A stretch of DNA of 64,000 nucleotides from the NCBI GenBank assembly GCA_004296885.1, contig SCVN01000004.1:62001-126000 (forward strand), in the 5' to 3' direction. Shown here in pieces: positions 1-64,000 of the stretch; positions within the stretch are counted from its first letter, which is position 1, and each line of letters begins with the position of its first letter. This DNA is from Nitrospirota bacterium (GTDB lineage Bacteria; Nitrospirota; Nitrospiria; Nitrospirales; Nitrospiraceae). Made by a program: the position numbers and the translations under genes. The notes beneath the pieces are model-generated. The model saw only the letters and a program-made list of their open reading frames with translations. It made no database searches and had not been told where the DNA came from.

Positions 1-572
1 ACCAGGTCGGGCTGCTGTTGCGCCACCATCGCGAGGGCCTCCGCACCGTTTTGCGCCACGCGGACCCGATAGCCCCGCAAGGTGAGAAATTTCATCAGCA
101 GGTTACGGATCATCGCTTCATCATCCACCACCAGAATGGTCGCCCCCTCCCGGCTCTCCACCGATGCCACTCGATTAGGAATCCCGGCAGGCAGGGCCAT
201 GGCGGCAGGACTCGACCTCTGAAGTGATCGCTCCATGGCTCCAAGCACCACGTCGAATGACAGCCCTTTCTTCAGAAAGTCGCTCACCCCCAACTCCCTG
301 GCCTGGTTTTCCATCTTCACGTTTCCTCCAGCCGTCAACACCATGACGGCAGCCATCGGGCTCATCGCTCGGATCTGCTTCAGCACGTCGATCCCGTCCA
401 TCCCGGGCATGCGGAGGTCCAGCAGCGTGATGCTGGGTTGGTGCTGCTGAAACAGCGTCAGGGCTTCATGGCCATCGGTGGCCGTCAGCACCTCGTGCCC
501 GTGGGAACTGAGCACTGCGCGCAGCAGATCGCAAATCATCTGCTCATCGTCCACCACCAATATCTTCCCCAT
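1..572 (-). CDS. Tandem-receiver response regulator (3' part beyond window)
   Basis: This reading frame runs off the left edge, so only the first 190 residues are seen. They hold one complete CheY-like receiver (residues about 3-120, acidic pocket VVDDE, phospho-acceptor Asp52 in LLDLRMPG, conserved TA and FLKK signatures). A linker follows, then the start of a second receiver (ILVVDDEAMIRNLL, from about residue 143). Two receivers in one chain are typical of phosphorelay or PleD-like proteins; the output domain, if any, is outside the window. The ATG at 572 follows a GGAGGT ribosome site. Its natural partner kinase seems lost: a decayed kinase C-terminus lies just upstream. It shares strand and direction with the kinase cluster that follows. 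Confidence 0.85.
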   Translation of the reverse strand, partial: MGKILVVDDEQMICDLLRAVLSSHGHEVLTATDGHEALTLFQQHQPSITLLDLRMPGMDGIDVLKQIRAMSPMAAVMVLTAGGNVKMENQARELGVSDFLKKGLSFDVVLGAMERSLQRSSPAAMALPAGIPNRVASVESREGATILVVDDEAMIRNLLMKFLTLRGYRVRVAQNGAEALAMVAQQQPDL

Positions 573-644
573 CCTGCACCTCCAAATTAGTCCTGCGCTG
601 CGATCCGTGATCGGCCGCGACCCTTTGGGCCAATTACCGGCTGT

Positions 645-776
645 TCATCGGTTTCCCTCCATCACCGGCAGCCGCACGGTGAAGGTGGCATCCGGCTGCC
701 CACTGACGCTCCAGATGCCGTGTCCACTCGTTCGAGCAGGACTCCAGGGTTCGCCCGGTCTGCTGAACTGATGGAA
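645..776 (-). pseudogene. Remnant of a histidine kinase ATPase domain C-terminus
   Basis: The minus strand reads GHGIWSVSGQPDATFTVRLP followed by a few residues and a stop at 645. This matches the usual last 25 residues of a histidine kinase HATPase domain (HGG-x-IWVES-PG-GATFTVRLP), but one glycine is missing and nothing upstream in the frame resembles the G1/G2 boxes. No start codon or ribosome site precedes it. It sits directly upstream of the tandem-receiver gene, where a cognate kinase would be expected. I infer a deletion that removed most of a kinase gene. The rest of 573-841 holds nothing else recognisable. Confidence 0.55.
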
Positions 777-841
777 GCTTCCTGACAAAGCCGCATCAAC
801 AAAACAGCGATCCCCGACGTTCGCTCGCGAAACGACACGCA

Positions 842-3800
842 TCACGGTCCGGCTCCCTGTTTCGATGAAGCCAACGCCTCGCGCACCTTCGCTGTCAGTG
901 CATGGGGCGTAAAGGGCTTCTGCAGAAAGACGCCCCCCTGGGCCCACACCTGTTGATGGAAAGTACTGCTATCTGTATAACCTGACATGAACAGTACCTT
1001 CATTTCGGGACGCGTCGGCATTAGACGTTTGCTCAACTGGCCTCCGTTCATGTCCGGCATGATCACATCGGTGAGCAAGAGGTGGATCGACCCGACGTAC
1101 TCGCGGCTCACCTGTAGTGCCTCATCGCCGTGGCATGCCTCCAAGACCGTATAGCCGTTTGAGCAGAGGATGTCTCCGACGAGCGAGCGCACCAAATCCT
1201 CGTCCTCGACCAGCAGGATGGTTTCATTGCCCCCCTGAATCTTGTGAGGCTGGTTTCCGGAATACACGTCATCAGCCACGCTATCTTCACGCGGCAAGAA
1301 GATGGTGAGCATCGTGCCTCGACCGGGTTGGCTGTGGATCTCGATATGCCCTCCGCTCTGATCGATGATCCCATGGACGATGGAGAGGCCAAACCCAGTG
1401 CCCTTGCCCCTTGGCTTGGTGGTGAAGAAGGGCTCAAAGATGCGAGACTGCGTGGCTTCGTCCATCCCAACCCCGTTGTCGCTGACCACCAGCAGCACGT
1501 ACGGACCGGGATGGAGGTGGGAGTGTCGATGCCCGCCAGCCTCGCCCAGTACGAGGTTGGTCGTTTCAATAGTGAGTCGCCCTCCCTTCGGCATGGCATC
1601 ACGGGCATTGACCGCCAGGTTCAGAATGACTTGCTCGATTTGCCCGATGTCGGCCTTCACACAGCCGAGATCCGTTTCCAGCCGGGTCACGAGTTCGATC
1701 GGCCCGAGCAAGCGCCGCAGGATCGCCTCGATCCCGGCAATGACGACGTTGAGATCCACTCTTCTCGGCTGGATGACCTGCTTGCGGCTGAAGGCCAGGA
1801 GCTGGTGCGTCAACGCGGCAGCCCGCTCGCTGGCCTGACGGATTTCCTGGATGCTCTCGAACTGGGGATCGCCCTGCGGAAGCGTGAACAACAACATCTC
1901 GCTATTGCCGGTGATGACCGTCAGCAGGTTGTTGAAGTCATGGGCGATGCCGCCGGCCAGTTGCCCCATCGCCTCCATTTTCTGCGCGTGGCGCAACTGC
2001 TCTTCCATCTGCTTGCGATCCGTGATGTCCTCTGCAACGCCGATAATCCGACAGACTGCCCCCGACTCATCCCGGACTGGAAAGGCCCGGTCCAGGATCC
2101 AGCGAACCGATCCGTCTGGCCGCACAATCCGGTACTCCTCGTGATACGCTCCGCTGACCTGCTTGCTCAGAGCCGCCTCCATGACCCGCTCTCGATCATC
2201 GGGATGGATCGCCTCGGCCCAGGCCCGTGGCGAGGCGTACAAGCTCTCGCACGTCATCCCCCAGATCTTCTCGTAGGCCGGGCTGACATAGAGCATCCGG
2301 TTCTTATCCAAAGTGGTCAGCCAAAAGACCTGCTGGATGGTTTCAGCGAACTGACGGAGTCGCTCCTCCGATTCGCGCAGGGAGGCCTCCGACTGTTTGC
2401 GCTCCGTGATGTCCTCGATGGTGAGGACGAACTCAGCAGCAGCAGCAGCAGCAGCAGGTTTCATGCCGGTTACGCAAAGACGCAGGACCCGCCGCTCGCC
2501 GGTTGGGTGCACCCACTCCACTTCCCGCGTCACCGGCTTGCCATGCGTGTGTGCGGTCCGAAGCATCTCGCCTGTCTCATCAAGCTGGTCCTCACCGTGG
2601 ATCACCGAGGCAATGGTCCGGCCGACGGTATCCGCCTCGTTCCGTTGGATGAGTGCGTAGAAGCAGGGATTGGCAAATTGGATGATCCCCTGCAGATCCA
2701 GGCGGACTACCGACACCGGCAGCGCGATCATCGTCGTCCGATAGAGCAGTTCGGCCGTCCGGATCTGACTCAGGAACAACCCTTTCTCGATGGCCACGCC
2801 GGCCTCGGCTGCCAGGGTCGCAATCACCTGCTCATCAATCTCCGAGAACTCGTCGGCTCCGCGCTTCTCGGTCAAGTAGATCCGCCCGAATAGACGTCCG
2901 TGGGAGCGGATCGAGACGCCCAGGAACGAATGCATCGGTGGATGGTGCGGAGGGAAGCCGCTGAAGGTAGGATGACGGGTGAGGTCTTTCAACCGGAGCA
3001 CATCCCCCTCCTGAGCCAGGAATCCGAGCAGGCCACGCCCTGTGGGCAACCTTCCGATCCGGCTCTTCGTCGTCTCATCCATCCCCGTCGTGATGAACTG
3101 GACAAGTTCCTTACCGCTCTCATCGAACTGCCCTACCGCCCCGTATCTGGCTCCGGTGAGCTGCACGGCGGTTTCGATGACCAGTTGGAAAAACTCCGGG
3201 AGCGCAAATTCAGTTCTCTGCACGCCCTCCACATTCTCCAGCGCGCGCCCCACGCGGTTGAGCCCCTTGAGCCGATCGAGCTGCGCGTTCGTCTGTTCGG
3301 ATTCCATGCGCACCTGCTTGGCCGTCCACAGCAGGAGGCCCGTCATCGGCCCCAGGACGATTAGCCCCGCCAACGTGACGTACCACGTCACATCCGCAAC
3401 AGGAGCCAGAATCTGGGCTCGGTTAGCCCTGACCAGCACCCCCCAATCCAGTCCCCTGAAGGTCCCGATCCCCATGGTCCTGGCATAGCCCGTGACAACC
3501 GGCACATGGAGCCGGATGTGCTCCTCTTCCACGAAGCCAGACTGGCCTGACTCGCTCAGTTGCGCGGAGAGGAGGCCGAGCTTCAAGAGGTTGACCAAGC
3601 CCTTATGCCGGAGGTCCGAATCAACGAACGCCAAGCCTTCGTGCGTCAAGAACTGATATTCGATCGAGCCCTGGATTCCCTGCCTGCGCTGGAATGATTG
3701 GAGTGTGCGGGTCAAAATCTCTTCCAGCCTGGTCAGGGTAACTCGCGTCGTCACAACGCCAACGAATTGCCCCTGCTGGCTCACGATGGGGGCCGTGAAC

Positions 3801-4273
3801 GCGACCACGTCCATGCCCCCCCCTGCCTCATCCAACGGTTCGACATCGCCGAGGACGATGATCAGGCCATCCCGTGCCGCTTGAAACCAACCGGCATGGC
3901 TCCGGTCGCTGCCGACGCTCGACGGTTCGGTTGACGCAACGATCCGTCCCTGCCGATCCGTGACCGCCAGCCACACGTAGGCGGTGGACGCCTGTTGCAC
4001 AACCATGAGGTACTTGGCCATCGCTTCGGGATCGTTTCTCCTGAACGCCAGCGCCTGAGCCAGCATCTGCACATCGCCATACCGCTCGAACAGAAACCAG
4101 TCCAACTTCTCGGCGATGTCCTCAGCCATCGACGCGAGGTTTTCCCCTGCGCTGGCCACCAGGCGCTTCTGGATGAAGGCCAGGGACAGGCCCCCGACGA
4201 ACAAGGCCAGCCCCGTCACCGCGATGATCAGCCACGGCAACCAGCGGTAGACACGCTTAATGTCTTTGGCCAT
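842..4273 (-). CDS. Membrane hybrid histidine kinase (dCACHE-GAF-PAS-PAS-HK-REC)
   Basis: About 1143 residues. TM1 lies near residues 11-33 and TM2 near 297-318; they bracket a periplasmic CACHE-like sensor of about 250 residues. A cytoplasmic GAF domain (about 355-510) and two PAS domains follow. Next are a HisKA domain with the phospho-acceptor motif GGIAHDFNNLL, an HATPase (NLAVNARDAM, GVGMD, GTGFGLSIVHG) and a C-terminal receiver (LLLTDVIMP, LFMSGYTD, LQKPF). It should sense an extracellular small ligand and either feed a phosphorelay or autoregulate through its own receiver. I chose ATG 4273, not the longer open frame, because the extra 106 upstream residues have no domain and overlap the preceding gene. 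The 17-base overlap with the degenerate activator suggests coupled translation. A run of seven alanines at 607-613 is encoded by a triplet repeat. Confidence 0.88.
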   Translation of the reverse strand: MAKDIKRVYRWLPWLIIAVTGLALFVGGLSLAFIQKRLVASAGENLASMAEDIAEKLDWFLFERYGDVQMLAQALAFRRNDPEAMAKYLMVVQQASTAYVWLAVTDRQGRIVASTEPSSVGSDRSHAGWFQAARDGLIIVLGDVEPLDEAGGGMDVVAFTAPIVSQQGQFVGVVTTRVTLTRLEEILTRTLQSFQRRQGIQGSIEYQFLTHEGLAFVDSDLRHKGLVNLLKLGLLSAQLSESGQSGFVEEEHIRLHVPVVTGYARTMGIGTFRGLDWGVLVRANRAQILAPVADVTWYVTLAGLIVLGPMTGLLLWTAKQVRMESEQTNAQLDRLKGLNRVGRALENVEGVQRTEFALPEFFQLVIETAVQLTGARYGAVGQFDESGKELVQFITTGMDETTKSRIGRLPTGRGLLGFLAQEGDVLRLKDLTRHPTFSGFPPHHPPMHSFLGVSIRSHGRLFGRIYLTEKRGADEFSEIDEQVIATLAAEAGVAIEKGLFLSQIRTAELLYRTTMIALPVSVVRLDLQGIIQFANPCFYALIQRNEADTVGRTIASVIHGEDQLDETGEMLRTAHTHGKPVTREVEWVHPTGERRVLRLCVTGMKPAAAAAAAEFVLTIEDITERKQSEASLRESEERLRQFAETIQQVFWLTTLDKNRMLYVSPAYEKIWGMTCESLYASPRAWAEAIHPDDRERVMEAALSKQVSGAYHEEYRIVRPDGSVRWILDRAFPVRDESGAVCRIIGVAEDITDRKQMEEQLRHAQKMEAMGQLAGGIAHDFNNLLTVITGNSEMLLFTLPQGDPQFESIQEIRQASERAAALTHQLLAFSRKQVIQPRRVDLNVVIAGIEAILRRLLGPIELVTRLETDLGCVKADIGQIEQVILNLAVNARDAMPKGGRLTIETTNLVLGEAGGHRHSHLHPGPYVLLVVSDNGVGMDEATQSRIFEPFFTTKPRGKGTGFGLSIVHGIIDQSGGHIEIHSQPGRGTMLTIFLPREDSVADDVYSGNQPHKIQGGNETILLVEDEDLVRSLVGDILCSNGYTVLEACHGDEALQVSREYVGSIHLLLTDVIMPDMNGGQLSKRLMPTRPEMKVLFMSGYTDSSTFHQQVWAQGGVFLQKPFTPHALTAKVREALASSKQGAGP
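2434..2457. repeat. (CAG)8 trinucleotide repeat inside the hybrid kinase gene
   Basis: Eight perfect CAG units on the plus strand (CTG on the coding strand) encode Ala607-Ala613 in the PAS region of the kinase. Any gain or loss of a unit stays in frame, so slippage would change only the length of the alanine run. Confidence 0.9.
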
Positions 4274-5240
4274 AACCCTCGGCTCTTGTCTGGCTCGCGG
4301 ACGGGACCGGCGTACGGTCACGCTTGAGTCCGTTGCGATGCCAGTTCCGGACATGCGAAGCCTGTCTCGCTGGGTTCGGCAGCGGGAGCTGTTCCGGCCT
4401 AATCCGTCGGTCGGCTGCCAGGACCGCCGACTGAACGACCCCATACAGTTCCCGAAGATTCCCAGGCCACGAGTAGGCTTCCAGTGCCGCGCGGGCCGCG
4501 GGACTGAAACCCTCAACCTGCTTCCCAAGCTCGCCGTTGGCCATAGCCAGAAAATGGTAACTGAGCAGGCTGATGTCGCCTCGTCGCTCACGCAGCGGTG
4601 GAATCCTCAGAGGGATTCCGCCGCTCAGGCAGTTCATGAGATCCTTGTGGCGTTCTCCTGCCGTCGTCCGACTCAAGCAGCCGGTGGTGGCCGCCATGAT
4701 GCGGACATACACGGAGAACGGCTTGATTCCTCCCAGCCGCTCCATGGATTTGGTTTTTAGGACCCGCAACAGCCGTCCCTGAACCCAGTTCGGCATCAGC
4801 TCAATGCGCTCCAACAACAGCGACCCTCCCCACGCCAATTCCAGCTTCCCCGGCAGGCTCTGCGCCAGGCCCGAACAGAACCCGGCCTCGCACCCAAACA
4901 GCTCGACCGCCAGCATCATGTCGGACAATGCCGAGCAATCGACGGCGATAAAGGAACCCGTACGGTAGGGGCTGAGACCGTGGATGATCTGCGCCACGAG
5001 CCGCTTTCCCGTGCCTTCTTCCCCCTCCAGCAACAACGGCACATCGTACGGGGCATAGGAGTGCATGAGACGACGTAGTGCCCGCATCGGAGCACTCTTC
5101 CCGATCAGATCCAGATCGCGCGGCTGATGGGACATGCCCCACCAGAGCTTCGGAGCCATCGAATCACTATTCACCAGCTTCATACCTATCACCATTTCCC
5201 CATTCCCGCCCTCATGGACTGATGAGACGAATACCGACAT
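4257..5240 (-). CDS. Degenerate sigma-54 activator-like AAA+ protein
   Basis: 327 residues resembling the central AAA+ domain of bacterial enhancer-binding proteins, with no N-terminal receiver and no Fis-type helix-turn-helix. Walker A is recognisable (GEEGTGKR, 73-80) and sensor II is kept (WPGNLREL, 259-265). The sigma-54 contact loop GAFTGA is GFCSGL (120-125). The Walker B Asp-Glu pair is Glu-Arg (LLLER, 141-145). Sensor I Asn is Thr, and the arginine-finger segment FREDLYYRL reads HKDLMNCL (198-205). From family knowledge such a protein should neither hydrolyse ATP efficiently nor remodel sigma-54. It may be a decaying gene or a regulatory mimic that forms mixed rings with the active NtrC-type protein encoded next to it. 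Other in-frame ATGs exist at residues 16 and 20. The gene overlaps the start of the downstream kinase. Confidence 0.75.
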   Translation of the reverse strand: MSVFVSSVHEGGNGEMVIGMKLVNSDSMAPKLWWGMSHQPRDLDLIGKSAPMRALRRLMHSYAPYDVPLLLEGEEGTGKRLVAQIIHGLSPYRTGSFIAVDCSALSDMMLAVELFGCEAGFCSGLAQSLPGKLELAWGGSLLLERIELMPNWVQGRLLRVLKTKSMERLGGIKPFSVYVRIMAATTGCLSRTTAGERHKDLMNCLSGGIPLRIPPLRERRGDISLLSYHFLAMANGELGKQVEGFSPAARAALEAYSWPGNLRELYGVVQSAVLAADRRIRPEQLPLPNPARQASHVRNWHRNGLKRDRTPVPSASQTRAEGYGQRH

Positions 5241-5272
5241 AATGAGCAGGACTCATAATGAGCAGGACTCAT
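5241..5272 (-). promoter_or_regulatory. Two tandem copies of a 16-bp dyad directly upstream of the start codon
   Basis: The minus strand carries ATGAGTCCTGCTCATT twice in perfect tandem immediately before the start of the degenerate activator gene. Each copy contains the inverted repeat ATGAG-TCCTG-CTCAT. A duplicated dyad touching a start codon could be an operator or a translational hairpin. The function is inferred only from symmetry and position. Confidence 0.45.
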
Positions 5273-5410
5273 ACCAGGATTTAGACTGTCAGGTGCTCTA
5301 GCAGATCCACAGTGGCTAGCTTGCATAACAAATTGAATAATTTTAACTATTCTACTTCGCTCAACTGGGATTCATGCAGAGGATGGAAGTGGAAAGGCAA
5401 CAGTGACGGG

Positions 5411-5446
5411 CTATGGTTAAAGTCACCATAGTAACCGCCACCATAG
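5411..5446. repeat. Inverted repeat CTATGGT/ACCATAG after the NtrC-type gene
   Basis: CTATGGT (5411-5417) and ACCATAG (5425-5431) form a perfect 7-bp stem with a 7-base loop, and a second ACCATAG follows at 5440-5446. It lies just past the stop codon of the NtrC-type regulator, so it could be a weak transcription end or RNA-stabilising hairpin. There is no T-run. The AT-rich stretch 5281-5400 between it and the next gene holds no clear promoter. Confidence 0.35.
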
Positions 5447-5458
5447 AACAGAGGAATC

Positions 5459-6856
5459 TTATGAAGACTTTTTAGAAGGCGGGATAGCGTATGCGCGAAT
5501 TTTCACGAACAGGGTCTTGTAATCCACGCCGAAGCGGCGCGCCGCCTCGGCCTTGTTTCCGCCGGTCTCTTCGAGCACCTTGACGATGGCGGTCCGTTCG
5601 GCTTCATCGGCAGCCTGACGTCGGATCTGGCTGAGGTTGAGGCCCTCCCTCCGTTCCGACAGGCCCTCCGCCCGGATGCCCGGCTTCCGGATCTGATCAG
5701 AGAGGTGTTCAGGCCTCACGATCTGATCGGCCAGGATCACCGCCGACTTCATACAATTCTCCAGTTCCCGTACGTTGCCCGGCCAGGCATAGCCCTCCAG
5801 TAATGTCATGGCTTCAGAACTGATGCCTCGTATGGGCTTGCGATAGACGCGGGACGCAGCCATCAACGTATAGTGAGCAAGGAGCGGAATGTCGCACGGC
5901 CGATCTCGCAGAGGCGGCACCATGAGCGTCACCGTGTTGAGCCGGTAGTACAAATCGCGCCGGAAGCGATCCTGGGCGATCATGCGCTCGATGTCGGCGT
6001 TCGTCGCGGAGATGATCCGCACATCCACCGGAACCGGCTTGCGCCCTCCCAGGCGATCCACGGCCCTGGACTGGAGCACCCGGAGCAGTTTCGGCTGGAT
6101 GACCGGAGGAATATTGCCGATCTCGTCGAGCAACAGCGTGCCGCCCTGCGCCTGCTCGATCTTGCCGGGTTTGGCTTGGTCGGCACCGGAAAACGCGCCC
6201 CGCTCGTATCCGAAGACCTCCGCCTCCACCAGCGTGTCCGGAAGCGCGCCGCAATCCACGGCCACGTAGGGTCCTTTGCATCGAGGGCTCAGGGTATGAA
6301 TCGCTCGGGCCACCAACTCCTTGCCGGTCCCGCTCTCGCCCAGGATCAACACCGGCACGTCGAAGGGCGCCACCTGCTTGATCCGTTCGACCAAAGCCAG
6401 CATCTTAGGGCTCGTGCCGACCAGCTCTCGCAGCGGAGCCGGTCGAGCGGCTCCGCCGGAGAGATCTGTGACTTCCTGAGCCAATTGGTTCAGCCGCAAG
6501 CAGTTCCGGATCATGACCCCGAGGCGGGACAACGGAATCGGCTTGATCAGGAAGTCGTGCGCCCCCTGCAGCACAGCCTTTTCGGCATCCTCCCTGGTGC
6601 CATACCCGGACATCATGATCACGCGGTGGTCGCCCAGTTCCGGATGGAGTTGTTTCGTCAAGAGATCCAAGCCGTTGGCATCGGGCAGCCGTACATCGAG
6701 CAGGACAATTGCCGGATGCTCTCGCCTGACGGCAGCGATCGCTTCCTTGCCCGATTGCGCCACCAGCGGCTCATAGCCCTGCTTGGCGAGAAACTGCCGC
6801 AACATCCCCACGATGCTCGGATCGTCGTCAACGATCAGAATGCGTTCTTTTGCCAT
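5459..6856 (-). CDS. NtrC-family sigma-54 response regulator
   Basis: 465 residues with the complete three-domain layout. The receiver spans about 1-120 (acidic pocket VDDD, Asp54 in LLDVRLP, IKP). The AAA+ domain spans about 143-385, with Walker A GESGTGKE, the sigma-54 loop GAFSGA and Walker B GGTLLLDEIG. The C-terminus is a Fis-type helix-turn-helix (GGNKAEAARRFGVDYKTL). On phosphorylation it should form a ring, hydrolyse ATP and open sigma-54 promoters. It starts 54 bases after the soluble PAS/GAF kinase on the same strand, and the two almost certainly form one two-component system. In contrast to its neighbour at 4257-5240 all catalytic motifs are intact. The target genes are not evident here. 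Confidence 0.92.
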   Translation of the reverse strand: MAKERILIVDDDPSIVGMLRQFLAKQGYEPLVAQSGKEAIAAVRREHPAIVLLDVRLPDANGLDLLTKQLHPELGDHRVIMMSGYGTREDAEKAVLQGAHDFLIKPIPLSRLGVMIRNCLRLNQLAQEVTDLSGGAARPAPLRELVGTSPKMLALVERIKQVAPFDVPVLILGESGTGKELVARAIHTLSPRCKGPYVAVDCGALPDTLVEAEVFGYERGAFSGADQAKPGKIEQAQGGTLLLDEIGNIPPVIQPKLLRVLQSRAVDRLGGRKPVPVDVRIISATNADIERMIAQDRFRRDLYYRLNTVTLMVPPLRDRPCDIPLLAHYTLMAASRVYRKPIRGISSEAMTLLEGYAWPGNVRELENCMKSAVILADQIVRPEHLSDQIRKPGIRAEGLSERREGLNLSQIRRQAADEAERTAIVKVLEETGGNKAEAARRFGVDYKTLFVKIRAYAIPPSKKSS

Positions 6857-6910
6857 CGCCTCCCTATCAGACCGTTTCGATGAAAATTCGTGACAGAAAG
6901 TTCTCAGCCA

Positions 6911-9523
6911 TCAGCTCTCCGATTCCTGTCGATCGCTCGGTCCTACCGGCAGCCGAATCATGAACGTGGCCCCCCGCCCCAGGTCGCTCTGGCAGGTGAG
7001 AGTCCCGCCGTGCTCCGTCACGATTCTGTGAGACATGGACAGTCCGAGCCCCGTCCCCTCTCCGACCGGCTTGGTCGTAAAGAACGGTTCAAAGACTCGG
7101 CTCAGATGCTCCGGGGCGATACCGAGGCCGTCGTCCTGGACGCGGATTTCGACCCAGGCTCTGCTTGAAGCCGGCGGGAGCACCGGGTGACGCGGCGACA
7201 CGGCGAGAGACGTCGTCACCGACAAGGTGCCGCGCCCCTGGGCGGTCATCGCCTGGCGCGCATTCGTGAACAGATTGAGCAGCACCTGGAGCAGTTCCTG
7301 AGGGTCCACCTCAACAAGCGGAAGGTCGGAGGCCAGGTTTCGACTGATGCTGATTCCGTGGATCAGGCAGTCGTTGGCCACCAACTCCAACCCCTGTTCC
7401 ACCACCACGTTGACCGCACAGGGCTCCCGATGCCTGCTCTGCGAGCGGGTCACGGCGAGGAACCGCCGCACCATCGCCGTGGCCCGCGCCACCGCCTCTC
7501 TCATGGCCGCAAAATCTTCTGCCAACCCTTCATACTCCTCGTCGCGGACCTTCTCGCTCGCCAAATCGAGATATCCGCTCAGCGCAAACAGCGGATTATT
7601 GATCTCATGCGAGACGCCGGCAATCAGCGTGCCTAGCGCCGCCATCTTCTCAGCCTGGCGGAGCTGTTGCTCCAATTTCTGCTCATGCCGTTGGCGCCGA
7701 TAGCGATCACAGAGGAGGCGGGCTGCCTCGATAAGGGTGTCGACCTGTTCGCACTCAGCCCCCGTATAGCCCCCAGGCCGGTTGGCGAGTCCGATCAGGC
7801 CGATCACCTCGGCCTCTCGCAGGATCGGCACCCCCAGGAACTGTCGCAGCGGAGGATGCCCGGGCGGAAGCCCTCCGGCTCGCGGATCGGCGGCCGGCTC
7901 GTTCGAGAGCACCACCTGCTTCCCCGTGATCGCCCGGCCGAAGAGATTGTTGAAGTTCGTAAACTCCAGATAGCCTTTCTCCTGATAGGTCCGGATGGCC
8001 TGCTCGTAAAACTCGCGGTGCTCCACTTGATCCCAGGCGAACCCTGTATGCGCCAGGATGCGCAGGACCGGCCCTTCCACCACGACCCCGATGAATCCGT
8101 ACTCGCTCTCAGTCTGTTGGAGTGTGACCCGCAGGAGCGATTCGCCGGCCTCCTTCCAATTTTCGAACTGCACGAGGCGCATGAGCGAGTCATTGATGGC
8201 ACCCAACTGCTCCGTCCTCTGACGGAGGTCCTTCTCCATCCGCTTGCGCTCGGTGATGTCCTCCATGAAACAGTAATGTCCTGTAAATCTCCCCGTGTCG
8301 TCATACGCTTTGACCATCACCACACGCTTGTAGAAGACCGAGCCATCCTTCCGCATGGTCCGGGCTTCGACCTCCCCTCTACCCCTGTCAAGCATTTGTT
8401 GGTAGGCCGCTCTCACGACCGCATGATCGTCATGGTGGACGGTCTGCTGCCAGCCTCTCCCGATCAACTCCTCGGGCGGATACCCGAGCATGTTGGCATA
8501 CATCGCATTGACTGCGAGATAACACCCCTGGGTGTCCAGGCGGGAGATGCCTTCCACCGCATGTTCCAGCGCAATGTTGGCACGGTGCAGATCCTCTTCT
8601 GCCCGCTTACGCCCCACAAACTGGCCGATCTGTCCGCCCAGCGCAGTGAGTATGTTCAGGAGGTCCTCACCCGGCTCACGAACCTGGGGGCTGAGGAAGA
8701 CCATCACCCCCTCCACCTCGCTCCCAACCCGAAGCGCAAAGGCAAACACCCCACGCAGCCCGCTGCGGACCGCGAGCGGGGCCACCGGACAGTCTGAAGC
8801 CCGTCCGACATCGGCGACCCAGGCCGGTTGGCCCGTGGCCCAGACCTGTCCCGGCAAGCCGACGCCGGGCGCGAGCGTCAATGGCCGAAGCTCCACCGCA
8901 AACTCCGTGGCCAGGCCTGGATGCCGCTCCCACACGGCGGCGCAACGCAGTACCCCGGCCGGATGGTCCACGCTCCAGAGCACCCCCACTTCCCAGCCAG
9001 TATGCTCGCCGATAATCCGTAACAGCTCCCGTGTGGCCTGGACCAGCGTGGAACTCTCGGCCAGGATTCGTGTGACGGCATACTGGATCACCAGACCGGA
9101 TTCTGTCTGCTTACGTTCGGTGATATCGGTGACGATGCCGCCGACGGCATACGGATGCCCGGCCTCATCGAACAGGGGAAACTTGCAGACCAAGTTGGTG
9201 TGTGGGCCGTCGTTGCATTGCATGACCTCTTCGAAGGTCATCGATGTCATGGCCTGAAGCACCTTGCGGTCATTGGCGAGGAAAGCGGCGGCCTGTTCGG
9301 GTGGGAAAATGTCCGCGTCCGTCCTGCCGAGAACCGAGCCCGAATCGGTGCGGAGGAACTTGTCAAATTGCCGGTTAACGAAGAGATAGCGCCCCCCCAG
9401 GTCTTTGACAAACATGATTGCCGAGCTGTGGTCTAGAAGAGACTGAAGCTGTGCCGCGCTCTCGCGCAACGCCTCCTCAGCCTGGCCTTCTTTGCCCACT
9501 TCGTCCGGCTGACTCCAGGACAC
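6911..9523 (-). CDS. Soluble PAS/GAF sensor histidine kinase
   Basis: 870 residues without membrane segments, so a cytoplasmic sensor. The order is a PAS domain (about 20-135), GAF (about 145-300), PAS (about 305-430), GAF (about 450-620), HisKA with GVSHEINNPL (phospho-acceptor His) and HATPase (NLFTNARQAM, GLGIAPEHLS, GEGTGLGLSMSH). The likely partner is the NtrC-type regulator 54 bases downstream. The start is GTG at 9523, chosen because GGAGAGG lies about 7 bases upstream; no better in-frame ATG is available. The first PAS domain closely resembles a PAS domain in the large hybrid kinase at 50803-54069 (shared FPP-QAAAF-ANDRKVLQ segment), which shows domain duplication between sensors. Confidence 0.9.
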   Translation of the reverse strand: MSWSQPDEVGKEGQAEEALRESAAQLQSLLDHSSAIMFVKDLGGRYLFVNRQFDKFLRTDSGSVLGRTDADIFPPEQAAAFLANDRKVLQAMTSMTFEEVMQCNDGPHTNLVCKFPLFDEAGHPYAVGGIVTDITERKQTESGLVIQYAVTRILAESSTLVQATRELLRIIGEHTGWEVGVLWSVDHPAGVLRCAAVWERHPGLATEFAVELRPLTLAPGVGLPGQVWATGQPAWVADVGRASDCPVAPLAVRSGLRGVFAFALRVGSEVEGVMVFLSPQVREPGEDLLNILTALGGQIGQFVGRKRAEEDLHRANIALEHAVEGISRLDTQGCYLAVNAMYANMLGYPPEELIGRGWQQTVHHDDHAVVRAAYQQMLDRGRGEVEARTMRKDGSVFYKRVVMVKAYDDTGRFTGHYCFMEDITERKRMEKDLRQRTEQLGAINDSLMRLVQFENWKEAGESLLRVTLQQTESEYGFIGVVVEGPVLRILAHTGFAWDQVEHREFYEQAIRTYQEKGYLEFTNFNNLFGRAITGKQVVLSNEPAADPRAGGLPPGHPPLRQFLGVPILREAEVIGLIGLANRPGGYTGAECEQVDTLIEAARLLCDRYRRQRHEQKLEQQLRQAEKMAALGTLIAGVSHEINNPLFALSGYLDLASEKVRDEEYEGLAEDFAAMREAVARATAMVRRFLAVTRSQSRHREPCAVNVVVEQGLELVANDCLIHGISISRNLASDLPLVEVDPQELLQVLLNLFTNARQAMTAQGRGTLSVTTSLAVSPRHPVLPPASSRAWVEIRVQDDGLGIAPEHLSRVFEPFFTTKPVGEGTGLGLSMSHRIVTEHGGTLTCQSDLGRGATFMIRLPVGPSDRQESES

Positions 9524-9842
9524 GGGCCACCTCTCCGTGATAGAAGTCGGTGGAAAGCTGTCGCCTCTCGATTGCTACTGGCTTGCCGCTGGAAACCGCC
9601 AGAAGCTATTCCAAAACTCACGATCATGCGTCGACACAGTCGGCACGAACGGCCCACCGCCAATATGTTCAAGGGGCCTTCGTTCACCCTGAGCATGGCG
9701 AAGAGTGCCGACGGATGTTGAACCAACTGCTCGGCAATTCAGCGAGGGAGCCCATCAAAAGCAATTATCCGGCCCCATGTAATCGAAAGAGCCGGTGCAT
9801 GCAAGCGAGGGACATATTGGAGACCCTAAAACCTCTCCGTCT
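9524..9842. other. Non-coding stretch between kinase gene and repeat module
   Basis: No open frame here has a ribosome site or a recognisable product on either strand. Around 9680-9710 the sequence TTCACCCTGAGCATGGCGAAG resembles a CCTGAGC...CGAAG-type intergenic motif seen in many bacteria, given from memory. The promoter of the downstream kinase must lie here but I could not identify convincing -35/-10 boxes. Confidence 0.4.
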
Positions 9843-9881
9843 GCATTTGATCGAAGAGGCCGGTTCAAGCGGAGCTTGGTA
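9843..9881. repeat. 40-base repeat module abutting the tRNA 3' end
   Basis: Read on the minus strand, directly after the tRNA CCA end, the sequence TACCAAGCTCCGCTTGAACC continues into a TTCGATCA stretch. A near copy, differing at only a few positions, lies on the plus strand at about 50660-50698 inside a palindromic element. It is the only part of that element present here. Confidence 0.6.
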
Positions 9882-9957
9882 TGGTGGAGGGCAGGGGATT
9901 TGAACCCCCGACCCCGACGTTGCGAACGTCGTGCTCTCCCAACTGAGCTAGCCCCCC
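9882..9957 (-). tRNA. tRNA-Ala (anticodon CGC)
   Basis: 76 bases fold into a full cloverleaf. The acceptor arms are GGGGGGC and GCCCTCC with one G-U pair, the D arm is GCTC/GAGC, the anticodon stem is CGACG/CGTCG with loop TTCGCAA, and the T loop is TTCAAAT. The terminal CCA is encoded. Anticodon CGC reads the GCG alanine codon. The gene lies 60 bases after purN on the same strand. Its 3' end directly abuts a sequence repeated elsewhere in the window. Confidence 0.97.
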
Positions 9958-10017
9958 ACCCGATGATGGGCATTATACACGAGTAGATTTGATCCCTGCC
10001 AGCGGAAGTTGCGGCGA

Positions 10018-10680
10018 CTAAGCAGGACTGACCAGCGCTGCCGTTCCCTGGGCTGAGGCCCCCGCGACCAGTACCCTCCGGCCGTCCACTTTCAGCTTCC
10101 CTTCCGCATAGAGTTGGATGGCCTTCGGATAGAGCTTATGCTCCTGCACCAGGATGCGAGCCGCCAGAGTCTCCGGCGTATCCCCATCGAGGATCGGCAC
10201 GGCGGCCTGAATGATGATCGGGCCCTCGTCCACCCCCTCCGTAACGAAATGCACGGTGCAGCCGGCGATCTTCACCCCCCAGTCCAGCGCCTTCTTCTGC
10301 ACTTCCAGACCTGGGAACGACGGGAGCAGCGACGGGTGGATGTTCATCATCCGGTTCGCGTAGGCGTTGATCAGAACCGACGTGACGATCTTCATGTAGC
10401 CGGCCAGGATGACCAGCTCGACCTTGTGTTTCCCCAGCACCTCCAGAATGGCCCGGTCATAGGCTTCGCGCGCGTCCGGACGGTCTTTGAACGGCTTCGG
10501 GTCCAGGAAATGGGTTTCAATCCGGTGCTTGCGGGCCCGTTCCAAGGCGACCGCATCCTGCTTGTTGGACAGGACGAGCGCGATCTCGGCCTGGAGTGTC
10601 CCGGCTTCGATCGCGTCGATGATGGCCTGGAGGTTGGAGCCCCGCCCGGACGCGAGGACGCCGAGCCGCAGTTTAGACAT
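10018..10680 (-). CDS. purN: Phosphoribosylglycinamide formyltransferase
   Basis: 220 residues, the normal length. It transfers the formyl group of 10-formyl-tetrahydrofolate to GAR in purine synthesis. The phosphate-binding start [13 protein letters not shown], the catalytic [13 protein letters not shown] (Asn and His) and the Asp-containing [10 protein letters not shown] motif are all present. ATG 10680 is the start; the open frame extends further upstream only within purM. The last 8 bases of purM overlap the purN start, so the two are translated as a coupled pair, a common purM-purN arrangement. A short extra C-terminal tail ([14 protein letters not shown]) is unremarkable. Confidence 0.96.
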
Positions 10681-11707
10681 AGGCGACGCTCTTCTCCCCT
10701 GCCGGTCCCGCCACGATCTCGCCGATTCGGTAGCCCCGGTCTCCCAGCTCAATCGCCCGGCGGATCACGGCCTCAGCCTGGTCGGGCGACACGACCAGGA
10801 CCAGCCCGATGCCCATGTTGAAGACCCGGTACATTTCTTCCTGCTCCACCTTGCCCATCGTGCCCAGCATGGCACACAAGGGCGGCACGGGCCAGGCGCC
10901 GCGTTTCAACTGCGCCACACAGCCATCGGGCAACACACGAGGGAGGTTTTCAGTGAGCCCTCCGCCGGTAATATGAGCGATGCCTTTGATGTGAAACTCG
11001 GCGGCCAGGGTCAGGATCTGCTTGGCATAGATCCTGGTCGGCGTCAGCAAGGCTTCTCCCAATGTCCGGTCCAAATCGGCCGGCTTGCTCGTGAGGGACA
11101 GCTTGCCTTCTTCCAGCAACACGCGCCGCGCCAGCGAATAGCCGTTGCTGTGCAAGCCGGTCGAGGCCAGCCCGATCACGGCATCGCCCGGTTTGATGGC
11201 ACGCCCGTCGATGATCTTGGGCCGGTCCACCACGCCGACGGCAAAGCCGGCCAGGTCATACTCCCCTTCCGGATAGAAGGAGGGCATCTCGGCCGTCTCC
11301 CCGCCGATCAAGGCGCAGCCGGCCTGCCGGCACCCCTCGGCCACCCCCTTCACGACCGCTTCGGCCTTGGCGACGGCCAGTTTGCCCGTCGCAAAGTAAT
11401 CCAGAAAGAAGAGGGGCTCGGCGCCGCTGACCGCCACGTCGTTCACACACATGGCGACCAGGTCGATCCCCACCGTGTCGTGCTTGTCCATGAGGAAGGC
11501 GATCTTGAGCTTGGTCCCGACCCCGTCCGTGCCGGACACCAGCACCGGTTCTTTGTATTTCTCGGCCTGGAAACGGAACAGGCCGCCGAACCCGCCCAGG
11601 TCCGTCATCACTTCCGGCCGGAACGTCGTACGGACCAGCGGTATGATCCGGCGGACGAGTTCGTCCCCGGCTTCGATATCCACGCCCGCCTGTCGATAGG
11701 TCGTCAT
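10673..11707 (-). CDS. purM: Phosphoribosylformylglycinamidine cyclo-ligase (AIR synthetase)
   Basis: 344 residues, the usual size. It closes the imidazole ring of FGAM with ATP to give AIR. Typical features are the N-terminal [11 protein letters not shown], the ATP-binding [42 protein letters not shown] and the C-terminal [16 protein letters not shown] and FNMGIGLV motifs. It is the first gene of the purM-purN pair and overlaps purN by 8 bases. The 69 bases between it and the upstream palindromic element must hold the promoter, but no clear boxes were found. Confidence 0.96.
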
Positions 11708-11776
11708 TGGTTGCTGCTCGTAAGAGAAATGGAGTGCGGCATCTTACCGAAGCCCTGCTCAAAGATCAACGTACAC

Positions 11777-11901
11777 AGGATGCTCAAAAAGGCCACCCAA
11801 CGAGGCCGCAGGGAAGCTCGGCCCCCGAGGCGTACGCGGGGAGGGTACGTTGAGGGGGACGAGCGACTGAGAACAAAGTTGGGGGCCTTTTTCAGCATCC
11901 T
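11777..11901. repeat. 125-bp palindromic element with ~24-bp terminal inverted repeats (copy A)
   Basis: The left end AGGATGCTCAAAAAGGCC and the inverted right end AGGATGCTGAAAAAGGCC match over about 24 bases, and the internal halves also pair imperfectly around GCGTACGC (11830-11837). A related 188-bp copy lies at 50603-50790. The last bases supply the stop codon (TAG) of the rlmD-like gene. This looks like a small non-autonomous mobile or REP-like element; no transposase is nearby. Confidence 0.75.
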
Positions 11902-13249
11902 AACGGAGCAGTTCGACGAGGGTTTCAATGTGGGCCGTCTGCGGAAACATATCGAAGGCCTGCAGCCGCGCCACCTTGTATCCGCCGCCGGCCAGGCGCC
12001 CCAGATCGCGCGCCAGCGTCGCCGGATCGCAGGACAGGTAGAGCAGCCGCCCCGTCCCGACTCGCAGCAACTCCTGGACACAGTCCGAACTCAAGCCGGT
12101 GCGGGGCGGGTCCATGAGGATGAGGTCATACTCGCCCGGTTGCACCTCCGTCAGCATCGCCTCGGCCGTAAGCGGCCGGAACCGGCAGCGGCCGATGTGG
12201 TTCACCTTCGCGGCGTGGCGGCAATCGGCCAGCGCGGCCTCGTTCGCCTCCACTTCGGTGACCAGCGCGCCGGCGCGGGCCAGGGGCAGCCCCAGCATAC
12301 CAATACCGGCATACAATTCCAGCACCCGCACCCCCTCCAACGAGCCCACCCAGCTGGCTATCGTCTTGGACAACACCTCCGCTAGGCGCCAGTTGGTCTG
12401 CATGAACGACCGGTCACTGATTCTGAAGGTCACCTCGTCCAATCGGTCTTCGATCCAGTCCTGACCCTGCACCCAGCGTTTGCCGTTCTGGGCCACGAGC
12501 ACCTGTCCCACGAGCTTCGGCAGGTCCTGAAACAGTTCGAAGACGGTCTGCGCTTCATCCGGTTTGGCCGGTCCCGTGTGATGGATCAACAGCAGCGACC
12601 CGGATGAGAGCGCGTAGCGGATCTCCACCGATTCCAGATGCAGCGACAGGCGCTTTCCCTTGGCCAGCCGATCTTCGACCAGGGCCGCGGCCTTGCGCAT
12701 CGGTTCGGAGGCCAACAGACATCCGGCAGCGGGCACCGGCTCGTGCGATCCCTCCCGATGAAACCCCAACGCCAGGCGATTCCCTTGCCCCTGCTCTTTC
12801 TCTTGCCCTGGCCTCTTCTCCTGGGCCTTCTTCTGGTCCTTCACCGGGCGAAAGACCATGAACCGGACCGTGCTGCGATAGCCATAGGGGTCGGGAGAGG
12901 GAATCACCGGAGGCAGGCCGTCCACCATGACCTTGCCCACGCGGGCCAACGTCTCTTGCAGGATCGCCCGCTTCTGAACGAGTTGCGCCTCATAGCCAAG
13001 GTGCTGCAACTGGCAGCCCCCGCACTGCTCGTAGACAGGGCAAGGCGCCGCCACCCGATCCGGCGAGGCCACCAACACCTTTCCGACCGTCGCCTCCTGA
13101 ACGCCCTTGTGCTTGGCCCCCTCCACCAGCGACACAGTCTCGCCCGGGATCGCCCCGCGCACGAGCACGACCTTCCCGTCCTGACGCACGAGACCACGCC
13201 CCCCCTGGACGAGCTTTTCAATGGTCACGGTCCGAATTGTCTCAGCCAT
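11900..13249 (-). CDS. rlmD: RlmD/TrmA-family 23S rRNA (uracil-5-)-methyltransferase
   Basis: 449 residues. A TRAM RNA-binding domain (about 1-60) is followed by the [4Fe-4S] cysteines (PCPVYEQCGGCQLQH), the SAM-binding LELYAGIGMLGLPLA, DPPRTGLSS and the catalytic Cys in YLSCDPATLARDL. It should make m5U in 23S rRNA; whether it is RlmC- or RlmD-like cannot be settled by eye. An unusual charged insertion rich in Lys, Glu and Gln (about residues 137-158) interrupts the domain between the cluster and the catalytic part. The stop codon TAG lies in the end of the adjacent palindromic element, so the C-terminus may have been trimmed or extended by its insertion. ATG 13249 follows AAGGAT. Confidence 0.9.
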   Translation of the reverse strand: MAETIRTVTIEKLVQGGRGLVRQDGKVVLVRGAIPGETVSLVEGAKHKGVQEATVGKVLVASPDRVAAPCPVYEQCGGCQLQHLGYEAQLVQKRAILQETLARVGKVMVDGLPPVIPSPDPYGYRSTVRFMVFRPVKDQKKAQEKRPGQEKEQGQGNRLALGFHREGSHEPVPAAGCLLASEPMRKAAALVEDRLAKGKRLSLHLESVEIRYALSSGSLLLIHHTGPAKPDEAQTVFELFQDLPKLVGQVLVAQNGKRWVQGQDWIEDRLDEVTFRISDRSFMQTNWRLAEVLSKTIASWVGSLEGVRVLELYAGIGMLGLPLARAGALVTEVEANEAALADCRHAAKVNHIGRCRFRPLTAEAMLTEVQPGEYDLILMDPPRTGLSSDCVQELLRVGTGRLLYLSCDPATLARDLGRLAGGGYKVARLQAFDMFPQTAHIETLVELLR

Positions 13250-13358
13250 GATGCATAATCCTTAAAAAAAACGGTTGTTCGTTGCATGATGCCGGAAATG
13301 ACGAACACATCCGGCACCGGCAAGAGAAGAGGGGCAGAACCTCTTGCAGGCAATCAGC

Positions 13359-14744
13359 CTAGTGCTCGGGCCGCAGCTCGATGTTCAGCAGTTTGATCTT
13401 CCGATGCAGGTGGCTGCGTTCGATCTTGAGCTCGTCGGCCGTGCGGGAAACGTTCCAACTGTGCTCGCGGAGTTTGCGGGCGATATAGTCCCGCTCGAAG
13501 GCATTGCGGGCGTCCTTGAGCGAGTCGTAGGACTGGCCGGCCAACGCCACGGATCCGGCCGTCGCTCCGGCTGCCGCAGGCTTGGCTTGCAGAAACCCTT
13601 CGATGTCAGAGGCCTCGATCACCGGCCCCGGCACCATGATCAACAGCCGCTCGATCAGGTTGCGCAGCTCGCGGATGTTCCCCGGCCACTCATAGGCCTG
13701 CAGCACTCCCAGCGCCCCCGCCTCCACGTCCTTGAGCTTCAACCCCTGCTCCTCCGCCGCCATGTGCAGAAAATGTTGAACCAGCAGCGGAATGTCCTCC
13801 CGCCGCTCGCGCAGCGGGGGCACCTCGATCGGCAGCACGTTCAGCCGGTAGAACAAGTCTTCGCGAAAGTTGCCCTTCTCGATCTCCTTGGCCAGGTTCT
13901 TGTTCGACGCCGCAATCACCCGCACGTCCACCTTGATCAGCTTGTTGCCGCCGACGCGCGTGAACTGCTGCTCCTGCAGCACCCGCAGCACCTTGGCCTG
14001 GGTGCTCAGGCTCATGTCCCCGATCTCGTCCAGGAACAACGTGCCCCCGTCCGCCTGTTCGAACTGCCCCCGCTTCTGCGTCGTAGCCCCGGTGAACGAA
14101 CCCCGCTCGTGCCCCAGCAACTCGCTTTCGATCAGGGTCTCCGGGATCGCCGCGCAGTTGACCGCCACGAAGGGCTTGTCCCGTCGCGGGCTGGCCATAT
14201 GAATCGCCCGGGCCACCAGCTCCTTGCCGGTGCCGTTCTCCCCGGCGAGCAGGACCCGGCCGGTGGTGGGGCCGGCGGTCTCAATCAATTGCCGCAGCTT
14301 TTGCATGGCCGGAGACGTCCCCACCAATTCGAACCGCCGCGCGACCGTCGTCCGCAGCTTGAGATTTTCCTCTTCCAGGCGGTGCTGATCCAACGCGTGC
14401 CGGACCCGCAGCATGATGTTGTCCAGCGAGAGGGGCTTCTCGATGTAATCGTAGGCCCCCAGCTTGATGGCTTTCACCGCCGTCTCGATAGATCCGTGGC
14501 CCGACATCATCATGACCTGGAATTTCGGGGCCTGTTCCCGGATCTTTTTCAAGGTCTCCAGCCCGTCCATCTCGGGCATCCAAATGTCCAGCAACACAAG
14601 GTCGGGCGGCTCGCCGGCGATCATCTTGAGCGCCTCGGCGCCGCTCTTGGCGACCGACACTTGATAGCCTTCATCCTCGAGAATCCGGCTGACGCTGCTG
14701 AGGATGCCCGGCTCGTCGTCCACGATCAGAATCGATTCAGCCAT
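13359..14744 (-). CDS. ntrX: NtrX-like sigma-54 response regulator
   Basis: 461 residues: receiver (1-120, Asp53 in LLDIWMPEMDG, typical of NtrX), AAA+ domain with GENGTGKE, sigma-54 loop GSFTGA, Walker B GGTLFLDEIGDM, arginine finger FREDLFYRLN and sensor WPGNIREL, then a Fis-type helix-turn-helix (WNVSRTADELKIERSHLHRK). Together with the upstream NtrY-like kinase it forms a system known in other bacteria to act in nitrogen, redox or envelope regulation; the signal in this organism is unknown. The genes are separated by about 100 bases that contain a heptamer tract. The stop is followed by a possible hairpin (TGCCGGA/TCCGGCA, about 13286-13312). Confidence 0.9.
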   Translation of the reverse strand: MAESILIVDDEPGILSSVSRILEDEGYQVSVAKSGAEALKMIAGEPPDLVLLDIWMPEMDGLETLKKIREQAPKFQVMMMSGHGSIETAVKAIKLGAYDYIEKPLSLDNIMLRVRHALDQHRLEEENLKLRTTVARRFELVGTSPAMQKLRQLIETAGPTTGRVLLAGENGTGKELVARAIHMASPRRDKPFVAVNCAAIPETLIESELLGHERGSFTGATTQKRGQFEQADGGTLFLDEIGDMSLSTQAKVLRVLQEQQFTRVGGNKLIKVDVRVIAASNKNLAKEIEKGNFREDLFYRLNVLPIEVPPLRERREDIPLLVQHFLHMAAEEQGLKLKDVEAGALGVLQAYEWPGNIRELRNLIERLLIMVPGPVIEASDIEGFLQAKPAAAGATAGSVALAGQSYDSLKDARNAFERDYIARKLREHSWNVSRTADELKIERSHLHRKIKLLNIELRPEH

Positions 14745-14753
14745 GAACCCCTC

Positions 14754-14838
14754 GTGAAAAGTGAACTGTGAACTGTGAACGGTATAGGACTTCGTCTGTC
14801 CTTGTTCGACTTCTCACTTTTAACCTTTTACCTTTCAC
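14754..14838. repeat. Heptamer tract between ntrY and ntrX (inverted arrays)
   Basis: The left array has four 7-base units (GTGAAAA, GTGAACT, GTGAACT, GTGAACG; 14754-14781). The right array has four units of the opposite polarity (TTCTCAC, TTTTAAC, CTTTTAC, CTTTCAC; 14811-14838). The arrays are imperfect inverted repeats of each other, so the transcript between the two genes could fold. It belongs to the 7-base-period family seen at five other gene borders here. Confidence 0.8.
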
Positions 14839-14844
14839 GCACTT

Positions 14845-17118
14845 TTACACCGGCAATTCGATCGTAAACACGGCGCCCTTCGGCTGGTTGTTGGCCACGC
14901 GGATCTGCCCATCGTGGTCCGTGATGATGCGGTGTACGATCGCCAATCCCAATCCGGTTCCCGTCCGCTTTCGGGAGAAGTACGGCACGAAGAGCTTCTC
15001 CTGATCCTCCGGGTTGATGCCCACCCCTTCGTCCGCCACGCTCACCACCGCCCGGTGCCGCTTGGCCTCGTAGCGGGTCGTAATCCACAGCCGCCCCTTG
15101 TGGTTCACCGCCTGCACGGCATTGTCCAGGAGATTCACGAACACCCGTTTCATCTGCTCCCGGTCCAGGTTCATCGGCGGCAGCGTGTCGTCCAGCTCCA
15201 CCACCCACTCGATCTCCCGATGCGCGCCGCGGTAGAGGGCCACCACGTCCCGGATGATGTCGTGCAGCGACTCTTTGGCCATGCGGGGCGCCGGCATCCG
15301 CGCGAATTTCGAAAACTCGTCCACCATCTGCTTGAGGCTGTTCACCTCGTTCACGATCACTTCCGTGGACTCGTCGAAGATCGCCTCGAAGTCCGGCGAC
15401 TTCTCGAAAAACTTCTTGCGCAACCGCTGGGCCGAGAGCTGAATGGGCGTCAGCGGGTTCTTGATCTCGTGCGCGATCCGCTGCGCCACCTCCTGCCAGG
15501 CGGCGGTCTTCTGCGCCTTGATGAGCTCGGTCAAATCTTCGAACACGAACACGAATCCCAGGTCTTTCCCCGCCTCGTCGCGCATCCGGGAGCAGTTCAG
15601 GCCGATGGTGAGGAACTTGCCTTGGACGTCCAGCGGCCCTTCCTGCGAGAGGCTGTCCCGGCGCTCCGCCAGCATGCGGTCGTAGGCGCTTTGAAACAGC
15701 TCCACGCCCAGCTCCTTGAACGCCTCGTTGACCGGCCGCCCGCGCATCTGGTTGCCCAACACGCCGAGGATCCGCTCCGCCGAGGGATTAAACGTCGTGA
15801 TCGCGCCGTTCTTGTCGATGGACAGCACTCCGGATGCGATGGTGTCCACCACGGCCTGGGTATAGGCGCGCCGGCGGTCCACCTCGACATTGGACTGTCG
15901 CAGCGACACGTTCGCCTCCTCCAGTTTCGACTTACTCCCCTTCAGATCGGCCGTCATCCGGTTGAAGGACTCCACGAGCGTGCCGATCTCGTCGGTCGCC
16001 TTGACGTCCAGCCTGACATTGAGGTTGCCGTGAGCCACCGCCTCGGTGGCCTCGGCCAGCCGCTGGATCGGCACCGTGATGCCGCGCGCCACGTAGAAAC
16101 CGAACCAGGTGGCGCCGAACAGGATCATGACCGTCACCACGGCCACGAACAGGTAGGCCCCGACTTTGATCGGGTTCCGCAGCGCCTTGATCTGCCGGTA
16201 TTCCGTGTACTGGCGCGAGATGCCCTCCATTTTGGCCAGCAGGGACTCCGGCACGTAGGCGTCCACGACCACGACGCCGTCCACCTCGCCCTCGCGGGCA
16301 TTGGAGGCGATCGGAACCGCCGCGCGGATCAGCCGGCCGGTTTGCGCCTCCTGCACCGACGTCAACTCCCCCTTCTCCTTCAATACCTGCAGCACCAGTT
16401 GCCCGATCGGCAGATCCAACACGGAGGCGGGCACAGCCCGATCCGTCGTCTTGGTCAGCGGCTCCATCTTCGCCGAATAGACCTCCACGCCGGCCAGATT
16501 GTGTTCGGCCCGCTTCCGATCCATCGTGGCGATCAACAATTCCCGCTGCTCGGGAATCAGCATGTCCTCGCGAAAAATTTCGCGGCTGATGGCGCGGGCG
16601 CTGTTCACCGCCAAAACCGTATGGCCCTCGTGATGCATCCGCGCCACGTCGTACGAGTCCGCCAGCACCTGTTCGATCTGCTCGTTGAACCACACATCCA
16701 CCGCCTTGTTGACCAGCCCGCTGGCCACGACCGCGAGCAGCATCGTCGGGATCAAGGCGAACCCGATGAACGCCGCCACCAGCTTGGCCCGGAATCCGGA
16801 CCCGACCAGGCGGTGCCGCCGCTCGAAATAAGCCTTGATCAGGTTCCGGGACAGGAGCAGCGTCAGGACGACCAGCCCGATCAGGTCCAGGTTGACCAGC
16901 AGAAGGACGAAGGCATAGCTCGGACCGGGCAGCAGCGAATCGGCATCGGAGGGCCCGGGCACCGCGTATTGGGAGACGTCCTGGGCGTAGTAGAAGGTCA
17001 GCGCCAAACAGGGCAGAAGGAGCAGCAGCACGATCCAGACCGGACGCGAGTAAAAGCGCCGGCGCTCGCCTTCTGCGGCCGTTTCTTCGACGGGCCCCGG
17101 CGTGATCGGATCGGCCAT
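14845..17118 (-). CDS. ntrY: NtrY-like membrane sensor histidine kinase
   Basis: 757 residues. Four hydrophobic segments lie near residues 25-45, 65-95, 110-135 and 305-335, with a periplasmic region between the third and fourth. HAMP (about 330-385), PAS (about 405-510), HisKA with RIAHEIKNPLTPIQLSAQRL and HATPase (NLLDNAVQAV, DEGVGI, GTGLGLAIVHRI) follow. The domain order and the HEIKNPLTPI signature are those of NtrY. ATG 17118 overlaps the stop of the upstream peptidase gene (TGATG); a GTG one codon earlier is also possible. It lies upstream of ntrX in the same transcription unit and should phosphorylate NtrX. Confidence 0.92.
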   Translation of the reverse strand: MADPITPGPVEETAAEGERRRFYSRPVWIVLLLLLPCLALTFYYAQDVSQYAVPGPSDADSLLPGPSYAFVLLLVNLDLIGLVVLTLLLSRNLIKAYFERRHRLVGSGFRAKLVAAFIGFALIPTMLLAVVASGLVNKAVDVWFNEQIEQVLADSYDVARMHHEGHTVLAVNSARAISREIFREDMLIPEQRELLIATMDRKRAEHNLAGVEVYSAKMEPLTKTTDRAVPASVLDLPIGQLVLQVLKEKGELTSVQEAQTGRLIRAAVPIASNAREGEVDGVVVVDAYVPESLLAKMEGISRQYTEYRQIKALRNPIKVGAYLFVAVVTVMILFGATWFGFYVARGITVPIQRLAEATEAVAHGNLNVRLDVKATDEIGTLVESFNRMTADLKGSKSKLEEANVSLRQSNVEVDRRRAYTQAVVDTIASGVLSIDKNGAITTFNPSAERILGVLGNQMRGRPVNEAFKELGVELFQSAYDRMLAERRDSLSQEGPLDVQGKFLTIGLNCSRMRDEAGKDLGFVFVFEDLTELIKAQKTAAWQEVAQRIAHEIKNPLTPIQLSAQRLRKKFFEKSPDFEAIFDESTEVIVNEVNSLKQMVDEFSKFARMPAPRMAKESLHDIIRDVVALYRGAHREIEWVVELDDTLPPMNLDREQMKRVFVNLLDNAVQAVNHKGRLWITTRYEAKRHRAVVSVADEGVGINPEDQEKLFVPYFSRKRTGTGLGLAIVHRIITDHDGQIRVANNQPKGAVFTIELPV

Positions 17119-18374
17119 CACCCTGCGTTGCCTCCAGCCGCGCGACCGCCGGGACGGGACCCGGTGGAAACCGGGCCGCCGGTCACGCCGCGGAACGGCT
17201 CCCCCAACACGGATGCAAAGGCCTCGTCGAAACTCGGGGCCTCCGCCAAGGCGCGGAGGAGACGGCGGATTTTTTCCAGACCGTGCTTCTTGATCAACGC
17301 GCGCACCGTCTGCGCGCTCTCGGCATAGGCCTGGGCGGCGGCGCGCGGCGACTCGCCCTGGAAATGGCTCTGGGTTTGCTGCAACTCCGCCTCGTCCGCC
17401 AAGCGCGGCGGCAGCGGGGCGGAGCCGGACGGATCTTCACAGTAGAGCGCCAACCCCTCCTGCAACCAGCTCGGCGCCTGGCCCGCGCTGAGCCGATGCA
17501 CGACCGCATGCGCATACTCGTGCGCGAGCAGCGTCTGCCAGGCCTGCGGCTGATCGACCAGGCTTTCGACGGGCAGGTGCAGGCGGCCGTCGAAGAAGCC
17601 GCCGGCCCAACGGGGGCTTCCGGTCACGGAACGGAACTGCTCGCGCGGATAGAGAATGACGACAAAGGAGTCCTGCGGCATATAGTCGAAGAGGCGCCCC
17701 ACCTGCTCGGCCGTCCGGTCCAATTGCTGGGCCACCTGCAATGCAGTAGCCCGGTTCTGAATTCCCTGATAGGCCACGACGAAATGCTGGTTGAACAGAC
17801 GGCTCAGGGTGCCTTCGAACTGGGCCGCGCGCCGCAACCCGGGAAGACGCGCCTTCACTTCGAGGTCGGCAGGGTCCTGCAACAGCGCGAATTCGAAATG
17901 CGTCAGCGCGCCCCGGACGTCCCCCTGCCGTTCCAAAATGTCGCCCAACAGCTTGTGAGCTTGCCCGACATGCGGATCGAGCACCAGGGCATGCTCAAGC
18001 GCCGGCAGGGCTTGGCCGTCCCGCCGCGCCCGATGCCAGCTGAGCCCCAGGCCGACCCAGTAGACGGCTTCATGGGGAACCAACTCCGCCGCCGCCGCAA
18101 AGGCCTGTTGCGCGCCCCGGGCATCGCCCCGGTCGAGCAATGTCCATCCACCGGCGGCCCAGACCTGGGCCGCCCATCGCGGGGCAGCCGCGCCCTCCCA
18201 TAGAGCGGAGGTATTGGACATGCCGGCGACCGCCGGCTGATCCTGGGCCAGGGCGGAAACGTCGCGCCCATCCCCTTGCCCTTGCAGCCCCCCCCCCCAC
18301 GCCACACCGCACCAGAGGCCCGCCAGCAGCGGGACCGCCGGCGAACGGAGCAGCGTCTGTAGATGGAGTGTCAT
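17118..18374 (-). CDS. Secreted TPR protein with a gluzincin-type peptidase domain
   Basis: 418 residues. The N-terminus looks like a signal peptide (MTLHLQTLLRSPAVPLLAGL). About 150 residues of tetratricopeptide-like helices follow, for example WVGLGLSWHRARRDGQALPA and AHKLLGDILERQGDVRGAL. The C-terminal half carries the zinc motif HEYAH followed downstream by WLQEGLALY, the arrangement of the peptidase-MA-like gluzincins (HExxH plus a downstream Glu). It should act in the periplasm on an unknown substrate. I prefer ATG 18374 because it begins the signal peptide; a TTG at 18509 that touches the stop of the DUF1844 gene is an alternative. It overlaps the ntrY start, so peptidase, kinase and regulator are probably co-transcribed. 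Confidence 0.78.
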   Translation of the reverse strand: MTLHLQTLLRSPAVPLLAGLWCGVAWGGGLQGQGDGRDVSALAQDQPAVAGMSNTSALWEGAAAPRWAAQVWAAGGWTLLDRGDARGAQQAFAAAAELVPHEAVYWVGLGLSWHRARRDGQALPALEHALVLDPHVGQAHKLLGDILERQGDVRGALTHFEFALLQDPADLEVKARLPGLRRAAQFEGTLSRLFNQHFVVAYQGIQNRATALQVAQQLDRTAEQVGRLFDYMPQDSFVVILYPREQFRSVTGSPRWAGGFFDGRLHLPVESLVDQPQAWQTLLAHEYAHAVVHRLSAGQAPSWLQEGLALYCEDPSGSAPLPPRLADEAELQQTQSHFQGESPRAAAQAYAESAQTVRALIKKHGLEKIRRLLRALAEAPSFDEAFASVLGEPFRGVTGGPVSTGSRPGGRAAGGNAG

Positions 18375-18505
18375 CGCGGCTTGCTCGATCCAGCCTTGAG
18401 GAGACCCAGGCCAGGTCACGCCGGACTTGGCCAAGCTTGCAAACGCAACGGACACGGAGGCTGGACGAGGAGAGAAGGACAGCGACGGCTGGGCAACGCC
18501 CCCGA

Positions 18506-18931
18506 TCAAGGCGACTTGGTGGCTGGTTTGCCCGACGCCAGGTCCACGTACTTTATGCGCAGGGCGTACAGCAGATCATCCAGCACCGCCTGCTCCTCCG
18601 TGGTCAGATTGCCTTTCGTCTTACTCTCCAGCACCGACAGGATATCGATGATTTCTTTGGCTTGCGCGAGGTTCACGGACACCTGGGGTTGCCGGGGGTC
18701 CAATCGTTCCCCCATCAGCATCAACGCCGAGGTGCCGAGCGAAAACACGAACGACGAAAACGTCACCGGCAGACCCGTCTCGTGAGCCGCAGCCTGGTCG
18801 CCCTCCGGAGATGCCGGTGCGTCCCGTTTCAACGGCTCGGCCTGCTCCGCTCCTGAAGAAGCGGAGCCCTGGTCATCCGAACGGCCGCGCCGATCGCGAA
18901 CGACGAATCCTTCTGCTTCATCTGCGCCCAT
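18506..18931 (-). CDS. DUF1844 family protein
   Basis: 141 residues. The C-terminal 90 match the DUF1844 family: TFSSFVFSLGTSALMLMGE, then NLAQAKEIIDILSVLESKTK and LTTEEQAVLDDLLYALRIKY. The N-terminal 50 residues are charged, low-complexity and probably disordered. The family's function is unknown. ATG 18931 is preferred over an upstream TTG because GGAG lies at proper spacing, whereas the GGAGGT before the TTG touches it. It is the first gene of the run leading into the peptidase, ntrY and ntrX. A divergent promoter for mazG lies about 90 bases away. Confidence 0.8.
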   Translation of the reverse strand: MGADEAEGFVVRDRRGRSDDQGSASSGAEQAEPLKRDAPASPEGDQAAAHETGLPVTFSSFVFSLGTSALMLMGERLDPRQPQVSVNLAQAKEIIDILSVLESKTKGNLTTEEQAVLDDLLYALRIKYVDLASGKPATKSP

Positions 18932-19018
18932 GTGCAGCTCCAAACCTCCACGTCTACGCGGGGTTACGGTACCATATTTTCAAGACCCCACGCAACCGAC
19001 CGGGCTGCGGGAAGCTCG

Positions 19019-19046
19019 TTGAAGCCGGTCACAAAACAGGTATAAT
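19019..19046 (+). promoter_or_regulatory. Sigma-70-type promoter of mazG
   Basis: TTGAAG (19019-19024), a 16-base spacer and a perfect TATAAT (19041-19046) precede mazG. The predicted start leaves a leader of about 17 bases containing the GAGGAG ribosome site. Confidence 0.75.
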
Positions 19047-19069
19047 GCGGGCGGCTTGAGGAGAACGGC

Positions 19070-19915
19070 ATGTCGGAGTCTTTCGATCGGCTGGTTCAGA
19101 TCATGGCGAGGTTGCGCGCGCCGGACGGCTGTCCCTGGGACCGCAAACAAACGCACGAGTCGCTGAAGCCCTATCTGATCGAAGAAGCCTACGAAGTCCT
19201 CGAAACCATCGATCAGCAGGACCCCCGCAAGCTCCGTGAAGAACTGGGCGACCTGTTTCTTCAGGTCCTGTTTCATGCCCAGATCGGCGCGGAAGCGGGC
19301 ACGTTCACGATCGCCGAGGTGCTGGAGCAGCTGGCCGACAAGCTGGTCCGCCGCCATCCCCACGTGTTCGCCAAACAGGAGTCGCCGGGCGACGCCCTCT
19401 CCCCCGAACAGGTCTATTCCAACTGGGAGCAGATCAAGCGGGACGAACGGGCGCGGGCCGGCCAGGCCGAGTCCGCTTTGCACGGCGTCCCCAAAACCCT
19501 GCCGGCGCTCCTGCGGGCCTTTCAGGTGCAGGCGCGCGCGTCGCGGGTGGGCTTCGATTGGCCCCATACCCGGGAGGGAACCGAGCGGGTGATGGAAAAA
19601 ATCGAAGAAGAAGTCCGTGAATTGCGCGAAGCCGTGGCGGACGACGCCGGCGACAAGGCCGGCCGGACCGAGTCGGAGTTCGGGGACCTGTTCTTCGCGC
19701 TGGTCAACCTGGCGCGGTTCGTCAAGGTCAACCCAGAAGAGGCCCTGCGCGGTTCCACCAACCGGTTCGTGGCCCGCTTCCAGCTCATGGAGGCAGCCGC
19801 GGCACGGGCTGGCCGCTCCCTCGACAAAATGACGTTGGACGAACTGGACCTGTTATGGAGCGACGCCAAACGGGTTTTGGCTTCGTCCGCCCCAGACGCC
19901 GATGCGAGCCGGTAG
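19070..19915 (+). CDS. mazG: Nucleoside triphosphate pyrophosphohydrolase
   Basis: 281 residues, the length of full tandem-domain MazG. It hydrolyses NTPs and dNTPs to monophosphates plus pyrophosphate, a housekeeping function. The signature LRAPDGCPWDRKQTHESLKP and the metal-binding EEAYEVLE and EELGDLFLQV lie in the N-terminal domain. The second domain has EEVRELREAV and SEFGDLFFALVNLARF. It follows a strong promoter and GAGGAG. The next gene starts 27 bases later and may be co-transcribed. Confidence 0.95.
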   Translation: MSESFDRLVQIMARLRAPDGCPWDRKQTHESLKPYLIEEAYEVLETIDQQDPRKLREELGDLFLQVLFHAQIGAEAGTFTIAEVLEQLADKLVRRHPHVFAKQESPGDALSPEQVYSNWEQIKRDERARAGQAESALHGVPKTLPALLRAFQVQARASRVGFDWPHTREGTERVMEKIEEEVRELREAVADDAGDKAGRTESEFGDLFFALVNLARFVKVNPEEALRGSTNRFVARFQLMEAAAARAGRSLDKMTLDELDLLWSDAKRVLASSAPDADASR

Positions 19916-19942
19916 CCCAAACTTGCGCGTACGAGCACGCTC

Positions 19943-20608
19943 ATGAACCACGAACAAGACCGGACAGCCGGCCCCTCGAACCAGGAGTCGACGAGTCCTG
20001 AGCCTGGCCCCTACGAAGAAGGCAAGCGGGCCGGCGCCCATCCCCTCGCCGTCGTCATCGGGATCATCTTCGGCCTCTGGCTGCTCATGTGGCTCTACAT
20101 TCCCAGCTCCAAGCAAAAACCAGCGGTCGCGCCCGAGCCGACTCCGGCGTCCGTCATGGAGGAACCGGACGCAGCGCCGGTCATGTTCACAGTCAAAACC
20201 TCCATCCCCGAGATCAACGCCGTGGGCATCGTCGTCCCGCCGCAAGCCACGGAGAGCCAGATCGTCGGCCTCTTGAAGCGGCTGCGCGACGCCCGGCTGG
20301 CCAACCAGTTGTCCGCCATGCTGCCCGCCACGTCACCGGGCCACAAGCTGGGCGACCATGCGATTGCGAACATTTATATTTTTTCCGACGCGCAATATGC
20401 CCGGCCCGCGGCAATCGGCGTGCTAGCGCGCGGCGCCCACGCGCCCGGCGAGCTCTACCCGCAAGCCGTCCCCTTTGAAACCGCGATGGAAGAAGTGCGC
20501 GGCCATTACCGCATCGATTTGAACGATACCGGCCACCCCGATCAGGCCTCGCTGGGCTTCGCCGACGAGTCCGGCGTCCACTCGAAAACCTTCCGCCAAC
20601 TCTTCTAA
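19943..20608 (+). CDS. Single-span membrane-anchored protein of unknown function
   Basis: 221 residues. A hydrophilic N-terminus of about 35 residues, rich in Glu, Pro and Ser, precedes one membrane segment (HPLAVVIGIIFGLWLLMWLYI, about 33-53). A proline-rich linker and a globular region of about 130 residues follow; the latter has no motif I recognise. The orientation suggests the C-terminal part lies in the periplasm. It follows mazG closely on the same strand. The globular part contains YARPAAIGVLARGAHAPGEL, which might be a compact alpha/beta domain, but I would not assign a function. Confidence 0.75.
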   Translation: MNHEQDRTAGPSNQESTSPEPGPYEEGKRAGAHPLAVVIGIIFGLWLLMWLYIPSSKQKPAVAPEPTPASVMEEPDAAPVMFTVKTSIPEINAVGIVVPPQATESQIVGLLKRLRDARLANQLSAMLPATSPGHKLGDHAIANIYIFSDAQYARPAAIGVLARGAHAPGELYPQAVPFETAMEEVRGHYRIDLNDTGHPDQASLGFADESGVHSKTFRQLF

Positions 20609-20886
20609 TAGGCCTCGCCGCAAGCCTGGCTTGTGCACAAGCTATGCTCAGGGCAAGACTTACCATTGGGATAAACTACGTGGCCTACAATATCTAGTGG
20701 GCCGCACCCCAACCACCACAATGCCTAAAAGTTGGGCACTCTGTTCCACCTGCGTCCAGACCGCCTATTCTTCCGGCCAGGGACTACTTGCCCCCAGCCT
20801 TATCCACAGATTCTGGGGACACAAAAAACGGTGGAAATTTGTGGACTTTTTAAAGAGTTCCGGAGGGGGGAGCTGGGACAGACCGG
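20609..20886. other. Non-coding region between convergent genes, with palindrome and DnaA-box-like site
   Basis: No convincing gene on either strand. It contains the perfect 14-base palindrome GCTTGTGCACAAGC (20629-20642) and a perfect TTATCCACA (20800-20808), the E. coli-type DnaA box. The composition is somewhat AT-richer than the flanks. One DnaA box without dnaA, dnaN or a box cluster does not make an origin. Confidence 0.5.
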
Positions 20887-21294
20887 TCAGATGCCGACCG
20901 CCTGCTGGATTTCCTGTCGAAGGGCCGCCTTATTCTCCTGCATCCATGCCTCCAGCCGAGGAAACAGATGCGCGAAGGGCCCGGAGAACGGATCGACTTG
21001 CACGTCCAGCCGTTGCGAGAACAACCCTTCGTCGTTGGCGATCTGCAGCTTGCGGTCCGCGATGCGCTTCGTCAACAATTGATTCATCCGGAGCTGCTGG
21101 CCCGGGCTGCCGCCGGACAGGCCCAGCACGTTCGTCTTCAGGTAGTCGAGTTCGTCCGCGAGCGAGACCTTCACGCGGACGGCGTGGGCCGTCGGCCAGG
21201 TCGGCCGCTGGATGGCATAGTCGTACGAGAGAGCCGGCTCGTGCGGTTCTCGATACGGCCCCAACACGTTGAGGATCGAAAAAGGGTCGGCCAT
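20887..21294 (-). CDS. Conserved-looking hypothetical protein
   Basis: 135 residues, soluble, no motif recognised. ATG 21294 begins 2 bases after the stop of the rhodanese gene, which points to translational coupling. The sequence has ordinary composition (DELDYLKTNVLGLSGGSPGQ, RIADRKLQIANDEGLFSQRL) with predicted helices and a Pro-rich N-terminus (PYREPHEPALSYDYA). It is probably expressed with the rhodanese protein from the promoter at 21938-21966. The function is unknown. Confidence 0.7.
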   Translation of the reverse strand: MADPFSILNVLGPYREPHEPALSYDYAIQRPTWPTAHAVRVKVSLADELDYLKTNVLGLSGGSPGQQLRMNQLLTKRIADRKLQIANDEGLFSQRLDVQVDPFSGPFAHLFPRLEAWMQENKAALRQEIQQAVGI

Positions 21295-21296
21295 GT

Positions 21297-21890
21297 TCAG
21301 GACTTCCGTTCTATTTGGATCAGGGTCAACGCGCCTTCCCCTTCGGTCGGCCCGCTCCATCCCTGCAATCCATCCCGAATGTGATAGAGATTCGCATAGC
21401 CCTTCCGGCTGAGAAAGTCGCAGGCCAGGCGGCTCCGTTCGCCGGTCGCACAATAGATAAACACCTTCCCGGCGCTCTCGGGGATCTCCGTCTCATACCG
21501 CTGCTCCAACTCCTCGAGCGGCACCAGCGTCGCGCCGGCAATCCGTTTCACGGCATATTCGCGCGGGCTGCGCACATCCACCAGGACCGCCAGCTCCGGC
21601 GCTGCATCGCGGAGCCGCTGCGCTTCGAGCGCGGACAGCGTCGCATACAGCCGTCCGCTCAGCACCAATTCTCTCGGAACCGGCCGGCCACCAGCCACCG
21701 TCGCCAGGTGTACGCGCAGGGGCTCGACCGTACGCTTCAGGTCTTCGCCGAGCTGCTGCAGCTTGGCGCCGGCCTCGCGCTGCTCCCGCTTGAGCCGGTC
21801 GAGTTCCCGCGCCAGCCCGGCGGCCCGGAAAACCGCAACCATCGCCGCAACCAGGGCGACGCCCGCTACACCCCAGAACCATCCCTCCAT
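21297..21890 (-). CDS. Membrane-anchored rhodanese-domain protein
   Basis: 197 residues. One N-terminal membrane segment (WFWGVAGVALVAAMVAVFRA), a coiled coil of about 45 residues (LARELDRLKREQREAGAKLQ) and a C-terminal rhodanese domain with DVRSPREYAVKRIAGA and the active-site loop YCATGERS (catalytic Cys). Such proteins carry sulfur as a persulfide; the partner here is unknown. ATG 21890 is preferred over GTG 21896 because GGAGG lies 5 bases upstream. A strong promoter precedes it. It is followed directly by a small hypothetical gene, and hemG ends just upstream. Confidence 0.85.
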   Translation of the reverse strand: MEGWFWGVAGVALVAAMVAVFRAAGLARELDRLKREQREAGAKLQQLGEDLKRTVEPLRVHLATVAGGRPVPRELVLSGRLYATLSALEAQRLRDAAPELAVLVDVRSPREYAVKRIAGATLVPLEELEQRYETEIPESAGKVFIYCATGERSRLACDFLSRKGYANLYHIRDGLQGWSGPTEGEGALTLIQIERKS

Positions 21891-21937
21891 CCGCACCTCC
21901 TCCGCAGGGGGCCGTTTGCCCCGTCGGCATGCACCGT

Positions 21938-21966
21938 ACTATAAATTTGCCGCGGATGCTTGGCAA
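21938..21966 (-). promoter_or_regulatory. Sigma-70-type promoter of the rhodanese gene
   Basis: On the minus strand, TTGCCA (21966-21961), a 17-base spacer and TATAGT (21943-21938) precede the rhodanese start by about 45 bases. Confidence 0.65.
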
Positions 21967-21982
21967 GACCCGACAATGCGGG

Positions 21983-23446
21983 CTAAGTGCGACGCTCTGT
22001 GAGATACCGAACGATGTGCACCGCCGTATCGGACCCATCCTTGATGCAATCGGGAATGCCGACGCCCCGGTAGGCCGCGCCGGTGAGATAGAGCCCCTTG
22101 TAGGGATTCAAGGCCACCTGCAGCGCTTCCAAGCGGCTCGGGTGGCCGATCGTGTACTGGGGCATCCCCCGATCCCAGCGGGACACCTCCGCATAGGCCG
22201 GCTCGGCGGTAATGCCCGCCAGCGCGCGCAACTCTTCCTTGACCCGGCGCAGGAGCGCCTCGTCGTCCAGCGCCAGGCTGTGCTCCCGGCCCACGCCGCC
22301 CAGATAGCAGCGGATCAGCGTCTGCGAAGGCGGCGCCCGGTGCGGCCATTTCAGAGAGGTCCAGGTGGCGGCGATCAGGTCCCGTTGTTCGGCGCGCGGC
22401 ACGACGAACCCGAAGCCCCGCACCTGCGCCCCCAGATCTTTGGTGGCGTAGGCCAGGGACGCGGTGGCCGTCGTGGCATAGGGGATCGCCTCCAGTTTCT
22501 CCGCCGCAGGCCGGCTGTGCGGGCGGAGGAGCGGCGCCGCCACATAGGCCGGAACCGCCAGCACGACGACATCGGCGGTCACCACGCCTCCGTCCTCCAG
22601 CATCAGATCGTAGGTCCAGACTTTGGATCGAACGGAGGGAGCCCGCAACGCCGTAACGCGCCGCCCCAGCTGCAACCCGGCTCCGTCTTTCTCGACACGG
22701 GCCGCGAGGGTCTGGACCAATTCATCCATCCCGTTCCGCAACGTCACGAACATCGTCCGCTGAGGCCCGGCGGCGTGGGCTGACTGGCCGGAGAACGCCG
22801 CTTTCCGACGGCCCGCCAGCATGCCGCGGATCAGGCTGCCGTGCTTCCGCTCCAGTTCGATGAAACGCGGGAAGGTCGCGCGCAGGCTCATCTGCTCCGC
22901 GTCCCCCGCATAGATGCCGGCCATGAGCGGTTCGATCAGCCGTTCGAAGGCCTCCGCGCCGAACCGGCGGCGGAAAAACGCCGCCAACGACTCGTCGCCT
23001 TTCACGTGCTGCTTCGGCAGCACCAGGTCGGCGCCCATGCGCAGGATGCCGGGTAGCGACAGGAGCCCGCTGCGCAGGAACGGGCCCAGCTTGGAGGGCA
23101 CGAAGAGGACCAGCCCTTCGGGCAACTCGCGCAGCTTCCCGCGCGAGTAGACGAACGCTCCCTTGCCCGAGGGGTTGGTGTTGACGATCCGGTCGGACAG
23201 GCCCAGCTTCGCGCAGAGTTCGAGGCCCGCCGGTTTCTGGGACAGGAAGGAATCGGGACCCCGCTCGATCACGAGCTCGCCGACCCGATGGGTGGCGATC
23301 TTGCCACCCCACGAGACGCCCGCTTCGATCACGGTCAGGGAGAGAGGAAACTCGGCCCGGGCCGCCTGTTCCTGCAAGGCGAAGGCGGTCGCCAGGCCGG
23401 CGATTCCGCCGCCGACGATGGCCACATGTCGAGGAGCGCCGCTCAC
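21983..23446 (-). CDS. hemG: Oxygen-dependent protoporphyrinogen oxidase (HemY type)
   Basis: 487 residues, a normal length for the FAD-dependent HemY/PPOX family. It oxidises protoporphyrinogen IX to protoporphyrin IX. The FAD-binding start is VAIVGGGIAGLATAFAL, followed by the SWGGKIATHRVGELVIERGP segment typical of PPOX. The C-terminal FAD motif is present as GLYLTGAAYRGVGIPDCIKDG. It is the last of the hemE-hemH-hemG order on this strand and starts 4 bases after hemH, so it is probably in one operon with it. It uses oxygen, which fits an aerobe. Confidence 0.93.
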   Translation of the reverse strand: MSGAPRHVAIVGGGIAGLATAFALQEQAARAEFPLSLTVIEAGVSWGGKIATHRVGELVIERGPDSFLSQKPAGLELCAKLGLSDRIVNTNPSGKGAFVYSRGKLRELPEGLVLFVPSKLGPFLRSGLLSLPGILRMGADLVLPKQHVKGDESLAAFFRRRFGAEAFERLIEPLMAGIYAGDAEQMSLRATFPRFIELERKHGSLIRGMLAGRRKAAFSGQSAHAAGPQRTMFVTLRNGMDELVQTLAARVEKDGAGLQLGRRVTALRAPSVRSKVWTYDLMLEDGGVVTADVVVLAVPAYVAAPLLRPHSRPAAEKLEAIPYATTATASLAYATKDLGAQVRGFGFVVPRAEQRDLIAATWTSLKWPHRAPPSQTLIRCYLGGVGREHSLALDDEALLRRVKEELRALAGITAEPAYAEVSRWDRGMPQYTIGHPSRLEALQVALNPYKGLYLTGAAYRGVGIPDCIKDGSDTAVHIVRYLTERRT

Positions 23447-23450
23447 TGCG

Positions 23451-24401
23451 TCACGATCGTCCGACGGGGGCGGCCAGATGCGCGTCCAAGATCGAGGCCA
23501 AGGTGTCGATCAACGGTTGGGTCGCATTCAGCATGGGGATCCGTTCGAGGCTCATGCCCTTGGACGCCGCCAGGCGCTTGAACTCGATGTCCACATCGTA
23601 GAGGACTTCGAGATGGTCCGACAGAAATCCGATCGGGGCGATGAGCACCTGTCGGTGCCCTTCCCGGTGCAGGTCCTCCAGCGTCGCCTCCACGGTCGGC
23701 CCCAGCCATTTTTCGCTGGACCGGCCCTGGCTCTGAAACGCGAACCGCGACGTGACCGGGCCCAACCGTTGACACACAGCCTCCACGGTGCCCCGGACTT
23801 CGTCAGGATAGGGATCGTTCATGGCGAGGATCCGTTCGGGCAGACTGTGGGCCGTAAAGAGAATGGGCACCCGTCCGCGGACCTCCGCCGGAAACTTCAG
23901 GAGTCCGGCCGACACGTTGTCGGCCAGGGCCTTGATCAGCCCCGGATGCCGATGCCAACTCTGCACGTAGGCGACGGAGAAATCGCCGCCCAGCTCGGCC
24001 CTGGCCTCCTCGACCTTTTTCACATAGGCGCCGACACTGAGCGAGGAATATTGCGGCGCCATGCAGAGGCAAATCAGCCGCTCCGGCCGGTCGTCCAACA
24101 GCTCCGCGTAGGTGTCCTTGATGTAGGGATGCCAATGGCGGAATCCGACATAACAGCGGACCCGTTCGCCGCCCGGCCCGTTGAGTTGCTGCTCCAGCTT
24201 GCGCGCCACCTCCCGCGTAATGCCGGGTGCGGGCGACTTCCCACCGGTGAGCCGGTACCGCTCGCGGATCTCTTCGACCAGTTCTCTCGGCGTCGGCCGC
24301 CCGCCCCGCACGTCCAGGAGATAGGGCTCGACGTCCTCCAGCTTGTCCGGCCCTCCCAGGGCCATCAACAGCACGGCGATCGGTTTTTGTAATCCCGGCA
24401 T
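23451..24401 (-). CDS. hemH: Ferrochelatase
   Basis: 316 residues. It inserts Fe2+ into protoporphyrin IX, the final step of protohaem synthesis. Visible motifs are the N-terminal VLLMALGGPDKLEDVEPYL, the GFRHWHPYIKDT loop, the catalytic His in ILFTAHSLPERI, YVQSWHRHPG and the C-terminal IGFLSDHLEVLYDVD. It lies between hemE and hemG; the spacer to hemE is filled by a heptamer tract that begins 10 bases upstream of the hemH start. No good Shine-Dalgarno sequence is visible before ATG 24401. Confidence 0.95.
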   Translation of the reverse strand: MPGLQKPIAVLLMALGGPDKLEDVEPYLLDVRGGRPTPRELVEEIRERYRLTGGKSPAPGITREVARKLEQQLNGPGGERVRCYVGFRHWHPYIKDTYAELLDDRPERLICLCMAPQYSSLSVGAYVKKVEEARAELGGDFSVAYVQSWHRHPGLIKALADNVSAGLLKFPAEVRGRVPILFTAHSLPERILAMNDPYPDEVRGTVEAVCQRLGPVTSRFAFQSQGRSSEKWLGPTVEATLEDLHREGHRQVLIAPIGFLSDHLEVLYDVDIEFKRLAASKGMSLERIPMLNATQPLIDTLASILDAHLAAPVGRS

Positions 24402-24410
24402 GGACGTGTC

Positions 24411-24487
24411 GTGAATGGTGAATCGTGAACGGTGAACGGGCTGCTAGCAATTACGATTCACAGTTTACTGTTTACCGCTTATCGTTG
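24411..24487. repeat. Heptamer tract between hemE and hemH (inverted arrays)
   Basis: Left units GTGAATG, GTGAATC, GTGAACG, GTGAACG (24411-24438). Right units ACGATTC, ACAGTTT, ACTGTTT, ACCGCTT, ATCGTTG (24453-24487), the inverted and diverged form. The right array runs into hemE and supplies its TAA stop codon. Confidence 0.8.
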
Positions 24488-25504
24488 GCTGAGCTTGTGG
24501 ACCATCTCGGCGGTGACCGCCACGCTGTCGATCGGCGTATTCGGCAGAATCCCGTGGCCCAGGTTGAAGATGTGCCCGGGCCGGCCGGCTGCGCGACGCA
24601 GGATGTCCTCCACGCGCCGCTCGATCTCGTGCACAGGCGCGAACAAGGCCACCGGGTCCAGATTCCCCTGCACGGCCACATCATGGCCCACGGTCTGCCA
24701 CGCGTCGTCCAGGCGCACCCGCCAGTCCAGACCGATGACGTCGCCGCCGGCCTGGCGCATGAGCCGGAGCAACGAACCGGTGCCCGTGCCGAAGTGGATC
24801 AACGGCACCTGTTCGCGCTTGAGCCCGTCGAAAATCAGCTGCACGTGCGGCAGGACGTATTCGGCATAGTCCCCCGGCGACAGGCAGCCCACCCAACTGT
24901 CGAACAGTTGCACCGCCTCGGCGCCGGCGCGGATCTGGCGCCGCAGGTAGCCGGTCACGACCCGCGCCAACTTGTCCATCAATTTGTGCCAGACTTCGGG
25001 CTCCCGGTACATGAGCTGCTTCGTCAGAATATAGTTCCGCGACCCGCCGCCTTCGATCGCGTAACTGGCCAGGGTGAAGGGCGCGCCGGCGAACCCGATC
25101 AGCGGCACTTTGCCCGTGAGCGCGCGCCGCGCCTGCCGGATCGCCTCCTCGACGTAGGCCAACTCGTCGCCATCCACCGGGCGCAGTTGGTCCACCGAGG
25201 CCCGGTCCCGGACGGGATTATGGATGATCGGCCCCTCGCCCTCGGCAAACTCCAGCTGGAGCCCCATCGCCTCCAGCGGCAACAGGATGTCGGCAAAAAT
25301 GATGGCGGCATCCAACGGGAACCGGTCGATCGGTTGGAGCGTCACCTGGGCGGCGAGTTCCGGCGTCTTGCAGACCTCCAGAATGGAGTGCTTGGCGCGG
25401 ATCGCCTGGTATTCCTGCATGTAGCGTCCGGCCTGGCGCATGAACCAGACCGGCGTGCAATCCACCGGCTCCCGCCGGCAGGCTTTGAGAAATCGATCGT
25501 TCAT
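24479..25504 (-). CDS. hemE: Uroporphyrinogen III decarboxylase
   Basis: 341 residues, the expected length. It converts uroporphyrinogen III to coproporphyrinogen III. The signatures [19 protein letters not shown] (the substrate-binding Arg-containing loop) and the catalytic Asp in [15 protein letters not shown] are intact, as are [19 protein letters not shown] and the C-terminal [12 protein letters not shown]. The stop codon lies within a heptamer tract. Upstream, a TAGAAT -10 box lies so close to ATG 25504 that the message may be nearly leaderless. It is divergent from the CbiX-like gene. Confidence 0.96.
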
Positions 25505-25513
25505 CAGGCGCGC

Positions 25514-25542
25514 ATTCTAGCGTGAATGGCCGCTGAAATCTA
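25514..25542 (-). promoter_or_regulatory. Candidate promoter of hemE, nearly leaderless
   Basis: On the minus strand, TAGATT, a 17-base spacer and TAGAAT (25519-25514) end 10 bases before the hemE ATG. No Shine-Dalgarno sequence lies between. The -35 box is weak. Confidence 0.4.
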
Positions 25543-25638
25543 CTGGGCGCTTTCCCGCTTTGCCGACCGTTCTTGACTGTTCGACGTCGCTTCGGCACTC
25601 TGAAGCCGGCACGACATTCACGAAAGAGGTGCAAGCCC

Positions 25639-26178
25639 ATGGACAGAAGCCCGCAGGCGGTCGTCCTCGTCGGGCACGGAGGCGTGCCGACGGACTATCC
25701 GCAAGAATTGGTCTTCAAACTCAAGCGCCTGGAGGGGCAGCGGCGCGCCGATGGTGGCGCGCCGACGGAGCAGGAGATCGAGCTGGATCAACGGATCAGA
25801 CGGTGGCCCCGCTCGGCCGGGACCGATCCCTACCAAGCAGGGCTCGAGTCCCTGGCCGCCGGCCTGCGGCCCTTCCTCCATGGCGTGCCGCTGGCGCTGG
25901 CCTATAACGAATTCTGTGCCCCCACGCTCGACGAGGCGGTGGCGGAACTGGCGGCGGCCGGCACCCGGGACATTATCGTGGTCTCTTCGATGCTGACCCC
26001 CGGGGGATCGCATTCGGAACGGGAGATTCCGGAAACCCTGGAGCGGCTCCGTGCACAATATCCGCAAATCACGCTGCGCTATGCCTGGCCGTTCGACCTG
26101 ACGCTGGTCGGCTCCATGCTGGCCGAGCACCTGCATCGGTTCATGCCCAAGACGCAAGGACCGGCAGGTCAGGGCTGA
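25639..26178 (+). CDS. CbiX/SirB-like sirohydrochlorin chelatase
   Basis: 179 residues. The start VVLVGHGG carries the metal-binding His of the CbiX/SirB class II chelatase family. The C-terminal half has the family's VVSSMLTPGGSHSEREIPET with the second His, and YAWPFDLTLVGSMLAEHL. The middle (residues about 27-60) is a charged insertion not usual in the family. It may insert Fe2+ into sirohydrochlorin for sirohaem, needed by assimilatory nitrite or sulfite reductase. ATG 25639 follows GAGGTG at good spacing. It diverges from hemE and is followed 14 bases later by the DUF523 gene. Confidence 0.75.
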   Translation: MDRSPQAVVLVGHGGVPTDYPQELVFKLKRLEGQRRADGGAPTEQEIELDQRIRRWPRSAGTDPYQAGLESLAAGLRPFLHGVPLALAYNEFCAPTLDEAVAELAAAGTRDIIVVSSMLTPGGSHSEREIPETLERLRAQYPQITLRYAWPFDLTLVGSMLAEHLHRFMPKTQGPAGQG

Positions 26179-26192
26179 GATCGAGGCCGTCC

Positions 26193-27155
26193 ATGCCATC
26201 CACAACAGGCCCCTTTCCCATCCGAATCGGCATCAGCCGCTGCCTGCTGGGCGAGAAGGTCCGGTACGACGGCGGGCACAAGCGGGACAGTTTTCTCGCC
26301 GACACCCTGGGCCGGCATGTCGAATGGGTGCCGGTCTGTCCGGAGGTCGAAGCGGGGCTCGGCACACCTCGCGAAGCCATGCGGTTGGTCGGCTCGGCCG
26401 AAGCGCCCCGTCTCCTCACCATCAAGTCCGGCCTGGACCACACCCATATGATGGAGCGATTCTCCCAGCATCGCGTGCGAGAACTGGAGACCTTGGACCT
26501 GTCCGGGTATGTGTTCAAGAAAGGCTCCCCGAGTTGCGGGATCGAACGGGTGCGCGTCTATCACGAGCAGGGCATGCCTGCCAGAAACGGGGTCGGCCTC
26601 TTCGCGCGTATCTTTCAGGAACAGTTCCCGCTCGTCCCGGTCGAAGAAGAAGGCCGGCTCACCGATCCCTCGCTCCGCGACAATTTTCTCGAGCGGGTCT
26701 TCAGCTACGCCCGCTGGCGCGAGTGGCAACGACACCGTCTGACCAAGCGGGGGCTGGTGGTCTTCCACACAACGCACAAATTGCTGCTCCTGGCCCACAG
26801 CCGCCCCCACTATGAGGCACTCGGACGGCTGGTGGGGAACGCGAAGCAGCATCCCCCCACCGATCTGGCGCAAGCCTATGGCCGCCTGTTCATGGAGGCG
26901 TTACAGGTGAAAGCCACGGTCCGGAAGCATGTCAACGTCCTCCAACACATGGTCGGCTTTTTCAAGTCACGCCTGAGCAAAGCCGAGCGAGAAGAGTTGC
27001 AGGAGGTGTTGCAGGACTATCACCGGGGCCTGACCCCCTTGGTCGTGCCGCTGACTCTCGTCAAACACTATGTGCGGCGTCTGGATATCCGCTACCTGGC
27101 CGATCAGGTCTACCTCAATCCCCATCCGAAGGAGCTGACGCTCCGTAACCACTGA
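26193..27155 (+). CDS. DUF523-DUF1722 fusion protein (YbgA-like)
   Basis: 320 residues. The N-terminal DUF523 part (about 1-150) has RIGISRCLLGEKVRYDGGHK, VPVCPEVEAGLGTPREAMRL and the cysteine loop FKKGSPSCG. The C-terminal DUF1722 part (about 185-310) has THKLLLLAHSRPHYEALGRL, RKHVNVLQHMVGFFK and LTLVKHYVRRLDIRYLADQVY. DUF523 cysteines suggest metal binding, and the DUF1722/YbgA family is often near photolyase genes, but no function is established that I know of. It may be co-transcribed with the CbiX-like gene. Confidence 0.88.
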   Translation: MPSTTGPFPIRIGISRCLLGEKVRYDGGHKRDSFLADTLGRHVEWVPVCPEVEAGLGTPREAMRLVGSAEAPRLLTIKSGLDHTHMMERFSQHRVRELETLDLSGYVFKKGSPSCGIERVRVYHEQGMPARNGVGLFARIFQEQFPLVPVEEEGRLTDPSLRDNFLERVFSYARWREWQRHRLTKRGLVVFHTTHKLLLLAHSRPHYEALGRLVGNAKQHPPTDLAQAYGRLFMEALQVKATVRKHVNVLQHMVGFFKSRLSKAEREELQEVLQDYHRGLTPLVVPLTLVKHYVRRLDIRYLADQVYLNPHPKELTLRNH

Positions 27156-27386
27156 CAGGAGGGTGAACTACCCCCAGCCCACACGCGTGACAGGGATCCC
27201 CCCGGCCCTCTACCTGCTCACCCTGAGGCCCTGAAGTCGCATGTCCTGAAAGGGCCTTGCTTTATCCCCTCGAATCGGGTACCGTGCAGTGCCAATGTAC
27301 CAAGGTTGTCCTCGGGCCGGCGATCCACGATTCCAGATTCAAGTCATCCCTATTGCGTTGCACCCCTGACAACGGAGCCATGCTTG

Positions 27387-28358
27387 ATGCAACATTCATC
27401 CAGCGCCCCGACACGTCGGACTAATCCGTTCCAGTCTTTCATTCGATGGTTCGATTCCTGGGATGGCATGGACCAGCCCCGCAGCCAGGACGGACAGAAG
27501 ATCGAATGGCTGCGCTGCCTCCCGTTCCTCTGGCTCCACGCCATGTGCCTCGGCGTGATCTGGGTGGGATGGAGCTGGACCGCGATCGGCGTGGCGTTCG
27601 CCCTCTATGTCATCCGCATGTTTGCCGTCACCGCGATCTATCATCGCTATTTTTCCCATCGGACCTATAAGACCACACGCTGGTGCCAGTTCGCCCTCGC
27701 CGTCCTCGGCGCGTCCGCCGTCCAGCGCGGGCCGCTCTGGTGGGCCGCCCATCACCGGCACCATCATCTCTATTCCGACCAGCCGCAGGACGTGCACTCG
27801 CCGATTCAACACGGGTTCTTCATGAGCCACATGGGCTGGATCATGACGCCGGCGAGCTTCCTGACCAACTTGAAGGCCGTGCCGGACCTAGCCAAGTTTC
27901 CGGAACTGCGATTCCTGGACCGGTTCGACACCCTGGTGCCAATCCTGTTGGGCGTATCCCTCTACGGGTTCGGCGCCGTCCTGGAACGGGTGGCCCCCGG
28001 CCTGGGCACCACCGGCGGACAGATGTTGATCTGGGGGTTCTTCATCTCCACCGTCGTCCTCTTCCACTGTACGCAGACGATCAACTCCCTCGCCCACATG
28101 GTCGGCGAACAGCGGTACGACACGGGGGACACCAGCCGCAATTCCTTCGTTCTGGCCATCATCACCCTCGGCGAGGGCTGGCACAACAACCACCACCACT
28201 ATCCCACATCCACCCGCCAGGGCTTCTACTGGTGGGAGATCGACTTCTCCTATTACGGGCTGGTGGCTCTGTCGTGGACCGGGCTGATCTGGGACTTGAA
28301 GCCCGTGCCGGACCGCATCCGGGCTTCCAAGCGCCTGGACATGGAAGCGGTGGCGTAA
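27387..28358 (+). CDS. Membrane fatty acid (acyl-CoA delta-9 type) desaturase
   Basis: 323 residues. The three histidine boxes of the di-iron desaturases are present: HRYFSH, HHRHHH and HNNHHH. Hydrophobic pairs lie near residues 45-90 and 180-235. It introduces a double bond into membrane acyl chains with oxygen and a reductant. The start is ATG 27387 with GGAG about 9 bases upstream; the open frame extends further without homology. The 230 bases before it hold no clear regulatory element. No neighbouring electron donor gene is visible. Confidence 0.93.
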   Translation: MQHSSSAPTRRTNPFQSFIRWFDSWDGMDQPRSQDGQKIEWLRCLPFLWLHAMCLGVIWVGWSWTAIGVAFALYVIRMFAVTAIYHRYFSHRTYKTTRWCQFALAVLGASAVQRGPLWWAAHHRHHHLYSDQPQDVHSPIQHGFFMSHMGWIMTPASFLTNLKAVPDLAKFPELRFLDRFDTLVPILLGVSLYGFGAVLERVAPGLGTTGGQMLIWGFFISTVVLFHCTQTINSLAHMVGEQRYDTGDTSRNSFVLAIITLGEGWHNNHHHYPTSTRQGFYWWEIDFSYYGLVALSWTGLIWDLKPVPDRIRASKRLDMEAVA

Positions 28359-28484
28359 GCCGGTCGCTCTCTTCTTAATTTCTTTACATCTGTTGTTGTG
28401 GCAGTCTCCGGCGAGGCTGGAAGACCCTTGAGCTACTATGCAGGGGCCAAACTGGGAGCCTTGCGGTTATCGAAGCAGCCTGTA

Positions 28485-28952
28485 CTAGACCCAATCTGAA
28501 TCGGCTCGCCCTCTCGTCGACCTGGCCCGCGAACTGAGCGTCCGGCGGATCGCCTCGTGCTCCTGATCGAGCGTGGCCGCTTCTTCGTCCGACAGAATCC
28601 AGGCATCGCCCGCTGCCAGCTCGATCCGATAATGGTTCTTCCGCAGCGAGAACCATTCGAGATAGGGATGCGGCGAGAGCAGCGGATGGGGATCGAACGA
28701 AATCAAACTCACCTCCCCGACTTGCGGCACCTCGAAGTCCCCCAGCACCTGCCCGGCCAGATCCTCGTCGGCAAACTGGCTGTTGCGAAAACGGATGGCC
28801 TTGCCGGCGATCTCGCCCTTGAAATCCCCGATCAGATAAAAGTCCACCTGGCCGAGGGCCGCGAAGGTTATCCGCCCCACCACCGTCCCCGCCACACGGT
28901 TGTCCAACTGCCCTTCCTTCACCCACCGGCCGTTCCCGAATTTCTGCGCCAT
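28485..28952 (-). CDS. Hypothetical soluble protein
   Basis: 155 residues. ATG 28952 follows AAGGATC at usual spacing. The first 100 residues appear to form a beta-rich fold (GTVVGRITFAALGQVDFYLI, FRNSQFADEDLAGQVLGDFE), followed by PHPYLEWFSLRKNHYRIELA and a charged C-terminal helix rich in Glu and Arg (ATLDQEHEAIRRTLSSRAR). No family was recognised. It is 27 bases downstream of the EamA transporter and probably co-transcribed with it. Confidence 0.72.
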   Translation of the reverse strand: MAQKFGNGRWVKEGQLDNRVAGTVVGRITFAALGQVDFYLIGDFKGEIAGKAIRFRNSQFADEDLAGQVLGDFEVPQVGEVSLISFDPHPLLSPHPYLEWFSLRKNHYRIELAAGDAWILSDEEAATLDQEHEAIRRTLSSRARSTRGRADSDWV

Positions 28953-28979
28953 GACGATCCTTTCGAGTGAATCGCGCGC

Positions 28980-29849
28980 TCAACTCGCGTGCGACGCGGC
29001 CAACGGCGTTTTCGTCGCCGAGGTCGCCGATCCCAAGGTCCCCCAGAGTACGGCGCCCACGATAAGCGTACTGCCGACCCAGCCGCGCCCGCTCAATTGC
29101 TCGTCCAGAAACAACCAGGCCAGCCAGGCCGCGAACAGCGGCTCCAAGGAAAAGACCAGCGCGACGCGCGGCGCCGGCAGCCGCTTCTGCGCCCAGACCT
29201 GAATCGCAAACGCCCCGGTCGCGAAGACGCCGTTCACGAGCAGGGCCGAGAGCAGGAGCGGCGTGAGCGCGAAGGCATCGACCCCAGGCCGCTCCCAGAG
29301 CATGGCCGGGAACATGGCGACCGTGATCATCGCCAGCTGCCAAAGAAAGAGCGACAGCGGGTCGGTCTTTTGCGTGAAGGACTCCAGGCAGCTGATATGG
29401 CCCGCATAGGCCGCCGCGCAGCCCAGCGTCAGCAGGTCTCCCCTGGTCATCTCCCCCTGCGGGTCCACCAACAGCCACAGGCCGGCCAGGGAGAGCGCCG
29501 CCGCAGCCCAGGTGCGCGACTCGAAGCGGCGCAGGAAGAGCGGCACCAGAAAGACGTATTGCACGGTAATGAAGGCGGACTTGGAGGCCGTCGTCGTGAC
29601 CAGCCCTTCGGTTTGCAACGCGAAGCCGAGAAAGAGATAGGCCGTAGCGATGAAGCTCATGCGCAGCGTCGCCGGATCGCACCGGATGCGGCGGCGCAGC
29701 GCGAACACGGCCAGGGCCACCAGCAGGCAGCCCAGGAAGAACCGCACGAACATGAAGGAGAAGGGCGGCAGTTGCGCGAGGACGGCTTTGGTGGAGGGAT
29801 AGGTCGCGCCCCAGATCAACGCGCTGAGGACGAGGATGAGGTGGGGCAT
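28980..29849 (-). CDS. EamA/DMT-family transporter
   Basis: 289 residues with ten hydrophobic helices arranged as two EamA repeats. The first begins LILVLSALIWGATYPSTKA with the typical FMFVRFFLGCLLVALAVF; the second has VNGVFATGAFAIQVWAQK and LEPLFAAWLAWLFLDEQLSG (the conserved Glu-Pro and Glu-x-Leu). It should export a metabolite or amino acid from the cytoplasm; the substrate cannot be predicted. A heptamer tract fills the gap to the upstream small gene. Confidence 0.9.
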   Translation of the reverse strand: MPHLILVLSALIWGATYPSTKAVLAQLPPFSFMFVRFFLGCLLVALAVFALRRRIRCDPATLRMSFIATAYLFLGFALQTEGLVTTTASKSAFITVQYVFLVPLFLRRFESRTWAAAALSLAGLWLLVDPQGEMTRGDLLTLGCAAAYAGHISCLESFTQKTDPLSLFLWQLAMITVAMFPAMLWERPGVDAFALTPLLLSALLVNGVFATGAFAIQVWAQKRLPAPRVALVFSLEPLFAAWLAWLFLDEQLSGRGWVGSTLIVGAVLWGTLGSATSATKTPLAASHAS

Positions 29850-29852
29850 GCT

Positions 29853-29940
29853 GTATGGTGACGGGTGAATCGCGATCAGTGATGGGTGGTATGCCTACCT
29901 CCGCACTGCATCACCATTCACGATTCACCAATCACATCCT
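29853..29940. repeat. Heptamer tract upstream of the EamA gene (inverted arrays)
   Basis: The left array carries GTGACGG, GTGAATC, GCGATCA, GTGATGG in 7-base register (from about 29858). The right array carries CATTCAC, GATTCAC, CAATCAC (29914-29934), the inverted form. The following TTCACGG unit supplies the TGA stop of the small gene at 29944-30147. Confidence 0.75.
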
Positions 29941-29943
29941 TCT

Positions 29944-30147
29944 TCACGGTTTGCAGAGCGGACAGTTCTTCTGGTAAGTGGTCCCGGCTTGTTCCATGGC
30001 CGCCAAGGCCCGGTCCTTGGTCGGATAGTCGAACCAGCCGCCTTCCCAGAAATCCGTCCGGATGGCGTTGGACGGCACCTCGGCGCATTTCTCCTTGTGG
30101 AGCGTCACCCGGTCGATCGAACGGGCGATGTGAATCCAGTACACCAT
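29944..30147 (-). CDS. Small protein with a C-terminal CPLC motif
   Basis: 67 residues. ATG 30147 follows GGAAGG. The sequence (VYWIHIARSIDRVTLHKEKC, WFDYPTKDRALAAMEQAGTT, ending KNCPLCKP) looks like a real compact protein with three cysteines, two as CPLC near the end, possibly metal binding. The family is not recognised. The stop codon lies in the last unit of a heptamer tract. Region 30148-30292 upstream holds nothing recognised. Confidence 0.6.
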   Translation of the reverse strand: MVYWIHIARSIDRVTLHKEKCAEVPSNAIRTDFWEGGWFDYPTKDRALAAMEQAGTTYQKNCPLCKP

Positions 30148-30292
30148 AACCGCATCCTTCCACACCGAAACGTCAGGGCATCCCCCGCACAGCCGAAGCC
30201 TACCACGCGCGCCGCGACAAGGACAGCGGAGCGCGGCTAGAGGAGGGAGGGAGAAGACGGATCAGATAACCGGGTGAGCGTGACCGGGGCTC

Positions 30293-30469
30293 TCAGGGCA
30301 GGAGCTGCCACTCATCCTTCTCGATGAACACCTTCCCGCCAGCTTGCAGCTTCTTGATGTCATCCTTCTCGAAGAGCTTCATGTACCGCTCGATCCGATC
30401 CGGGTCGTCGATCCGCTCTTCCTGCACCATTCCAGTGGTCAGCTTAAACTTCCGAAGCAACAACGGCAT
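30293..30469 (-). CDS. Small hypothetical protein, 58 residues
   Basis: A short reading frame on the minus strand with an excellent GGAGG ribosome site before ATG 30469. The product is basic at the start (MPLLLRKFKLTTGMVQEERI) and charged throughout (IERYMKLFEKDDIKKLQAGG, KVFIEKDEWQLLP). Codon use and charge pattern look genuine. It could be a small helical or nucleic-acid-associated protein, but no family was recognised. The 250 bases between it and the FmdB gene should contain divergent promoters. Confidence 0.6.
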   Translation of the reverse strand: MPLLLRKFKLTTGMVQEERIDDPDRIERYMKLFEKDDIKKLQAGGKVFIEKDEWQLLP

Positions 30470-30723
30470 GGCCCGCCTCCCTCCAAGACTTCGTTTGAAC
30501 CGGCTGCCCGTCAGATCACTCTTGGCCGCCGGATAACACCTTCAAGTGATCACGCGTACGTCTGCATCCCCTCACGCGTTCGGAGTTAAGATACTCGACG
30601 GATCGGGTGACGGTCAAGAGCCTCGTCGCGGACCGCCCGGCGCCCCGGGAGTCGCATCGGCCCGTCGTTTCCGGTATAATGAGCCTCGTTTACGGTGGAC
30701 ATCCACACAGAGGAGTATCATCC

Positions 30724-31035
30724 ATGCCGTTGTATGAATATCGGTGCGAAGGCTGCGGCCAACAATTCGAGCAGGTCCAACCGGTCAGTTTTCGCGCGGA
30801 AGATACGGTCTGCCCTCATTGCCGCGCCCAGAAGGCCACCCGGTTGATGTCCTCCTTCGCCTCTCAAATCGTCGGCGACCACAAGCCCGGCTTCAAGGAA
30901 ATGAAGGCCTACGACATGCTCAACGAGCGGATGGACAAGTTCTCCAAGCTGCCGCCGGCCATGGGCAAGCGGGTGGTGCCGGCCCCGGAAAACTTCGGGA
31001 CTCCCAAGCCCGACTCGAGCGGCGGCGGCAACTGA
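30724..31035 (+). CDS. FmdB-family zinc-ribbon protein
   Basis: 103 residues. The N-terminus MPLYEYRCEGCGQQFEQ with the CxxC pairs CEGC and CPHC is the FmdB (Zn-ribbon) family signature. Residues 44-103 form a charged, Gly/Ser-ended tail. FmdB proteins have been proposed as regulators near amidase genes, but the role is generally unknown. ATG 30724 follows GAGGAG; a TATAAT at 30675-30680 with a weak -35 is a plausible promoter. A 7-bp stem GACCGCC/GGCGGTC follows the gene near 31100 and could end transcription, but it lacks a T-run. Confidence 0.85.
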   Translation: MPLYEYRCEGCGQQFEQVQPVSFRAEDTVCPHCRAQKATRLMSSFASQIVGDHKPGFKEMKAYDMLNERMDKFSKLPPAMGKRVVPAPENFGTPKPDSSGGGN

Positions 31036-31251
31036 CCCTCTTCGACCGGCGCTCCCCCGCTCGGATTCCATGCGTGCGCTCCCTGATCGGCCGAGGGACG
31101 ACCGCCGCACTGAGGCGGTCGCCTGACGGTCTCCCGTCACCGCCACGCCTCCTTTCCCCGACTTGACTTTGCTTCCGTTCCTGGCGATCATGCCGCATGC
31201 GTTATTTATCCGGTTCATTCCCGATTCATCCGTGCATAGACAGGAGGCTTC

Positions 31252-32076
31252 ATGCGTGCAACGGCAGGGGTACTGATCGGACTGTTCCTCGCCGGCCTGA
31301 CGGGAGCGGGCCCGGCGGCCGCCGGCGACGCCGCCGGCTCCATGACCATCGTCGGCAACGGTCCGGAGCTGACCGTCATTGAGAAGATGGCCCGGGCCTT
31401 CGAGAAGGCCAACCCGCGGGCCTACGTGGACGTCCAGTGGGACGAGATCTCCAAACCCATCGAGCTGGTAAAATCGGGCCAGGCGCAACTCGCCGTGATG
31501 GGCAAGCCGGACCCGGAGCTCAAAGCCATCCAGGTGGCCTGGGACGGCATCGCCATCATGATCAGCCTCTCCAACCAAACCAAGGAAATCACGACCAAGC
31601 AAGCGGCCGACCTCTTCACCGGCAAGATCAAATTCTGGTCCGAGTTGGGCGGTCCCGAGACCAGGGTGCTGATTCTCGACCGGCCGGCCAACCGCAACAT
31701 CCGCGACGCCTTCGAGCAGCAGCTGGGGATCGTCGGCAAGATCCCCGACCAAGCCAAAGTGATCGGTCCGGACGACAAGGCGATCAAGACCGTGGCCGGC
31801 ACCCTCGCTCCGAACTCGGCGGTGACCTTCGTCTCGCTGGTCCCGGCCCTGGAAGCCGTCTCGTCCGGCGTCGCCGTGCGCTTGCTGACGATCGACAAGG
31901 TGGAACCGGAAAAACCGCCGGTGAAGGACGGCCGCTACACCCTGCGCCGCCCCGTGCTCTTCCTGTCCAAGAAAGAGCCGAACCCGATGGTCGAGGCCTT
32001 CGAAGCCTTCGCCCTCTCCAAGGAGGGACAAAGGATTCTGGACGAAATCTATACGCCCGTTGATCCAAAATCATAA
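31252..32076 (+). CDS. PstS-like periplasmic substrate-binding protein
   Basis: 274 residues with a signal peptide (MRATAGVLIGLFLAGLTGAGPAAAG would be cleaved near residue 25). The fold is that of PBP-like phosphate-binding proteins: GSMTIVGNGPELTVIEKMAR, KSGQAQLAVMGKPDP, ITTKQAADLFTGKIKFW and NPMVEAFEAFALSKEGQRIL. The usual Ser-rich phosphate loop is not obvious, so the ligand may be another oxyanion or none. There is no PstABC transporter here. AGGAGG precedes the start. A secreted IPT-domain gene follows 30 bases later, so both are probably exported together. Confidence 0.8.
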   Translation: MRATAGVLIGLFLAGLTGAGPAAAGDAAGSMTIVGNGPELTVIEKMARAFEKANPRAYVDVQWDEISKPIELVKSGQAQLAVMGKPDPELKAIQVAWDGIAIMISLSNQTKEITTKQAADLFTGKIKFWSELGGPETRVLILDRPANRNIRDAFEQQLGIVGKIPDQAKVIGPDDKAIKTVAGTLAPNSAVTFVSLVPALEAVSSGVAVRLLTIDKVEPEKPPVKDGRYTLRRPVLFLSKKEPNPMVEAFEAFALSKEGQRILDEIYTPVDPKS

Positions 32077-32106
32077 CCGAGATCATTCACGCGTAAGGAG
32101 GGACTT

Positions 32107-32562
32107 ATGGGCAGGCAGATATTCCGCATGGCGATGCTGATCGCGTCTCTGGGGCTGGCCGGCATGCCGGTCCCTTTGCTCTGGGCGGCGGAAGGCGGCA
32201 TGGAGGAAGGCACCGGGTTCAGCATGTTCGGAACGGAATCCATCAAGGGCTTCGACGCGAACAAGATCGAAAAGGACCCGGTCTGCGACCGGAGCAAGCG
32301 CCCCAAAGTCCACAAGGTGGAACCGGACGAGGCGGCGCCGGGGCAAAAAGTCGTCATCAAAGGCGAGAACTTCGGCACCAAGGAATGCTTCCACGGCGTG
32401 GCCTTCAGCGCCACCGGCGGCGCCCCCGTCCAGTACACCCTCGTGAACGAATCCACGATCGAAGTGGTCGTCCCCGAGGCCCGCGCGGGCATGTCGTTCA
32501 TCGACGTCGTCGCCGGGGGCGGCAACGCCCGCTCCAAGGGCTTCCTGATCAAATCCAAGTAG
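32107..32562 (+). CDS. Secreted IPT/TIG-domain protein
   Basis: 151 residues. An N-terminal signal peptide (MAMLIASLGLAGMPVPLLWA region) is followed by a short acidic segment and one IPT/TIG immunoglobulin-like domain (about 70-150): KVHKVEPDEAAPGQKVVIKG, ENFGTKECFHGVAFS, NESTIEVVVPEARAGMSFID. Such domains serve in surface or periplasmic recognition. AAGGAGG precedes ATG 32107. It lies directly behind the PstS-like gene; a joint role in the periplasm is likely but unproven. Confidence 0.8.
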   Translation: MGRQIFRMAMLIASLGLAGMPVPLLWAAEGGMEEGTGFSMFGTESIKGFDANKIEKDPVCDRSKRPKVHKVEPDEAAPGQKVVIKGENFGTKECFHGVAFSATGGAPVQYTLVNESTIEVVVPEARAGMSFIDVVAGGGNARSKGFLIKSK

Positions 32563-32745
32563 TCCGCCCGTCCGGAATCACCCTTGCTCCGAGCGCCGCC
32601 CGCAAGGCTCTTCGGGGCAAGGGTCCCCCGTTCAGCTCTCTCGACTTTCCGCAAACAGCTGTGCTAGCTTACGCGGACTCTTGGCCCGGGCCATGGCACA
32701 ACGGCCCCTGGCCCGGGACATGCAACAGAGGAGCCTTCTCCGACC

Positions 32746-34164
32746 ATGTTCAAGAAGATTCTGGTCGCCAATCGGGGCGAGATCGCGATGCGGATCATCC
32801 GCGCCTGCCGCGAGCTCAACATCGCCACGGCCGCCATCTATTCGGAGGCGGATTCCACCGGCATTTACGTCAAGAAGGCGGACGAAGCCTACCAGGTCGG
32901 CCCGGGGCCGGTGAAGGGCTTTCTGGATATGCAGCAGATCGTGGACCTGGCGCTGCGCATCGGCGCCGACGCGATCCATCCGGGCTACGGGTTCCTCTCG
33001 GAAAACGCCCAGTTCGCGCAGCTCTGCCAGGTCTCCGGCATCACCTTCATCGGCCCCTCCCCCCAGGTCATCCACCTGATGGGCAGCAAGGTCAAGGCCC
33101 GCGAGCTGGCCAAGAAGGTGGGCGTCCCAATCGTGCCCGGCACGGACGAAGCGGTGATGAAGGTCGAGGAGGCCCTGGCCTTCGCCCATTCGGTCGGCTA
33201 TCCGGTCATGATCAAGGCCAGCGCCGGCGGCGGCGGGCGCGGCCTGCGCGTGGTCCGCACGGACACGGAACTGCGCAACAACATGGAGACCGCGGCCCGC
33301 GAGGCCCTGGCGGCCTTCGGGGACGGCAGCATCTTTCTCGAAAAATACATCGAGCGGCCGCATCACATCGAATTTCAGATCCTGGGCGACAAGCACGGCC
33401 ACGTGATCCACCTGGGCGAGCGCGACTGCTCCGTCCAGCGCCGCCACCAGAAGCTGATCGAGATCGCCCCCTCGCTGATTCTGACGCCCGAATTGCGCCG
33501 CGAAATGGGCGAAGCGGCGGCCGCCATCGCCCATGCGGTGAGCTACGACAACGCCGGCACCGTGGAGTTTCTTCTGGACCAGAACCGGCGCTTCTACTTC
33601 ATCGAGATGAACCCGCGCATCCAGGTGGAGCATACGGTCACCGAGCAGATCACCGCCGTGGACATCGTCCGGTCGCAGATTTCGATCGCCGCCGGCCTGC
33701 CGTTGGAATTCAAGCAGGAGGACGTGACCCTGCAGGGCCACGCCATCCAATGCCGCATCAACGCCGAGGACCCGCGCAACAACTTCCGGCCCTCCACCGG
33801 CACGGTCACCGCCTACCTGTCGCCCGGCGGCATCGGCGTCCGGATCGACGGCGCCGTGTACAAGGACTATGCGGTCCCGCCTTACTACGACGCGCTCCTC
33901 GCCAAGCTCACGGTGCGCGGGCGCACGTGGGACGAGACGGTCAGCCGGATGCACCGGTCGCTGGAGGAATACGTCCTGCGGGGACTCAAGACCACGATCC
34001 CCTTTCTCAAGAAGATCATGGAAGAACCGGACTTCCGCGCCGGACGGTTCGACACGTCCTACCTGGAGACGCATCCGGACCTGTTCACCTACGAGGACGA
34101 GTACGAGCCGGAAGATTTGGTCGTCGCCATTTCCGCGGCGATCGCCGCCTATGAGGGACTGTAA
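32746..34164 (+). CDS. pycA: Biotin carboxylase subunit (pyruvate carboxylase subunit A type)
   Basis: 472 residues. The biotin carboxylase fold is intact: the N-terminal FKKILVANRGEIAMRIIRAC, HPGYGFLSENAQFA, ATP-grasp KASAGGGGRGLRVV, FLEKYIERPHHIEFQILGD, RDCSVQRRHQKLIEIAP and EMNPRIQVEHTVTEQ. It carboxylates biotin with bicarbonate and ATP. The companion gene 50 bases downstream encodes a carboxyltransferase with a biotin domain of the pyruvate carboxylase/oxaloacetate decarboxylase type, so pyruvate is the likely substrate. A role feeding oxaloacetate into a reductive TCA cycle or replenishment is inferred. Confidence 0.92.
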   Translation: MFKKILVANRGEIAMRIIRACRELNIATAAIYSEADSTGIYVKKADEAYQVGPGPVKGFLDMQQIVDLALRIGADAIHPGYGFLSENAQFAQLCQVSGITFIGPSPQVIHLMGSKVKARELAKKVGVPIVPGTDEAVMKVEEALAFAHSVGYPVMIKASAGGGGRGLRVVRTDTELRNNMETAAREALAAFGDGSIFLEKYIERPHHIEFQILGDKHGHVIHLGERDCSVQRRHQKLIEIAPSLILTPELRREMGEAAAAIAHAVSYDNAGTVEFLLDQNRRFYFIEMNPRIQVEHTVTEQITAVDIVRSQISIAAGLPLEFKQEDVTLQGHAIQCRINAEDPRNNFRPSTGTVTAYLSPGGIGVRIDGAVYKDYAVPPYYDALLAKLTVRGRTWDETVSRMHRSLEEYVLRGLKTTIPFLKKIMEEPDFRAGRFDTSYLETHPDLFTYEDEYEPEDLVVAISAAIAAYEGL

Positions 34165-34214
34165 GGCATTCTAAGGAGGGGGGCGCGAGGACGCCTCCTG
34201 CGCGCACAAGCGAC

Positions 34215-36176
34215 ATGGCAAAAATTCCCAAAAAGAAACCGGCCCCGAGCAAGACCAGCCACCTGCGGTCCGTGCCGAAGACCGCGGCCAAGGCGCCGAC
34301 CAGGGCCACAAGCCTGACGGACCTGCCGCTCTTAGCCGCCCGGGGCAAGCCGCTGTTGCTCACCGAAGTGGCGCTCCGGGACGGGCACCAATGCCTGCTG
34401 GCGACGCGCATGCGCACCGAGGACATGCTGCCGATCGCCCAGAGCCTGGACGCGGTGGGCTACTGGTCGCTGGAAGTGTGGGGCGGGGCCACGTTCGACA
34501 CCTGCCTGCGCTTCCTGAAAGAGGACCCCTGGGAGCGGCTCCGCGCGCTGAAACAGGCCATGCCCAGGACCAGGCTGCAGATGCTCCTGCGCGGCCAGAA
34601 CATCGTGGGCTACCGGCACTATGCCGACGACGTGCTGGGGAAATTCGTCGAACGGTCCGCCGCCAACGGGATCGATGTCTTCCGCATCTTCGACGCCCTC
34701 AACGACGTCCGCAACATGGAACAAGCCATCCGCGAGGTCAAGGCCAACGGGAAGCACGTGGAGGCGGCCATCTGCTACACCGTGAGCCCGGTCCATACCC
34801 TGGAAGGATTCGTCGAGATGGGCAAGCGGCTGGAGGACCTGGGCACCGACACCCTCTGCATCAAGGACATGGCCGGCCTGTTGGCGCCCATGGACGCCTA
34901 CAGGCTGGTGAAAGAGCTCAAAGCCGCCGTGCGCGCGCCGGTCCATCTGCACAGCCACGACACCTCCGGCATGGGCTCCATGGCCGCGCTGATGGCCGTG
35001 CTGGGCGGACTCGACATGCTGGACACGGCCATCTCGCCCCTAGCGGGCGGGGCGTCCCACCCGCCGACGGAATCGATGGTCGCGGCGCTGCGGCACACGC
35101 CCTACGATACGGGGCTGGATTTGCGGCAGTTCGAGCCCATCTCGGAGCACTTCCGCACCGTCCGGCGCAAGTATCAGCAGTTCGAAAGCGACTTCACCGG
35201 CGTGGACGCGGAAATCCTGACCTCGCAGATTCCCGGCGGCATGCTCTCCAACCTGGCGGCCCAGCTCGCGCAGCAAAACGCGATCGACAAGATGCGGCAG
35301 GTGCTGGAAGAAGTCCCCCGCGTCCGGCAGGACATGGGCTACCCGCCGCTGGTCACCCCCAGCAGCCAGATCGTCGGCACCCAGGCCACGCTGAACGTGC
35401 TGACCGGCGAACGGTACAAAGTCATCACCACCGAGACCAAGAATTACTTCCTGGGGCTCTACGGACAGCCGCCCGGCCCCGTCTCCCCCGACGTCCAGGC
35501 CCGCGCCATCGGCACCGAGGAGCCGATCACGAGCCGGCCGGCCGACCGGCTGGAGCCGGAACTCGAGGCGGCCAGGCGGGACTCGACCGGCAAGGCGACC
35601 TCCGAGGAAGACGTGCTGTCCTTTGCCCTCTTCCCGACCATCGCGCGGGAGTTCTTCGAGGCCAGGGAGAAAGGCGATCTCAAGCCGGAGCAACTGGAGA
35701 CCCCGCCGGAGAAGGGCCCGGCGGTGGCGCACGAACTGCACCTGGCGCCGGTGGAGTTCAACCTCACCGTGCACGGCGAGACCTTCCACATCCAGGTGTC
35801 CGGCTCCGGCCGCAAGAGCGACGGACGGAAACCCTACTACATCCGGGTGAACGACAAGCTCGAAGAAGTCCACTTGGAACCGATCCAGGAAGTGCTGGCC
35901 GGCGTGCCGGAAGCGCCGGACCAGGGCAAGACCGGCAAACCCAGACGGCCCAAGCCGACCAAGCCGGGCGATATCAGCTCCCCCATGCCGGGCCGCGTGG
36001 TGAAGGTCCTGGTGGCCAAGGGCGACCGGGTCGCAGCCGGCGATCCGGTGCTGATCATCGAGGCGATGAAAATGGAAAGCCGGGTGCCGGCCCCGGTCGG
36101 CGGAACCGTGGCCACGCTCTACGTCAAGGACGGGGACGACGTCAAAACCGACGAGACGTTGATTCAACTGGAGTAG
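34215..36176 (+). CDS. pycB: Pyruvate carboxylase subunit B (carboxyltransferase plus biotin carrier)
   Basis: 653 residues. The N-terminal carboxyltransferase (about 45-320) has LLLTEVALRDGHQCLLATRM, VEVWGGATFD as SLEVWGGATFDTCLRFL, DVFRIFDALNDVRNM and HLHSHDTSG (metal-binding His pair). The PYC/OADA domain has SQIVGTQATLNVLTGERYK. The C-terminal biotinyl domain has EAMKMES with the lysine to be biotinylated. The N-terminal 30 residues are lysine- and alanine-rich. There is no Shine-Dalgarno sequence directly before ATG 34215; an AGGAGG lies about 40 bases earlier and can pair with CCTCCT (34172-34200), a possible control of the second gene's translation. Confidence 0.9.
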   Translation: MAKIPKKKPAPSKTSHLRSVPKTAAKAPTRATSLTDLPLLAARGKPLLLTEVALRDGHQCLLATRMRTEDMLPIAQSLDAVGYWSLEVWGGATFDTCLRFLKEDPWERLRALKQAMPRTRLQMLLRGQNIVGYRHYADDVLGKFVERSAANGIDVFRIFDALNDVRNMEQAIREVKANGKHVEAAICYTVSPVHTLEGFVEMGKRLEDLGTDTLCIKDMAGLLAPMDAYRLVKELKAAVRAPVHLHSHDTSGMGSMAALMAVLGGLDMLDTAISPLAGGASHPPTESMVAALRHTPYDTGLDLRQFEPISEHFRTVRRKYQQFESDFTGVDAEILTSQIPGGMLSNLAAQLAQQNAIDKMRQVLEEVPRVRQDMGYPPLVTPSSQIVGTQATLNVLTGERYKVITTETKNYFLGLYGQPPGPVSPDVQARAIGTEEPITSRPADRLEPELEAARRDSTGKATSEEDVLSFALFPTIAREFFEAREKGDLKPEQLETPPEKGPAVAHELHLAPVEFNLTVHGETFHIQVSGSGRKSDGRKPYYIRVNDKLEEVHLEPIQEVLAGVPEAPDQGKTGKPRRPKPTKPGDISSPMPGRVVKVLVAKGDRVAAGDPVLIIEAMKMESRVPAPVGGTVATLYVKDGDDVKTDETLIQLE

Positions 36177-36191
36177 TGGCCTCGGATTCTC

Positions 36192-36344
36192 CATGAACTC
36201 CTACTGCGGCGGCCGATCCTCTCGGTCGGCGCGGCTTTTCTCGCTCGATCTCCTTGACGTACCGCAAGGGTACGCCTGCGGCGGCCTCGCTTGCGAGAAG
36301 CCACGGCGGCCTTCGGTCTCAACCACCTCGTGACGGAGTCCATG
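36192..36344. repeat. 153-bp palindromic element before the lipoprotein hydrolase gene
   Basis: The ends CATGAACTCC (36192-36201) and GGAGTCCATG (36335-36344) are inverted repeats, and the centre is a perfect hairpin GTACC-GCAAG-GGTAC (36259-36273). Further pairing (GGCTTTTCTCGC with GCGAGAAGCC) lies between. I recall similar sequences in Nitrospira genomes, but this is from memory only. It fills the gap after pycB. Confidence 0.65.
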
Positions 36345-36361
36345 AAGAAACCGAGGCCCAC

Positions 36362-37300
36362 GTGAAGACGGCTCTCGCTCCTTGTTGCTCCCTCGTGTTT
36401 CTTCTCCTTCCCCTGCTCGTGACCGCCTGCATGACCGTCCCGGACATCCCCCCCTGGTTCGACTCGTTCCAGCGGCGCTCCGTCAAGACCGTCACGGTCC
36501 AGGGCCACCGCACCGCCTACCTGGACGAGGGCCAGGGGCCTCCCGTCATCCTCGTCCATGGGTTCGGCGGGTCGATGTGGCAATGGGAGTACCAGCAAGA
36601 GGCCTTCGCCGGGAGCCACCGGCTCATCACGCTGGACCTGCTCGGGTCCGGCCTCTCCGACAAACCGGATCAAGCCTACGGCCCCGATGACATGGTGGGC
36701 TTCTTCACCGCCTTCATGGATGCGCTGGACCTCCCCCGCGCCTCGCTCGTCGGCAACTCGATGGGTGGAGGGCTGGTCATCGGCATGGCCCTGGCCCATC
36801 CGGAGCGGGTGGACCGGCTCGTGCTGATCAGCGGACTGCCGGATCACGTGCGGGAGAAACTCACCGGGCGCCTGATCAAACAGGCGCTCGAGACAAGCGC
36901 CCCGGTCTGGCTCATCCGACTGGGCAATTGGCTGCTCGGCCGCGGCGTGACGGAAGCGGTGCTCCAGGAAATCGTCTACGACCACAGCCGGCTCACGCCG
37001 GCGGTCCTCGACCGGGCCTACCGCAACCGCCGACGACCGGGACTCATCCCGCCCCTCATGGCCCAGGCCAGAGCCTTGCCCCTGTGGGAAGAGGGGTTTG
37101 CCACACACCTGCGCGACATCGGCCGCCCCACCCTCATCATCTGGGGGGCGGAGGACGAGGTCTTTCCCCCGCAGGTCGGCCGGGACATGGCATCCGTCAT
37201 CCCCAGCTCGACCTTCGAGCTCCTCCCTAAGGCCGGCCACATTCCCCAATGGGAGCGGCCCGACCTGGTCAATCCCCTCCTGCTCCGGTTCCTCCAATAA
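36362..37300 (+). CDS. Alpha/beta-hydrolase lipoprotein
   Basis: 312 residues. A GTG start at 36362 (GAGG upstream) begins a lipoprotein signal peptide ending in the lipobox LVTAC. The hydrolase core has VILVHGFGGSMWQWEYQ (oxyanion region), the nucleophile elbow GNSMGGG (Ser), the acid in WGAEDEVFP (Asp) and the catalytic His in KAGHIPQWERP. The lid is helical. It should sit on the periplasmic face of a membrane and cleave an unknown ester. It is followed about 95 bases later by a lipoprotein peroxidase, so an envelope-protection unit is possible. Confidence 0.88.
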   Translation: MKTALAPCCSLVFLLLPLLVTACMTVPDIPPWFDSFQRRSVKTVTVQGHRTAYLDEGQGPPVILVHGFGGSMWQWEYQQEAFAGSHRLITLDLLGSGLSDKPDQAYGPDDMVGFFTAFMDALDLPRASLVGNSMGGGLVIGMALAHPERVDRLVLISGLPDHVREKLTGRLIKQALETSAPVWLIRLGNWLLGRGVTEAVLQEIVYDHSRLTPAVLDRAYRNRRRPGLIPPLMAQARALPLWEEGFATHLRDIGRPTLIIWGAEDEVFPPQVGRDMASVIPSSTFELLPKAGHIPQWERPDLVNPLLLRFLQ

Positions 37301-37395
37301 AAAACGACAAGACAACGGGACCGCCTTGCGCTATGCTTACCCGGCCTATGGGCAGACAGTGCAAGACAGGGGTGATGATTTATGAGAGGGACAAC

Positions 37396-38055
37396 ATGAC
37401 CAGAGTCCAGCGGATACAGATGTTCAGCTTGTGTGCGGCGTTGCTCGGCATCGGCCTGGCCGGCTGCGCCATGACCGGAAACGGCCAGAGGGGCTTTGCC
37501 TATCAGGATTTCCCCGTCGCCAAAGGCAGCGCGACGGCGGGAGAGGGACAGACGGTCACGTTCAAGGGCACCCCCCTGGCGCTGGCCGGGCCGGGGATCA
37601 AGGTGGGCGACTCCCTTCGTGCGGTCCAGGTGGCCAAGACCGACCTCAGCCTGACCGGTATCGCCGAAGGAAAAGGCAAAGTCCGGATCATCAGCATCGT
37701 CCCCTCGCTGGACACCAAGGTCTGCGAGCAGCAGACCCACTACTTGAGCGAACAGAACGACGGATTGGACAAAAGCGTGGAGCTGATCACGGTCAGCGTG
37801 GACACCCCCTTCGCCCAGAAACGCTTCGCCGAGGAAGCCAAGATCAAGAATGTGACCTTTTTGTCCGATTACCGAGGAGGGGACTTTGGCAAAGCCTACG
37901 GCCTCCTGGTCGCGGGTCCCCACATCCTGGCCCGCACCGTCATGGTGGTGGACAAGGACAACGTGATCCGGTACCTGCAGATCACGCCGGAGCTGGCCCA
38001 GATGCCGGACATGGACGCGGCGTTCAAAGCGGCCCGATCATTAGAGAAGAGCTAA
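37396..38055 (+). CDS. Lipoprotein thiol peroxidase (Tpx family) lacking the resolving cysteine
   Basis: 219 residues. A lipobox (LAGC, Cys24) replaces the cytoplasmic start of usual Tpx. The Tpx core is clear: the peroxidatic Cys110 in VPSLDTKVCEQQTH, SVDTPFAQKRF and the Arg-containing ILARTVMVVDKDN. In E. coli Tpx the resolving Cys follows PFAQ-x-RF; here that position is Ala145. So the enzyme should work as a one-Cys peroxidase that needs an outside thiol or an alternative partner. It is predicted in the periplasm. ATG 37396 follows GAGAGG. Its TAA stop lies in a heptamer tract. Confidence 0.85.
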   Translation: MTRVQRIQMFSLCAALLGIGLAGCAMTGNGQRGFAYQDFPVAKGSATAGEGQTVTFKGTPLALAGPGIKVGDSLRAVQVAKTDLSLTGIAEGKGKVRIISIVPSLDTKVCEQQTHYLSEQNDGLDKSVELITVSVDTPFAQKRFAEEAKIKNVTFLSDYRGGDFGKAYGLLVAGPHILARTVMVVDKDNVIRYLQITPELAQMPDMDAAFKAARSLEKS

Positions 38056-38105
38056 TGGCTTATAGCTTATGGCCTGAACGACTCTTGCCATAGGCCATTG
38101 GCCAT
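38050..38105. repeat. Heptamer tract between tpx-like and sthA-like genes (inverted arrays)
   Basis: Left units AGCTAAT, GGCTTAT, AGCTTAT, GGCCTGA (38050-38077). Right units TTGCCAT, AGGCCAT, TGGCCAT (38085-38105), the inverted form of ATGGCTT-type units. The first unit contains the TAA stop of the peroxidase gene. Confidence 0.7.
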
Positions 38106-38140
38106 ATGCTCTTCATGCTCGTGGCTTCTAGAGGTTGAGT

Positions 38141-39532
38141 ATGGCCCAATATGACCTGATCGTCATCGGCAGCGGACCGGCCGGCCAGAAGGCCGCCATC
38201 CAGGCGGCCAAGCTGCGCAAGCGCGTCGCGATTATCGAGAAACACTCGGCCGTCGGCGGCGCCTCCGTCAATACCGGCACCCTCCCCAGCAAGACTCTCA
38301 AGGACGCGATCTACTACCTGCACGGGTTCAAGCTCCGCTCCCTGCCCAACATGGCCTATTCGCTCAAGAAGAACTTCACCATGAGCGACCTGATGACCAG
38401 GAAGGACCTGGTCATCAAGCACGAACTGGACGTCATCATCAACCAGCTCGAGCGCAACGACGTCGAGATCGTCTACGGCACCGCCTCCTTCGTGGACCCC
38501 CACACGGTGCAAGTCATCAGAAAGAACGGCCAGACCAACACGCTCACGGCCCCCTATATCGTCATCGCCACCGGATCGCGTCCCCGCCGGGGCGACGAAG
38601 TGCCGTTCAACGACAGGACCATCTGCGATTCCGACTCGATCCTCTCCACCGACTCGCTCCCGAAGACCATGACCGTGGTCGGGGGCGGCGTGATCGGCTG
38701 CGAATACGCCTCCATGTTCGCCGCCTTCGGCATCAAGGTCACCCTCCTGGAGCGGCGCAACGAGCTCCTGCGCTTCGTGGATCAGGAAGTGGTCCAGGCC
38801 CTGATCTACCACATGCGCACCAACGGGGTCATGATGAAGCTCGGGGAGGACCTCGACAAAGTCGCGGAGGACGAACGGGGCCGGGTCGTGGCCACGCTCA
38901 AGAGCGGCAAGACCGTGATCACGGACATGCTGCTCTATTGCATGGGGCGCATGGCCAACACGGACGAGCTGAACCTGGGCGCCGTCGGCATCGCCACGGA
39001 CAAGATGGGGCAGATCAAGGTGAACGAGCATTACCAGACCGAGGTCCCGCACATCTACGCGGCCGGCGACGTGATCGGCTTCCCGGGCCTGGCCTCCACG
39101 TCCATGGAGCAGGGTCGGCTCGCCTGTTGTCACGCCTTCAACATCGTCCAGTCCTCCCTGCCCAAGGTCATGCCTTACGGCATCTACACGATCCCCGAGA
39201 TTTCCACCGTCGGGAAGAACGAGGAGGAGCTGACCAAGGCCGGCGTCCCCTACGAAGTGGGCCGGGCCTTTTACAAGGAGATCGCCAGGGGCCAGATCTT
39301 CGGCGACCTGGAGGGGCTCCTCAAGCTCATCTTCCATCGGGACACGCTGGAACTGCTGGGCGTCCACATCATCGGCGAGGGAGCCACGGAACTGGTCCAC
39401 ATCGGCCAGGCGGTCATCACCTACGGAGGGCAAGTGGACTTCTTCGTCCACAACGTCTTCAACTACCCCACCCTCGCCGAATGCTATCGGACCGCCGCCC
39501 TGGACGGGATCAACCGCCTCGGCCGCAACTAA
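38141..39532 (+). CDS. sthA: SthA-like NAD(P) transhydrogenase flavoprotein
   Basis: 463 residues. FAD-binding DLIVIGSGPAGQKAAIQAAK, the NAD-binding VVGGGVIGCEYASMFAAFG, the second FAD motif IYAAGDVIGFPG and the dimerisation domain identify the pyridine nucleotide-disulfide family. Where disulfide enzymes have CxxxxC this protein reads GGASVNTGTLPSK without any cysteine, as in the soluble transhydrogenase group (which keeps at most one). It should move hydride between NADPH and NAD+. ATG 38141 has GAGG 9 bases upstream. A heptamer tract precedes it and a short one follows. Confidence 0.88.
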   Translation: MAQYDLIVIGSGPAGQKAAIQAAKLRKRVAIIEKHSAVGGASVNTGTLPSKTLKDAIYYLHGFKLRSLPNMAYSLKKNFTMSDLMTRKDLVIKHELDVIINQLERNDVEIVYGTASFVDPHTVQVIRKNGQTNTLTAPYIVIATGSRPRRGDEVPFNDRTICDSDSILSTDSLPKTMTVVGGGVIGCEYASMFAAFGIKVTLLERRNELLRFVDQEVVQALIYHMRTNGVMMKLGEDLDKVAEDERGRVVATLKSGKTVITDMLLYCMGRMANTDELNLGAVGIATDKMGQIKVNEHYQTEVPHIYAAGDVIGFPGLASTSMEQGRLACCHAFNIVQSSLPKVMPYGIYTIPEISTVGKNEEELTKAGVPYEVGRAFYKEIARGQIFGDLEGLLKLIFHRDTLELLGVHIIGEGATELVHIGQAVITYGGQVDFFVHNVFNYPTLAECYRTAALDGINRLGRN

Positions 39533-39582
39533 CGGCACGTCCCGCTCCGCTCGACCTTTCCCTGTCATGCGACGCTCATTCC

Positions 39583-39603
39583 GGCTATCGGCCATCGGCC
39601 ATC
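39583..39603. repeat. Short heptamer tract before tenA
   Basis: Three units GGCTATC, GGCCATC, GGCCATC in exact 7-base register just upstream of the tenA ribosome site. They are too few for a strong statistical case alone, but match the unit style seen at 38085-38105. Confidence 0.5.
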
Positions 39604-39622
39604 AGCTCCGAGGAGTGTAGCC

Positions 39623-40291
39623 ATGTCGTTCTGCAATCATCTTCGCAAGCTCGCCCAGCCCATTTGGGAGGAGCAACTGACCCATCCCTTCGTCGTGGCC
39701 CTGGGCAAGGGCACGCTGCCGCAGCGCAAGTTCAAGTATTATATCCTGCAGGACGCGCGCTTTCTCGGCGACCTGGCCCGCATCTTTTCGGCAGCGGCGC
39801 AGAAGGCGCCGGAGGCAGAGTCGGCGCTGCGGTTCAACAAGCTGGCGGAGGAAACGATCCTCGTCGAACGGAGCCTCCACGAAAGCTACGGAAAGAAGTG
39901 GAAGCTGACTCCAAAACAGATGACCGCCGTCCCCATGGCGCCGACCAACTATGCCTATACCAGGCACATGCTCTCGGTCGCGGCCACAGGCTCGGCGGCG
40001 GAAATTACCGTCGTCGCCCTCCCCTGCGCCTGGATCTACTGTGTCGTGGGCAAGCACCTGTTGAGGAAAGGCCTGCCGCGCGAAGGCCATCCCTACAGGG
40101 ATTGGCTGCTGCTCTACGCCTCGCCGGAGTTCGCGGCGGTGCAGGAGTGGATGAGAGCCAAGGTGGATCGGTGGGCGCAAGAGGCGAGCAAGGCCGAGAG
40201 GCAGAGGATGGAAGAGGCCTTCGTGATCAGCTCGCGGTATGAGTGGATGTTTTGGGAGATGTCCTGGAACGAGGAGGAGTGGCCGGTATAA
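39623..40291 (+). CDS. tenA: TenA-family thiaminase II / aminopyrimidine aminohydrolase
   Basis: 222 residues. The key residues of B. subtilis TenA are present at or close to the same positions: Asp44 (YILQDARFL), Tyr112 (TNYAYTRHM), the nucleophile Cys135 (VALPCAWIY) and Glu207 (RYEWMFW). It should hydrolyse aminomethyl-pyrimidine to hydroxymethyl-pyrimidine in thiamine salvage. thiD, which phosphorylates that product, lies at 46674-47468 on the same strand, though not adjacent. ATG 39623 follows GAGGAG. No TPP riboswitch was found before the gene. Confidence 0.9.
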   Translation: MSFCNHLRKLAQPIWEEQLTHPFVVALGKGTLPQRKFKYYILQDARFLGDLARIFSAAAQKAPEAESALRFNKLAEETILVERSLHESYGKKWKLTPKQMTAVPMAPTNYAYTRHMLSVAATGSAAEITVVALPCAWIYCVVGKHLLRKGLPREGHPYRDWLLLYASPEFAAVQEWMRAKVDRWAQEASKAERQRMEEAFVISSRYEWMFWEMSWNEEEWPV

Positions 40292-40294
40292 AGA

Positions 40295-40421
40295 CACGGG
40301 GTTTGAGGGCACAGCGGCTGGGGCACTCCTTGTGCTCGTGCGGCCCCCACCTCAGAAGGTGCTCGCCGGACACGCGCAGTGAGGAGCACCCCAGCCGCCA
40401 CCCTCTTCGTCAAACCCCGTG
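40295..40421. repeat. 127-bp palindromic element after tenA
   Basis: The ends CACGGGGTTTGA and its inverse TCAAACCCCGTG are perfect over 12 bases. A second paired block is CAGCGGCTGGGG on the left and CCCCAGCCGCC on the right. The hairpin could end tenA transcription or be a MITE-like element. A related hairpin with the same following segment (AAAGAGGGTGGCGCTTCGCTC-like) lies at 41250-41360. Confidence 0.65.
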
Positions 40422-40527
40422 ATACATATCGGCCAAGAGGGAAAGAGGGTGGCGCTTCGCTCAGCGACCACAATAATACTCTCATCATTTTTCACCTCAT
40501 TGCCACATGTAACGTTGCGGACAGATC

Positions 40528-41226
40528 ATGATTTCAGCGATGCGCGGGATGGTGATTGTAGTGCTGGTGCTCCTCGCTGGGTGTGCGGGGAAGGAGACCC
40601 GGCAGGCGGAGGAGACGGAGCTGCAGCGTCTGGCCTCGCTAATGGCACCGCTGGAAGCTTCGCTCAATCCCCGACCAAAAGCCTGTCTGGTCATCGAGAA
40701 AACCGAGCAGATCAACGCGGCGGTCACGTTCGTCACGTCAGAAGATAAAGAGCGTTGCACGCACAGCCTGGCGGTCACGGAAGGTGCCCTGCAATCGCTG
40801 CGCGACGAAGAGCTCCAGGCCGTCCTTGCGCACGAACTCTCCCATTACACGCTCGGCCACCTGGACGCCTATGCCAAGCGGCATAAGATCAAGATGGCCT
40901 TCAAGACCGTCTTTTACGTGATCTCGCAGATCACCTGGATCGGCTATGCGATCGGCAATGTCGGCTCACTGGCGACCGATGCGGTCTCGAACGCCTACAC
41001 GCGCGAGGATGAAACGGCGGCAGACCTGGAAGGAGCCAAATTCTTGCGTGAGGCGAACCTGAAATGGAACGGCCCCAACCGGCCGTCAGGCTGCGAGCAG
41101 ATGGCCAAGGCGTTGGACATCATGCGTCAGCACAGCGGCGACAACCTCTGGGCCGATTATCTGGGCGATCATCCGAGCCTGCCGACCAGGATATTGGTGG
41201 TTCAGGCCTATTGTGCGAGCCTATAG
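40528..41226 (+). CDS. M48-family metallopeptidase lipoprotein
   Basis: 232 residues. A short lipoprotein signal with lipobox LLAGC is followed by an M48-type peptidase domain: zinc motif HELSH (with LAHELSHYTLGHLDAY) and the third ligand region DETAADLEGAKF. One hydrophobic stretch (FYVISQITWIGYAIG) follows. The fold resembles the BepA/YcaL-type envelope proteases, so quality control of outer-membrane proteins is plausible. A second start at residue 6 is possible. The gene is flanked on both sides by copies of a palindromic repeat. Confidence 0.87.
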   Translation: MISAMRGMVIVVLVLLAGCAGKETRQAEETELQRLASLMAPLEASLNPRPKACLVIEKTEQINAAVTFVTSEDKERCTHSLAVTEGALQSLRDEELQAVLAHELSHYTLGHLDAYAKRHKIKMAFKTVFYVISQITWIGYAIGNVGSLATDAVSNAYTREDETAADLEGAKFLREANLKWNGPNRPSGCEQMAKALDIMRQHSGDNLWADYLGDHPSLPTRILVVQAYCASL

Positions 41227-41249
41227 AAACCGTCGTGACAAAGAGTGGC

Positions 41250-41360
41250 CGGTGTGCTGCCTCTTTGCTCGCAGAGCGCGCAATCAGAGGCACCAGCCGC
41301 CCCTCCCAACACAACAGGCCAGGGAGAAAGATGGGGGCGCTTCGCTCTGCTATCCAGCAC
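41250..41360. repeat. Diverged second copy of the palindromic repeat, after the M48 gene
   Basis: The hairpin arms GGCCGGTGTGCTGCCTCTTT and the inverse of GAGGCACCAGCCGCC pair imperfectly. The hairpin is followed by GGGAGAAAGATGGGGGCGCT and TCGCTC, matching the tail of the copy at 40295-40475. The rest of 41227-41420 holds no gene. Confidence 0.55.
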
Positions 41361-41420
41361 CATACCCCATAATGTAATGTGACGCGATTCCTACAGAAGA
41401 CTGGATGAACGAGACGCAAC

Positions 41421-42134
41421 ATGAAAACTAAACAGTCAAAGAGCACCTGCGTTTACTGCGGCAACATGAATGGAGCAACAAGAGACCATATTCCCCCACG
41501 ATGCCTTTTCCCCAAACCGAAGCCAATCAACCTAGTTACTGTCCCATGCTGTGAAACCTGCAGGGCATCTCAATCTGCGGACGATGAGTACTTTAAGAAT
41601 ATGATTACAATTCGACACGGTGCAGCGGTCGAGCCACAGATAATCGACTCTGTTCACCGCTCTTTCGTTAAGCCTCAGAAGAAAGGGTTTACACAAGCCC
41701 TGCTAGATAGCATGCTAAAAATTGACACCTACACGCGGGCCGGGATTTATCTAGGCAAGGCCTCAGGGTACCAAGTCGACCTAGAGAGACTGTGTAGAGT
41801 TATTAGACGGACTGCTCTGGGGTTGTTTTTTCACAAATTCGGACTAAGACTTCCCGGCGACCATACGTGCGCAGTTTACGCATTAGATGGCTTTCAAAAT
41901 CTTGATTCTGCGTCAAAGGAGACCCTTGAGACGCTTATAAATGAAGCTACGCGCCCAACGCCCACCACCTTTGGCAAGAAAGTGTTTACGTACTGGTTCC
42001 AGACTATAGAAGGCGGGCAGTTCACAACTCTGTGGGCATTTCTCGTATACAGTCGAGTTGGATTTTTAGCACTTACAGGACCGCCTGAGGATTTAGAAAG
42101 GCTCCTCGATTCGCCTCGAATACTTTCCACATAA
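41421..42134 (+). CDS. HNH-type zinc-finger nuclease-like protein (AT-rich, probably acquired)
   Basis: 237 residues. The N-terminus has CVYCGNMNGATRDHIPPRCL and then VTVPCCETCRASQSADDEYF. This is a four-cysteine zinc site with a DH-P core and the Asn/Asp-rich end typical of HNH nucleases. The remaining 170 residues are a mixed helical domain of unknown type (LFFHKFGLRLPGDHTCAVYA). Base composition drops sharply compared with both flanks, and codons ending in A/T are frequent, which points to horizontal transfer. An AT-rich membrane protein gene follows 77 bases later. A defence role is possible; nuclease activity is not certain. Confidence 0.7.
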   Translation: MKTKQSKSTCVYCGNMNGATRDHIPPRCLFPKPKPINLVTVPCCETCRASQSADDEYFKNMITIRHGAAVEPQIIDSVHRSFVKPQKKGFTQALLDSMLKIDTYTRAGIYLGKASGYQVDLERLCRVIRRTALGLFFHKFGLRLPGDHTCAVYALDGFQNLDSASKETLETLINEATRPTPTTFGKKVFTYWFQTIEGGQFTTLWAFLVYSRVGFLALTGPPEDLERLLDSPRILST

Positions 42135-42210
42135 TTGACAATTGATAAGATAGCCCCTACGCTTTCACCTGCGAAAGCATTATCCGGAAGATTCTATTCA
42201 TAGAGCAACT

Positions 42211-42753
42211 ATGGACCAAGATCTTTCAAGGCTACGTCGATTTGCTTTAACCGTGGGGGTTATCCTGATTGTTTATATTGCTTCTGGGATTGAGCTTCCC
42301 AATAAACCCACCGTAATCGTTTTCGGGACACCCTTGGACGTTACCAAGCCGAAATTCTTCGAGCTTGGGCTTTTGTTGATCTCGCTCTACGCAACGCTAC
42401 GCTATTGGTACCATTCCTGGATACAAAATCCGTCTCCGTCTCGCATCCGCAGACGACTTAGAAGAGGCGAATTCGGATTAGTAAGATTTGTAAAAGACGA
42501 GAATGAACTCACTAATATGATCCGACGATACCTTCCTGGAATGGAACAGAAATTTACAATTAGGACCTCTACTCGCGCGGAAGCATCAGGCCTATTTCAG
42601 GTGTGTAAAGTCGAAGGCAAAGAGCTGTTGCAGATTCCTTGGAAAACAAGACTCTGGTCTGTTATCGATAACTTGGACTATACAGCGCCGCTCTGGATCA
42701 ACGGCATTGGAATTATCCTGTTCTTGCTCACAAAAGCGTTTGCGGCACCCTAA
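42211..42753 (+). CDS. Membrane protein of unknown function (AT-rich, paired with HNH gene)
   Basis: 180 residues. Two membrane segments lie near residues 10-30 (FALTVGVILIVYIASGI) and 48-68 (FFELGLLLISLYATLRYWY). A cytoplasmic stretch of about 90 residues, basic at first (RRRLRRGEFGLVRF), follows, then a C-terminal segment (LWINGIGIILFLLTKAF). No family was recognised. The composition is as low in GC as the HNH gene upstream, so both probably arrived together. Confidence 0.7.
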   Translation: MDQDLSRLRRFALTVGVILIVYIASGIELPNKPTVIVFGTPLDVTKPKFFELGLLLISLYATLRYWYHSWIQNPSPSRIRRRLRRGEFGLVRFVKDENELTNMIRRYLPGMEQKFTIRTSTRAEASGLFQVCKVEGKELLQIPWKTRLWSVIDNLDYTAPLWINGIGIILFLLTKAFAAP

Positions 42754-42849
42754 AATGGTGCCGTGATTCCCGCCGGAGCATGACCGGAGGCCGGCGGCGA
42801 GAAGAACTCCCAGATAGCTGGCCCACATGGAGATCACGATGCCACCTCG

Positions 42850-43050
42850 CTAGACGCGACGGCGGTGGTGGCTGGATTCGTGCCAGAGGAGGTAGGCCAG
42901 CCCGCCGGGGAGGATGGCGCCGGGGATGCTGACCCACATCGGGATGGTATACCCAGCGACGGTGACGTCCCAGCCTGTGAAGATTCGACAGAGGTGCGTG
43001 AGCGCGACGATCGAGAAGATGCCGACGGCGATGGTGGTGAAGGGTTTCAT
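42850..43050 (-). CDS. Small two-span membrane protein
   Basis: 66 residues with two membrane helices (TIAVGIFSIVALTHLCRIF and IPMWVSIPGAILPGGLAYLL) and a His/Arg-rich tail (HESSHHRRRV). It resembles short inner-membrane proteins found in many proteobacteria, given from memory. The start is ATG 43050. The first residues MKPFT and the DNA upstream resemble the 5' end of the next reading frame at 44072, which points to a duplicated leader. Positions 42754-42849 hold nothing recognised. Confidence 0.65.
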   Translation of the reverse strand: MKPFTTIAVGIFSIVALTHLCRIFTGWDVTVAGYTIPMWVSIPGAILPGGLAYLLWHESSHHRRRV

Positions 43051-43130
43051 GGCGGCTCCCCAAACCAGGCTTAGGCCTATGCCGAATCGGATGAAATATC
43101 AAATCCTTAAAACGAGACAAGCGGCGATAA

Positions 43131-44000
43131 TTAATTCCCCTGCTTGCGCTTCTTCAGCTCCTTTTCAAATTCCTTATTGAAATCGAATCCCGCCGGGGCC
43201 TTCAACGGGTCCCACTCCAACAACATCTTCATTTTTAATGTGGTCTCCATTAAATAACACCCGTCTTGATCTCCCAACTGGCAGGCTTTCTGACAATCCA
43301 GGATGGTCTGCTCGGATTGCTTCTTTGCATTATAGGCCGCGCCACGAAGGTAATAGGCTTTGGCATGATTCGGGCTTAAACCGATGGCCCTGGTGTAGGC
43401 CTCGATGGCCGCATCGTTTTGGTCGTTCAACCAGTACTGCTCTCCCTTCTCAAGCCACTCATTGGCCTGAAACGATCGTTCCTCATCGGTAATCCTGGCC
43501 TCCACCTTGGTCTTTTCCTGTTCGTTATTGGCCTGCGCCAGCCGGCGCTTTAATGCTTCGATCTCCTTCTGGCTCTTGTCGTAGGCCTCCTGCACCTTCT
43601 TGTAATCTCCCACGACCGACTTCTCTTTGACCCTCTTGACCATCTCCTCCATCTTGTCGGGATGCACGATGGCCCGGATCTTCACGGAGAAGTTGAAGCC
43701 GTCCCCCGCAATGGAGCGCTTCTTGTCGAGTATCGTCACCTCCATCAAGCCCGAGGCCAGCACCTGGATCTCATCTTCCGTCAATTGCAGGTTTTTGACT
43801 TTCGAATAGCTCTCCACATAGGTTCCTGCCTGCTCAACGGCCACCCTCTTTGCCTGCAGCAAGGCCCGGCTCTCCGCCACGCTCGGCGTCTCCCCGTCGC
43901 CCATGTGGTAGGCGCCTTCGGCAACAATCTCCTTGGTCCCCGAGAAACCGACGGCGGGCACCAACAGCAGCAGCGTCACGAGCGCAACCAGATGCCTCAT
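43131..44000 (-). CDS. Secreted protein with coiled coil and TPR repeats
   Basis: 289 residues from ATG 44000. A signal peptide (MRHLVALVTLLLLVPAVGFS) leads to a domain of about 110 residues (VAESRALLQAKRVAVEQAGT, GFNFSVKIRAIVHPDKMEEM), similar to FlgO-like/LPP20-type folds. A coiled coil (QKEIEALKRRLAQANNEQEK) and two TPR units (AAIEAYTRAIGLSPNHAKAY) follow. It is predicted in the periplasm with an unknown partner. The open frame extends to 44072 with a strong AGGAGG and begins MKPFT, which may be a leftover of a duplicated gene start; the signal peptide favours 44000 as functional, but either could be used. Confidence 0.75.
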   Translation of the reverse strand: MRHLVALVTLLLLVPAVGFSGTKEIVAEGAYHMGDGETPSVAESRALLQAKRVAVEQAGTYVESYSKVKNLQLTEDEIQVLASGLMEVTILDKKRSIAGDGFNFSVKIRAIVHPDKMEEMVKRVKEKSVVGDYKKVQEAYDKSQKEIEALKRRLAQANNEQEKTKVEARITDEERSFQANEWLEKGEQYWLNDQNDAAIEAYTRAIGLSPNHAKAYYLRGAAYNAKKQSEQTILDCQKACQLGDQDGCYLMETTLKMKMLLEWDPLKAPAGFDFNKEFEKELKKRKQGN

Positions 44001-44159
44001 GTTCGATCTCGTATTGAATGGCACGTGAATCAAGACGGGCACAAAGAGGGCGGCGACAGTGAAGGGCTTCATGGGCCTCCTTCTGAACCTGCCCAGAAGT
44101 ACGCCGAACGACGCAAAAAATCAACGGCTGGCTCGGAGGACAGAAATTCCGCGAGCCGC

Positions 44160-45023
44160 TTACTGAACCGGCTGTTTGGGGGCAGGCTTCTTTTTGGAGG
44201 CGTCGGCGCCGGAGCGGGATTTGCGCTTGGCGAGTTCCGCGTCCTGTTCGGCGAGGCGGCGCTTGAGCTGCTCGATTTCGCCTTGCAGTTGCTTGACCGT
44301 CGCTTTGAGGTCCTCAGTTGCCGGCACGCTTGCCGCCTGAGGCGGAGGCTGCGGGGCGGCTGCGGCCGGTTTCGCAGGAGTTTGCTTGAGCGATGCCAGG
44401 AACTTCCGGTGGTCCAGGATCACTTCGCTCGCCGCGGCGTTGTCATACCCGCTCATCCAGCTGTTCCGCGAGAAGATCACGTAGGCCGCCGGGTCGAAGG
44501 TGAGCGTGCGGCCGCGCACTTTCAGCGCGCGCAGCGGATTGGCCTTCAGCGTCCGGGCCTCCTCGCCGACCGGCATGACTTCCCGGTCGTTGGCCACGAT
44601 CACGTGCAGCTGTTGCCCGTCCACGTAGAGAGCCCCCGACGTGACCTCCTCCCCCTGTCCGGCCGGATGCGTCAGGAAAAACGTCACCCATTCGTTCGGC
44701 TGGGCCAGCCGAAAGGCCTCTTGGACGGCCGGCGCAAGCCGGGCGACGTCCTCCGGGGAAAAGATGGGCCGGGGGACCGGCTTCTGATCCAACAGGCCGA
44801 CTTGCTCGGTCAGGTAGAGCCCCGACAGGATGGCGTTGAGGTCCGACTCGTTCCAGCTTGCCGGATGGTTGTGCTGCACGTCGCCGGCCTTGCCCGCCTG
44901 CGCATAGGTCTGCAGCCGGACGAACCAGGGATCGTCCTCGCGGACCGGCCGCGAGACGAACGAAATCCCGGTGCAGCCGAGGGTCAGGGCAAGCAACGTG
45001 GCGGTGACAATGAAGGTCCGCAT
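44160..45023 (-). CDS. Lipoprotein with C-terminal coiled coil
   Basis: 287 residues from ATG 45023 (ATG 45041 is an alternative). The signal MRTFIVTATLLALTLGC ends in a lipobox. The middle domain (about 20-190) includes LAPAVQEAFRLAQPNEWVTF and ALYVDGQQLHVIVANDREVM; its function is unknown. The C-terminal part has an Ala/Pro-rich linker and a coiled coil (TVKQLQGEIEQLKRRLAEQD) ending in a basic tail (KKKPAPKQPVQ). It diverges from the HEAT-repeat gene, with only 77 bases between them. Confidence 0.78.
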   Translation of the reverse strand: MRTFIVTATLLALTLGCTGISFVSRPVREDDPWFVRLQTYAQAGKAGDVQHNHPASWNESDLNAILSGLYLTEQVGLLDQKPVPRPIFSPEDVARLAPAVQEAFRLAQPNEWVTFFLTHPAGQGEEVTSGALYVDGQQLHVIVANDREVMPVGEEARTLKANPLRALKVRGRTLTFDPAAYVIFSRNSWMSGYDNAAASEVILDHRKFLASLKQTPAKPAAAAPQPPPQAASVPATEDLKATVKQLQGEIEQLKRRLAEQDAELAKRKSRSGADASKKKPAPKQPVQ

Positions 45024-45099
45024 CAGGACAAACCGTAGCATGGGGTTGAGACTCGTGTTATACACGGATGCGACGCACAGGGCAACGTACGGAGCGCGC

Positions 45100-46086
45100 A
45101 TGACCCAACGGCAGATCTGGCTGAACTTGGCGGGACTGCTGGCCTTGATCGGCCTCTGCGCCGGCTGGTATTGGCAATCCACCGGAGTCAGGGCCATTCC
45201 GGCCTTGACCGACTCGCTCAAGGACGACCAGCCCCAAACGCGCGTCTTCGCCGCGCAGGGACTGGCCGAGACCGGGGCAGCCGCCAAATCGTCGGCGCCC
45301 GATCTGCTCGAGCTGGCCCTCCATGATCCCGTTCAGTATGCCAGCGCCGAAGCAGCCAAGGCCCTCACGAGGATCGACCTTTCCGCCGCCCGGCAGGTGA
45401 TGGCCGCCTACCTGCCCCTGCTACGGAACCAGGACGTCCAAGTCCGCCGAAAAGCCTGTGTCGTCCTGGCGAGCCTGGGGCCTGTCGCCAAGCCGGCCGT
45501 GCCCGCGCTCCTCGGCGCCCTGGACGATGCAGACGACTTGGTCCGCGACCGGGCCGTGGACGCATTGGCCATGATCGGCCTCCCGGCCACGACCGTACTG
45601 CCCGCCTTGACCAGGGCCTTGGAGGACAAGACCGCCTTCGTTCGTTACACGGCGACGAGACACTTTGCCTTCACCCTGACGCCGCCGCCGGACAGTTGGC
45701 CGGCGTTGAGCCGGCGGCTGAACGACCAGGACAAGGGCGTGGCCTCCCTGGCACAAAACGCGCTGGACCGGGCCATGCGCGAACCGGCCCCCAAGGCGTC
45801 GGTCTATGCCCGGATGATCGGCATGAAGACCGGCACCGGGTATGCCCTCTTGCAATTGGCCATGCTGGGGCCCGGGGCGGCCGAGGCCCTGCCGGCCCTC
45901 ATGCCGGTGCTCCAAGATGAACAGGCGCTGCACCGGTACCTGGCCATCGAAGCCCTGGGGGCGATCGGCCCGCCGGCCGCAGCGGCGGTCCCGGCCCTGA
46001 CCCGGTTGTTGACGGATGAAGACGCGGTGGTGCGCGAAAGCGCCATAGGGGCGTTGGCAGCCATCGGCGGCGCGGGGCCATCATGA
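45100..46086 (+). CDS. Membrane-anchored HEAT-repeat protein
   Basis: 328 residues. One N-terminal membrane segment (IWLNLAGLLALIGLCAGWYW) is followed by about seven HEAT/PBS-type repeats, such as PALTDSLKDDQPQTRVFAAQ, VPALLGALDDADDLVRDRAV and PALTRLLTDEDAVVRESAIG. This forms an alpha-solenoid for protein binding, probably on the periplasmic side. ATG 45100 follows GGAG. It overlaps the next membrane protein by ATGA, so the two proteins are probably made together and may interact. Confidence 0.88.
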   Translation: MTQRQIWLNLAGLLALIGLCAGWYWQSTGVRAIPALTDSLKDDQPQTRVFAAQGLAETGAAAKSSAPDLLELALHDPVQYASAEAAKALTRIDLSAARQVMAAYLPLLRNQDVQVRRKACVVLASLGPVAKPAVPALLGALDDADDLVRDRAVDALAMIGLPATTVLPALTRALEDKTAFVRYTATRHFAFTLTPPPDSWPALSRRLNDQDKGVASLAQNALDRAMREPAPKASVYARMIGMKTGTGYALLQLAMLGPGAAEALPALMPVLQDEQALHRYLAIEALGAIGPPAAAAVPALTRLLTDEDAVVRESAIGALAAIGGAGPS

Positions 46087-46556
46087 CCGAGCAGGCGAAC
46101 AGACCGGACCTGACCAAGCTCACCCTGACGCTCTACTGGGGGAACATCCTCCTGGGATTGACGCTGCCCTGGGTCGTCCGGATCGCCCATGAGGTATACA
46201 CAAATCATGTGTCCGTGATCAGCGCAAGCCAGAGCCTCCGTCGGCAGCTCTTTGCGCCGGGCTACAATCTCTTTCTGGTGGGCGCGATGAACGCGGTGCC
46301 GTTCGTGATCTTTGCCCTGTTCGTCCTGTTGCATCTCGGCCGGGCGCACTTGTGCGAGCCGCCGACGATCCCCCGCCGCATCGGCGGGGTGTTGGGCGGC
46401 GCGGCGACGCTGTTGGGCGTCAGCCTCTGGGCCCATATCGGCACGGTGGCCTACCCGGACGCCCAGGGCGCACTGGTCTATTTCTTTCTGCCCTTCTATT
46501 TATTGGCCCTGATACCGCTGGGCTATGCGGTCGGACGCCGGCTCGGCAGAGGCTGA
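46083..46556 (+). CDS. Four-helix integral membrane protein, unknown function
   Basis: 157 residues with four hydrophobic segments (near 14-34, 60-85, 100-118 and 128-148), for example NLFLVGAMNAVPFVIFALFV and YFFLPFYLLALIPLGYAVGR. The ATGA overlap with the HEAT-repeat gene implies coupled translation. No conserved charged or His residues were noticed that would hint at transport or electron transfer. Confidence 0.75.
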   Translation: MTEQANRPDLTKLTLTLYWGNILLGLTLPWVVRIAHEVYTNHVSVISASQSLRRQLFAPGYNLFLVGAMNAVPFVIFALFVLLHLGRAHLCEPPTIPRRIGGVLGGAATLLGVSLWAHIGTVAYPDAQGALVYFFLPFYLLALIPLGYAVGRRLGRG

Positions 46557-46588
46557 GGCGGCCGGAGGCTTTGACCGAGACAGGGCTG

Positions 46589-46617
46589 TTGGTGAATAGG
46601 CGGCTCTTGTGTATGAT
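46589..46617 (+). promoter_or_regulatory. Sigma-70-type promoter of thiD
   Basis: TTGGTG (46589-46594), a 17-base spacer and TATGAT (46612-46617) lie about 60 bases before thiD. No TPP riboswitch elements (CTGAGA, GATAATGCCAGCG-type) were seen in the leader. Confidence 0.6.
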
Positions 46618-46673
46618 ACGGGTGGCGGCCGAATGATTCGGACCGCGGCGCTTCACACGCGAGTCGGTGACGG

Positions 46674-47468
46674 ATGACCATGAAACAAGTCTTGACGATT
46701 GCCGGATCGGATTCCGGCGGAGGCGCGGGCATCCAGGCGGATATCAAGACGCTGTCCGCCAACGGGGTCTACGCCATGTCGGCGATCACCTCCATCACCG
46801 CGCAGAACACCCAGGGCGTGGTGTCGGTCCACGACCTGCCGGTCAAGGTCATCGAGGCGCAGATCGACGCCGTCTTCGAAGACTTCGACGTGGCGGCGGT
46901 GAAGACCGGCATGCTCTCCTCCGCGCAGATCGTGGATGCGGTCAGCCGCAGGTTGAAGCATTACCATGCGGCGAATCTGGTGGTGGACCCGGTCATGGTG
47001 GCCAAGAGCGGCCATCCCCTCTTGCAGCAGGACGCGGTGGACCATCTGAAAGCGACGTTGGTCCCGCTGGCCTTCCTGGTGACGCCCAACATCCACGAGG
47101 CGGAACAGCTCTCGGGCCTCTCCGTCAAATCCCTGGCCGACGCGCGGCAGGCCGCCAAGGCGATTCACAAGCTGGGCTGCAGGCACGTGCTGATCAAGGG
47201 CGGCCACCTGCTCGTCGAGCGGGGCACGGACCTCCTCTACGACGGCAAGTTCTTCAACGTCTACAAGGGCGAGTTCATCGAGACGCCCCACACGCACGGC
47301 ACCGGCTGCACCTATGCCTCGGCCATCGCCGCGCAACTGGCCAAGGGCAAGGCCCTGCCGGACGCGGTGCAGCAAGCCAAGCTCTATGTGACGGAAGCGA
47401 TCCGCCACCACCTGGCCATCGGCCACGGCAAGGGGCCGACGAACCACTTCTATTTTCTCCCGCAGTGA
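46674..47468 (+). CDS. thiD: Hydroxymethylpyrimidine (phosphate) kinase
   Basis: 264 residues. The ribokinase-like fold is clear: VLTIAGSDSGGGAGIQADIK, TSITAQNTQG, VVDPVMVAKSGHPLL, VTPNIHEAEQLSGL, VLIKGGH and the anion hole/catalytic loop THGTGCTYASAIAA. It phosphorylates HMP and HMP-P for thiamine synthesis and works downstream of the TenA reaction. ATG 46674 or 46680 may start it. It is followed 10 bases later by the membrane protein gene; shared transcription does not imply a shared pathway. Confidence 0.94.
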   Translation: MTMKQVLTIAGSDSGGGAGIQADIKTLSANGVYAMSAITSITAQNTQGVVSVHDLPVKVIEAQIDAVFEDFDVAAVKTGMLSSAQIVDAVSRRLKHYHAANLVVDPVMVAKSGHPLLQQDAVDHLKATLVPLAFLVTPNIHEAEQLSGLSVKSLADARQAAKAIHKLGCRHVLIKGGHLLVERGTDLLYDGKFFNVYKGEFIETPHTHGTGCTYASAIAAQLAKGKALPDAVQQAKLYVTEAIRHHLAIGHGKGPTNHFYFLPQ

Positions 47469-47478
47469 GGGTACGCCC

Positions 47479-48765
47479 ATGCACGTCCGTTCTCCGTTGT
47501 TCCTGCTGACCGGCTTCTTCTGGCTGTTTCTATCCGGGCTGCTCGGCGTCGCGCTGTTCATCGGCATGATGATCGGCCATCCCCTGCCGCCGCAGATCCG
47601 CCTCGTGCACGTGCACGCCGCGCTCGTCGGGGGCGTGGCGCAGATGATCCTCGGCGCGATTCTGGCGTTCGTGCCGGCCCTGCTGATGACCGGCAAGGAC
47701 CGGCCGGAATCCCATCCGGTCCTCTATGGCCTGATCAACGGAGGCGCCGTCGGCATGGTCGCCGGTTTCGCCGCCGGGCAGCCGACCATCGTCGCGGCCT
47801 CCGGCCTGCTGGTCGTCCTGGCCTTCCTCGCCGTCCTGAAGGACGGGCTCGGCCAGGCCCAGAGCAGCCTGGTGTCCCCGCCGTTGAACCTCTGGTTTTA
47901 CGGCGTGGCGCTGGTCGCCCTGCTGGCGGGACTGAGCCTGGGCGAAGCCATGGCCTTGCGGCTGTTCCCCGTCACGCTGCACGGCCAGGCCCGGCTGGCC
48001 CACATCCATCTGAACCTGCTGGGGTTCGCGACCCTCGCCATCGTCGGCACGATGCACAACCTGCTTCCGACGGTCTTGAACGTCCCCCTCTACAGCCAGA
48101 AGCTCGCCCGCTGGACCTTTGCCCTGCTGCCGGCCGGCATGGCCCTGCTGATCGCGGGGTTTTTGCTGGGCGACCTGCGGACCGAGATCGCCGCCGGTGC
48201 GGTGATCATCGCCGGCACCCTCCTCTACGGATACAACATCGTGCAAACCTGGATCGCGGCCGGCCGGCCCGGCCGCATCGCCTCGGACCATTTCCTGCTG
48301 GCCACCTTCTTCCTGGTGCTGACGGCGATCGGCGGCCTGTGCGTGGCCATCAACAGCCTCTGGGAGCCGGCCTACGTCCCCATCGGGAAACTCCACCTGG
48401 TGGCCTATACCCACCTGGCGCTGATCGGGTTCATCCTGCAGACCGTCATCGGAGCCCTGTCGCACCTGCTGCCAATCATGCTCGTGGTCAAGCGGGTGAA
48501 GAGCCACAAGAAACGCGGCCCCTATCTGGAGGCCCTCACCGGCATCGTCGAGCAATGGCGGCCCCTGCAGGTCGTGACGCTCAACATGGGCACGGTCGCG
48601 CTCCTCTTCACCGCCGGCCTCGTCTGGCAGTACAGCCTGCGCGTGCCGGCCGTGCAAACGGCCGCCTGGATCAGCGCCGGCCTTCTGGCCGTCGGCCTGC
48701 TCATCTTCGGCCTCAAGGTGATCCGGCTCCTGCGGCACCAGCCGCCGGAGCAATCGGCCGAGTAG
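47479..48765 (+). CDS. Haem-copper-oxidase subunit I-like membrane protein
   Basis: 428 residues with about 12 hydrophobic helices. Histidines sit at helix ends in patterns like those of cbb3-type CcoN and NnrS-like proteins: RLVHVHAALVGGVAQMI, RLAHIHLNLLGFATLAIVGT, TMHNLLPTVL and YTHLALIGFILQTVIGALSH. It is shorter than true CcoN, and I see no partner subunit genes. So it may bind haem without being a complete oxidase, for instance in nitric oxide or oxygen sensing or reduction. The family is assigned by eye. Confidence 0.65.
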   Translation: MHVRSPLFLLTGFFWLFLSGLLGVALFIGMMIGHPLPPQIRLVHVHAALVGGVAQMILGAILAFVPALLMTGKDRPESHPVLYGLINGGAVGMVAGFAAGQPTIVAASGLLVVLAFLAVLKDGLGQAQSSLVSPPLNLWFYGVALVALLAGLSLGEAMALRLFPVTLHGQARLAHIHLNLLGFATLAIVGTMHNLLPTVLNVPLYSQKLARWTFALLPAGMALLIAGFLLGDLRTEIAAGAVIIAGTLLYGYNIVQTWIAAGRPGRIASDHFLLATFFLVLTAIGGLCVAINSLWEPAYVPIGKLHLVAYTHLALIGFILQTVIGALSHLLPIMLVVKRVKSHKKRGPYLEALTGIVEQWRPLQVVTLNMGTVALLFTAGLVWQYSLRVPAVQTAAWISAGLLAVGLLIFGLKVIRLLRHQPPEQSAE

Positions 48766-48807
48766 CAGGCTCGGCTCTCTCTGGCATTTCTGCTACAATG
48801 TTTTCTT

Positions 48808-49593
48808 ATGGAGCAATCGCTCACCTTCCAGGATCGAGCCGGCCACAAGGTCTCCGCCATCCTGGCCACACCGGCCCAGCCGACCGACCTGATCGTCGTC
48901 CTGCTGCACGGCTTCCTGTCGAACAAGAACAGCACGACGAACAAGACCCTGACCCGCGCCTTTCTGGAACAACACATCGCCACGTTGCGGTTCGACTTTT
49001 TCGGGCAAGGCGAGAGCGAAGGGCCTTTCGAGCGCATCACCATCACGACGGCCCTGGACCAGGCGAAAGCCGCCCTCGACCTGGCATCGGCCAAGGGCTA
49101 CCGCCGAATCGGCCTGATCGGCTCCAGCTTCGGCGGGCTCATCGCCCTCATGGCCGCCGCCGATGAAGCCGGCAAGGGACGCCTGGCCAGCCTCGCCCTC
49201 AAGTGTCCCGTCCCGGATTTCGAAGAGATGCTTCGATTGGAATTCGGGCCGGAGGGCATCGTGGCCTGGAAACGCACGGGGACGATCCCCAACATCACCG
49301 GCGGGAACGAACGCGTCCCGCTCCACTACGCGTTTTACGAAGACTGCGCGCGCTACCGCGGCTATGAGGCCGCCACGTCCGTCACCGTGCCGACCCTGAT
49401 CGTCCAGGGCGATCAGGACGAATACGTCCCCCTCCACCAGAGCCGGCGCCTGCTGGAGGCCCTGCGGCCCCCCAAGCGCCTGGATATCCTTCCCGGCGCG
49501 GACCATGGGTTCTCGAAGGCCGAGGACTTTCGTGCGATGGCCGGCAAGTTGATCGAGTGGACCGCAACGCACCTGTCGGCTCAATCAACCTAG
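48808..49593 (+). CDS. Alpha/beta hydrolase (serine aminopeptidase-like)
   Basis: 261 residues, cytoplasmic. Motifs: LIVVLLHGFLSNKNS (oxyanion), FDFFGQGESEGPF, the nucleophile elbow GSSFGG, the acid in GDQDEYVP and the His in GADHGFSKAEDF. The substrate is probably a small ester. A TACAAT box at 48794-48799 lies so close to ATG 48808 that the message may be leaderless; no ribosome site is visible. A three-span membrane protein gene follows after 9 bases. Confidence 0.88.
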   Translation: MEQSLTFQDRAGHKVSAILATPAQPTDLIVVLLHGFLSNKNSTTNKTLTRAFLEQHIATLRFDFFGQGESEGPFERITITTALDQAKAALDLASAKGYRRIGLIGSSFGGLIALMAAADEAGKGRLASLALKCPVPDFEEMLRLEFGPEGIVAWKRTGTIPNITGGNERVPLHYAFYEDCARYRGYEAATSVTVPTLIVQGDQDEYVPLHQSRRLLEALRPPKRLDILPGADHGFSKAEDFRAMAGKLIEWTATHLSAQST

Positions 49594-49602
49594 GGGGGCG
49601 CG

Positions 49603-50070
49603 ATGCAGGAACTCCATAGCTTGGGCGAGGAACGGCTGGAGGTGTTGAAGATCCTCTACCCCTGGTACAAGGAAGAGGTGTTTCGCCGGCGGGAGCAGAT
49701 GATGCGGCTGACGGCGTTCGCCAGCGCGTTTCTCGTGTTGCTGCTGGTCACGATGCTGGCCGTTCCCTCGGCGGCCCATTCGGGCGTGACCGGCGCACTC
49801 TTCGCCATCACCGGCGTGGCCCTCTTCACCGCCATCTTCGCCTATCTGATCCTGCAACAGCGCGACCGCCACCGGATGGCCAAACAAGCCTTGATCGAGA
49901 TCGAACGGGCGATGGGGCTCTACGAGGAAGGACTCTACGCGACCGGGAAAAGCTTGTATCCGGAAGAGTGGCAAACCGCCTGGCACGCGGACCGCAGCGT
50001 AATCGTCTACCTGACCGTCCTCACGACCCTCACGGTCCTCGTCATCGCCGCCGTGCTCTTACGGCCGTAG
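49603..50070 (+). CDS. Membrane protein with three predicted helices, unknown function
   Basis: 155 residues. Two hydrophobic segments (AFASAFLVLLLVTMLAVPSA and TGALFAITGVALFTAIFAYL) are followed by a cytoplasmic helix (QQRDRHRMAKQALIEIERAM) and a C-terminal segment (VIVYLTVLTTLTVLVIAAVL). GGGGGG lies before ATG 49603. No family was recognised. It is likely co-transcribed with the upstream hydrolase. Confidence 0.75.
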   Translation: MQELHSLGEERLEVLKILYPWYKEEVFRRREQMMRLTAFASAFLVLLLVTMLAVPSAAHSGVTGALFAITGVALFTAIFAYLILQQRDRHRMAKQALIEIERAMGLYEEGLYATGKSLYPEEWQTAWHADRSVIVYLTVLTTLTVLVIAAVLLRP

Positions 50071-50103
50071 CTGCGTTACAATGCACCAAGCCTCGTTCAG
50101 CGG

Positions 50104-50562
50104 CTAATCCCCTGATCCCGCTGCAATCCCCGAGAGTAAGTACTTCATAGCTGTAGCTCCATCAGTTAGGCGCCAACCCTGATACATACGCTCTAACGCA
50201 GATTCTTGCTTGCTCTCCGTAACCCCGACGTTGTCGCAAAGAGACTTGGCACGAGCAAATGTTTCAGGAAATCTATCTTTGTGCTTTTCGAGAAACGCTA
50301 AAGAGGCGAGCATAAATCCTCTTTGAGAACCATCCGTTGACAGGTCCGCGCTTTTAACAATGCGCTCCACCTGATTCTCAATCTGTGTTAGTTCCGATAA
50401 CTGTGTTTGGTATGAAAACACACCGGTAGCCAGTACAGTAACAAGCAGGCCGTATGATACATGAACCGTTTTGGACTTCCAGCCGGGTGCAGCAATGAGA
50501 ATCCCAATGATTGACGCAATCGAACCAACAAGCCCAATTGCAACGATTAGATTTGTGAGCAT
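50104..50562 (-). CDS. Two-span membrane protein with soluble C-terminal domain (AT-rich)
   Basis: 152 residues from ATG 50562 (GGGAG 7 bases upstream). Two helices (LIVAIGLVGSIASIIGILIA and VHVSYGLLVTVLATGVFSYQ) are followed by a helical region (QLSELTQIENQVERIVKSAD, MLASLAFLEKHKDRFPETFA). The AT-richer composition differs from the surrounding genes. The open frame continues upstream through a palindromic element, which is not coding. A sensor or effector role similar to small membrane toxins or immunity proteins is possible but unsupported. Confidence 0.68.
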   Translation of the reverse strand: MLTNLIVAIGLVGSIASIIGILIAAPGWKSKTVHVSYGLLVTVLATGVFSYQTQLSELTQIENQVERIVKSADLSTDGSQRGFMLASLAFLEKHKDRFPETFARAKSLCDNVGVTESKQESALERMYQGWRLTDGATAMKYLLSGIAAGSGD

Positions 50563-50602
50563 GCCGTTCTCCCGATATGATCTAAAGTCGATCCCTACCT
50601 TA

Positions 50603-50790
50603 AGGAAGCTCAAAATGGTTCCCAACGAGGCCGCAGGGAGGCTCGGACCCCGAGGAGGTACATACCAAGCTTCGCTTGAACCGCTCGCTTCGATCATGTG
50701 CGAGCGGATAGTTACTTTACCTCTCGTCTTGCCGTACGTTGAGGGGGACGAGCGACCGAGAACGAAGTTGGGGACCATTTTCAGCATCCT
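50603..50790. repeat. 188-bp palindromic element with terminal inverted repeats (copy B)
   Basis: The left end AGGAAGCTCAAAATGGTT and the inverted right end AGGATGCTGAAAATGGTC match over about 24 bases and are related to copy A at 11777-11901. The shared core reads CGAGGCCGCAGGGA on the left and TACGTTGAGGGGGACGAGCG on the right. Relative to copy A it carries an extra middle of about 65-75 bases, which includes the 40-base module also found at the tRNA-Ala 3' end. The element separates a hybrid kinase gene from a small membrane protein gene. Confidence 0.75.
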
Positions 50791-50802
50791 AGGACGGCCT
50801 GG

Positions 50803-53800
50803 TCAGTCCTGCGGCGTATCCAGCACCGCCCGAATCTTTTTCTGGAGGACCGTGGACTCGAACGGCTTCTGGAGGAACCCTCCCCCCAGGTCTTCGAGCC
50901 CGTGGCGGATGACCACGTCGTCGGTATAGCCGGACATAAACAGGACGTGCGTCTCCGGCCACCGGCGCCTGACCTGCTCCGCAAGTTGGCGCCCGCTCAT
51001 GCCCGGCATGACCACATCGGTCAGCAGCAGATGGATCGGCCCCCGATGGGACTCCGCGCGCCGCAGCGCCTCCTCCCCCCCGGCGGCCGTCAGCACGCAG
51101 TACCCCCAGGTCAACAGCAAATCGTGCACGATGTCCCGCACGACCGGCTCATCTTCCACCAGCAAAATCGTCTCGCCGCCGGCCCCTGATTCGTCCGGCT
51201 GATCGATCTCGCCGCCGGCCTCAGCCGATCCGAAAGTCTGGGGCAGATACACCGTGAAGACTGCGCCTCGCCCCGATGCGCTGTCCACCGTAACGGTCCC
51301 GCCGTGCTGCGCGATAATGCCATAGACCATCGCCAGTCCCAGCCCCGTGCCCTTCAATCGATCCTTCGTCGTGAAGAACGGCTCGAAGATATGGGTTTTG
51401 GTGTCGGCATCCATGCCGCAACCGGTATCGCGGACCGTCAGCTTCACGTAAGGCCCAGGCGCCGGGCCGGCCCGGCCAACGCGGGGCACAATTTCGCCCT
51501 CTACTCGAGCGGTTTCGACCGTCAGCGTGCCGCCTTCTGGCATGGCATCGCGGGCGTTGACCGCCAGATTCATCAGGACTTGCGCAAGCTGGTCCGGATC
51601 GGCCTTCACCAGGCAGGGCCCCGCCTGAAGATCGGTCACAAGCCGCACGTTTTCCCCAATGAGGCGCCGGAGCATCTCGACCATGTCGGTCACAAGCCTG
51701 TTCACATCCAGCACCTTCGGCTGCGTGACCTGCCGCCGGCCGAAGGCCAGGAGCTGGCCCGTCAAATTCGCCGCGTGGCGACCGGCCTTCTTGATTTCTT
51801 CGGCATGCCTGCGCAACTGGTCGCCGGCGGCCAACCGCCGCACCAACAGGTCGCTGTACCCGATGATCACGGTCAACAGATTGTTAAAATCATGCGCGAT
51901 GCCGCCGGCAAGGCGGCCCACCGCCTCCATCTTCGCCGCCTGCCGGAGCTGCTCCTCCAGGTGCTTCCGATCGCGGAGATCCCTGGCAATCGTGGAAAAG
52001 TACGTGATCTCTCCCTCGGGCGTCTTATGGCTGAGAATCACCTGCGACACCGGAATCTCCAGCCCCTCTCTGGTCCGCAGAGCCGTTTCGCCGCTCCACA
52101 CCCCATCGCGCACAGCGGTCGGCAACCCCTCGGCGATCACCAGTCTGGCCGCCCATTCCGGATGAAAGTCGGGAATCCTGGCGCTGGTGATATCCTCGTC
52201 CTCGCCAATCCCCACGAGCCGCCGGCCCGCCCGGTTGACGAACAGGGCCCGGCCGTCCCGATCCGCCGTGCCGACGAAATCGGTCGTCGCCTGCAGGATG
52301 TCCGCAAGCTGTTTCCTCCCCTCTTCCGCGCGCCTGCGCTCGGTTACATCCTGGACCGTGCCCACCATCCGGACAGGCTGCCCCCCTTCATTCCTGGTGA
52401 CTTCGGCCTGTTCATGCACCACTCGCACCGTCCCGTCCGCTAACTGGATGCGGTGGTCAATGCTATAGGGTACGCCGTTGACCAGGGCGGCCTGCACCGA
52501 CCGCTGGACGAATGCACGGTCGTCGGGATGCACGCACTTGAGAAATGCTTCGTAGGTCGCGCCGAATTGCTTCGGCGACAGGCCGAACATGCGGTAAATC
52601 TCGTCCGACCAGCGCAACTCGTCGGTCACGATATCCCAGTCCCAATTGCCGAGACAGGCGATACGTTGCGCCTCGGCCAGACTGGCTTCGCTCCGCTGCA
52701 GCACCTCTTCAAACCGCTTCCGCTCGGTGATGTCCGTGGTGATCCCGCCGATCGTGCAGACCTCCCCTTTCTCGTTGTACAGCGGGAACTTGACGACGAT
52801 GCTGGTATGCGGCCCGTCATCGTGCATCGCCACCTCTTCAAACTCCATCGGCATGCCGAACTGGAGGACCTTCCGGTCGTTGGCGCTGAATGCCGCAGCC
52901 TGTGCTGGCGGAAAGAGTTGCTGGTCCGTTTTGCCGATCACGGCCTCGCGCGTCAGGTGAAAGGCCTGCTCGAAGCGACGATTCGTCAGGAGATAACGCC
53001 CCTCCGTATCTTTGAGGAACACCATGGCCGGACTGTGGTCCAGGAGCGCCTGGAACTTGGCCGCGTTCTCCCGCAGCACGTCTTCCGCCTGCTTGCGTTC
53101 GGTGACATCACGTATCACCGCGCACATCGCCGTCCGACCCTTCCAGGTGAACACACCGCAGGAGATTTCGACGGGGAAGACCGTGCCGTCCCTTTTCCGA
53201 TGCCAGCGAAGCTGCACATGAAGCCCGCCGGTTTCGGCGGCTTGCCGGATTGCCGCAAGGCTTTTGGTCGGCTCGGCGCTGACATCCGGCACCCTGAGAC
53301 GCAAGAACTCGTCCCGGCTGTAGCCGTACATACCGAGGGCCACGTCGTTGGCGTCTAGGAACCGATACGTGTCCACGTCGATCAGCATCACCGCGTCCAT
53401 CGCCCTGGAGAACAACAACCGGTATTTTTCTTCGTTCTCCTGAAGCGCCTCGATGAGACGCAGGCGCCGCAATTCCGTTTCCACACGGGACGCATAGACC
53501 TCCAGCAGCGATTGCGCCTGGGAATCTTCCGTCGTCGGCACATCGTGCATCACCCCGACGAGGCCCATCACCCCGCCCTTCTCGTCGAACAGGGGAAAAC
53601 CCATGTAGCTTTCCAAAGCCGCGTCCGCCAGAAACCGGTCGTCTGGAAATTGCTGCCGGATCCCGCGCGGAAACACCAGCATGCGCCGGCCCGTCACGAT
53701 GTGTTCGCAGGGCGTGCCCGCCAACGCATAGTCGAAATTCTCGCCCAAGCCCCCGTCCATCCACAGGGCCAGTGTGTGCATGTGCCCCGGACGGCTTCCC

Positions 53801-54069
53801 ATCACCTCTGCCACGAACGCACACCGTACGCCGAGCGTCGAAGCCAGGCTCGTCACAAGCGCGCGGAAGAACTCCGCTCCCGTGGCGGCAGACGTACTCG
53901 CCACGATGGTCCGCAGGATGGCCGCCCGGTCGTGAACCTGTTTCAGGGCCTCCGACAACTGGCCGGCTTGCGAAGCCGCTTCCGCCTGCTGCGCCTTCAG
54001 CAAACGCTCCAGCTCGGCCACCCTGGCTTTTAAGCGGGCGAGTTCGGCTCTGTCTTTTTCGTGCCCCAT
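50803..54069 (-). CDS. Soluble multi-PAS hybrid histidine kinase with receiver
   Basis: 1088 residues, no membrane segments. A coiled coil (AELARLKARVAELERLLKAQ) leads to a GAF domain (about 45-210), then four PAS domains (about 215-340, 345-470, 475-600 and 605-730). HisKA has GGIAHDFNNLLTVIIGYSDL, the HATPase has NLAVNARDAM and GTGLGLAMVYGI, and the receiver has LLLTDVVMPGMSG and FMSGYTDDV. The domain organisation at the C-terminus matches the membrane hybrid kinase at 842-4273, suggesting paralogy. It should sense cytoplasmic signals and pass phosphate through an HPt protein not seen here. A 12-base gap separates it from the upstream methyltransferase gene. Confidence 0.9.
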   Translation of the reverse strand: MGHEKDRAELARLKARVAELERLLKAQQAEAASQAGQLSEALKQVHDRAAILRTIVASTSAATGAEFFRALVTSLASTLGVRCAFVAEVMGSRPGHMHTLALWMDGGLGENFDYALAGTPCEHIVTGRRMLVFPRGIRQQFPDDRFLADAALESYMGFPLFDEKGGVMGLVGVMHDVPTTEDSQAQSLLEVYASRVETELRRLRLIEALQENEEKYRLLFSRAMDAVMLIDVDTYRFLDANDVALGMYGYSRDEFLRLRVPDVSAEPTKSLAAIRQAAETGGLHVQLRWHRKRDGTVFPVEISCGVFTWKGRTAMCAVIRDVTERKQAEDVLRENAAKFQALLDHSPAMVFLKDTEGRYLLTNRRFEQAFHLTREAVIGKTDQQLFPPAQAAAFSANDRKVLQFGMPMEFEEVAMHDDGPHTSIVVKFPLYNEKGEVCTIGGITTDITERKRFEEVLQRSEASLAEAQRIACLGNWDWDIVTDELRWSDEIYRMFGLSPKQFGATYEAFLKCVHPDDRAFVQRSVQAALVNGVPYSIDHRIQLADGTVRVVHEQAEVTRNEGGQPVRMVGTVQDVTERRRAEEGRKQLADILQATTDFVGTADRDGRALFVNRAGRRLVGIGEDEDITSARIPDFHPEWAARLVIAEGLPTAVRDGVWSGETALRTREGLEIPVSQVILSHKTPEGEITYFSTIARDLRDRKHLEEQLRQAAKMEAVGRLAGGIAHDFNNLLTVIIGYSDLLVRRLAAGDQLRRHAEEIKKAGRHAANLTGQLLAFGRRQVTQPKVLDVNRLVTDMVEMLRRLIGENVRLVTDLQAGPCLVKADPDQLAQVLMNLAVNARDAMPEGGTLTVETARVEGEIVPRVGRAGPAPGPYVKLTVRDTGCGMDADTKTHIFEPFFTTKDRLKGTGLGLAMVYGIIAQHGGTVTVDSASGRGAVFTVYLPQTFGSAEAGGEIDQPDESGAGGETILLVEDEPVVRDIVHDLLLTWGYCVLTAAGGEEALRRAESHRGPIHLLLTDVVMPGMSGRQLAEQVRRRWPETHVLFMSGYTDDVVIRHGLEDLGGGFLQKPFESTVLQKKIRAVLDTPQD

Positions 54070-54081
54070 ACTTCTCTCGCG

Positions 54082-54741
54082 TCAGTAGAGCCGTCCGCCG
54101 ACGACCCAGTGACGGTCGTCCGGCACGTCGATCAACAGACGGCTGAGGTTCAGCTCGGCGAGCTGCGAGGCCACTTCGTCTTCCGTGAACGAAGCCAGGA
54201 GAGAGTGGTAGAAATCGCGCCGGAGCACCGTCGGCTCATCGGCCGCGTACCGGTCCACGATGGCCTGGGCCTCCTCCTGCGTTTCGGGCCGGAGCAGATC
54301 CATCACCAACACAAACGAGCCGGGTTTCACCAGCCGCTTGAGTTCGTACCAAAAGGTCAAGGGGTTGGGCAGGTGGTGGAGCAGACTGTTGGAGATGGCG
54401 GCGTCCGCCGGCTCATCGAGCCGCAATCCCTGAACCCGATCGCAGCGTAGGGCGATGCGATCGCTCAACCCTGCGGCGAGGACTGCTTCGTTCGCCAGAC
54501 GGATCATGGCCGGCGACGCATCCACTCCGGTCACCCGGCAGCCGGGCAGCGCCCGCACGAACCGGATCGGGATATCGCCGGGGCCGCAGCCCAGGTCCAA
54601 GACATGACCCTCGGTCCATTCCGGATAGTAATTCCGAAACAAGTCCACGAAGCCCCGATTTTCCTCCTCGAAATCCGCCTTGGCATAGGCCAGGCACTGG
54701 ACCTCATCCTCCATCACTTCCGGCTCAAGGGTTCGGTTCAT
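54082..54741 (-). CDS. Class I SAM-dependent methyltransferase
   Basis: 219 residues. The SAM-binding motif I is VLDLGCGPGDIPIRF; motif II-like is RVTGVDASPAMIRLANEAVL, followed by NSLLHHLPNPLTFWYELKRL and SFVLVMDLLRPETQEEAQAI. This is the UbiE/BioC-like methyltransferase type with no hint of substrate. ATG 54741. Ribosome site weak. It precedes the hybrid kinase on the same strand and follows a perfect heptamer array. Confidence 0.85.
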   Translation of the reverse strand: MNRTLEPEVMEDEVQCLAYAKADFEEENRGFVDLFRNYYPEWTEGHVLDLGCGPGDIPIRFVRALPGCRVTGVDASPAMIRLANEAVLAAGLSDRIALRCDRVQGLRLDEPADAAISNSLLHHLPNPLTFWYELKRLVKPGSFVLVMDLLRPETQEEAQAIVDRYAADEPTVLRRDFYHSLLASFTEDEVASQLAELNLSRLLIDVPDDRHWVVGGRLY

Positions 54742-54783
54742 TTACGTTGCTCGTATCTCGTTGTTGGTAGAGAGGTCCTCTTC

Positions 54784-54839
54784 CTTCACGCTTCACGCTT
54801 CACGCTTCACGCTTCACGCTTCACGCTTCACGCTTCACG
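54784..54839. repeat. Eight perfect tandem copies of CTTCACG
   Basis: CTTCACG is repeated eight times without error (54784-54839), followed by a degenerate CTTCTTC. Units are the inverse of the GTGAA(A/C)(G)-type units at 14754 and 24411. The TGA stop of the MOSC gene lies within the array, so copy-number change cannot easily shift the gene, but it could extend the read-through tail. Confidence 0.95.
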
Positions 54840-55317
54840 CTTCTTCCACCGTGACCGCATCCCCGACGCACACCGTCCCTTCGGCCAGGACCCTGGCATA
54901 GAGACGGCTCCACCCTGGATGCAGGTCTTGGGAAATACGGCTGAAGTCTCCGTCGTGAAACAGACAGGTGTTTTGTTTGCAGGGCGCCGTATAGCTCACG
55001 ACCTCCAGCCGGACCTCGTTCCCCACCGCAATCCGACTGCCCGGCGCAATGCCCGCCCAATCCACGCCGGCCAACGTGAGGTTGTCCCCGCTCGATCCCG
55101 GCTTGATGGGATGGCCTTCGGCCTGCAGCGCTTCGATCAACTCCAGCGAAAACAGGCAGACGGCCCGATCCGGCCCTCCGTGAATCAAGGGCGTCTTCTG
55201 CCGGTCGCCCTCCACCCGTTCTTTCGTAATGCGGGCCTGGGGCACCGGCAGCTTGGGCAGCCCTCCGTTGGACACACTGATCTGGTGCAGATACGAACGC
55301 CCTGTCTTGCTCGTCAT
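54835..55317 (-). CDS. MOSC-domain protein
   Basis: 160 residues. The MOSC (molybdenum cofactor sulfurase C-terminal) fold is seen in HQISVSNGGLPKLPVPQARI, GDRQKTPLIHGGPDRAVCLF, GSSGDNLTLAGVDWAGIAPG, and the conserved Cys in TAPCKQN. Such proteins handle sulfur transfer in molybdoenzyme maturation or reduce N-hydroxylated compounds (YiiM-like). The stop codon is supplied by the heptamer array. The gene overlaps prmA by ATGA. Confidence 0.88.
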   Translation of the reverse strand: MTSKTGRSYLHQISVSNGGLPKLPVPQARITKERVEGDRQKTPLIHGGPDRAVCLFSLELIEALQAEGHPIKPGSSGDNLTLAGVDWAGIAPGSRIAVGNEVRLEVVSYTAPCKQNTCLFHDGDFSRISQDLHPGWSRLYARVLAEGTVCVGDAVTVEEA

Positions 55318-56192
55318 GCTCCTCCTTCGCAGGAATCGGGCGCCACGACTTCCAGCGCCAGCCAGCCCTCCGCTTCACGGGATGCGTACGCCATTCCCCC
55401 CGCCGCCCCGAACGCCGCGGCGATCTCGGCCCGATCGTCGGCCAGCAACCCGGACAACAGCAGCCGTGCGCCCCGCTCAAGATACGGGGCCAGAAGACGA
55501 ACCGAGTCCAGGAGCGTCCGTCGGTCCAAATTCGCCAGGACCAGGGTGACGTGTCGGGACTCCTCCCCGGACAGCTCGCTCAACGTGGCGGTACGCAATT
55601 CCAGCTCCGGGCCGAACCCGTTCAGGTCGGCATAGCCTTGGGCGCAGTCGATCGCCACCGGATCGTTGTCGATCCCGATTGCGGACGCGGCGCCGAGGCG
55701 CACGGCCGCCATCGCCAAAATTCCGCTGCCCGTTCCCACGTCCAGCACGCGCTCGCCGCCGCGAATCAGGTCCTCCAGCCATTCCAACAACAGCCGCGTG
55801 GTGGCATGGTGGCCGGTCCCGAAGGCCTGCTTAGGGTCCAGGATCAATTCGATCTCGCCTGGCCGTACCGCCACCGGCTCCCAGCTGGGCCGGATCACGA
55901 TCCGCCGCCCGACCCGGAGCGGCTTGACCGACTTGGCCCACTCCTCGTTCCAATCCCGATCCGGAACCCGCACAAGGGACAGGCGATCGGCCGACAGCCC
56001 CGGTTCGACCTGCCGGAGCAACGCCGTGAGCGCCTCCAGCCTGTCCGGGCTCCAGCAATCCCCCGGCCAGTACAGGTGCAGGACCCCGTTCTCTTCCCAG
56101 GCGCCGGTTACGGCCGGATCGTCCAGCATCCCGAGCAATTCACCCGGATCCAGAGACGATGCAACCCGCACTTCGACCCATTCACGCGCCAT
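55314..56192 (-). CDS. prmA: Ribosomal protein L11 methyltransferase
   Basis: 292 residues. The N-terminal substrate-recognition domain is followed by the SAM domain: ILDPKQAFGTGHHATTRLLL, RVLDVGTGSGILAMAAVRLG, GIDNDPVAIDCAQGYADLNG and the NLDRRTLLDS motif where PrmA usually has NI. It trimethylates L11 lysines in E. coli. ATG 56192 begins the recognisable domain; the open frame extends upstream in the divergent gene's region without homology. It overlaps the MOSC gene by 4 bases (ATGA). The divergent MutS-like gene starts 54 bases away. Confidence 0.88.
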   Translation of the reverse strand: MAREWVEVRVASSLDPGELLGMLDDPAVTGAWEENGVLHLYWPGDCWSPDRLEALTALLRQVEPGLSADRLSLVRVPDRDWNEEWAKSVKPLRVGRRIVIRPSWEPVAVRPGEIELILDPKQAFGTGHHATTRLLLEWLEDLIRGGERVLDVGTGSGILAMAAVRLGAASAIGIDNDPVAIDCAQGYADLNGFGPELELRTATLSELSGEESRHVTLVLANLDRRTLLDSVRLLAPYLERGARLLLSGLLADDRAEIAAAFGAAGGMAYASREAEGWLALEVVAPDSCEGGA

Positions 56193-56246
56193 GACGGCTC
56201 CCGATGCCCGTTGACGGATATCGGCACAAGCAGGTAAGGTCGCGCC

Positions 56247-58139
56247 ATGTCCGACGCGACCGCTTCTTCGCCGGAACAAACCAGGGAACGGTCCCTCCAC
56301 CGCTTGCTCCGGCGCGTGGATCGGCTCATCGCGCGCGCCGAACGGATCAGCGCTTCCTTCAGCCGCTGGCGCCTGGCCCTTTTTCTCACCGGCGCCGCCG
56401 CCTCGGTCATGGCCTACAAACAAGCCTCCTATCACCTCGGCAACGGCTTGCTGGGGCTGTTCGTGCTCACGTTCCTGATGGTCGCCCGGTATCATAACAG
56501 GCTGGAAGACCGTTTGCATCAACTACGTAACTGGCGAGGCCTCAAACGCGCGCACCTGGCCCGGCTCGCCCTGGACTGGCCGGCGATCCCCGCGCATCTC
56601 GTCCCGACCCCTGAAGGTCATCCCTACGCCAGGGACCTCGACGTCACCGGCCCCCATTCGCTGCTCCATCTGCTCAACACGACGGTCCTGTCGGCGGGGC
56701 GCGAGCGGCTGGCGGCCTGGCTGCTGAGCCAAGCCGAGCGGTTGCCCGATCCCGAAATCTGGGAGGCGCGGCAGCAGACGATCAAAGAACTGGCGCGCCT
56801 CCCGCTCCTGCGGGATCGGCTGGCCCTGGCCGCCAAGCCGGTCGGCAAGACGGCTGACTCGGACATCGACTGCGCCAGGATTCAGGCTATTCTCGATACC
56901 CAAGCCGGATTTCCAGGCCTCATGCCCCTCCTATGGTTGATGAGCGGGCTGGCGGCCGCCACGCTGGTGCTGGCCCTGGCTTCGGCCTTGGCGCTGGCTC
57001 CCAACTATTGGCTCCTGTCCTTCGCCGTCTATGCCGCCATCCAATTGCTCACATCGGGCCGGACCGCTCCGGTCTTCGGCCGCGCCCTCTCCCTGCAACA
57101 CGAACTGGACCGGCTGGGCACTCTGTTCCGGTACCTGGAACGCAGGGCCTTCACCCCGACTCCATCGCTGCGGCGCCTCTGCGAACCGCTCCTCCGGGGA
57201 GCCGCCAGACCCTCCACATCCATCGCGCGATTGGCGCGGACCAGTCAGGGGCTCAGCCTGCGCGCCCATCCTCTCGTGCATCTGGCCGCCAACGCCCTCA
57301 TGCCCTGGGATCTCTGGTTCACCTACAGACTGGAAACGATCCGGCAACACTTGTCGCAGAGCCTGCCGGCCTGGGTGGATCGCCTCGCCGAATTGGACGC
57401 GGCCTCGGCGCTCGGCACCTTTGCCTATCTGCACCCGGGCTATCAGTGGCCCAGGCCCCTGACGCCGGGCAGAGACAACGGACGCCCGGCTGCAATCCTG
57501 GCCCGCTCGCTTGGGCATCCTCTACTCCCCCCTGGGAAACGGGTGGCCAACGATCTGGAGCTTGAGGGCTTGGGACGAATCCTGCTGATCACCGGCTCGA
57601 ACATGTCCGGCAAAAGCACGTTCCTCCGCACGATCGGCATCAATACCTGCCTGGCGCAAGCCGGCGCGCCGGTCTGCGCCACCTCGTTCGACTGGACCTG
57701 GGTCCGGCCTGTCTGTTGTATCCGGGTGGACGATTCGCTCGAGGCCGGGCTCTCGTTCTTTTACGCCGAGGTGAAGCGGCTGAAACGGTTGCTGGACGCG
57801 ACGCACGATCGGTCGGCCAGGCCGGTGCTGTTTTTAATCGATGAAATCTTCAAGGGCACCAACAACCGGGAGCGGCTCGCCGGCAGCAAGGCCTTCATCC
57901 AGGCGCTGGCTTCCGGCAACGGGCTGGGGTTGATCACCACCCACGATTTGGAGCTGGCGCAACTGGAACAGGAGCTGCCGGCCGTTGCCAACGCCCATTT
58001 CCAGGAAACCGTCGAGGCCAAGACACTGACGTTCGACTACCGTTTACGGCCCGGCCTCTGTCCCACGACCAACGCATTGCGGATCATGGAGCTGGAAGGT
58101 TTGCCCGTGCCGAACCCGGACGGATCACCGCCCGCTTGA
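56247..58139 (+). CDS. Membrane-anchored MutS-like ATPase
   Basis: 630 residues. Two hydrophobic segments lie near residues 43-75, and a further pair near 228-265 (LMSGLAAATLVLALASALAL and WLLSFAVYAAIQLL). The C-terminal MutS domain V has the Walker A LITGSNMSGKSTFLRTIG, the FDWTWVRPVCCIRVDDSLEA signature, Walker B LFLIDEIFKGTNN and the ITTHDLEL switch. The mismatch-recognition domain is absent. This is the membrane MutS-related family, not MutS1; the role is unknown. It diverges from prmA with 54 bases between. Confidence 0.87.
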   Translation: MSDATASSPEQTRERSLHRLLRRVDRLIARAERISASFSRWRLALFLTGAAASVMAYKQASYHLGNGLLGLFVLTFLMVARYHNRLEDRLHQLRNWRGLKRAHLARLALDWPAIPAHLVPTPEGHPYARDLDVTGPHSLLHLLNTTVLSAGRERLAAWLLSQAERLPDPEIWEARQQTIKELARLPLLRDRLALAAKPVGKTADSDIDCARIQAILDTQAGFPGLMPLLWLMSGLAAATLVLALASALALAPNYWLLSFAVYAAIQLLTSGRTAPVFGRALSLQHELDRLGTLFRYLERRAFTPTPSLRRLCEPLLRGAARPSTSIARLARTSQGLSLRAHPLVHLAANALMPWDLWFTYRLETIRQHLSQSLPAWVDRLAELDAASALGTFAYLHPGYQWPRPLTPGRDNGRPAAILARSLGHPLLPPGKRVANDLELEGLGRILLITGSNMSGKSTFLRTIGINTCLAQAGAPVCATSFDWTWVRPVCCIRVDDSLEAGLSFFYAEVKRLKRLLDATHDRSARPVLFLIDEIFKGTNNRERLAGSKAFIQALASGNGLGLITTHDLELAQLEQELPAVANAHFQETVEAKTLTFDYRLRPGLCPTTNALRIMELEGLPVPNPDGSPPA

Positions 58140-58222
58140 CAGAGAGAAAGGCGACTGCTAGCTTGCTGGCGCGATCAGTTCCCGGCCTGACGACAAGACA
58201 CAAGACGATGGGAGGTCACCCG

Positions 58223-58660
58223 ATGAGATCATCCAATGCCCTGTCCGCACTGTTGCTCTCCGCCTTCATACTCATGCTGACCCTGCCCGCTTGCACCACC
58301 AAGGGCACCATCAAGGCGACGACCGACCCCACCACGGATATCTTGTCCAGCACGTCCGGCAGAGCCTGGTTCACCGAAGACGGACTCATCAAAGACGAAT
58401 TCAAGGTGGAGGCCTTTACGGCTCTGAATTTCGAGAACCTCAAGCAGGACATGGCCCAGGGCCAGGGGGAATACCTCACATCGTTGGGATCGCTGCTGGG
58501 AGTCCCCGAGGACCGACAGGCGACCTTCTTTCAGTTGACGCGGGAGAAATATCCGCAACTCGTGCCGACCGACCGGACCACGCCCGCCGAACTGGTGGCC
58601 GCCCTACACGGCGAGCTGGCCGCCGATCCCCGGCTGATCGGAAACCCGACAAACAACTAA
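58223..58660 (+). CDS. DUF3015-like lipoprotein
   Basis: 145 residues. The signal peptide ends in the lipobox LTLPAC. The mature part (FENLKQDMAQGQGEYLTSLG, SLLGVPEDRQATFFQLTREK, TPAELVAALHGELAADP) matches the C-terminal helix region of DUF3015 proteins; function unknown. ATG 58223 follows GGGAGG at normal spacing, so I do not use the longer frame. Its TAA stop overlaps the stop of the convergent lhr gene. Confidence 0.78.
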   Translation: MRSSNALSALLLSAFILMLTLPACTTKGTIKATTDPTTDILSSTSGRAWFTEDGLIKDEFKVEAFTALNFENLKQDMAQGQGEYLTSLGSLLGVPEDRQATFFQLTREKYPQLVPTDRTTPAELVAALHGELAADPRLIGNPTNN

Positions 58661-61600
58661 TCGCGTCGCGGCAGAGCGATCACGTCTCCCAGAGACTGGT
58701 CGCTCTGCCCCTCCCTGTGCTCACCCACCCGCTGATACGAACCGGATCGGATCGGAACCCCGTCGTGGAACACGATGTAGTTGGACGGCAGGGCCGGCAC
58801 GCGCGGCCCGGGCAGGATGATGCCGGCCAGATTCAGCGGGTCCGCCCCGGACAGTTTGATCTCTGCCCCCCCCCCCGATGCAGTCCCCGCTCGCCGCAAG
58901 GCCCGGAGCGACTCCACCGCCTCCGGTAGCGCAAACTGCTCCCCCACAAAGCCGGCCACGAAGCGCCCGCCCCTGATTTCACCTCGCGACTCGAGGCGGC
59001 GGTACTGCACGAGCAGATCGCGCCAAGGCGGACTGAGCGATTCGCGGCCCAACAAGTCCCGAAAGACGACCCCATAGCGCCGCAACAGCTGACGAGCGAC
59101 CGACTCCTCCGGGCGGACCGCCGAGGGCTGATCGCCGACGGCGTGCCTGAGCAGGGACCAGCGGCCGGCGCTGCGGCCAGGCCGCCTGGCTTTTCCACGC
59201 CCCTCGGCCCGCCGCCGTTTGGGATCCAGCAGCGCCCGCAAGTTGTCGAACCCGTCGGCGGTGACGAGACCGGCGGCCGCCAGTTCCCACAAACCCCCTT
59301 CCACTTCCGTCTGCAGATGGCCCGTGCCCGCGACCAGGTCGGCGAAAAAGCTCGCCCCGCGCGACCGCAAATATCGCTGGAGGTCCTGCGCCACCGGTCC
59401 CAGGTTTCCCTCCGCCACAGGACCGACCGCTTCTCCACCGGCACGAAGCAGCCACCAGGCCTCCTCCCGCGGAAAGAGACCGATCGGCGCGACACTGGTG
59501 GGCATGATCCGTTTGGCGCGCGGCGCGTCCCCGAGGCCGAGCATCGGCTCTTCGAGACGAGGATGGGGGCTGAGCCGGCCCCAGGCCGCCATGCCGCCGA
59601 GACACAGCCGGTCGAGCCAATCGGGATCGTACTTGGACATCCGGCAAGGCAGGAGAAACCGCTCCCAGGCCGAGGCGGCCGCTTCGAACCCGGCCAGTTG
59701 GCGGATCACTTCCTGCAAACCCGCCTCTCCGTGCAGGCGCGAGCCGGGCGTCACATGCTGCCACTGGAACAAAAACTTCATGAACTCCGCCGCCGTGACC
59801 GGCTCGATTTCCTTCCGGAGGATGCCGATCGTCAGGCGATGAATGCGCGCCAGCAGCCGCCGGTCGCACCACTCCGGCGCTACCGCGCCGGAATTTTCAA
59901 TTTTGAATTCTACATTTTGAATTGGCGCAGGGCGGAAGTTCCCGCGCAGGACTTGTCCGGTTGCTTCGAGCTGGAGCAGCGCCCCGTTCACGGCCTCCGG
60001 CGCAAGCCAGAGCTTCGCCGCCAGCTCTCGCACCGTCGTTGGGCCCGTGCTCTCCATCCAACCTTGTACGATGGTGCGGATCGCTGTTTCCCGGTCCGGC
60101 CGCACCCCCTCTATCGTAAGACTCGGGGGAAGCAGGACATTCGGAAACGCAGCCTGGATCACGGAGACCCGCTCCATCGCGACCCAGCCATGCACAGGCG
60201 CCGACGCGGGGACGGGGCGGGCAGGCAACGCAGCGTGCCCAACTCCCCGCGTCTCCGTGTCCCCGCGTCCCACCGTCACAATCACGGCGCGACCGGCCTG
60301 GAGCAGCGGCAGGAGATAGGCAGCCCAGGCCGGCGCTATCTGCTCCGGCACCCAGTGCAGCGTCAACAGCGCATCGTGCAATTCGTCGGGGCTCCGCACC
60401 ACCGGCCAGGCCTCGTCCTCCACCTCGGCAATCGCGTCCGCCGACAAGGCGCCCAGCTTCCCCGCCAGATCCGGCGACAAACTGCGGCGCATCTCCACGG
60501 CCCTGGCCCGCCGCTCTTCCAGCGGCGCATCGTCCAGAAAGGCATAGGGGTTCGCGTTGAGGATTTCATGACAGAAGGGCGAGGGAGCGGGCGTATCCCT
60601 GGCCAGGCATTGAATCGCTCCCGATTCGATGTTGCTCAGAAGGGCTTCGAGTCCGTCGATATCCATGGCCTCGGTCAGGCAATCGCGGATCGTCTCCCGG
60701 ACCAACGGATGGTCCGGCACGTCGCGCGGGCCGTGGATATTTTCCTGGCAGGCGGTGGCGGCGGGAAACACGGAAGCCAGCAGGTCCTCCGCCCTCATCC
60801 GCTGGATCTGCGGCGGGACTTTTTTGCCGTTGGTAAAACGGAGCAAGGCCAGGGACCGTTGGGCGTTCCAGCGCCAGCGGGTCATGAACATCGGAGCCTG
60901 GAGGACGGCCTGGATCAACACCTCGCGGACCCCGTCGGCACGCAGAAACCCGAAGACCGACTCGAGCGGGAAACTGTGTCGTTCGCCCAGCGACAGTACG
61001 ATGCCCTCGTCCGTGGCCGCCGCCTGCAGCTCGAAGTCGAAGGTGGCGCAGAATCGTTTTCTCAAGGCCAGCCCCCAGGCCCGGTTCAACCGGCCGCCGA
61101 AAGGCGCATGCAAGACCAGTTGCATCCCGCCGCCTTCGTCGAAAAACCGCTCCGCCACGATTGTCTTCTGGGTCGGCACGGTCCCCAGCGCCGCCCGGCC
61201 CGCCAGGACATAGGCGACCGCCTGCTCCGCTCCCCGCCGGTCGAGGCCACAGTCCTCTTGGAGCCATTGAAGAGCTGATGGCTGACGGCTGATCGCGTCT
61301 CGGATTGCGGCGACTTCGGCCGACAGTTCCGCCGTACGGGCCGGCGCCTCTCCGCGCCAGAAAGGAATGGTTGGCGGCGCCCCATGGGCATCCTCGACCC
61401 GCATCTTTCCAGTTTCAACCCCGCGGATGCGCCAGGAGGTATTGCCCAGCAGGATGATATCGCCGGCCAGGCTTTCGACCGCAAAATCCTCGTCCACTGA
61501 ACCGACGACTGTGCCATCCGGCTCCGCGATCACGGCGTAGTTGGCCGTGTCCGCAATCGCCCCGCCGGAGGTGATGGCCGCCAGGCGGGCACCGCGCCTG

Positions 61601-63042
61601 GCGCGAATCCGGCGGTTGATCCGGTCGTGGTGCAGATAGGCGGTTCCTCTTCCCCGACTCGTGGCAATGCCCTCGGCCAACATGCGCAGGACCGAGTCGA
61701 AGTCCCGGCGTGACAGGTCCCGATAGGGGGCGGCCTGCCGGCAGAGGGCATAGAGTCCCTCCTCCGTCCACTCCTGGGCGGCCACAGATGCCACCATCTG
61801 CTGGGCCAGGATGTCGAGCGGGCCCGGCGGCACGGTCAGGCGGTCCAACGTGCCGGCCCGGATGGCCCGCAGGAGCGAGGCGCATTCGATCAGTTCGTCC
61901 CTGGTGGTCGCGAAGAGCCGTCCCTTGGGAATGGCGCCGATCCAATGGCCGGACCGGCCGACCCGTTGCAGGCCGACCGCGATCGACCGGGGCGAGCCGA
62001 TCTGGCAGACCAGGTCCACCGTGCCGATGTCGATACCCAATTCCAGGGACGCGGTCGCGACCACCACGCGGGTCTGGCCGAATTTGAGCCGCTCCTCCGC
62101 CGAGAGACGGATCTGCCGCGACAGACTCCCGTGATGGGCCGCCACCGCCTGCTCGCCCAAATCGCCGCGCAACCGTTCCTCCAGATGGTGCGACACCCGC
62201 TCGACCAGCCGCCTGGTATTGACAAACACCAAGGTGGACTTGTGCGTCCGGACCAGCTCGGCCACGCGGTCGTAGACGTCGCTCCAGATCGCGTTCGTCG
62301 CCACCGCTCCCAACTCGTCCCTGGGCACTTCCACCGCCAGGTCCATCCGGCGTCGATGGCCGACGTCCACGATAGTGGGAGCGGGCCCGGCACCCACCAG
62401 AAACCCGGCGACGGTCTCGATGGGCCGCTGTGTGGCCGAGAGGCCGATGCGCACCGGCTTGACCGCCGCCAAGGCATCCAGCCTGGCCAACGACAAGGCG
62501 AGATGCGCCCCGCGCTTGTTCGGCGCGACGGCGTGAATTTCGTCCACGATGACGGTGCGGACATCCCGCAAGATCTGGCGGCTCTTCTGGGCCGTCAGGA
62601 GCAGATAGAGCGACTCGGGCGTCGTGATCAAAATGTGCGGCGGCCGGCGGAGCATCTGCTGCCGGTCCCAGGCCGGCGTATCGCCGGTGCGGACCGTGAC
62701 ACGGAGCTCCGGCATCAACAGGCCTGCGGCCAGCGCCGCATCGGCGATCTCCGCCAGCGGCTCCTGCAGATTTTTTTGAATGTCGTTGCCGAGCGCCTTG
62801 AGCGGAGAGACGTAGAGCACCTGCGTCCGGTCGGTCAGTTCCCCGGCCAGGGCCTGCTTGAACAGGGCATCGATGCAGGACAGGAAGGCGGCCAACGTTT
62901 TGCCCGAGCCGGTGGGGGCCGCAATCAGGACCGGCGAACCGGAGGCGATGGTCGGCCAGCTCCTGGCCTGGACTGCCGTCGGCGCACCGAACCGGCCACG
63001 AAACCAGGCGGCGACAATGGGATGAAAGGAGGCGAGCGGCAT
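58657..63042 (-). CDS. lhr: Lhr-type large DEAD/DEAH-box helicase
   Basis: 1461 residues, near the length of E. coli Lhr (about 1538). Motifs: Q-motif APTAVQARSWPTI, Walker A APTGSGKTLAAFLS, DEIHAVAPNKRGAH, SATQRPIE, VFVNTRRLVERVSHHLEERL, VATASLELGIDIG and LQRVGRSGHW. The long C-terminal half carries the Lhr-specific winged-helix and Lhr C-terminal domains (for example VLIQAVLQAPMFMTRWRWNA). It should unwind DNA or DNA-RNA in repair. ATG 63042 starts at the conserved domain; there is no clear ribosome site. Two heptamer tracts (residues about 584-590 and 1039-1050) and an octamer-like tract (about 923-933) lie in frame within the coding sequence. Confidence 0.92.
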   Translation of the reverse strand: MPLASFHPIVAAWFRGRFGAPTAVQARSWPTIASGSPVLIAAPTGSGKTLAAFLSCIDALFKQALAGELTDRTQVLYVSPLKALGNDIQKNLQEPLAEIADAALAAGLLMPELRVTVRTGDTPAWDRQQMLRRPPHILITTPESLYLLLTAQKSRQILRDVRTVIVDEIHAVAPNKRGAHLALSLARLDALAAVKPVRIGLSATQRPIETVAGFLVGAGPAPTIVDVGHRRRMDLAVEVPRDELGAVATNAIWSDVYDRVAELVRTHKSTLVFVNTRRLVERVSHHLEERLRGDLGEQAVAAHHGSLSRQIRLSAEERLKFGQTRVVVATASLELGIDIGTVDLVCQIGSPRSIAVGLQRVGRSGHWIGAIPKGRLFATTRDELIECASLLRAIRAGTLDRLTVPPGPLDILAQQMVASVAAQEWTEEGLYALCRQAAPYRDLSRRDFDSVLRMLAEGIATSRGRGTAYLHHDRINRRIRARRGARLAAITSGGAIADTANYAVIAEPDGTVVGSVDEDFAVESLAGDIILLGNTSWRIRGVETGKMRVEDAHGAPPTIPFWRGEAPARTAELSAEVAAIRDAISRQPSALQWLQEDCGLDRRGAEQAVAYVLAGRAALGTVPTQKTIVAERFFDEGGGMQLVLHAPFGGRLNRAWGLALRKRFCATFDFELQAAATDEGIVLSLGERHSFPLESVFGFLRADGVREVLIQAVLQAPMFMTRWRWNAQRSLALLRFTNGKKVPPQIQRMRAEDLLASVFPAATACQENIHGPRDVPDHPLVRETIRDCLTEAMDIDGLEALLSNIESGAIQCLARDTPAPSPFCHEILNANPYAFLDDAPLEERRARAVEMRRSLSPDLAGKLGALSADAIAEVEDEAWPVVRSPDELHDALLTLHWVPEQIAPAWAAYLLPLLQAGRAVIVTVGRGDTETRGVGHAALPARPVPASAPVHGWVAMERVSVIQAAFPNVLLPPSLTIEGVRPDRETAIRTIVQGWMESTGPTTVRELAAKLWLAPEAVNGALLQLEATGQVLRGNFRPAPIQNVEFKIENSGAVAPEWCDRRLLARIHRLTIGILRKEIEPVTAAEFMKFLFQWQHVTPGSRLHGEAGLQEVIRQLAGFEAAASAWERFLLPCRMSKYDPDWLDRLCLGGMAAWGRLSPHPRLEEPMLGLGDAPRAKRIMPTSVAPIGLFPREEAWWLLRAGGEAVGPVAEGNLGPVAQDLQRYLRSRGASFFADLVAGTGHLQTEVEGGLWELAAAGLVTADGFDNLRALLDPKRRRAEGRGKARRPGRSAGRWSLLRHAVGDQPSAVRPEESVARQLLRRYGVVFRDLLGRESLSPPWRDLLVQYRRLESRGEIRGGRFVAGFVGEQFALPEAVESLRALRRAGTASGGGAEIKLSGADPLNLAGIILPGPRVPALPSNYIVFHDGVPIRSGSYQRVGEHREGQSDQSLGDVIALPRRD
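59893..59927. repeat. Heptamer tract inside the lhr coding sequence (ATTTTGA type)
   Basis: Five consecutive 7-base units ATTTTCA, ATTTTGA, ATTCTAC, ATTTTGA, ATTGGCG in exact register. It is AT-rich and stands out from the GC-rich gene. It encodes part of IQNVEFKIENS (residues about 1039-1050), apparently an inserted loop of the helicase. Confidence 0.7.
60243..60276. repeat. Octamer-like tract inside lhr
   Basis: Repeats of roughly CCCGCGTC, TCCGTGTC, CCCGCGTC, CCACCGTC in 8-base register, within lhr residues about 923-933. The period differs from the 7-base family, so it may have a different origin. Confidence 0.45.
61273..61293. repeat. Three heptamers inside lhr (GGCTGAT type)
   Basis: Units AGCTGAT, GGCTGAC, GGCTGAT in exact register. 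21 bases equal seven codons, so a three-unit insertion keeps the reading frame (SRQPSAL region, about residues 584-590). Confidence 0.5.
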
Positions 63043-63069
63043 AGGGGGAATCTTACCATGGGCGGCGCG

Positions 63070-63098
63070 ATGGCAACAGCCGTCCGATCGGGTACAAT
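63070..63098 (+). promoter_or_regulatory. Candidate promoter of the epimerase-like gene
   Basis: ATGGCA (63070-63075), a 17-base spacer and TACAAT (63093-63098) lie about 37 bases before ATG 63135. The -35 is only a partial match. Confidence 0.45.
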
Positions 63099-63134
63099 GG
63101 CCGTCGCCCCAGTTGAAGAGGCCCCTGCGACGCG

Positions 63135-63947
63135 ATGAGCCACCCATCACCGGTCGTGATTCTCGGCGCCGGCTACACCGGCCTGGTCATCCATGCCCTC
63201 GGCACGGCCCTGGGGCTGACGGTTTTGGCCGGCAGCCGATCGCCGCACGAACACCTGACCTCGATTCCCAGATCGCAGCGCCTGCGCTTCGATCTGGAGC
63301 AGCCGCAGACCTGGGCTGACATTCCGGAGCAGGCCCGGCTCGTCTGGTGTTTCCCGGCGGTCCCCGAGACGCTCGTGCGAGATTTTGCCGAGCGAGTCGC
63401 CCCCACGGTCAGCCGGCTGGTGGTGCTGGGCAGCACGTCGGGCTACGAGCTTGCGGCCCCACAGAAGGAAGGAACGGCCGCGCCGCTGATCGACGAAGAG
63501 GCCCCGCTCAACCTGGCCCTCCCCCGCGTGCGCGGCGAGGAATGGCTCCGGACACATTCCCCAGCGATCGTCCTCCGCAGCGCCGGCATCTATGGGCCGG
63601 GCCGGCATGTGTTGGATTGGATCAGGCACGGGCGGGTCACCGCGTCCCCCCGCTTCGTCAACCTCGTGCATGTCGAGGACCTGGCCGGGATCTGCTTGGC
63701 GGCTTTGGAACGGGGCAGGGCCGGCGCCGTCTACAATGTCAGCGACGGACAGCCCAGACAATGGGCCGAGATCTGCCGGATCGCACAGCAGCGTTGGGGC
63801 GTGGAGTCATTGGATAAGGGGCCGGCGGGTCGGACAACAACCGGACCGGGAAAGCGCCTGTCCATCGCCAAGCTGCAACGAGACTTGGGGTATGCGTTCC
63901 GCCACCCGGATTTGTACGAGGCGTTGGACGAGATAGAGGCAAGTTGA
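63135..63947 (+). CDS. NAD-dependent epimerase/dehydratase-like (YeeZ-type) protein
   Basis: 270 residues. The Rossmann start VVILGAGYTGLVIHALG (GxGYxG) binds NAD(P). VVLGSTSGYELAA, RVRGEEWLRTHSPAIVLRSA and GIYGPGRHVLDWI follow, then FVNLVHVEDLAGICLAALER typical of extended SDR epimerases. The Tyr-x-x-x-Lys catalytic pair is not conserved, as in several YeeZ-like relatives. The substrate is unknown. It is divergent from lhr. Positions 63948-64000 after the stop hold no recognisable gene. Confidence 0.82.
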   Translation: MSHPSPVVILGAGYTGLVIHALGTALGLTVLAGSRSPHEHLTSIPRSQRLRFDLEQPQTWADIPEQARLVWCFPAVPETLVRDFAERVAPTVSRLVVLGSTSGYELAAPQKEGTAAPLIDEEAPLNLALPRVRGEEWLRTHSPAIVLRSAGIYGPGRHVLDWIRHGRVTASPRFVNLVHVEDLAGICLAALERGRAGAVYNVSDGQPRQWAEICRIAQQRWGVESLDKGPAGRTTTGPGKRLSIAKLQRDLGYAFRHPDLYEALDEIEAS

Positions 63948-64000
63948 CAAGTTGGAACGTCTATAAAGTCGACACGTCACGAATCCGAAGCAGGCAACTT

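Follow-up and report, generated by a model that had tools for sequence, protein, structure and literature searches.

The spacer between the ntrY and ntrX genes of a Nitrospirota bacterium is filled by two facing arrays of short degenerate units. The tract belongs to a repeat system dispersed through the genome and is not a device specific to ntrYX. Elements of this system lie in gene-gene spacers; each has a variable loop with an array on either side, the two arrays facing each other and containing about four units of 7 nt (or 8 nt) each. Operon spacers and the peripheral stems of riboswitches can be replaced wholesale between sister species whose flanking genes are about 91% identical.

In the window, by which we mean the whole analysed stretch of 64,000 nucleotides, the ntrY-ntrX spacer comprises 100 nt (14745-14844, minus strand). 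It lies between an upstream histidine kinase gene (14845-17121, minus strand), recognized by histidine kinase models and named ntrY by position only, and a downstream gene for an ntrX-like sigma-54-dependent response regulator (13359-14744, minus strand), named after its best NCBIfam model, NAssimRespRegNtrX, which it matches below the curated cut-off. The NtrX protein shows 67-77% identity to proteins of named Nitrospira/Nitrospirae MAGs. The left array (14754-14783, plus strand) reads GTGAAAA GTGAACT GTGAACT GTGAACG GT and consists of four GTGAANN units with a period-7 segment score of 15.5 and a TRF match of 100%. The right array (14812-14838, minus strand) reads TCTCACT TTTAACC TTTTACC TTTCAC, that is, four degenerate NNTTCAC units corresponding to GTGAANN on the minus strand, with a period-7 score of 10.5. 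Both members of the inverted pair of heptamer arrays described in the first-pass annotation are present with these scores.

Further tracts of the same period had been listed at 24411, 29853, 38050, 39583 and 54784. All of them exist (at 24411, 29858-29935, 38051-38105, 39582 and 54784); they have the period in common, but their units represent several families (GTGAANN/CTTCACG, GCYATNN, CGGCYAT). The hemE-hemH spacer contains a GTGAANN two-arm element (24411-24483; arms at 24411-24439 and about 24455-24483), and arrays were also found in this spacer in the related genomes G001, G014, G022, G005 and G015. A GTGANNN two-arm element (29858-29935; arms at 29858-29884 and 29909-29935) was detected as a hairpin with periodic arms, and a GCCATNN-family two-arm element (38051-38105; left arm 38051-38073, right arm 38087-38105) by a period-7 call; the spacer of the latter is also arrayed in G003, G014 and G022 and, with octamer units, in G005. 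The array at 39582-39606 is single and of the CGGCYAT type (TRF and period-7 call). The perfect (CTTCACG)8.6 array found by TRF at 54784-54843 is part of a composite element in the spacer 54742-54834, which recurs at L199:5199-5283 and in the ntrYX spacer of G001. This composite element combines a (CTTCACG)n arm with a non-complementary GATACGA-type side, and a conserved middle connects the two; it differs from the other families in forming no simple hairpin, and it seems to have spread by copying.

Some other repeats of the window were noted. An AT-rich heptamer tract at 59891-59923 (GAATTTT CAATTTT GAATTCT ACATTTT GAATT) possibly represents a further unit family, and a perfect tandem 16-mer, CATAATGAGCAGGACT, is repeated 2.2 times at 5238-5273, upstream of a gene ending at 5240. 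A dispersed palindromic MITE-like family, distinct from the heptamers, is represented at 11779-11899 of the window, L141:6826-6947, L126:7150-7273 and in a spacer of G012. It has ends like GATGCTGAAAAAGGCC...GGCCTTTTTCAGCATC and an inner GTAC-containing palindrome, CAACGTAC...GTACGCCT, and can sit at addresses where relatives have heptamer arrays (e.g., L187:15241 versus G001).

The genome comprises 3.26 Mb in 23 contigs, the window has a GC content of 63%, and three congeners (G001-G003) are included in the genome set, which consists mostly of MAGs. Genome-wide statistics were obtained from sampled contiguous stretches totalling 1.184 Mb with our own codon-based gene caller (starts uncurated) and with self-chosen thresholds accompanied by shuffled controls. 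Period-7 segments occurred in 44 of 674 spacers compared to 0.5 in dinucleotide shuffles, and period-8 segments in 13 spacers compared to 0.4. Among the periods 5-16, the multiples 14 (26) and 16 (10) were the only others raised, all remaining periods giving at most 6. By a joint rule, i.e., a segment or a hairpin with periodic arms, 79 of 584 spacers were positive, compared to 1-2 in shuffles. The arms of 50 intergenic hairpins (5 in shuffles) showed a self-similarity of 0.47 at lag 7, 0.46 at lag 14 and 0.49 at lag 21, compared to 0.32 at lag 8 and 0.19-0.31 at other lags. Searches for three consecutive units gave 95 sites for GTGAANN genome-wide (at most one mismatch; 1 for the reversed-pattern control), 83 for TCAGCNN (0 in the control) and 71 for AAAGTCNN (at most one mismatch; 0 in the control). 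The arrays are thus degenerate tandem 7-nt units that are intergenic and occur above chance, as in the STRR class to which the first-pass annotation had likened them as a genome-level repeat family. The genome-wide occurrence, the excess over shuffled intergenic sequence and the inverted pairs bear this out; the single family has to be replaced by several families, heptameric and octameric, with one architecture. The units cannot be aligned as parts of a longer repeat without periodicity, since the loops are mostly unrelated. The genes flanking arrays were co-oriented in 36 cases, convergent in 4 and divergent in 3, compared to 333, 37 and 59 for all spacers. A role as intrinsic terminator or promoter was rejected, as there is neither an orientation bias nor an enrichment in convergent spacers.

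The unit families include GTGAANN, TCAGCNN, GCCATNN, ATGATGA and the octamer AAAGTCNN, and each unit has a conserved core and about two near-random columns. In GTGAA units the first free column contained C, A, G and T 66, 69, 70 and 67 times despite the GC-rich genome; such column counts are conditioned on recognizable neighbours, by which core conservation is somewhat inflated. Of 106 pairs of GTGAA cores not more than 20 nt apart, 60 had a distance of 7 and 42 a distance of 14, and the cores of the AAAGTC family are spaced mainly by 8 and 16. The polarity of the arms is fixed. In this genome, G001 and other Nitrospiraceae taken together, GTGA was on the left and TCAC on the right in 40:0 elements, TCAGC on the left in 24:0 with one more mixed, AAAGT on the left in 14:0 and GCCAT on the right in 11:0, with CGTCA at 3:1; many arrays were detected on one side only under the strict rule used for this count. 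Loops within one family look unrelated, and a few elements nearly match each other over 60-80 nt, among them the composite CTTCACG element with relatives in this genome and G001. Examples are L188/L201 (93% over 59 nt) and window 54742/G001 L225 (85% over 62 nt). Copying and pasting of whole elements was rejected as a general rule, because the loops are mostly unrelated even though these near-copies exist. Two further candidates were discarded: cassettes of 7-mers closing all three reading frames, as the cores GATACGA, GCCATNN and GAGGC contain no stops, and quasi-palindrome correction, in which one arm templates the other, as the arms lack in-register similarity. At L140 near 11828, L140 near 16976 and L150 near 15453, array arms enter the 3′ ends of neighbouring genes, so that predicted C-terminal residues are repeat-encoded and differ between congeners. 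At L146:2270-2403, TCAGCNN arms surround a nested non-heptad hairpin, AGAGAAGGGGCTGGA...TCCAGCCCTTTCTCT; this hairpin is nearly identical in G001 and the arms differ.

The addresses of the arrays are conserved between genomes. For window spacers with an array, the orthologous spacer in seven relatives was arrayed in 15 of 22 cases, compared to 11 of 97 for window spacers without one (Fisher p 1.5e-7). Among 150 spacers orthologous with the congener G001, 13 had arrays in both genomes, 13 in our genome only, 6 in G001 only and 118 in neither (p 9e-8). The median identity of flanking genes in this comparison was 91%, and G001 was the only congener compared in depth; part of our sample had been chosen for GTGAANN hits, which shifts the array rate and not the within-pair comparison. 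When the one-sided pairs were read, many proved to contain a degenerate array in the genome scored as lacking one. Spacer identity to G001 was 81% where arrays were absent and 54% where both genomes had them, and words were found to be swapped, some assignments being made by reading: AAAGTCNN for CAATGTT at L145:17688, GTGAANN for CTGCCTT at L149:15278, GTGAANN for TCAGCNN at L150:17706 and, at ntrYX, GTGAANN for a GATACGA element. In 18 swapped cases the flanking genes could be aligned up to the stop and from the start, with a dip only in about the last 18 nt. An assembly artefact was considered unlikely, as both flanking genes are retained around the swapped elements, whose loops are unrelated, and as the single-contig genome G015 is also rich in arrays (146 CGTCANN sites). 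In nine alignable elements, identity between species was 72% for free columns, 88% for cores, 87% for loops and 87% for background, figures that comprise 72 free positions and one element (L200:5938) which is itself a swapped array. Cores are therefore not visibly more constrained than background over this distance.

By the strict call, the ntrYX spacer carried arrays in 11 of 24 family members and in none of 9 genomes outside the family. The units at this spacer include GTGANNN, TCAGCNN, CGTCANN, CGTATCT and the octamer GCTGACAA, and the family members clearly lacking an array have mostly short spacers of 11-63 nt. The words differ between genomes like dialects. CGTCANN is absent from the four genomes of the genus and abundant in G015; for AAAGTC, 71 sites were counted here, 119 in G007 and 62 in G022, most other genomes having none; GTGAANN occurs throughout the family and only rarely in sister families, with the exception of G032. 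At 74 ntrX-centred loci outside the order, mostly records of the Desulfobacterota type, Acidobacteria and Gemmatimonadetes, 9 spacers had period-7 segments compared to 0.5, and clear inverted arrays were found at L049, L080, L085 and L087. The architecture is hence not confined to Nitrospira.

Arrays are also part of structured RNAs. Two cobalamin riboswitches here (L200:6012-6285 and L200:2563-2801) and two in G001 (L242 1691-1973 and 5197-5459, both minus strand) were identified with 81-87 bits. All four have 75-103 nt in a peripheral terminal loop for which the Rfam model has 4-8 positions, and the inserts are inverted arrays, of TCAGCNN or GTGAANN here and of GTGATNN/GTGACNN in G001. One riboswitch is orthologous between the two genomes according to its flanking genes. 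Array hairpins are therefore compatible with a folded RNA and exchangeable there. The ntrYX spacer RNA, for which folding had been proposed, can form a hairpin (MFE -23.5 kcal/mol, z -1.86; 8 of 200 shuffles equally stable). Register-specific pairing of the arms is lacking, as shown by 57 two-arm elements, in which in-register arm pairing scored 11.79 compared to 12.36 for permuted arms and was higher than permuted in 16 of 57, a slight deficit that may be an artefact of the choice of arm ends. Core transitions keeping a G-U pair on the sense strand numbered 42 versus 30 (p 0.19). The arms pair through their common word and not through covariation, and selection on RNA structure is not demonstrable, as there is no gain over permuted arms.

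As the origin of the arrays, we tentatively favour turnover of a dispersed repeat system at the DNA level, with RNA hairpins as a by-product. Arrays would lengthen and shorten by slippage and would swap or overwrite units via short core microhomology, and existing arrays would serve as landing pads, so that the address stays while the word changes. In the transcript, the arms could fold into a hairpin that follows the stop codon of the upstream gene and precedes the start of the downstream one; this hairpin would be tolerated or co-opted, as in the cobalamin riboswitches, and would not be the reason for the existence of the sequence. This reading is preferred because the period-7/8 excess is confined to spacers and shows no preference for gene orientation, because cores lie at exact 7/14 or 8/16 spacing next to near-uniform free columns, and because loops are unrelated, yet a few near-copies occur. 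It further agrees with congeners that keep addresses and swap content, with species-specific dialects, with arms that pair no better in register than permuted ones and with the free columns of alignable elements, which tend to diverge more rapidly than loops and background. Against it, exchange between families lacking a common core has no demonstrated route, a core with free columns at unrelated addresses could equally reflect a sequence-specific reader, and the family-wide conservation of addresses may reflect selection.

Such a reader is at the centre of an explanation that we regard as unlikely but serious, namely that the elements are paired sites for global DNA-binding proteins, IHF/HU-like or otherwise oligomerizing, which would read the core while the two arms make the proteins face each other; different unit families would answer to different proteins. 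The conserved core with free columns, the exact spacing, the fixed polarity and the recurrence of one core with unrelated loops all fit this explanation, which was also proposed for the paired 7/8-mer sites of Geobacter metallireducens (PMC2700814). However, one genome has many unrelated cores, orthologous addresses use different cores although their genes are about 91% identical, the cores of alignable elements are not more conserved than background, and no candidate protein emerged.

We consider it distinctly unlikely that the arrays are RNA hairpins selected for their structure, the address requiring a stem-loop between genes for translation coupling or for mRNA protection or processing and the word being free. 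Different words at the same addresses, elements reaching from the stop codon to the start region, array hairpins in the peripheral loop of four cobalamin riboswitches and the surplus of G-U-compatible core transitions point in this direction, but in-register pairing does not exceed that of permuted arms, the G-U surplus is not significant, and structure alone leaves the repeated identical units, the period of 7 and the fixed polarity unexplained. Mobile doublets of the REPIN type, moved in trans by a RAYT/Y1 or another transposase, appear very unlikely. They would account for the inverted doublet with its variable loop and fixed polarity and for some near-copies; the arms, however, are heptad arrays instead of REP palindromes, the loops are mostly unrelated, and no PF01797 (Y1 transposase) match was found in the array-bearing genomes G000 (this genome), G001, G002 and G007, which contradicts a Y1 transposase, though another transposase class may act instead. 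As a speculation with very little probability, the arrays might be written and not copied: the 3′ ends of a cut spacer hairpin would be tailed with a templated word by a hypothetical enzyme, which in each of about four rounds adds the core and about two bases that are not specified, and would then be joined. This would explain why the arrays form inverted pairs and why each word has a single polarity, as well as the independent free bases of the two arms, the unrelated loops and the genome dialects, and also the swapped words at conserved addresses, because hairpin addresses would break again; if true, it would mean that Nitrospira, and perhaps other phyla too, have an unrecognized writer of repeats that works from a template. 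The suggestion of the first-pass annotation that folding or processing of the array pair determines the ratio of NtrY to NtrX mRNA is highly improbable, for although the spacer can fold and nearly half of the family members have arrays there, similar elements occupy 7-14% of spacers, many of them unrelated, arrays show no preference for gene orientation, several Nitrospiraceae have short, array-free ntrYX spacers, and covariation is lacking.

Heptamers have been reported piecemeal, as STRRs in cyanobacteria, quadruplexes in Xanthomonas, translation signals in Beggiatoa and regulator sites in Geobacter. Cyanobacterial STRRs share with the arrays described here the degenerate intergenic heptamers, in unit words that we take to be different from those of Nitrospira. 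STRR heptamers are reported to lie in the gene for RNase P RNA as well (Vioque 1997, cited in PMC2858038), a location comparable to the Nitrospira riboswitch stems. Heptamers are the commonest long SSRs of bacteria, with polymerase slippage as suggested cause, as related by papers citing Mrazek (2007). The TAACTGA repeats of Beggiatoaceae are intergenic heptamer arrays of 2-6 units (PMC4679880), but they consist of one invariant word in direct repeats, nearly always unpaired, located just upstream of start codons. REPINs and REP doublets are extragenic inverted doublets with a variable loop as well; their arms, in contrast to the direct 7/8-mer arrays of Nitrospira, are palindromes bearing tags of the GTAG or CGTC type, often accompanied by a RAYT (PMC3116915, PMC3733652).

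The closest precedents are the GGGANTN arrays of Xanthomonas and the paired 7/8-mer sites of G. metallireducens. The GGGNATC-type repeats of Xanthomonas and Nostoc are intergenic heptamers with a core and free positions (GGGANTN), mostly in four units; Xanthomonas has 70-75 convergent pairs per genome. Two species carry the repeats at the same pairs of genes, with variation of the sequence, and the repeats belong to no functional class and were read as G-quadruplexes (PMC4692102). They represent one G-rich word, whereas the Nitrospira words mostly lack G-tracts and none of the main words GTGAANN, TCAGCNN, GCCATNN and AAAGTCNN has a GGG core, so that quadruplexes cannot be a general explanation. 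In G. metallireducens, several classes of "predicted global regulator binding sites" were described, with 3-5 tandem 7- or 8-mers of degenerate consensus (GTTGCTYN, MTYCTGA), mostly as pairs on opposite strands at variable distance; one lies in the proBA spacer, where Geobacter sulfurreducens has a different sequence, and the function of the sites (IHF/HU) is a hypothesis of the original paper (PMC2700814). The Nitrospira arrays are likewise paired on opposite strands (GTGA, TCAGC and AAAGT without exception in unmixed elements) with variable loops and comprise several classes of 7- and 8-mers. They differ in their words, and the Geobacter sites were described per genome by BLAST, without shuffle, cross-relative or pairing tests. 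In the literature searched, we found no description of such arrays in Nitrospira; within it, the multi-word Nitrospira system, the statistics on conserved addresses and swapped words, the fixed polarity, the riboswitch stems and the negative covariation result are new. Compared with the earlier reports, the Nitrospira data point to one architecture of facing arrays with a core and free columns, about four units and interchangeable words, and this interchangeability at conserved addresses speaks against quadruplexes, a single regulator or any other explanation tied to one word. The question "why seven?" thereby becomes the testable one of how the short repeats of bacterial spacers are written, replaced and kept.
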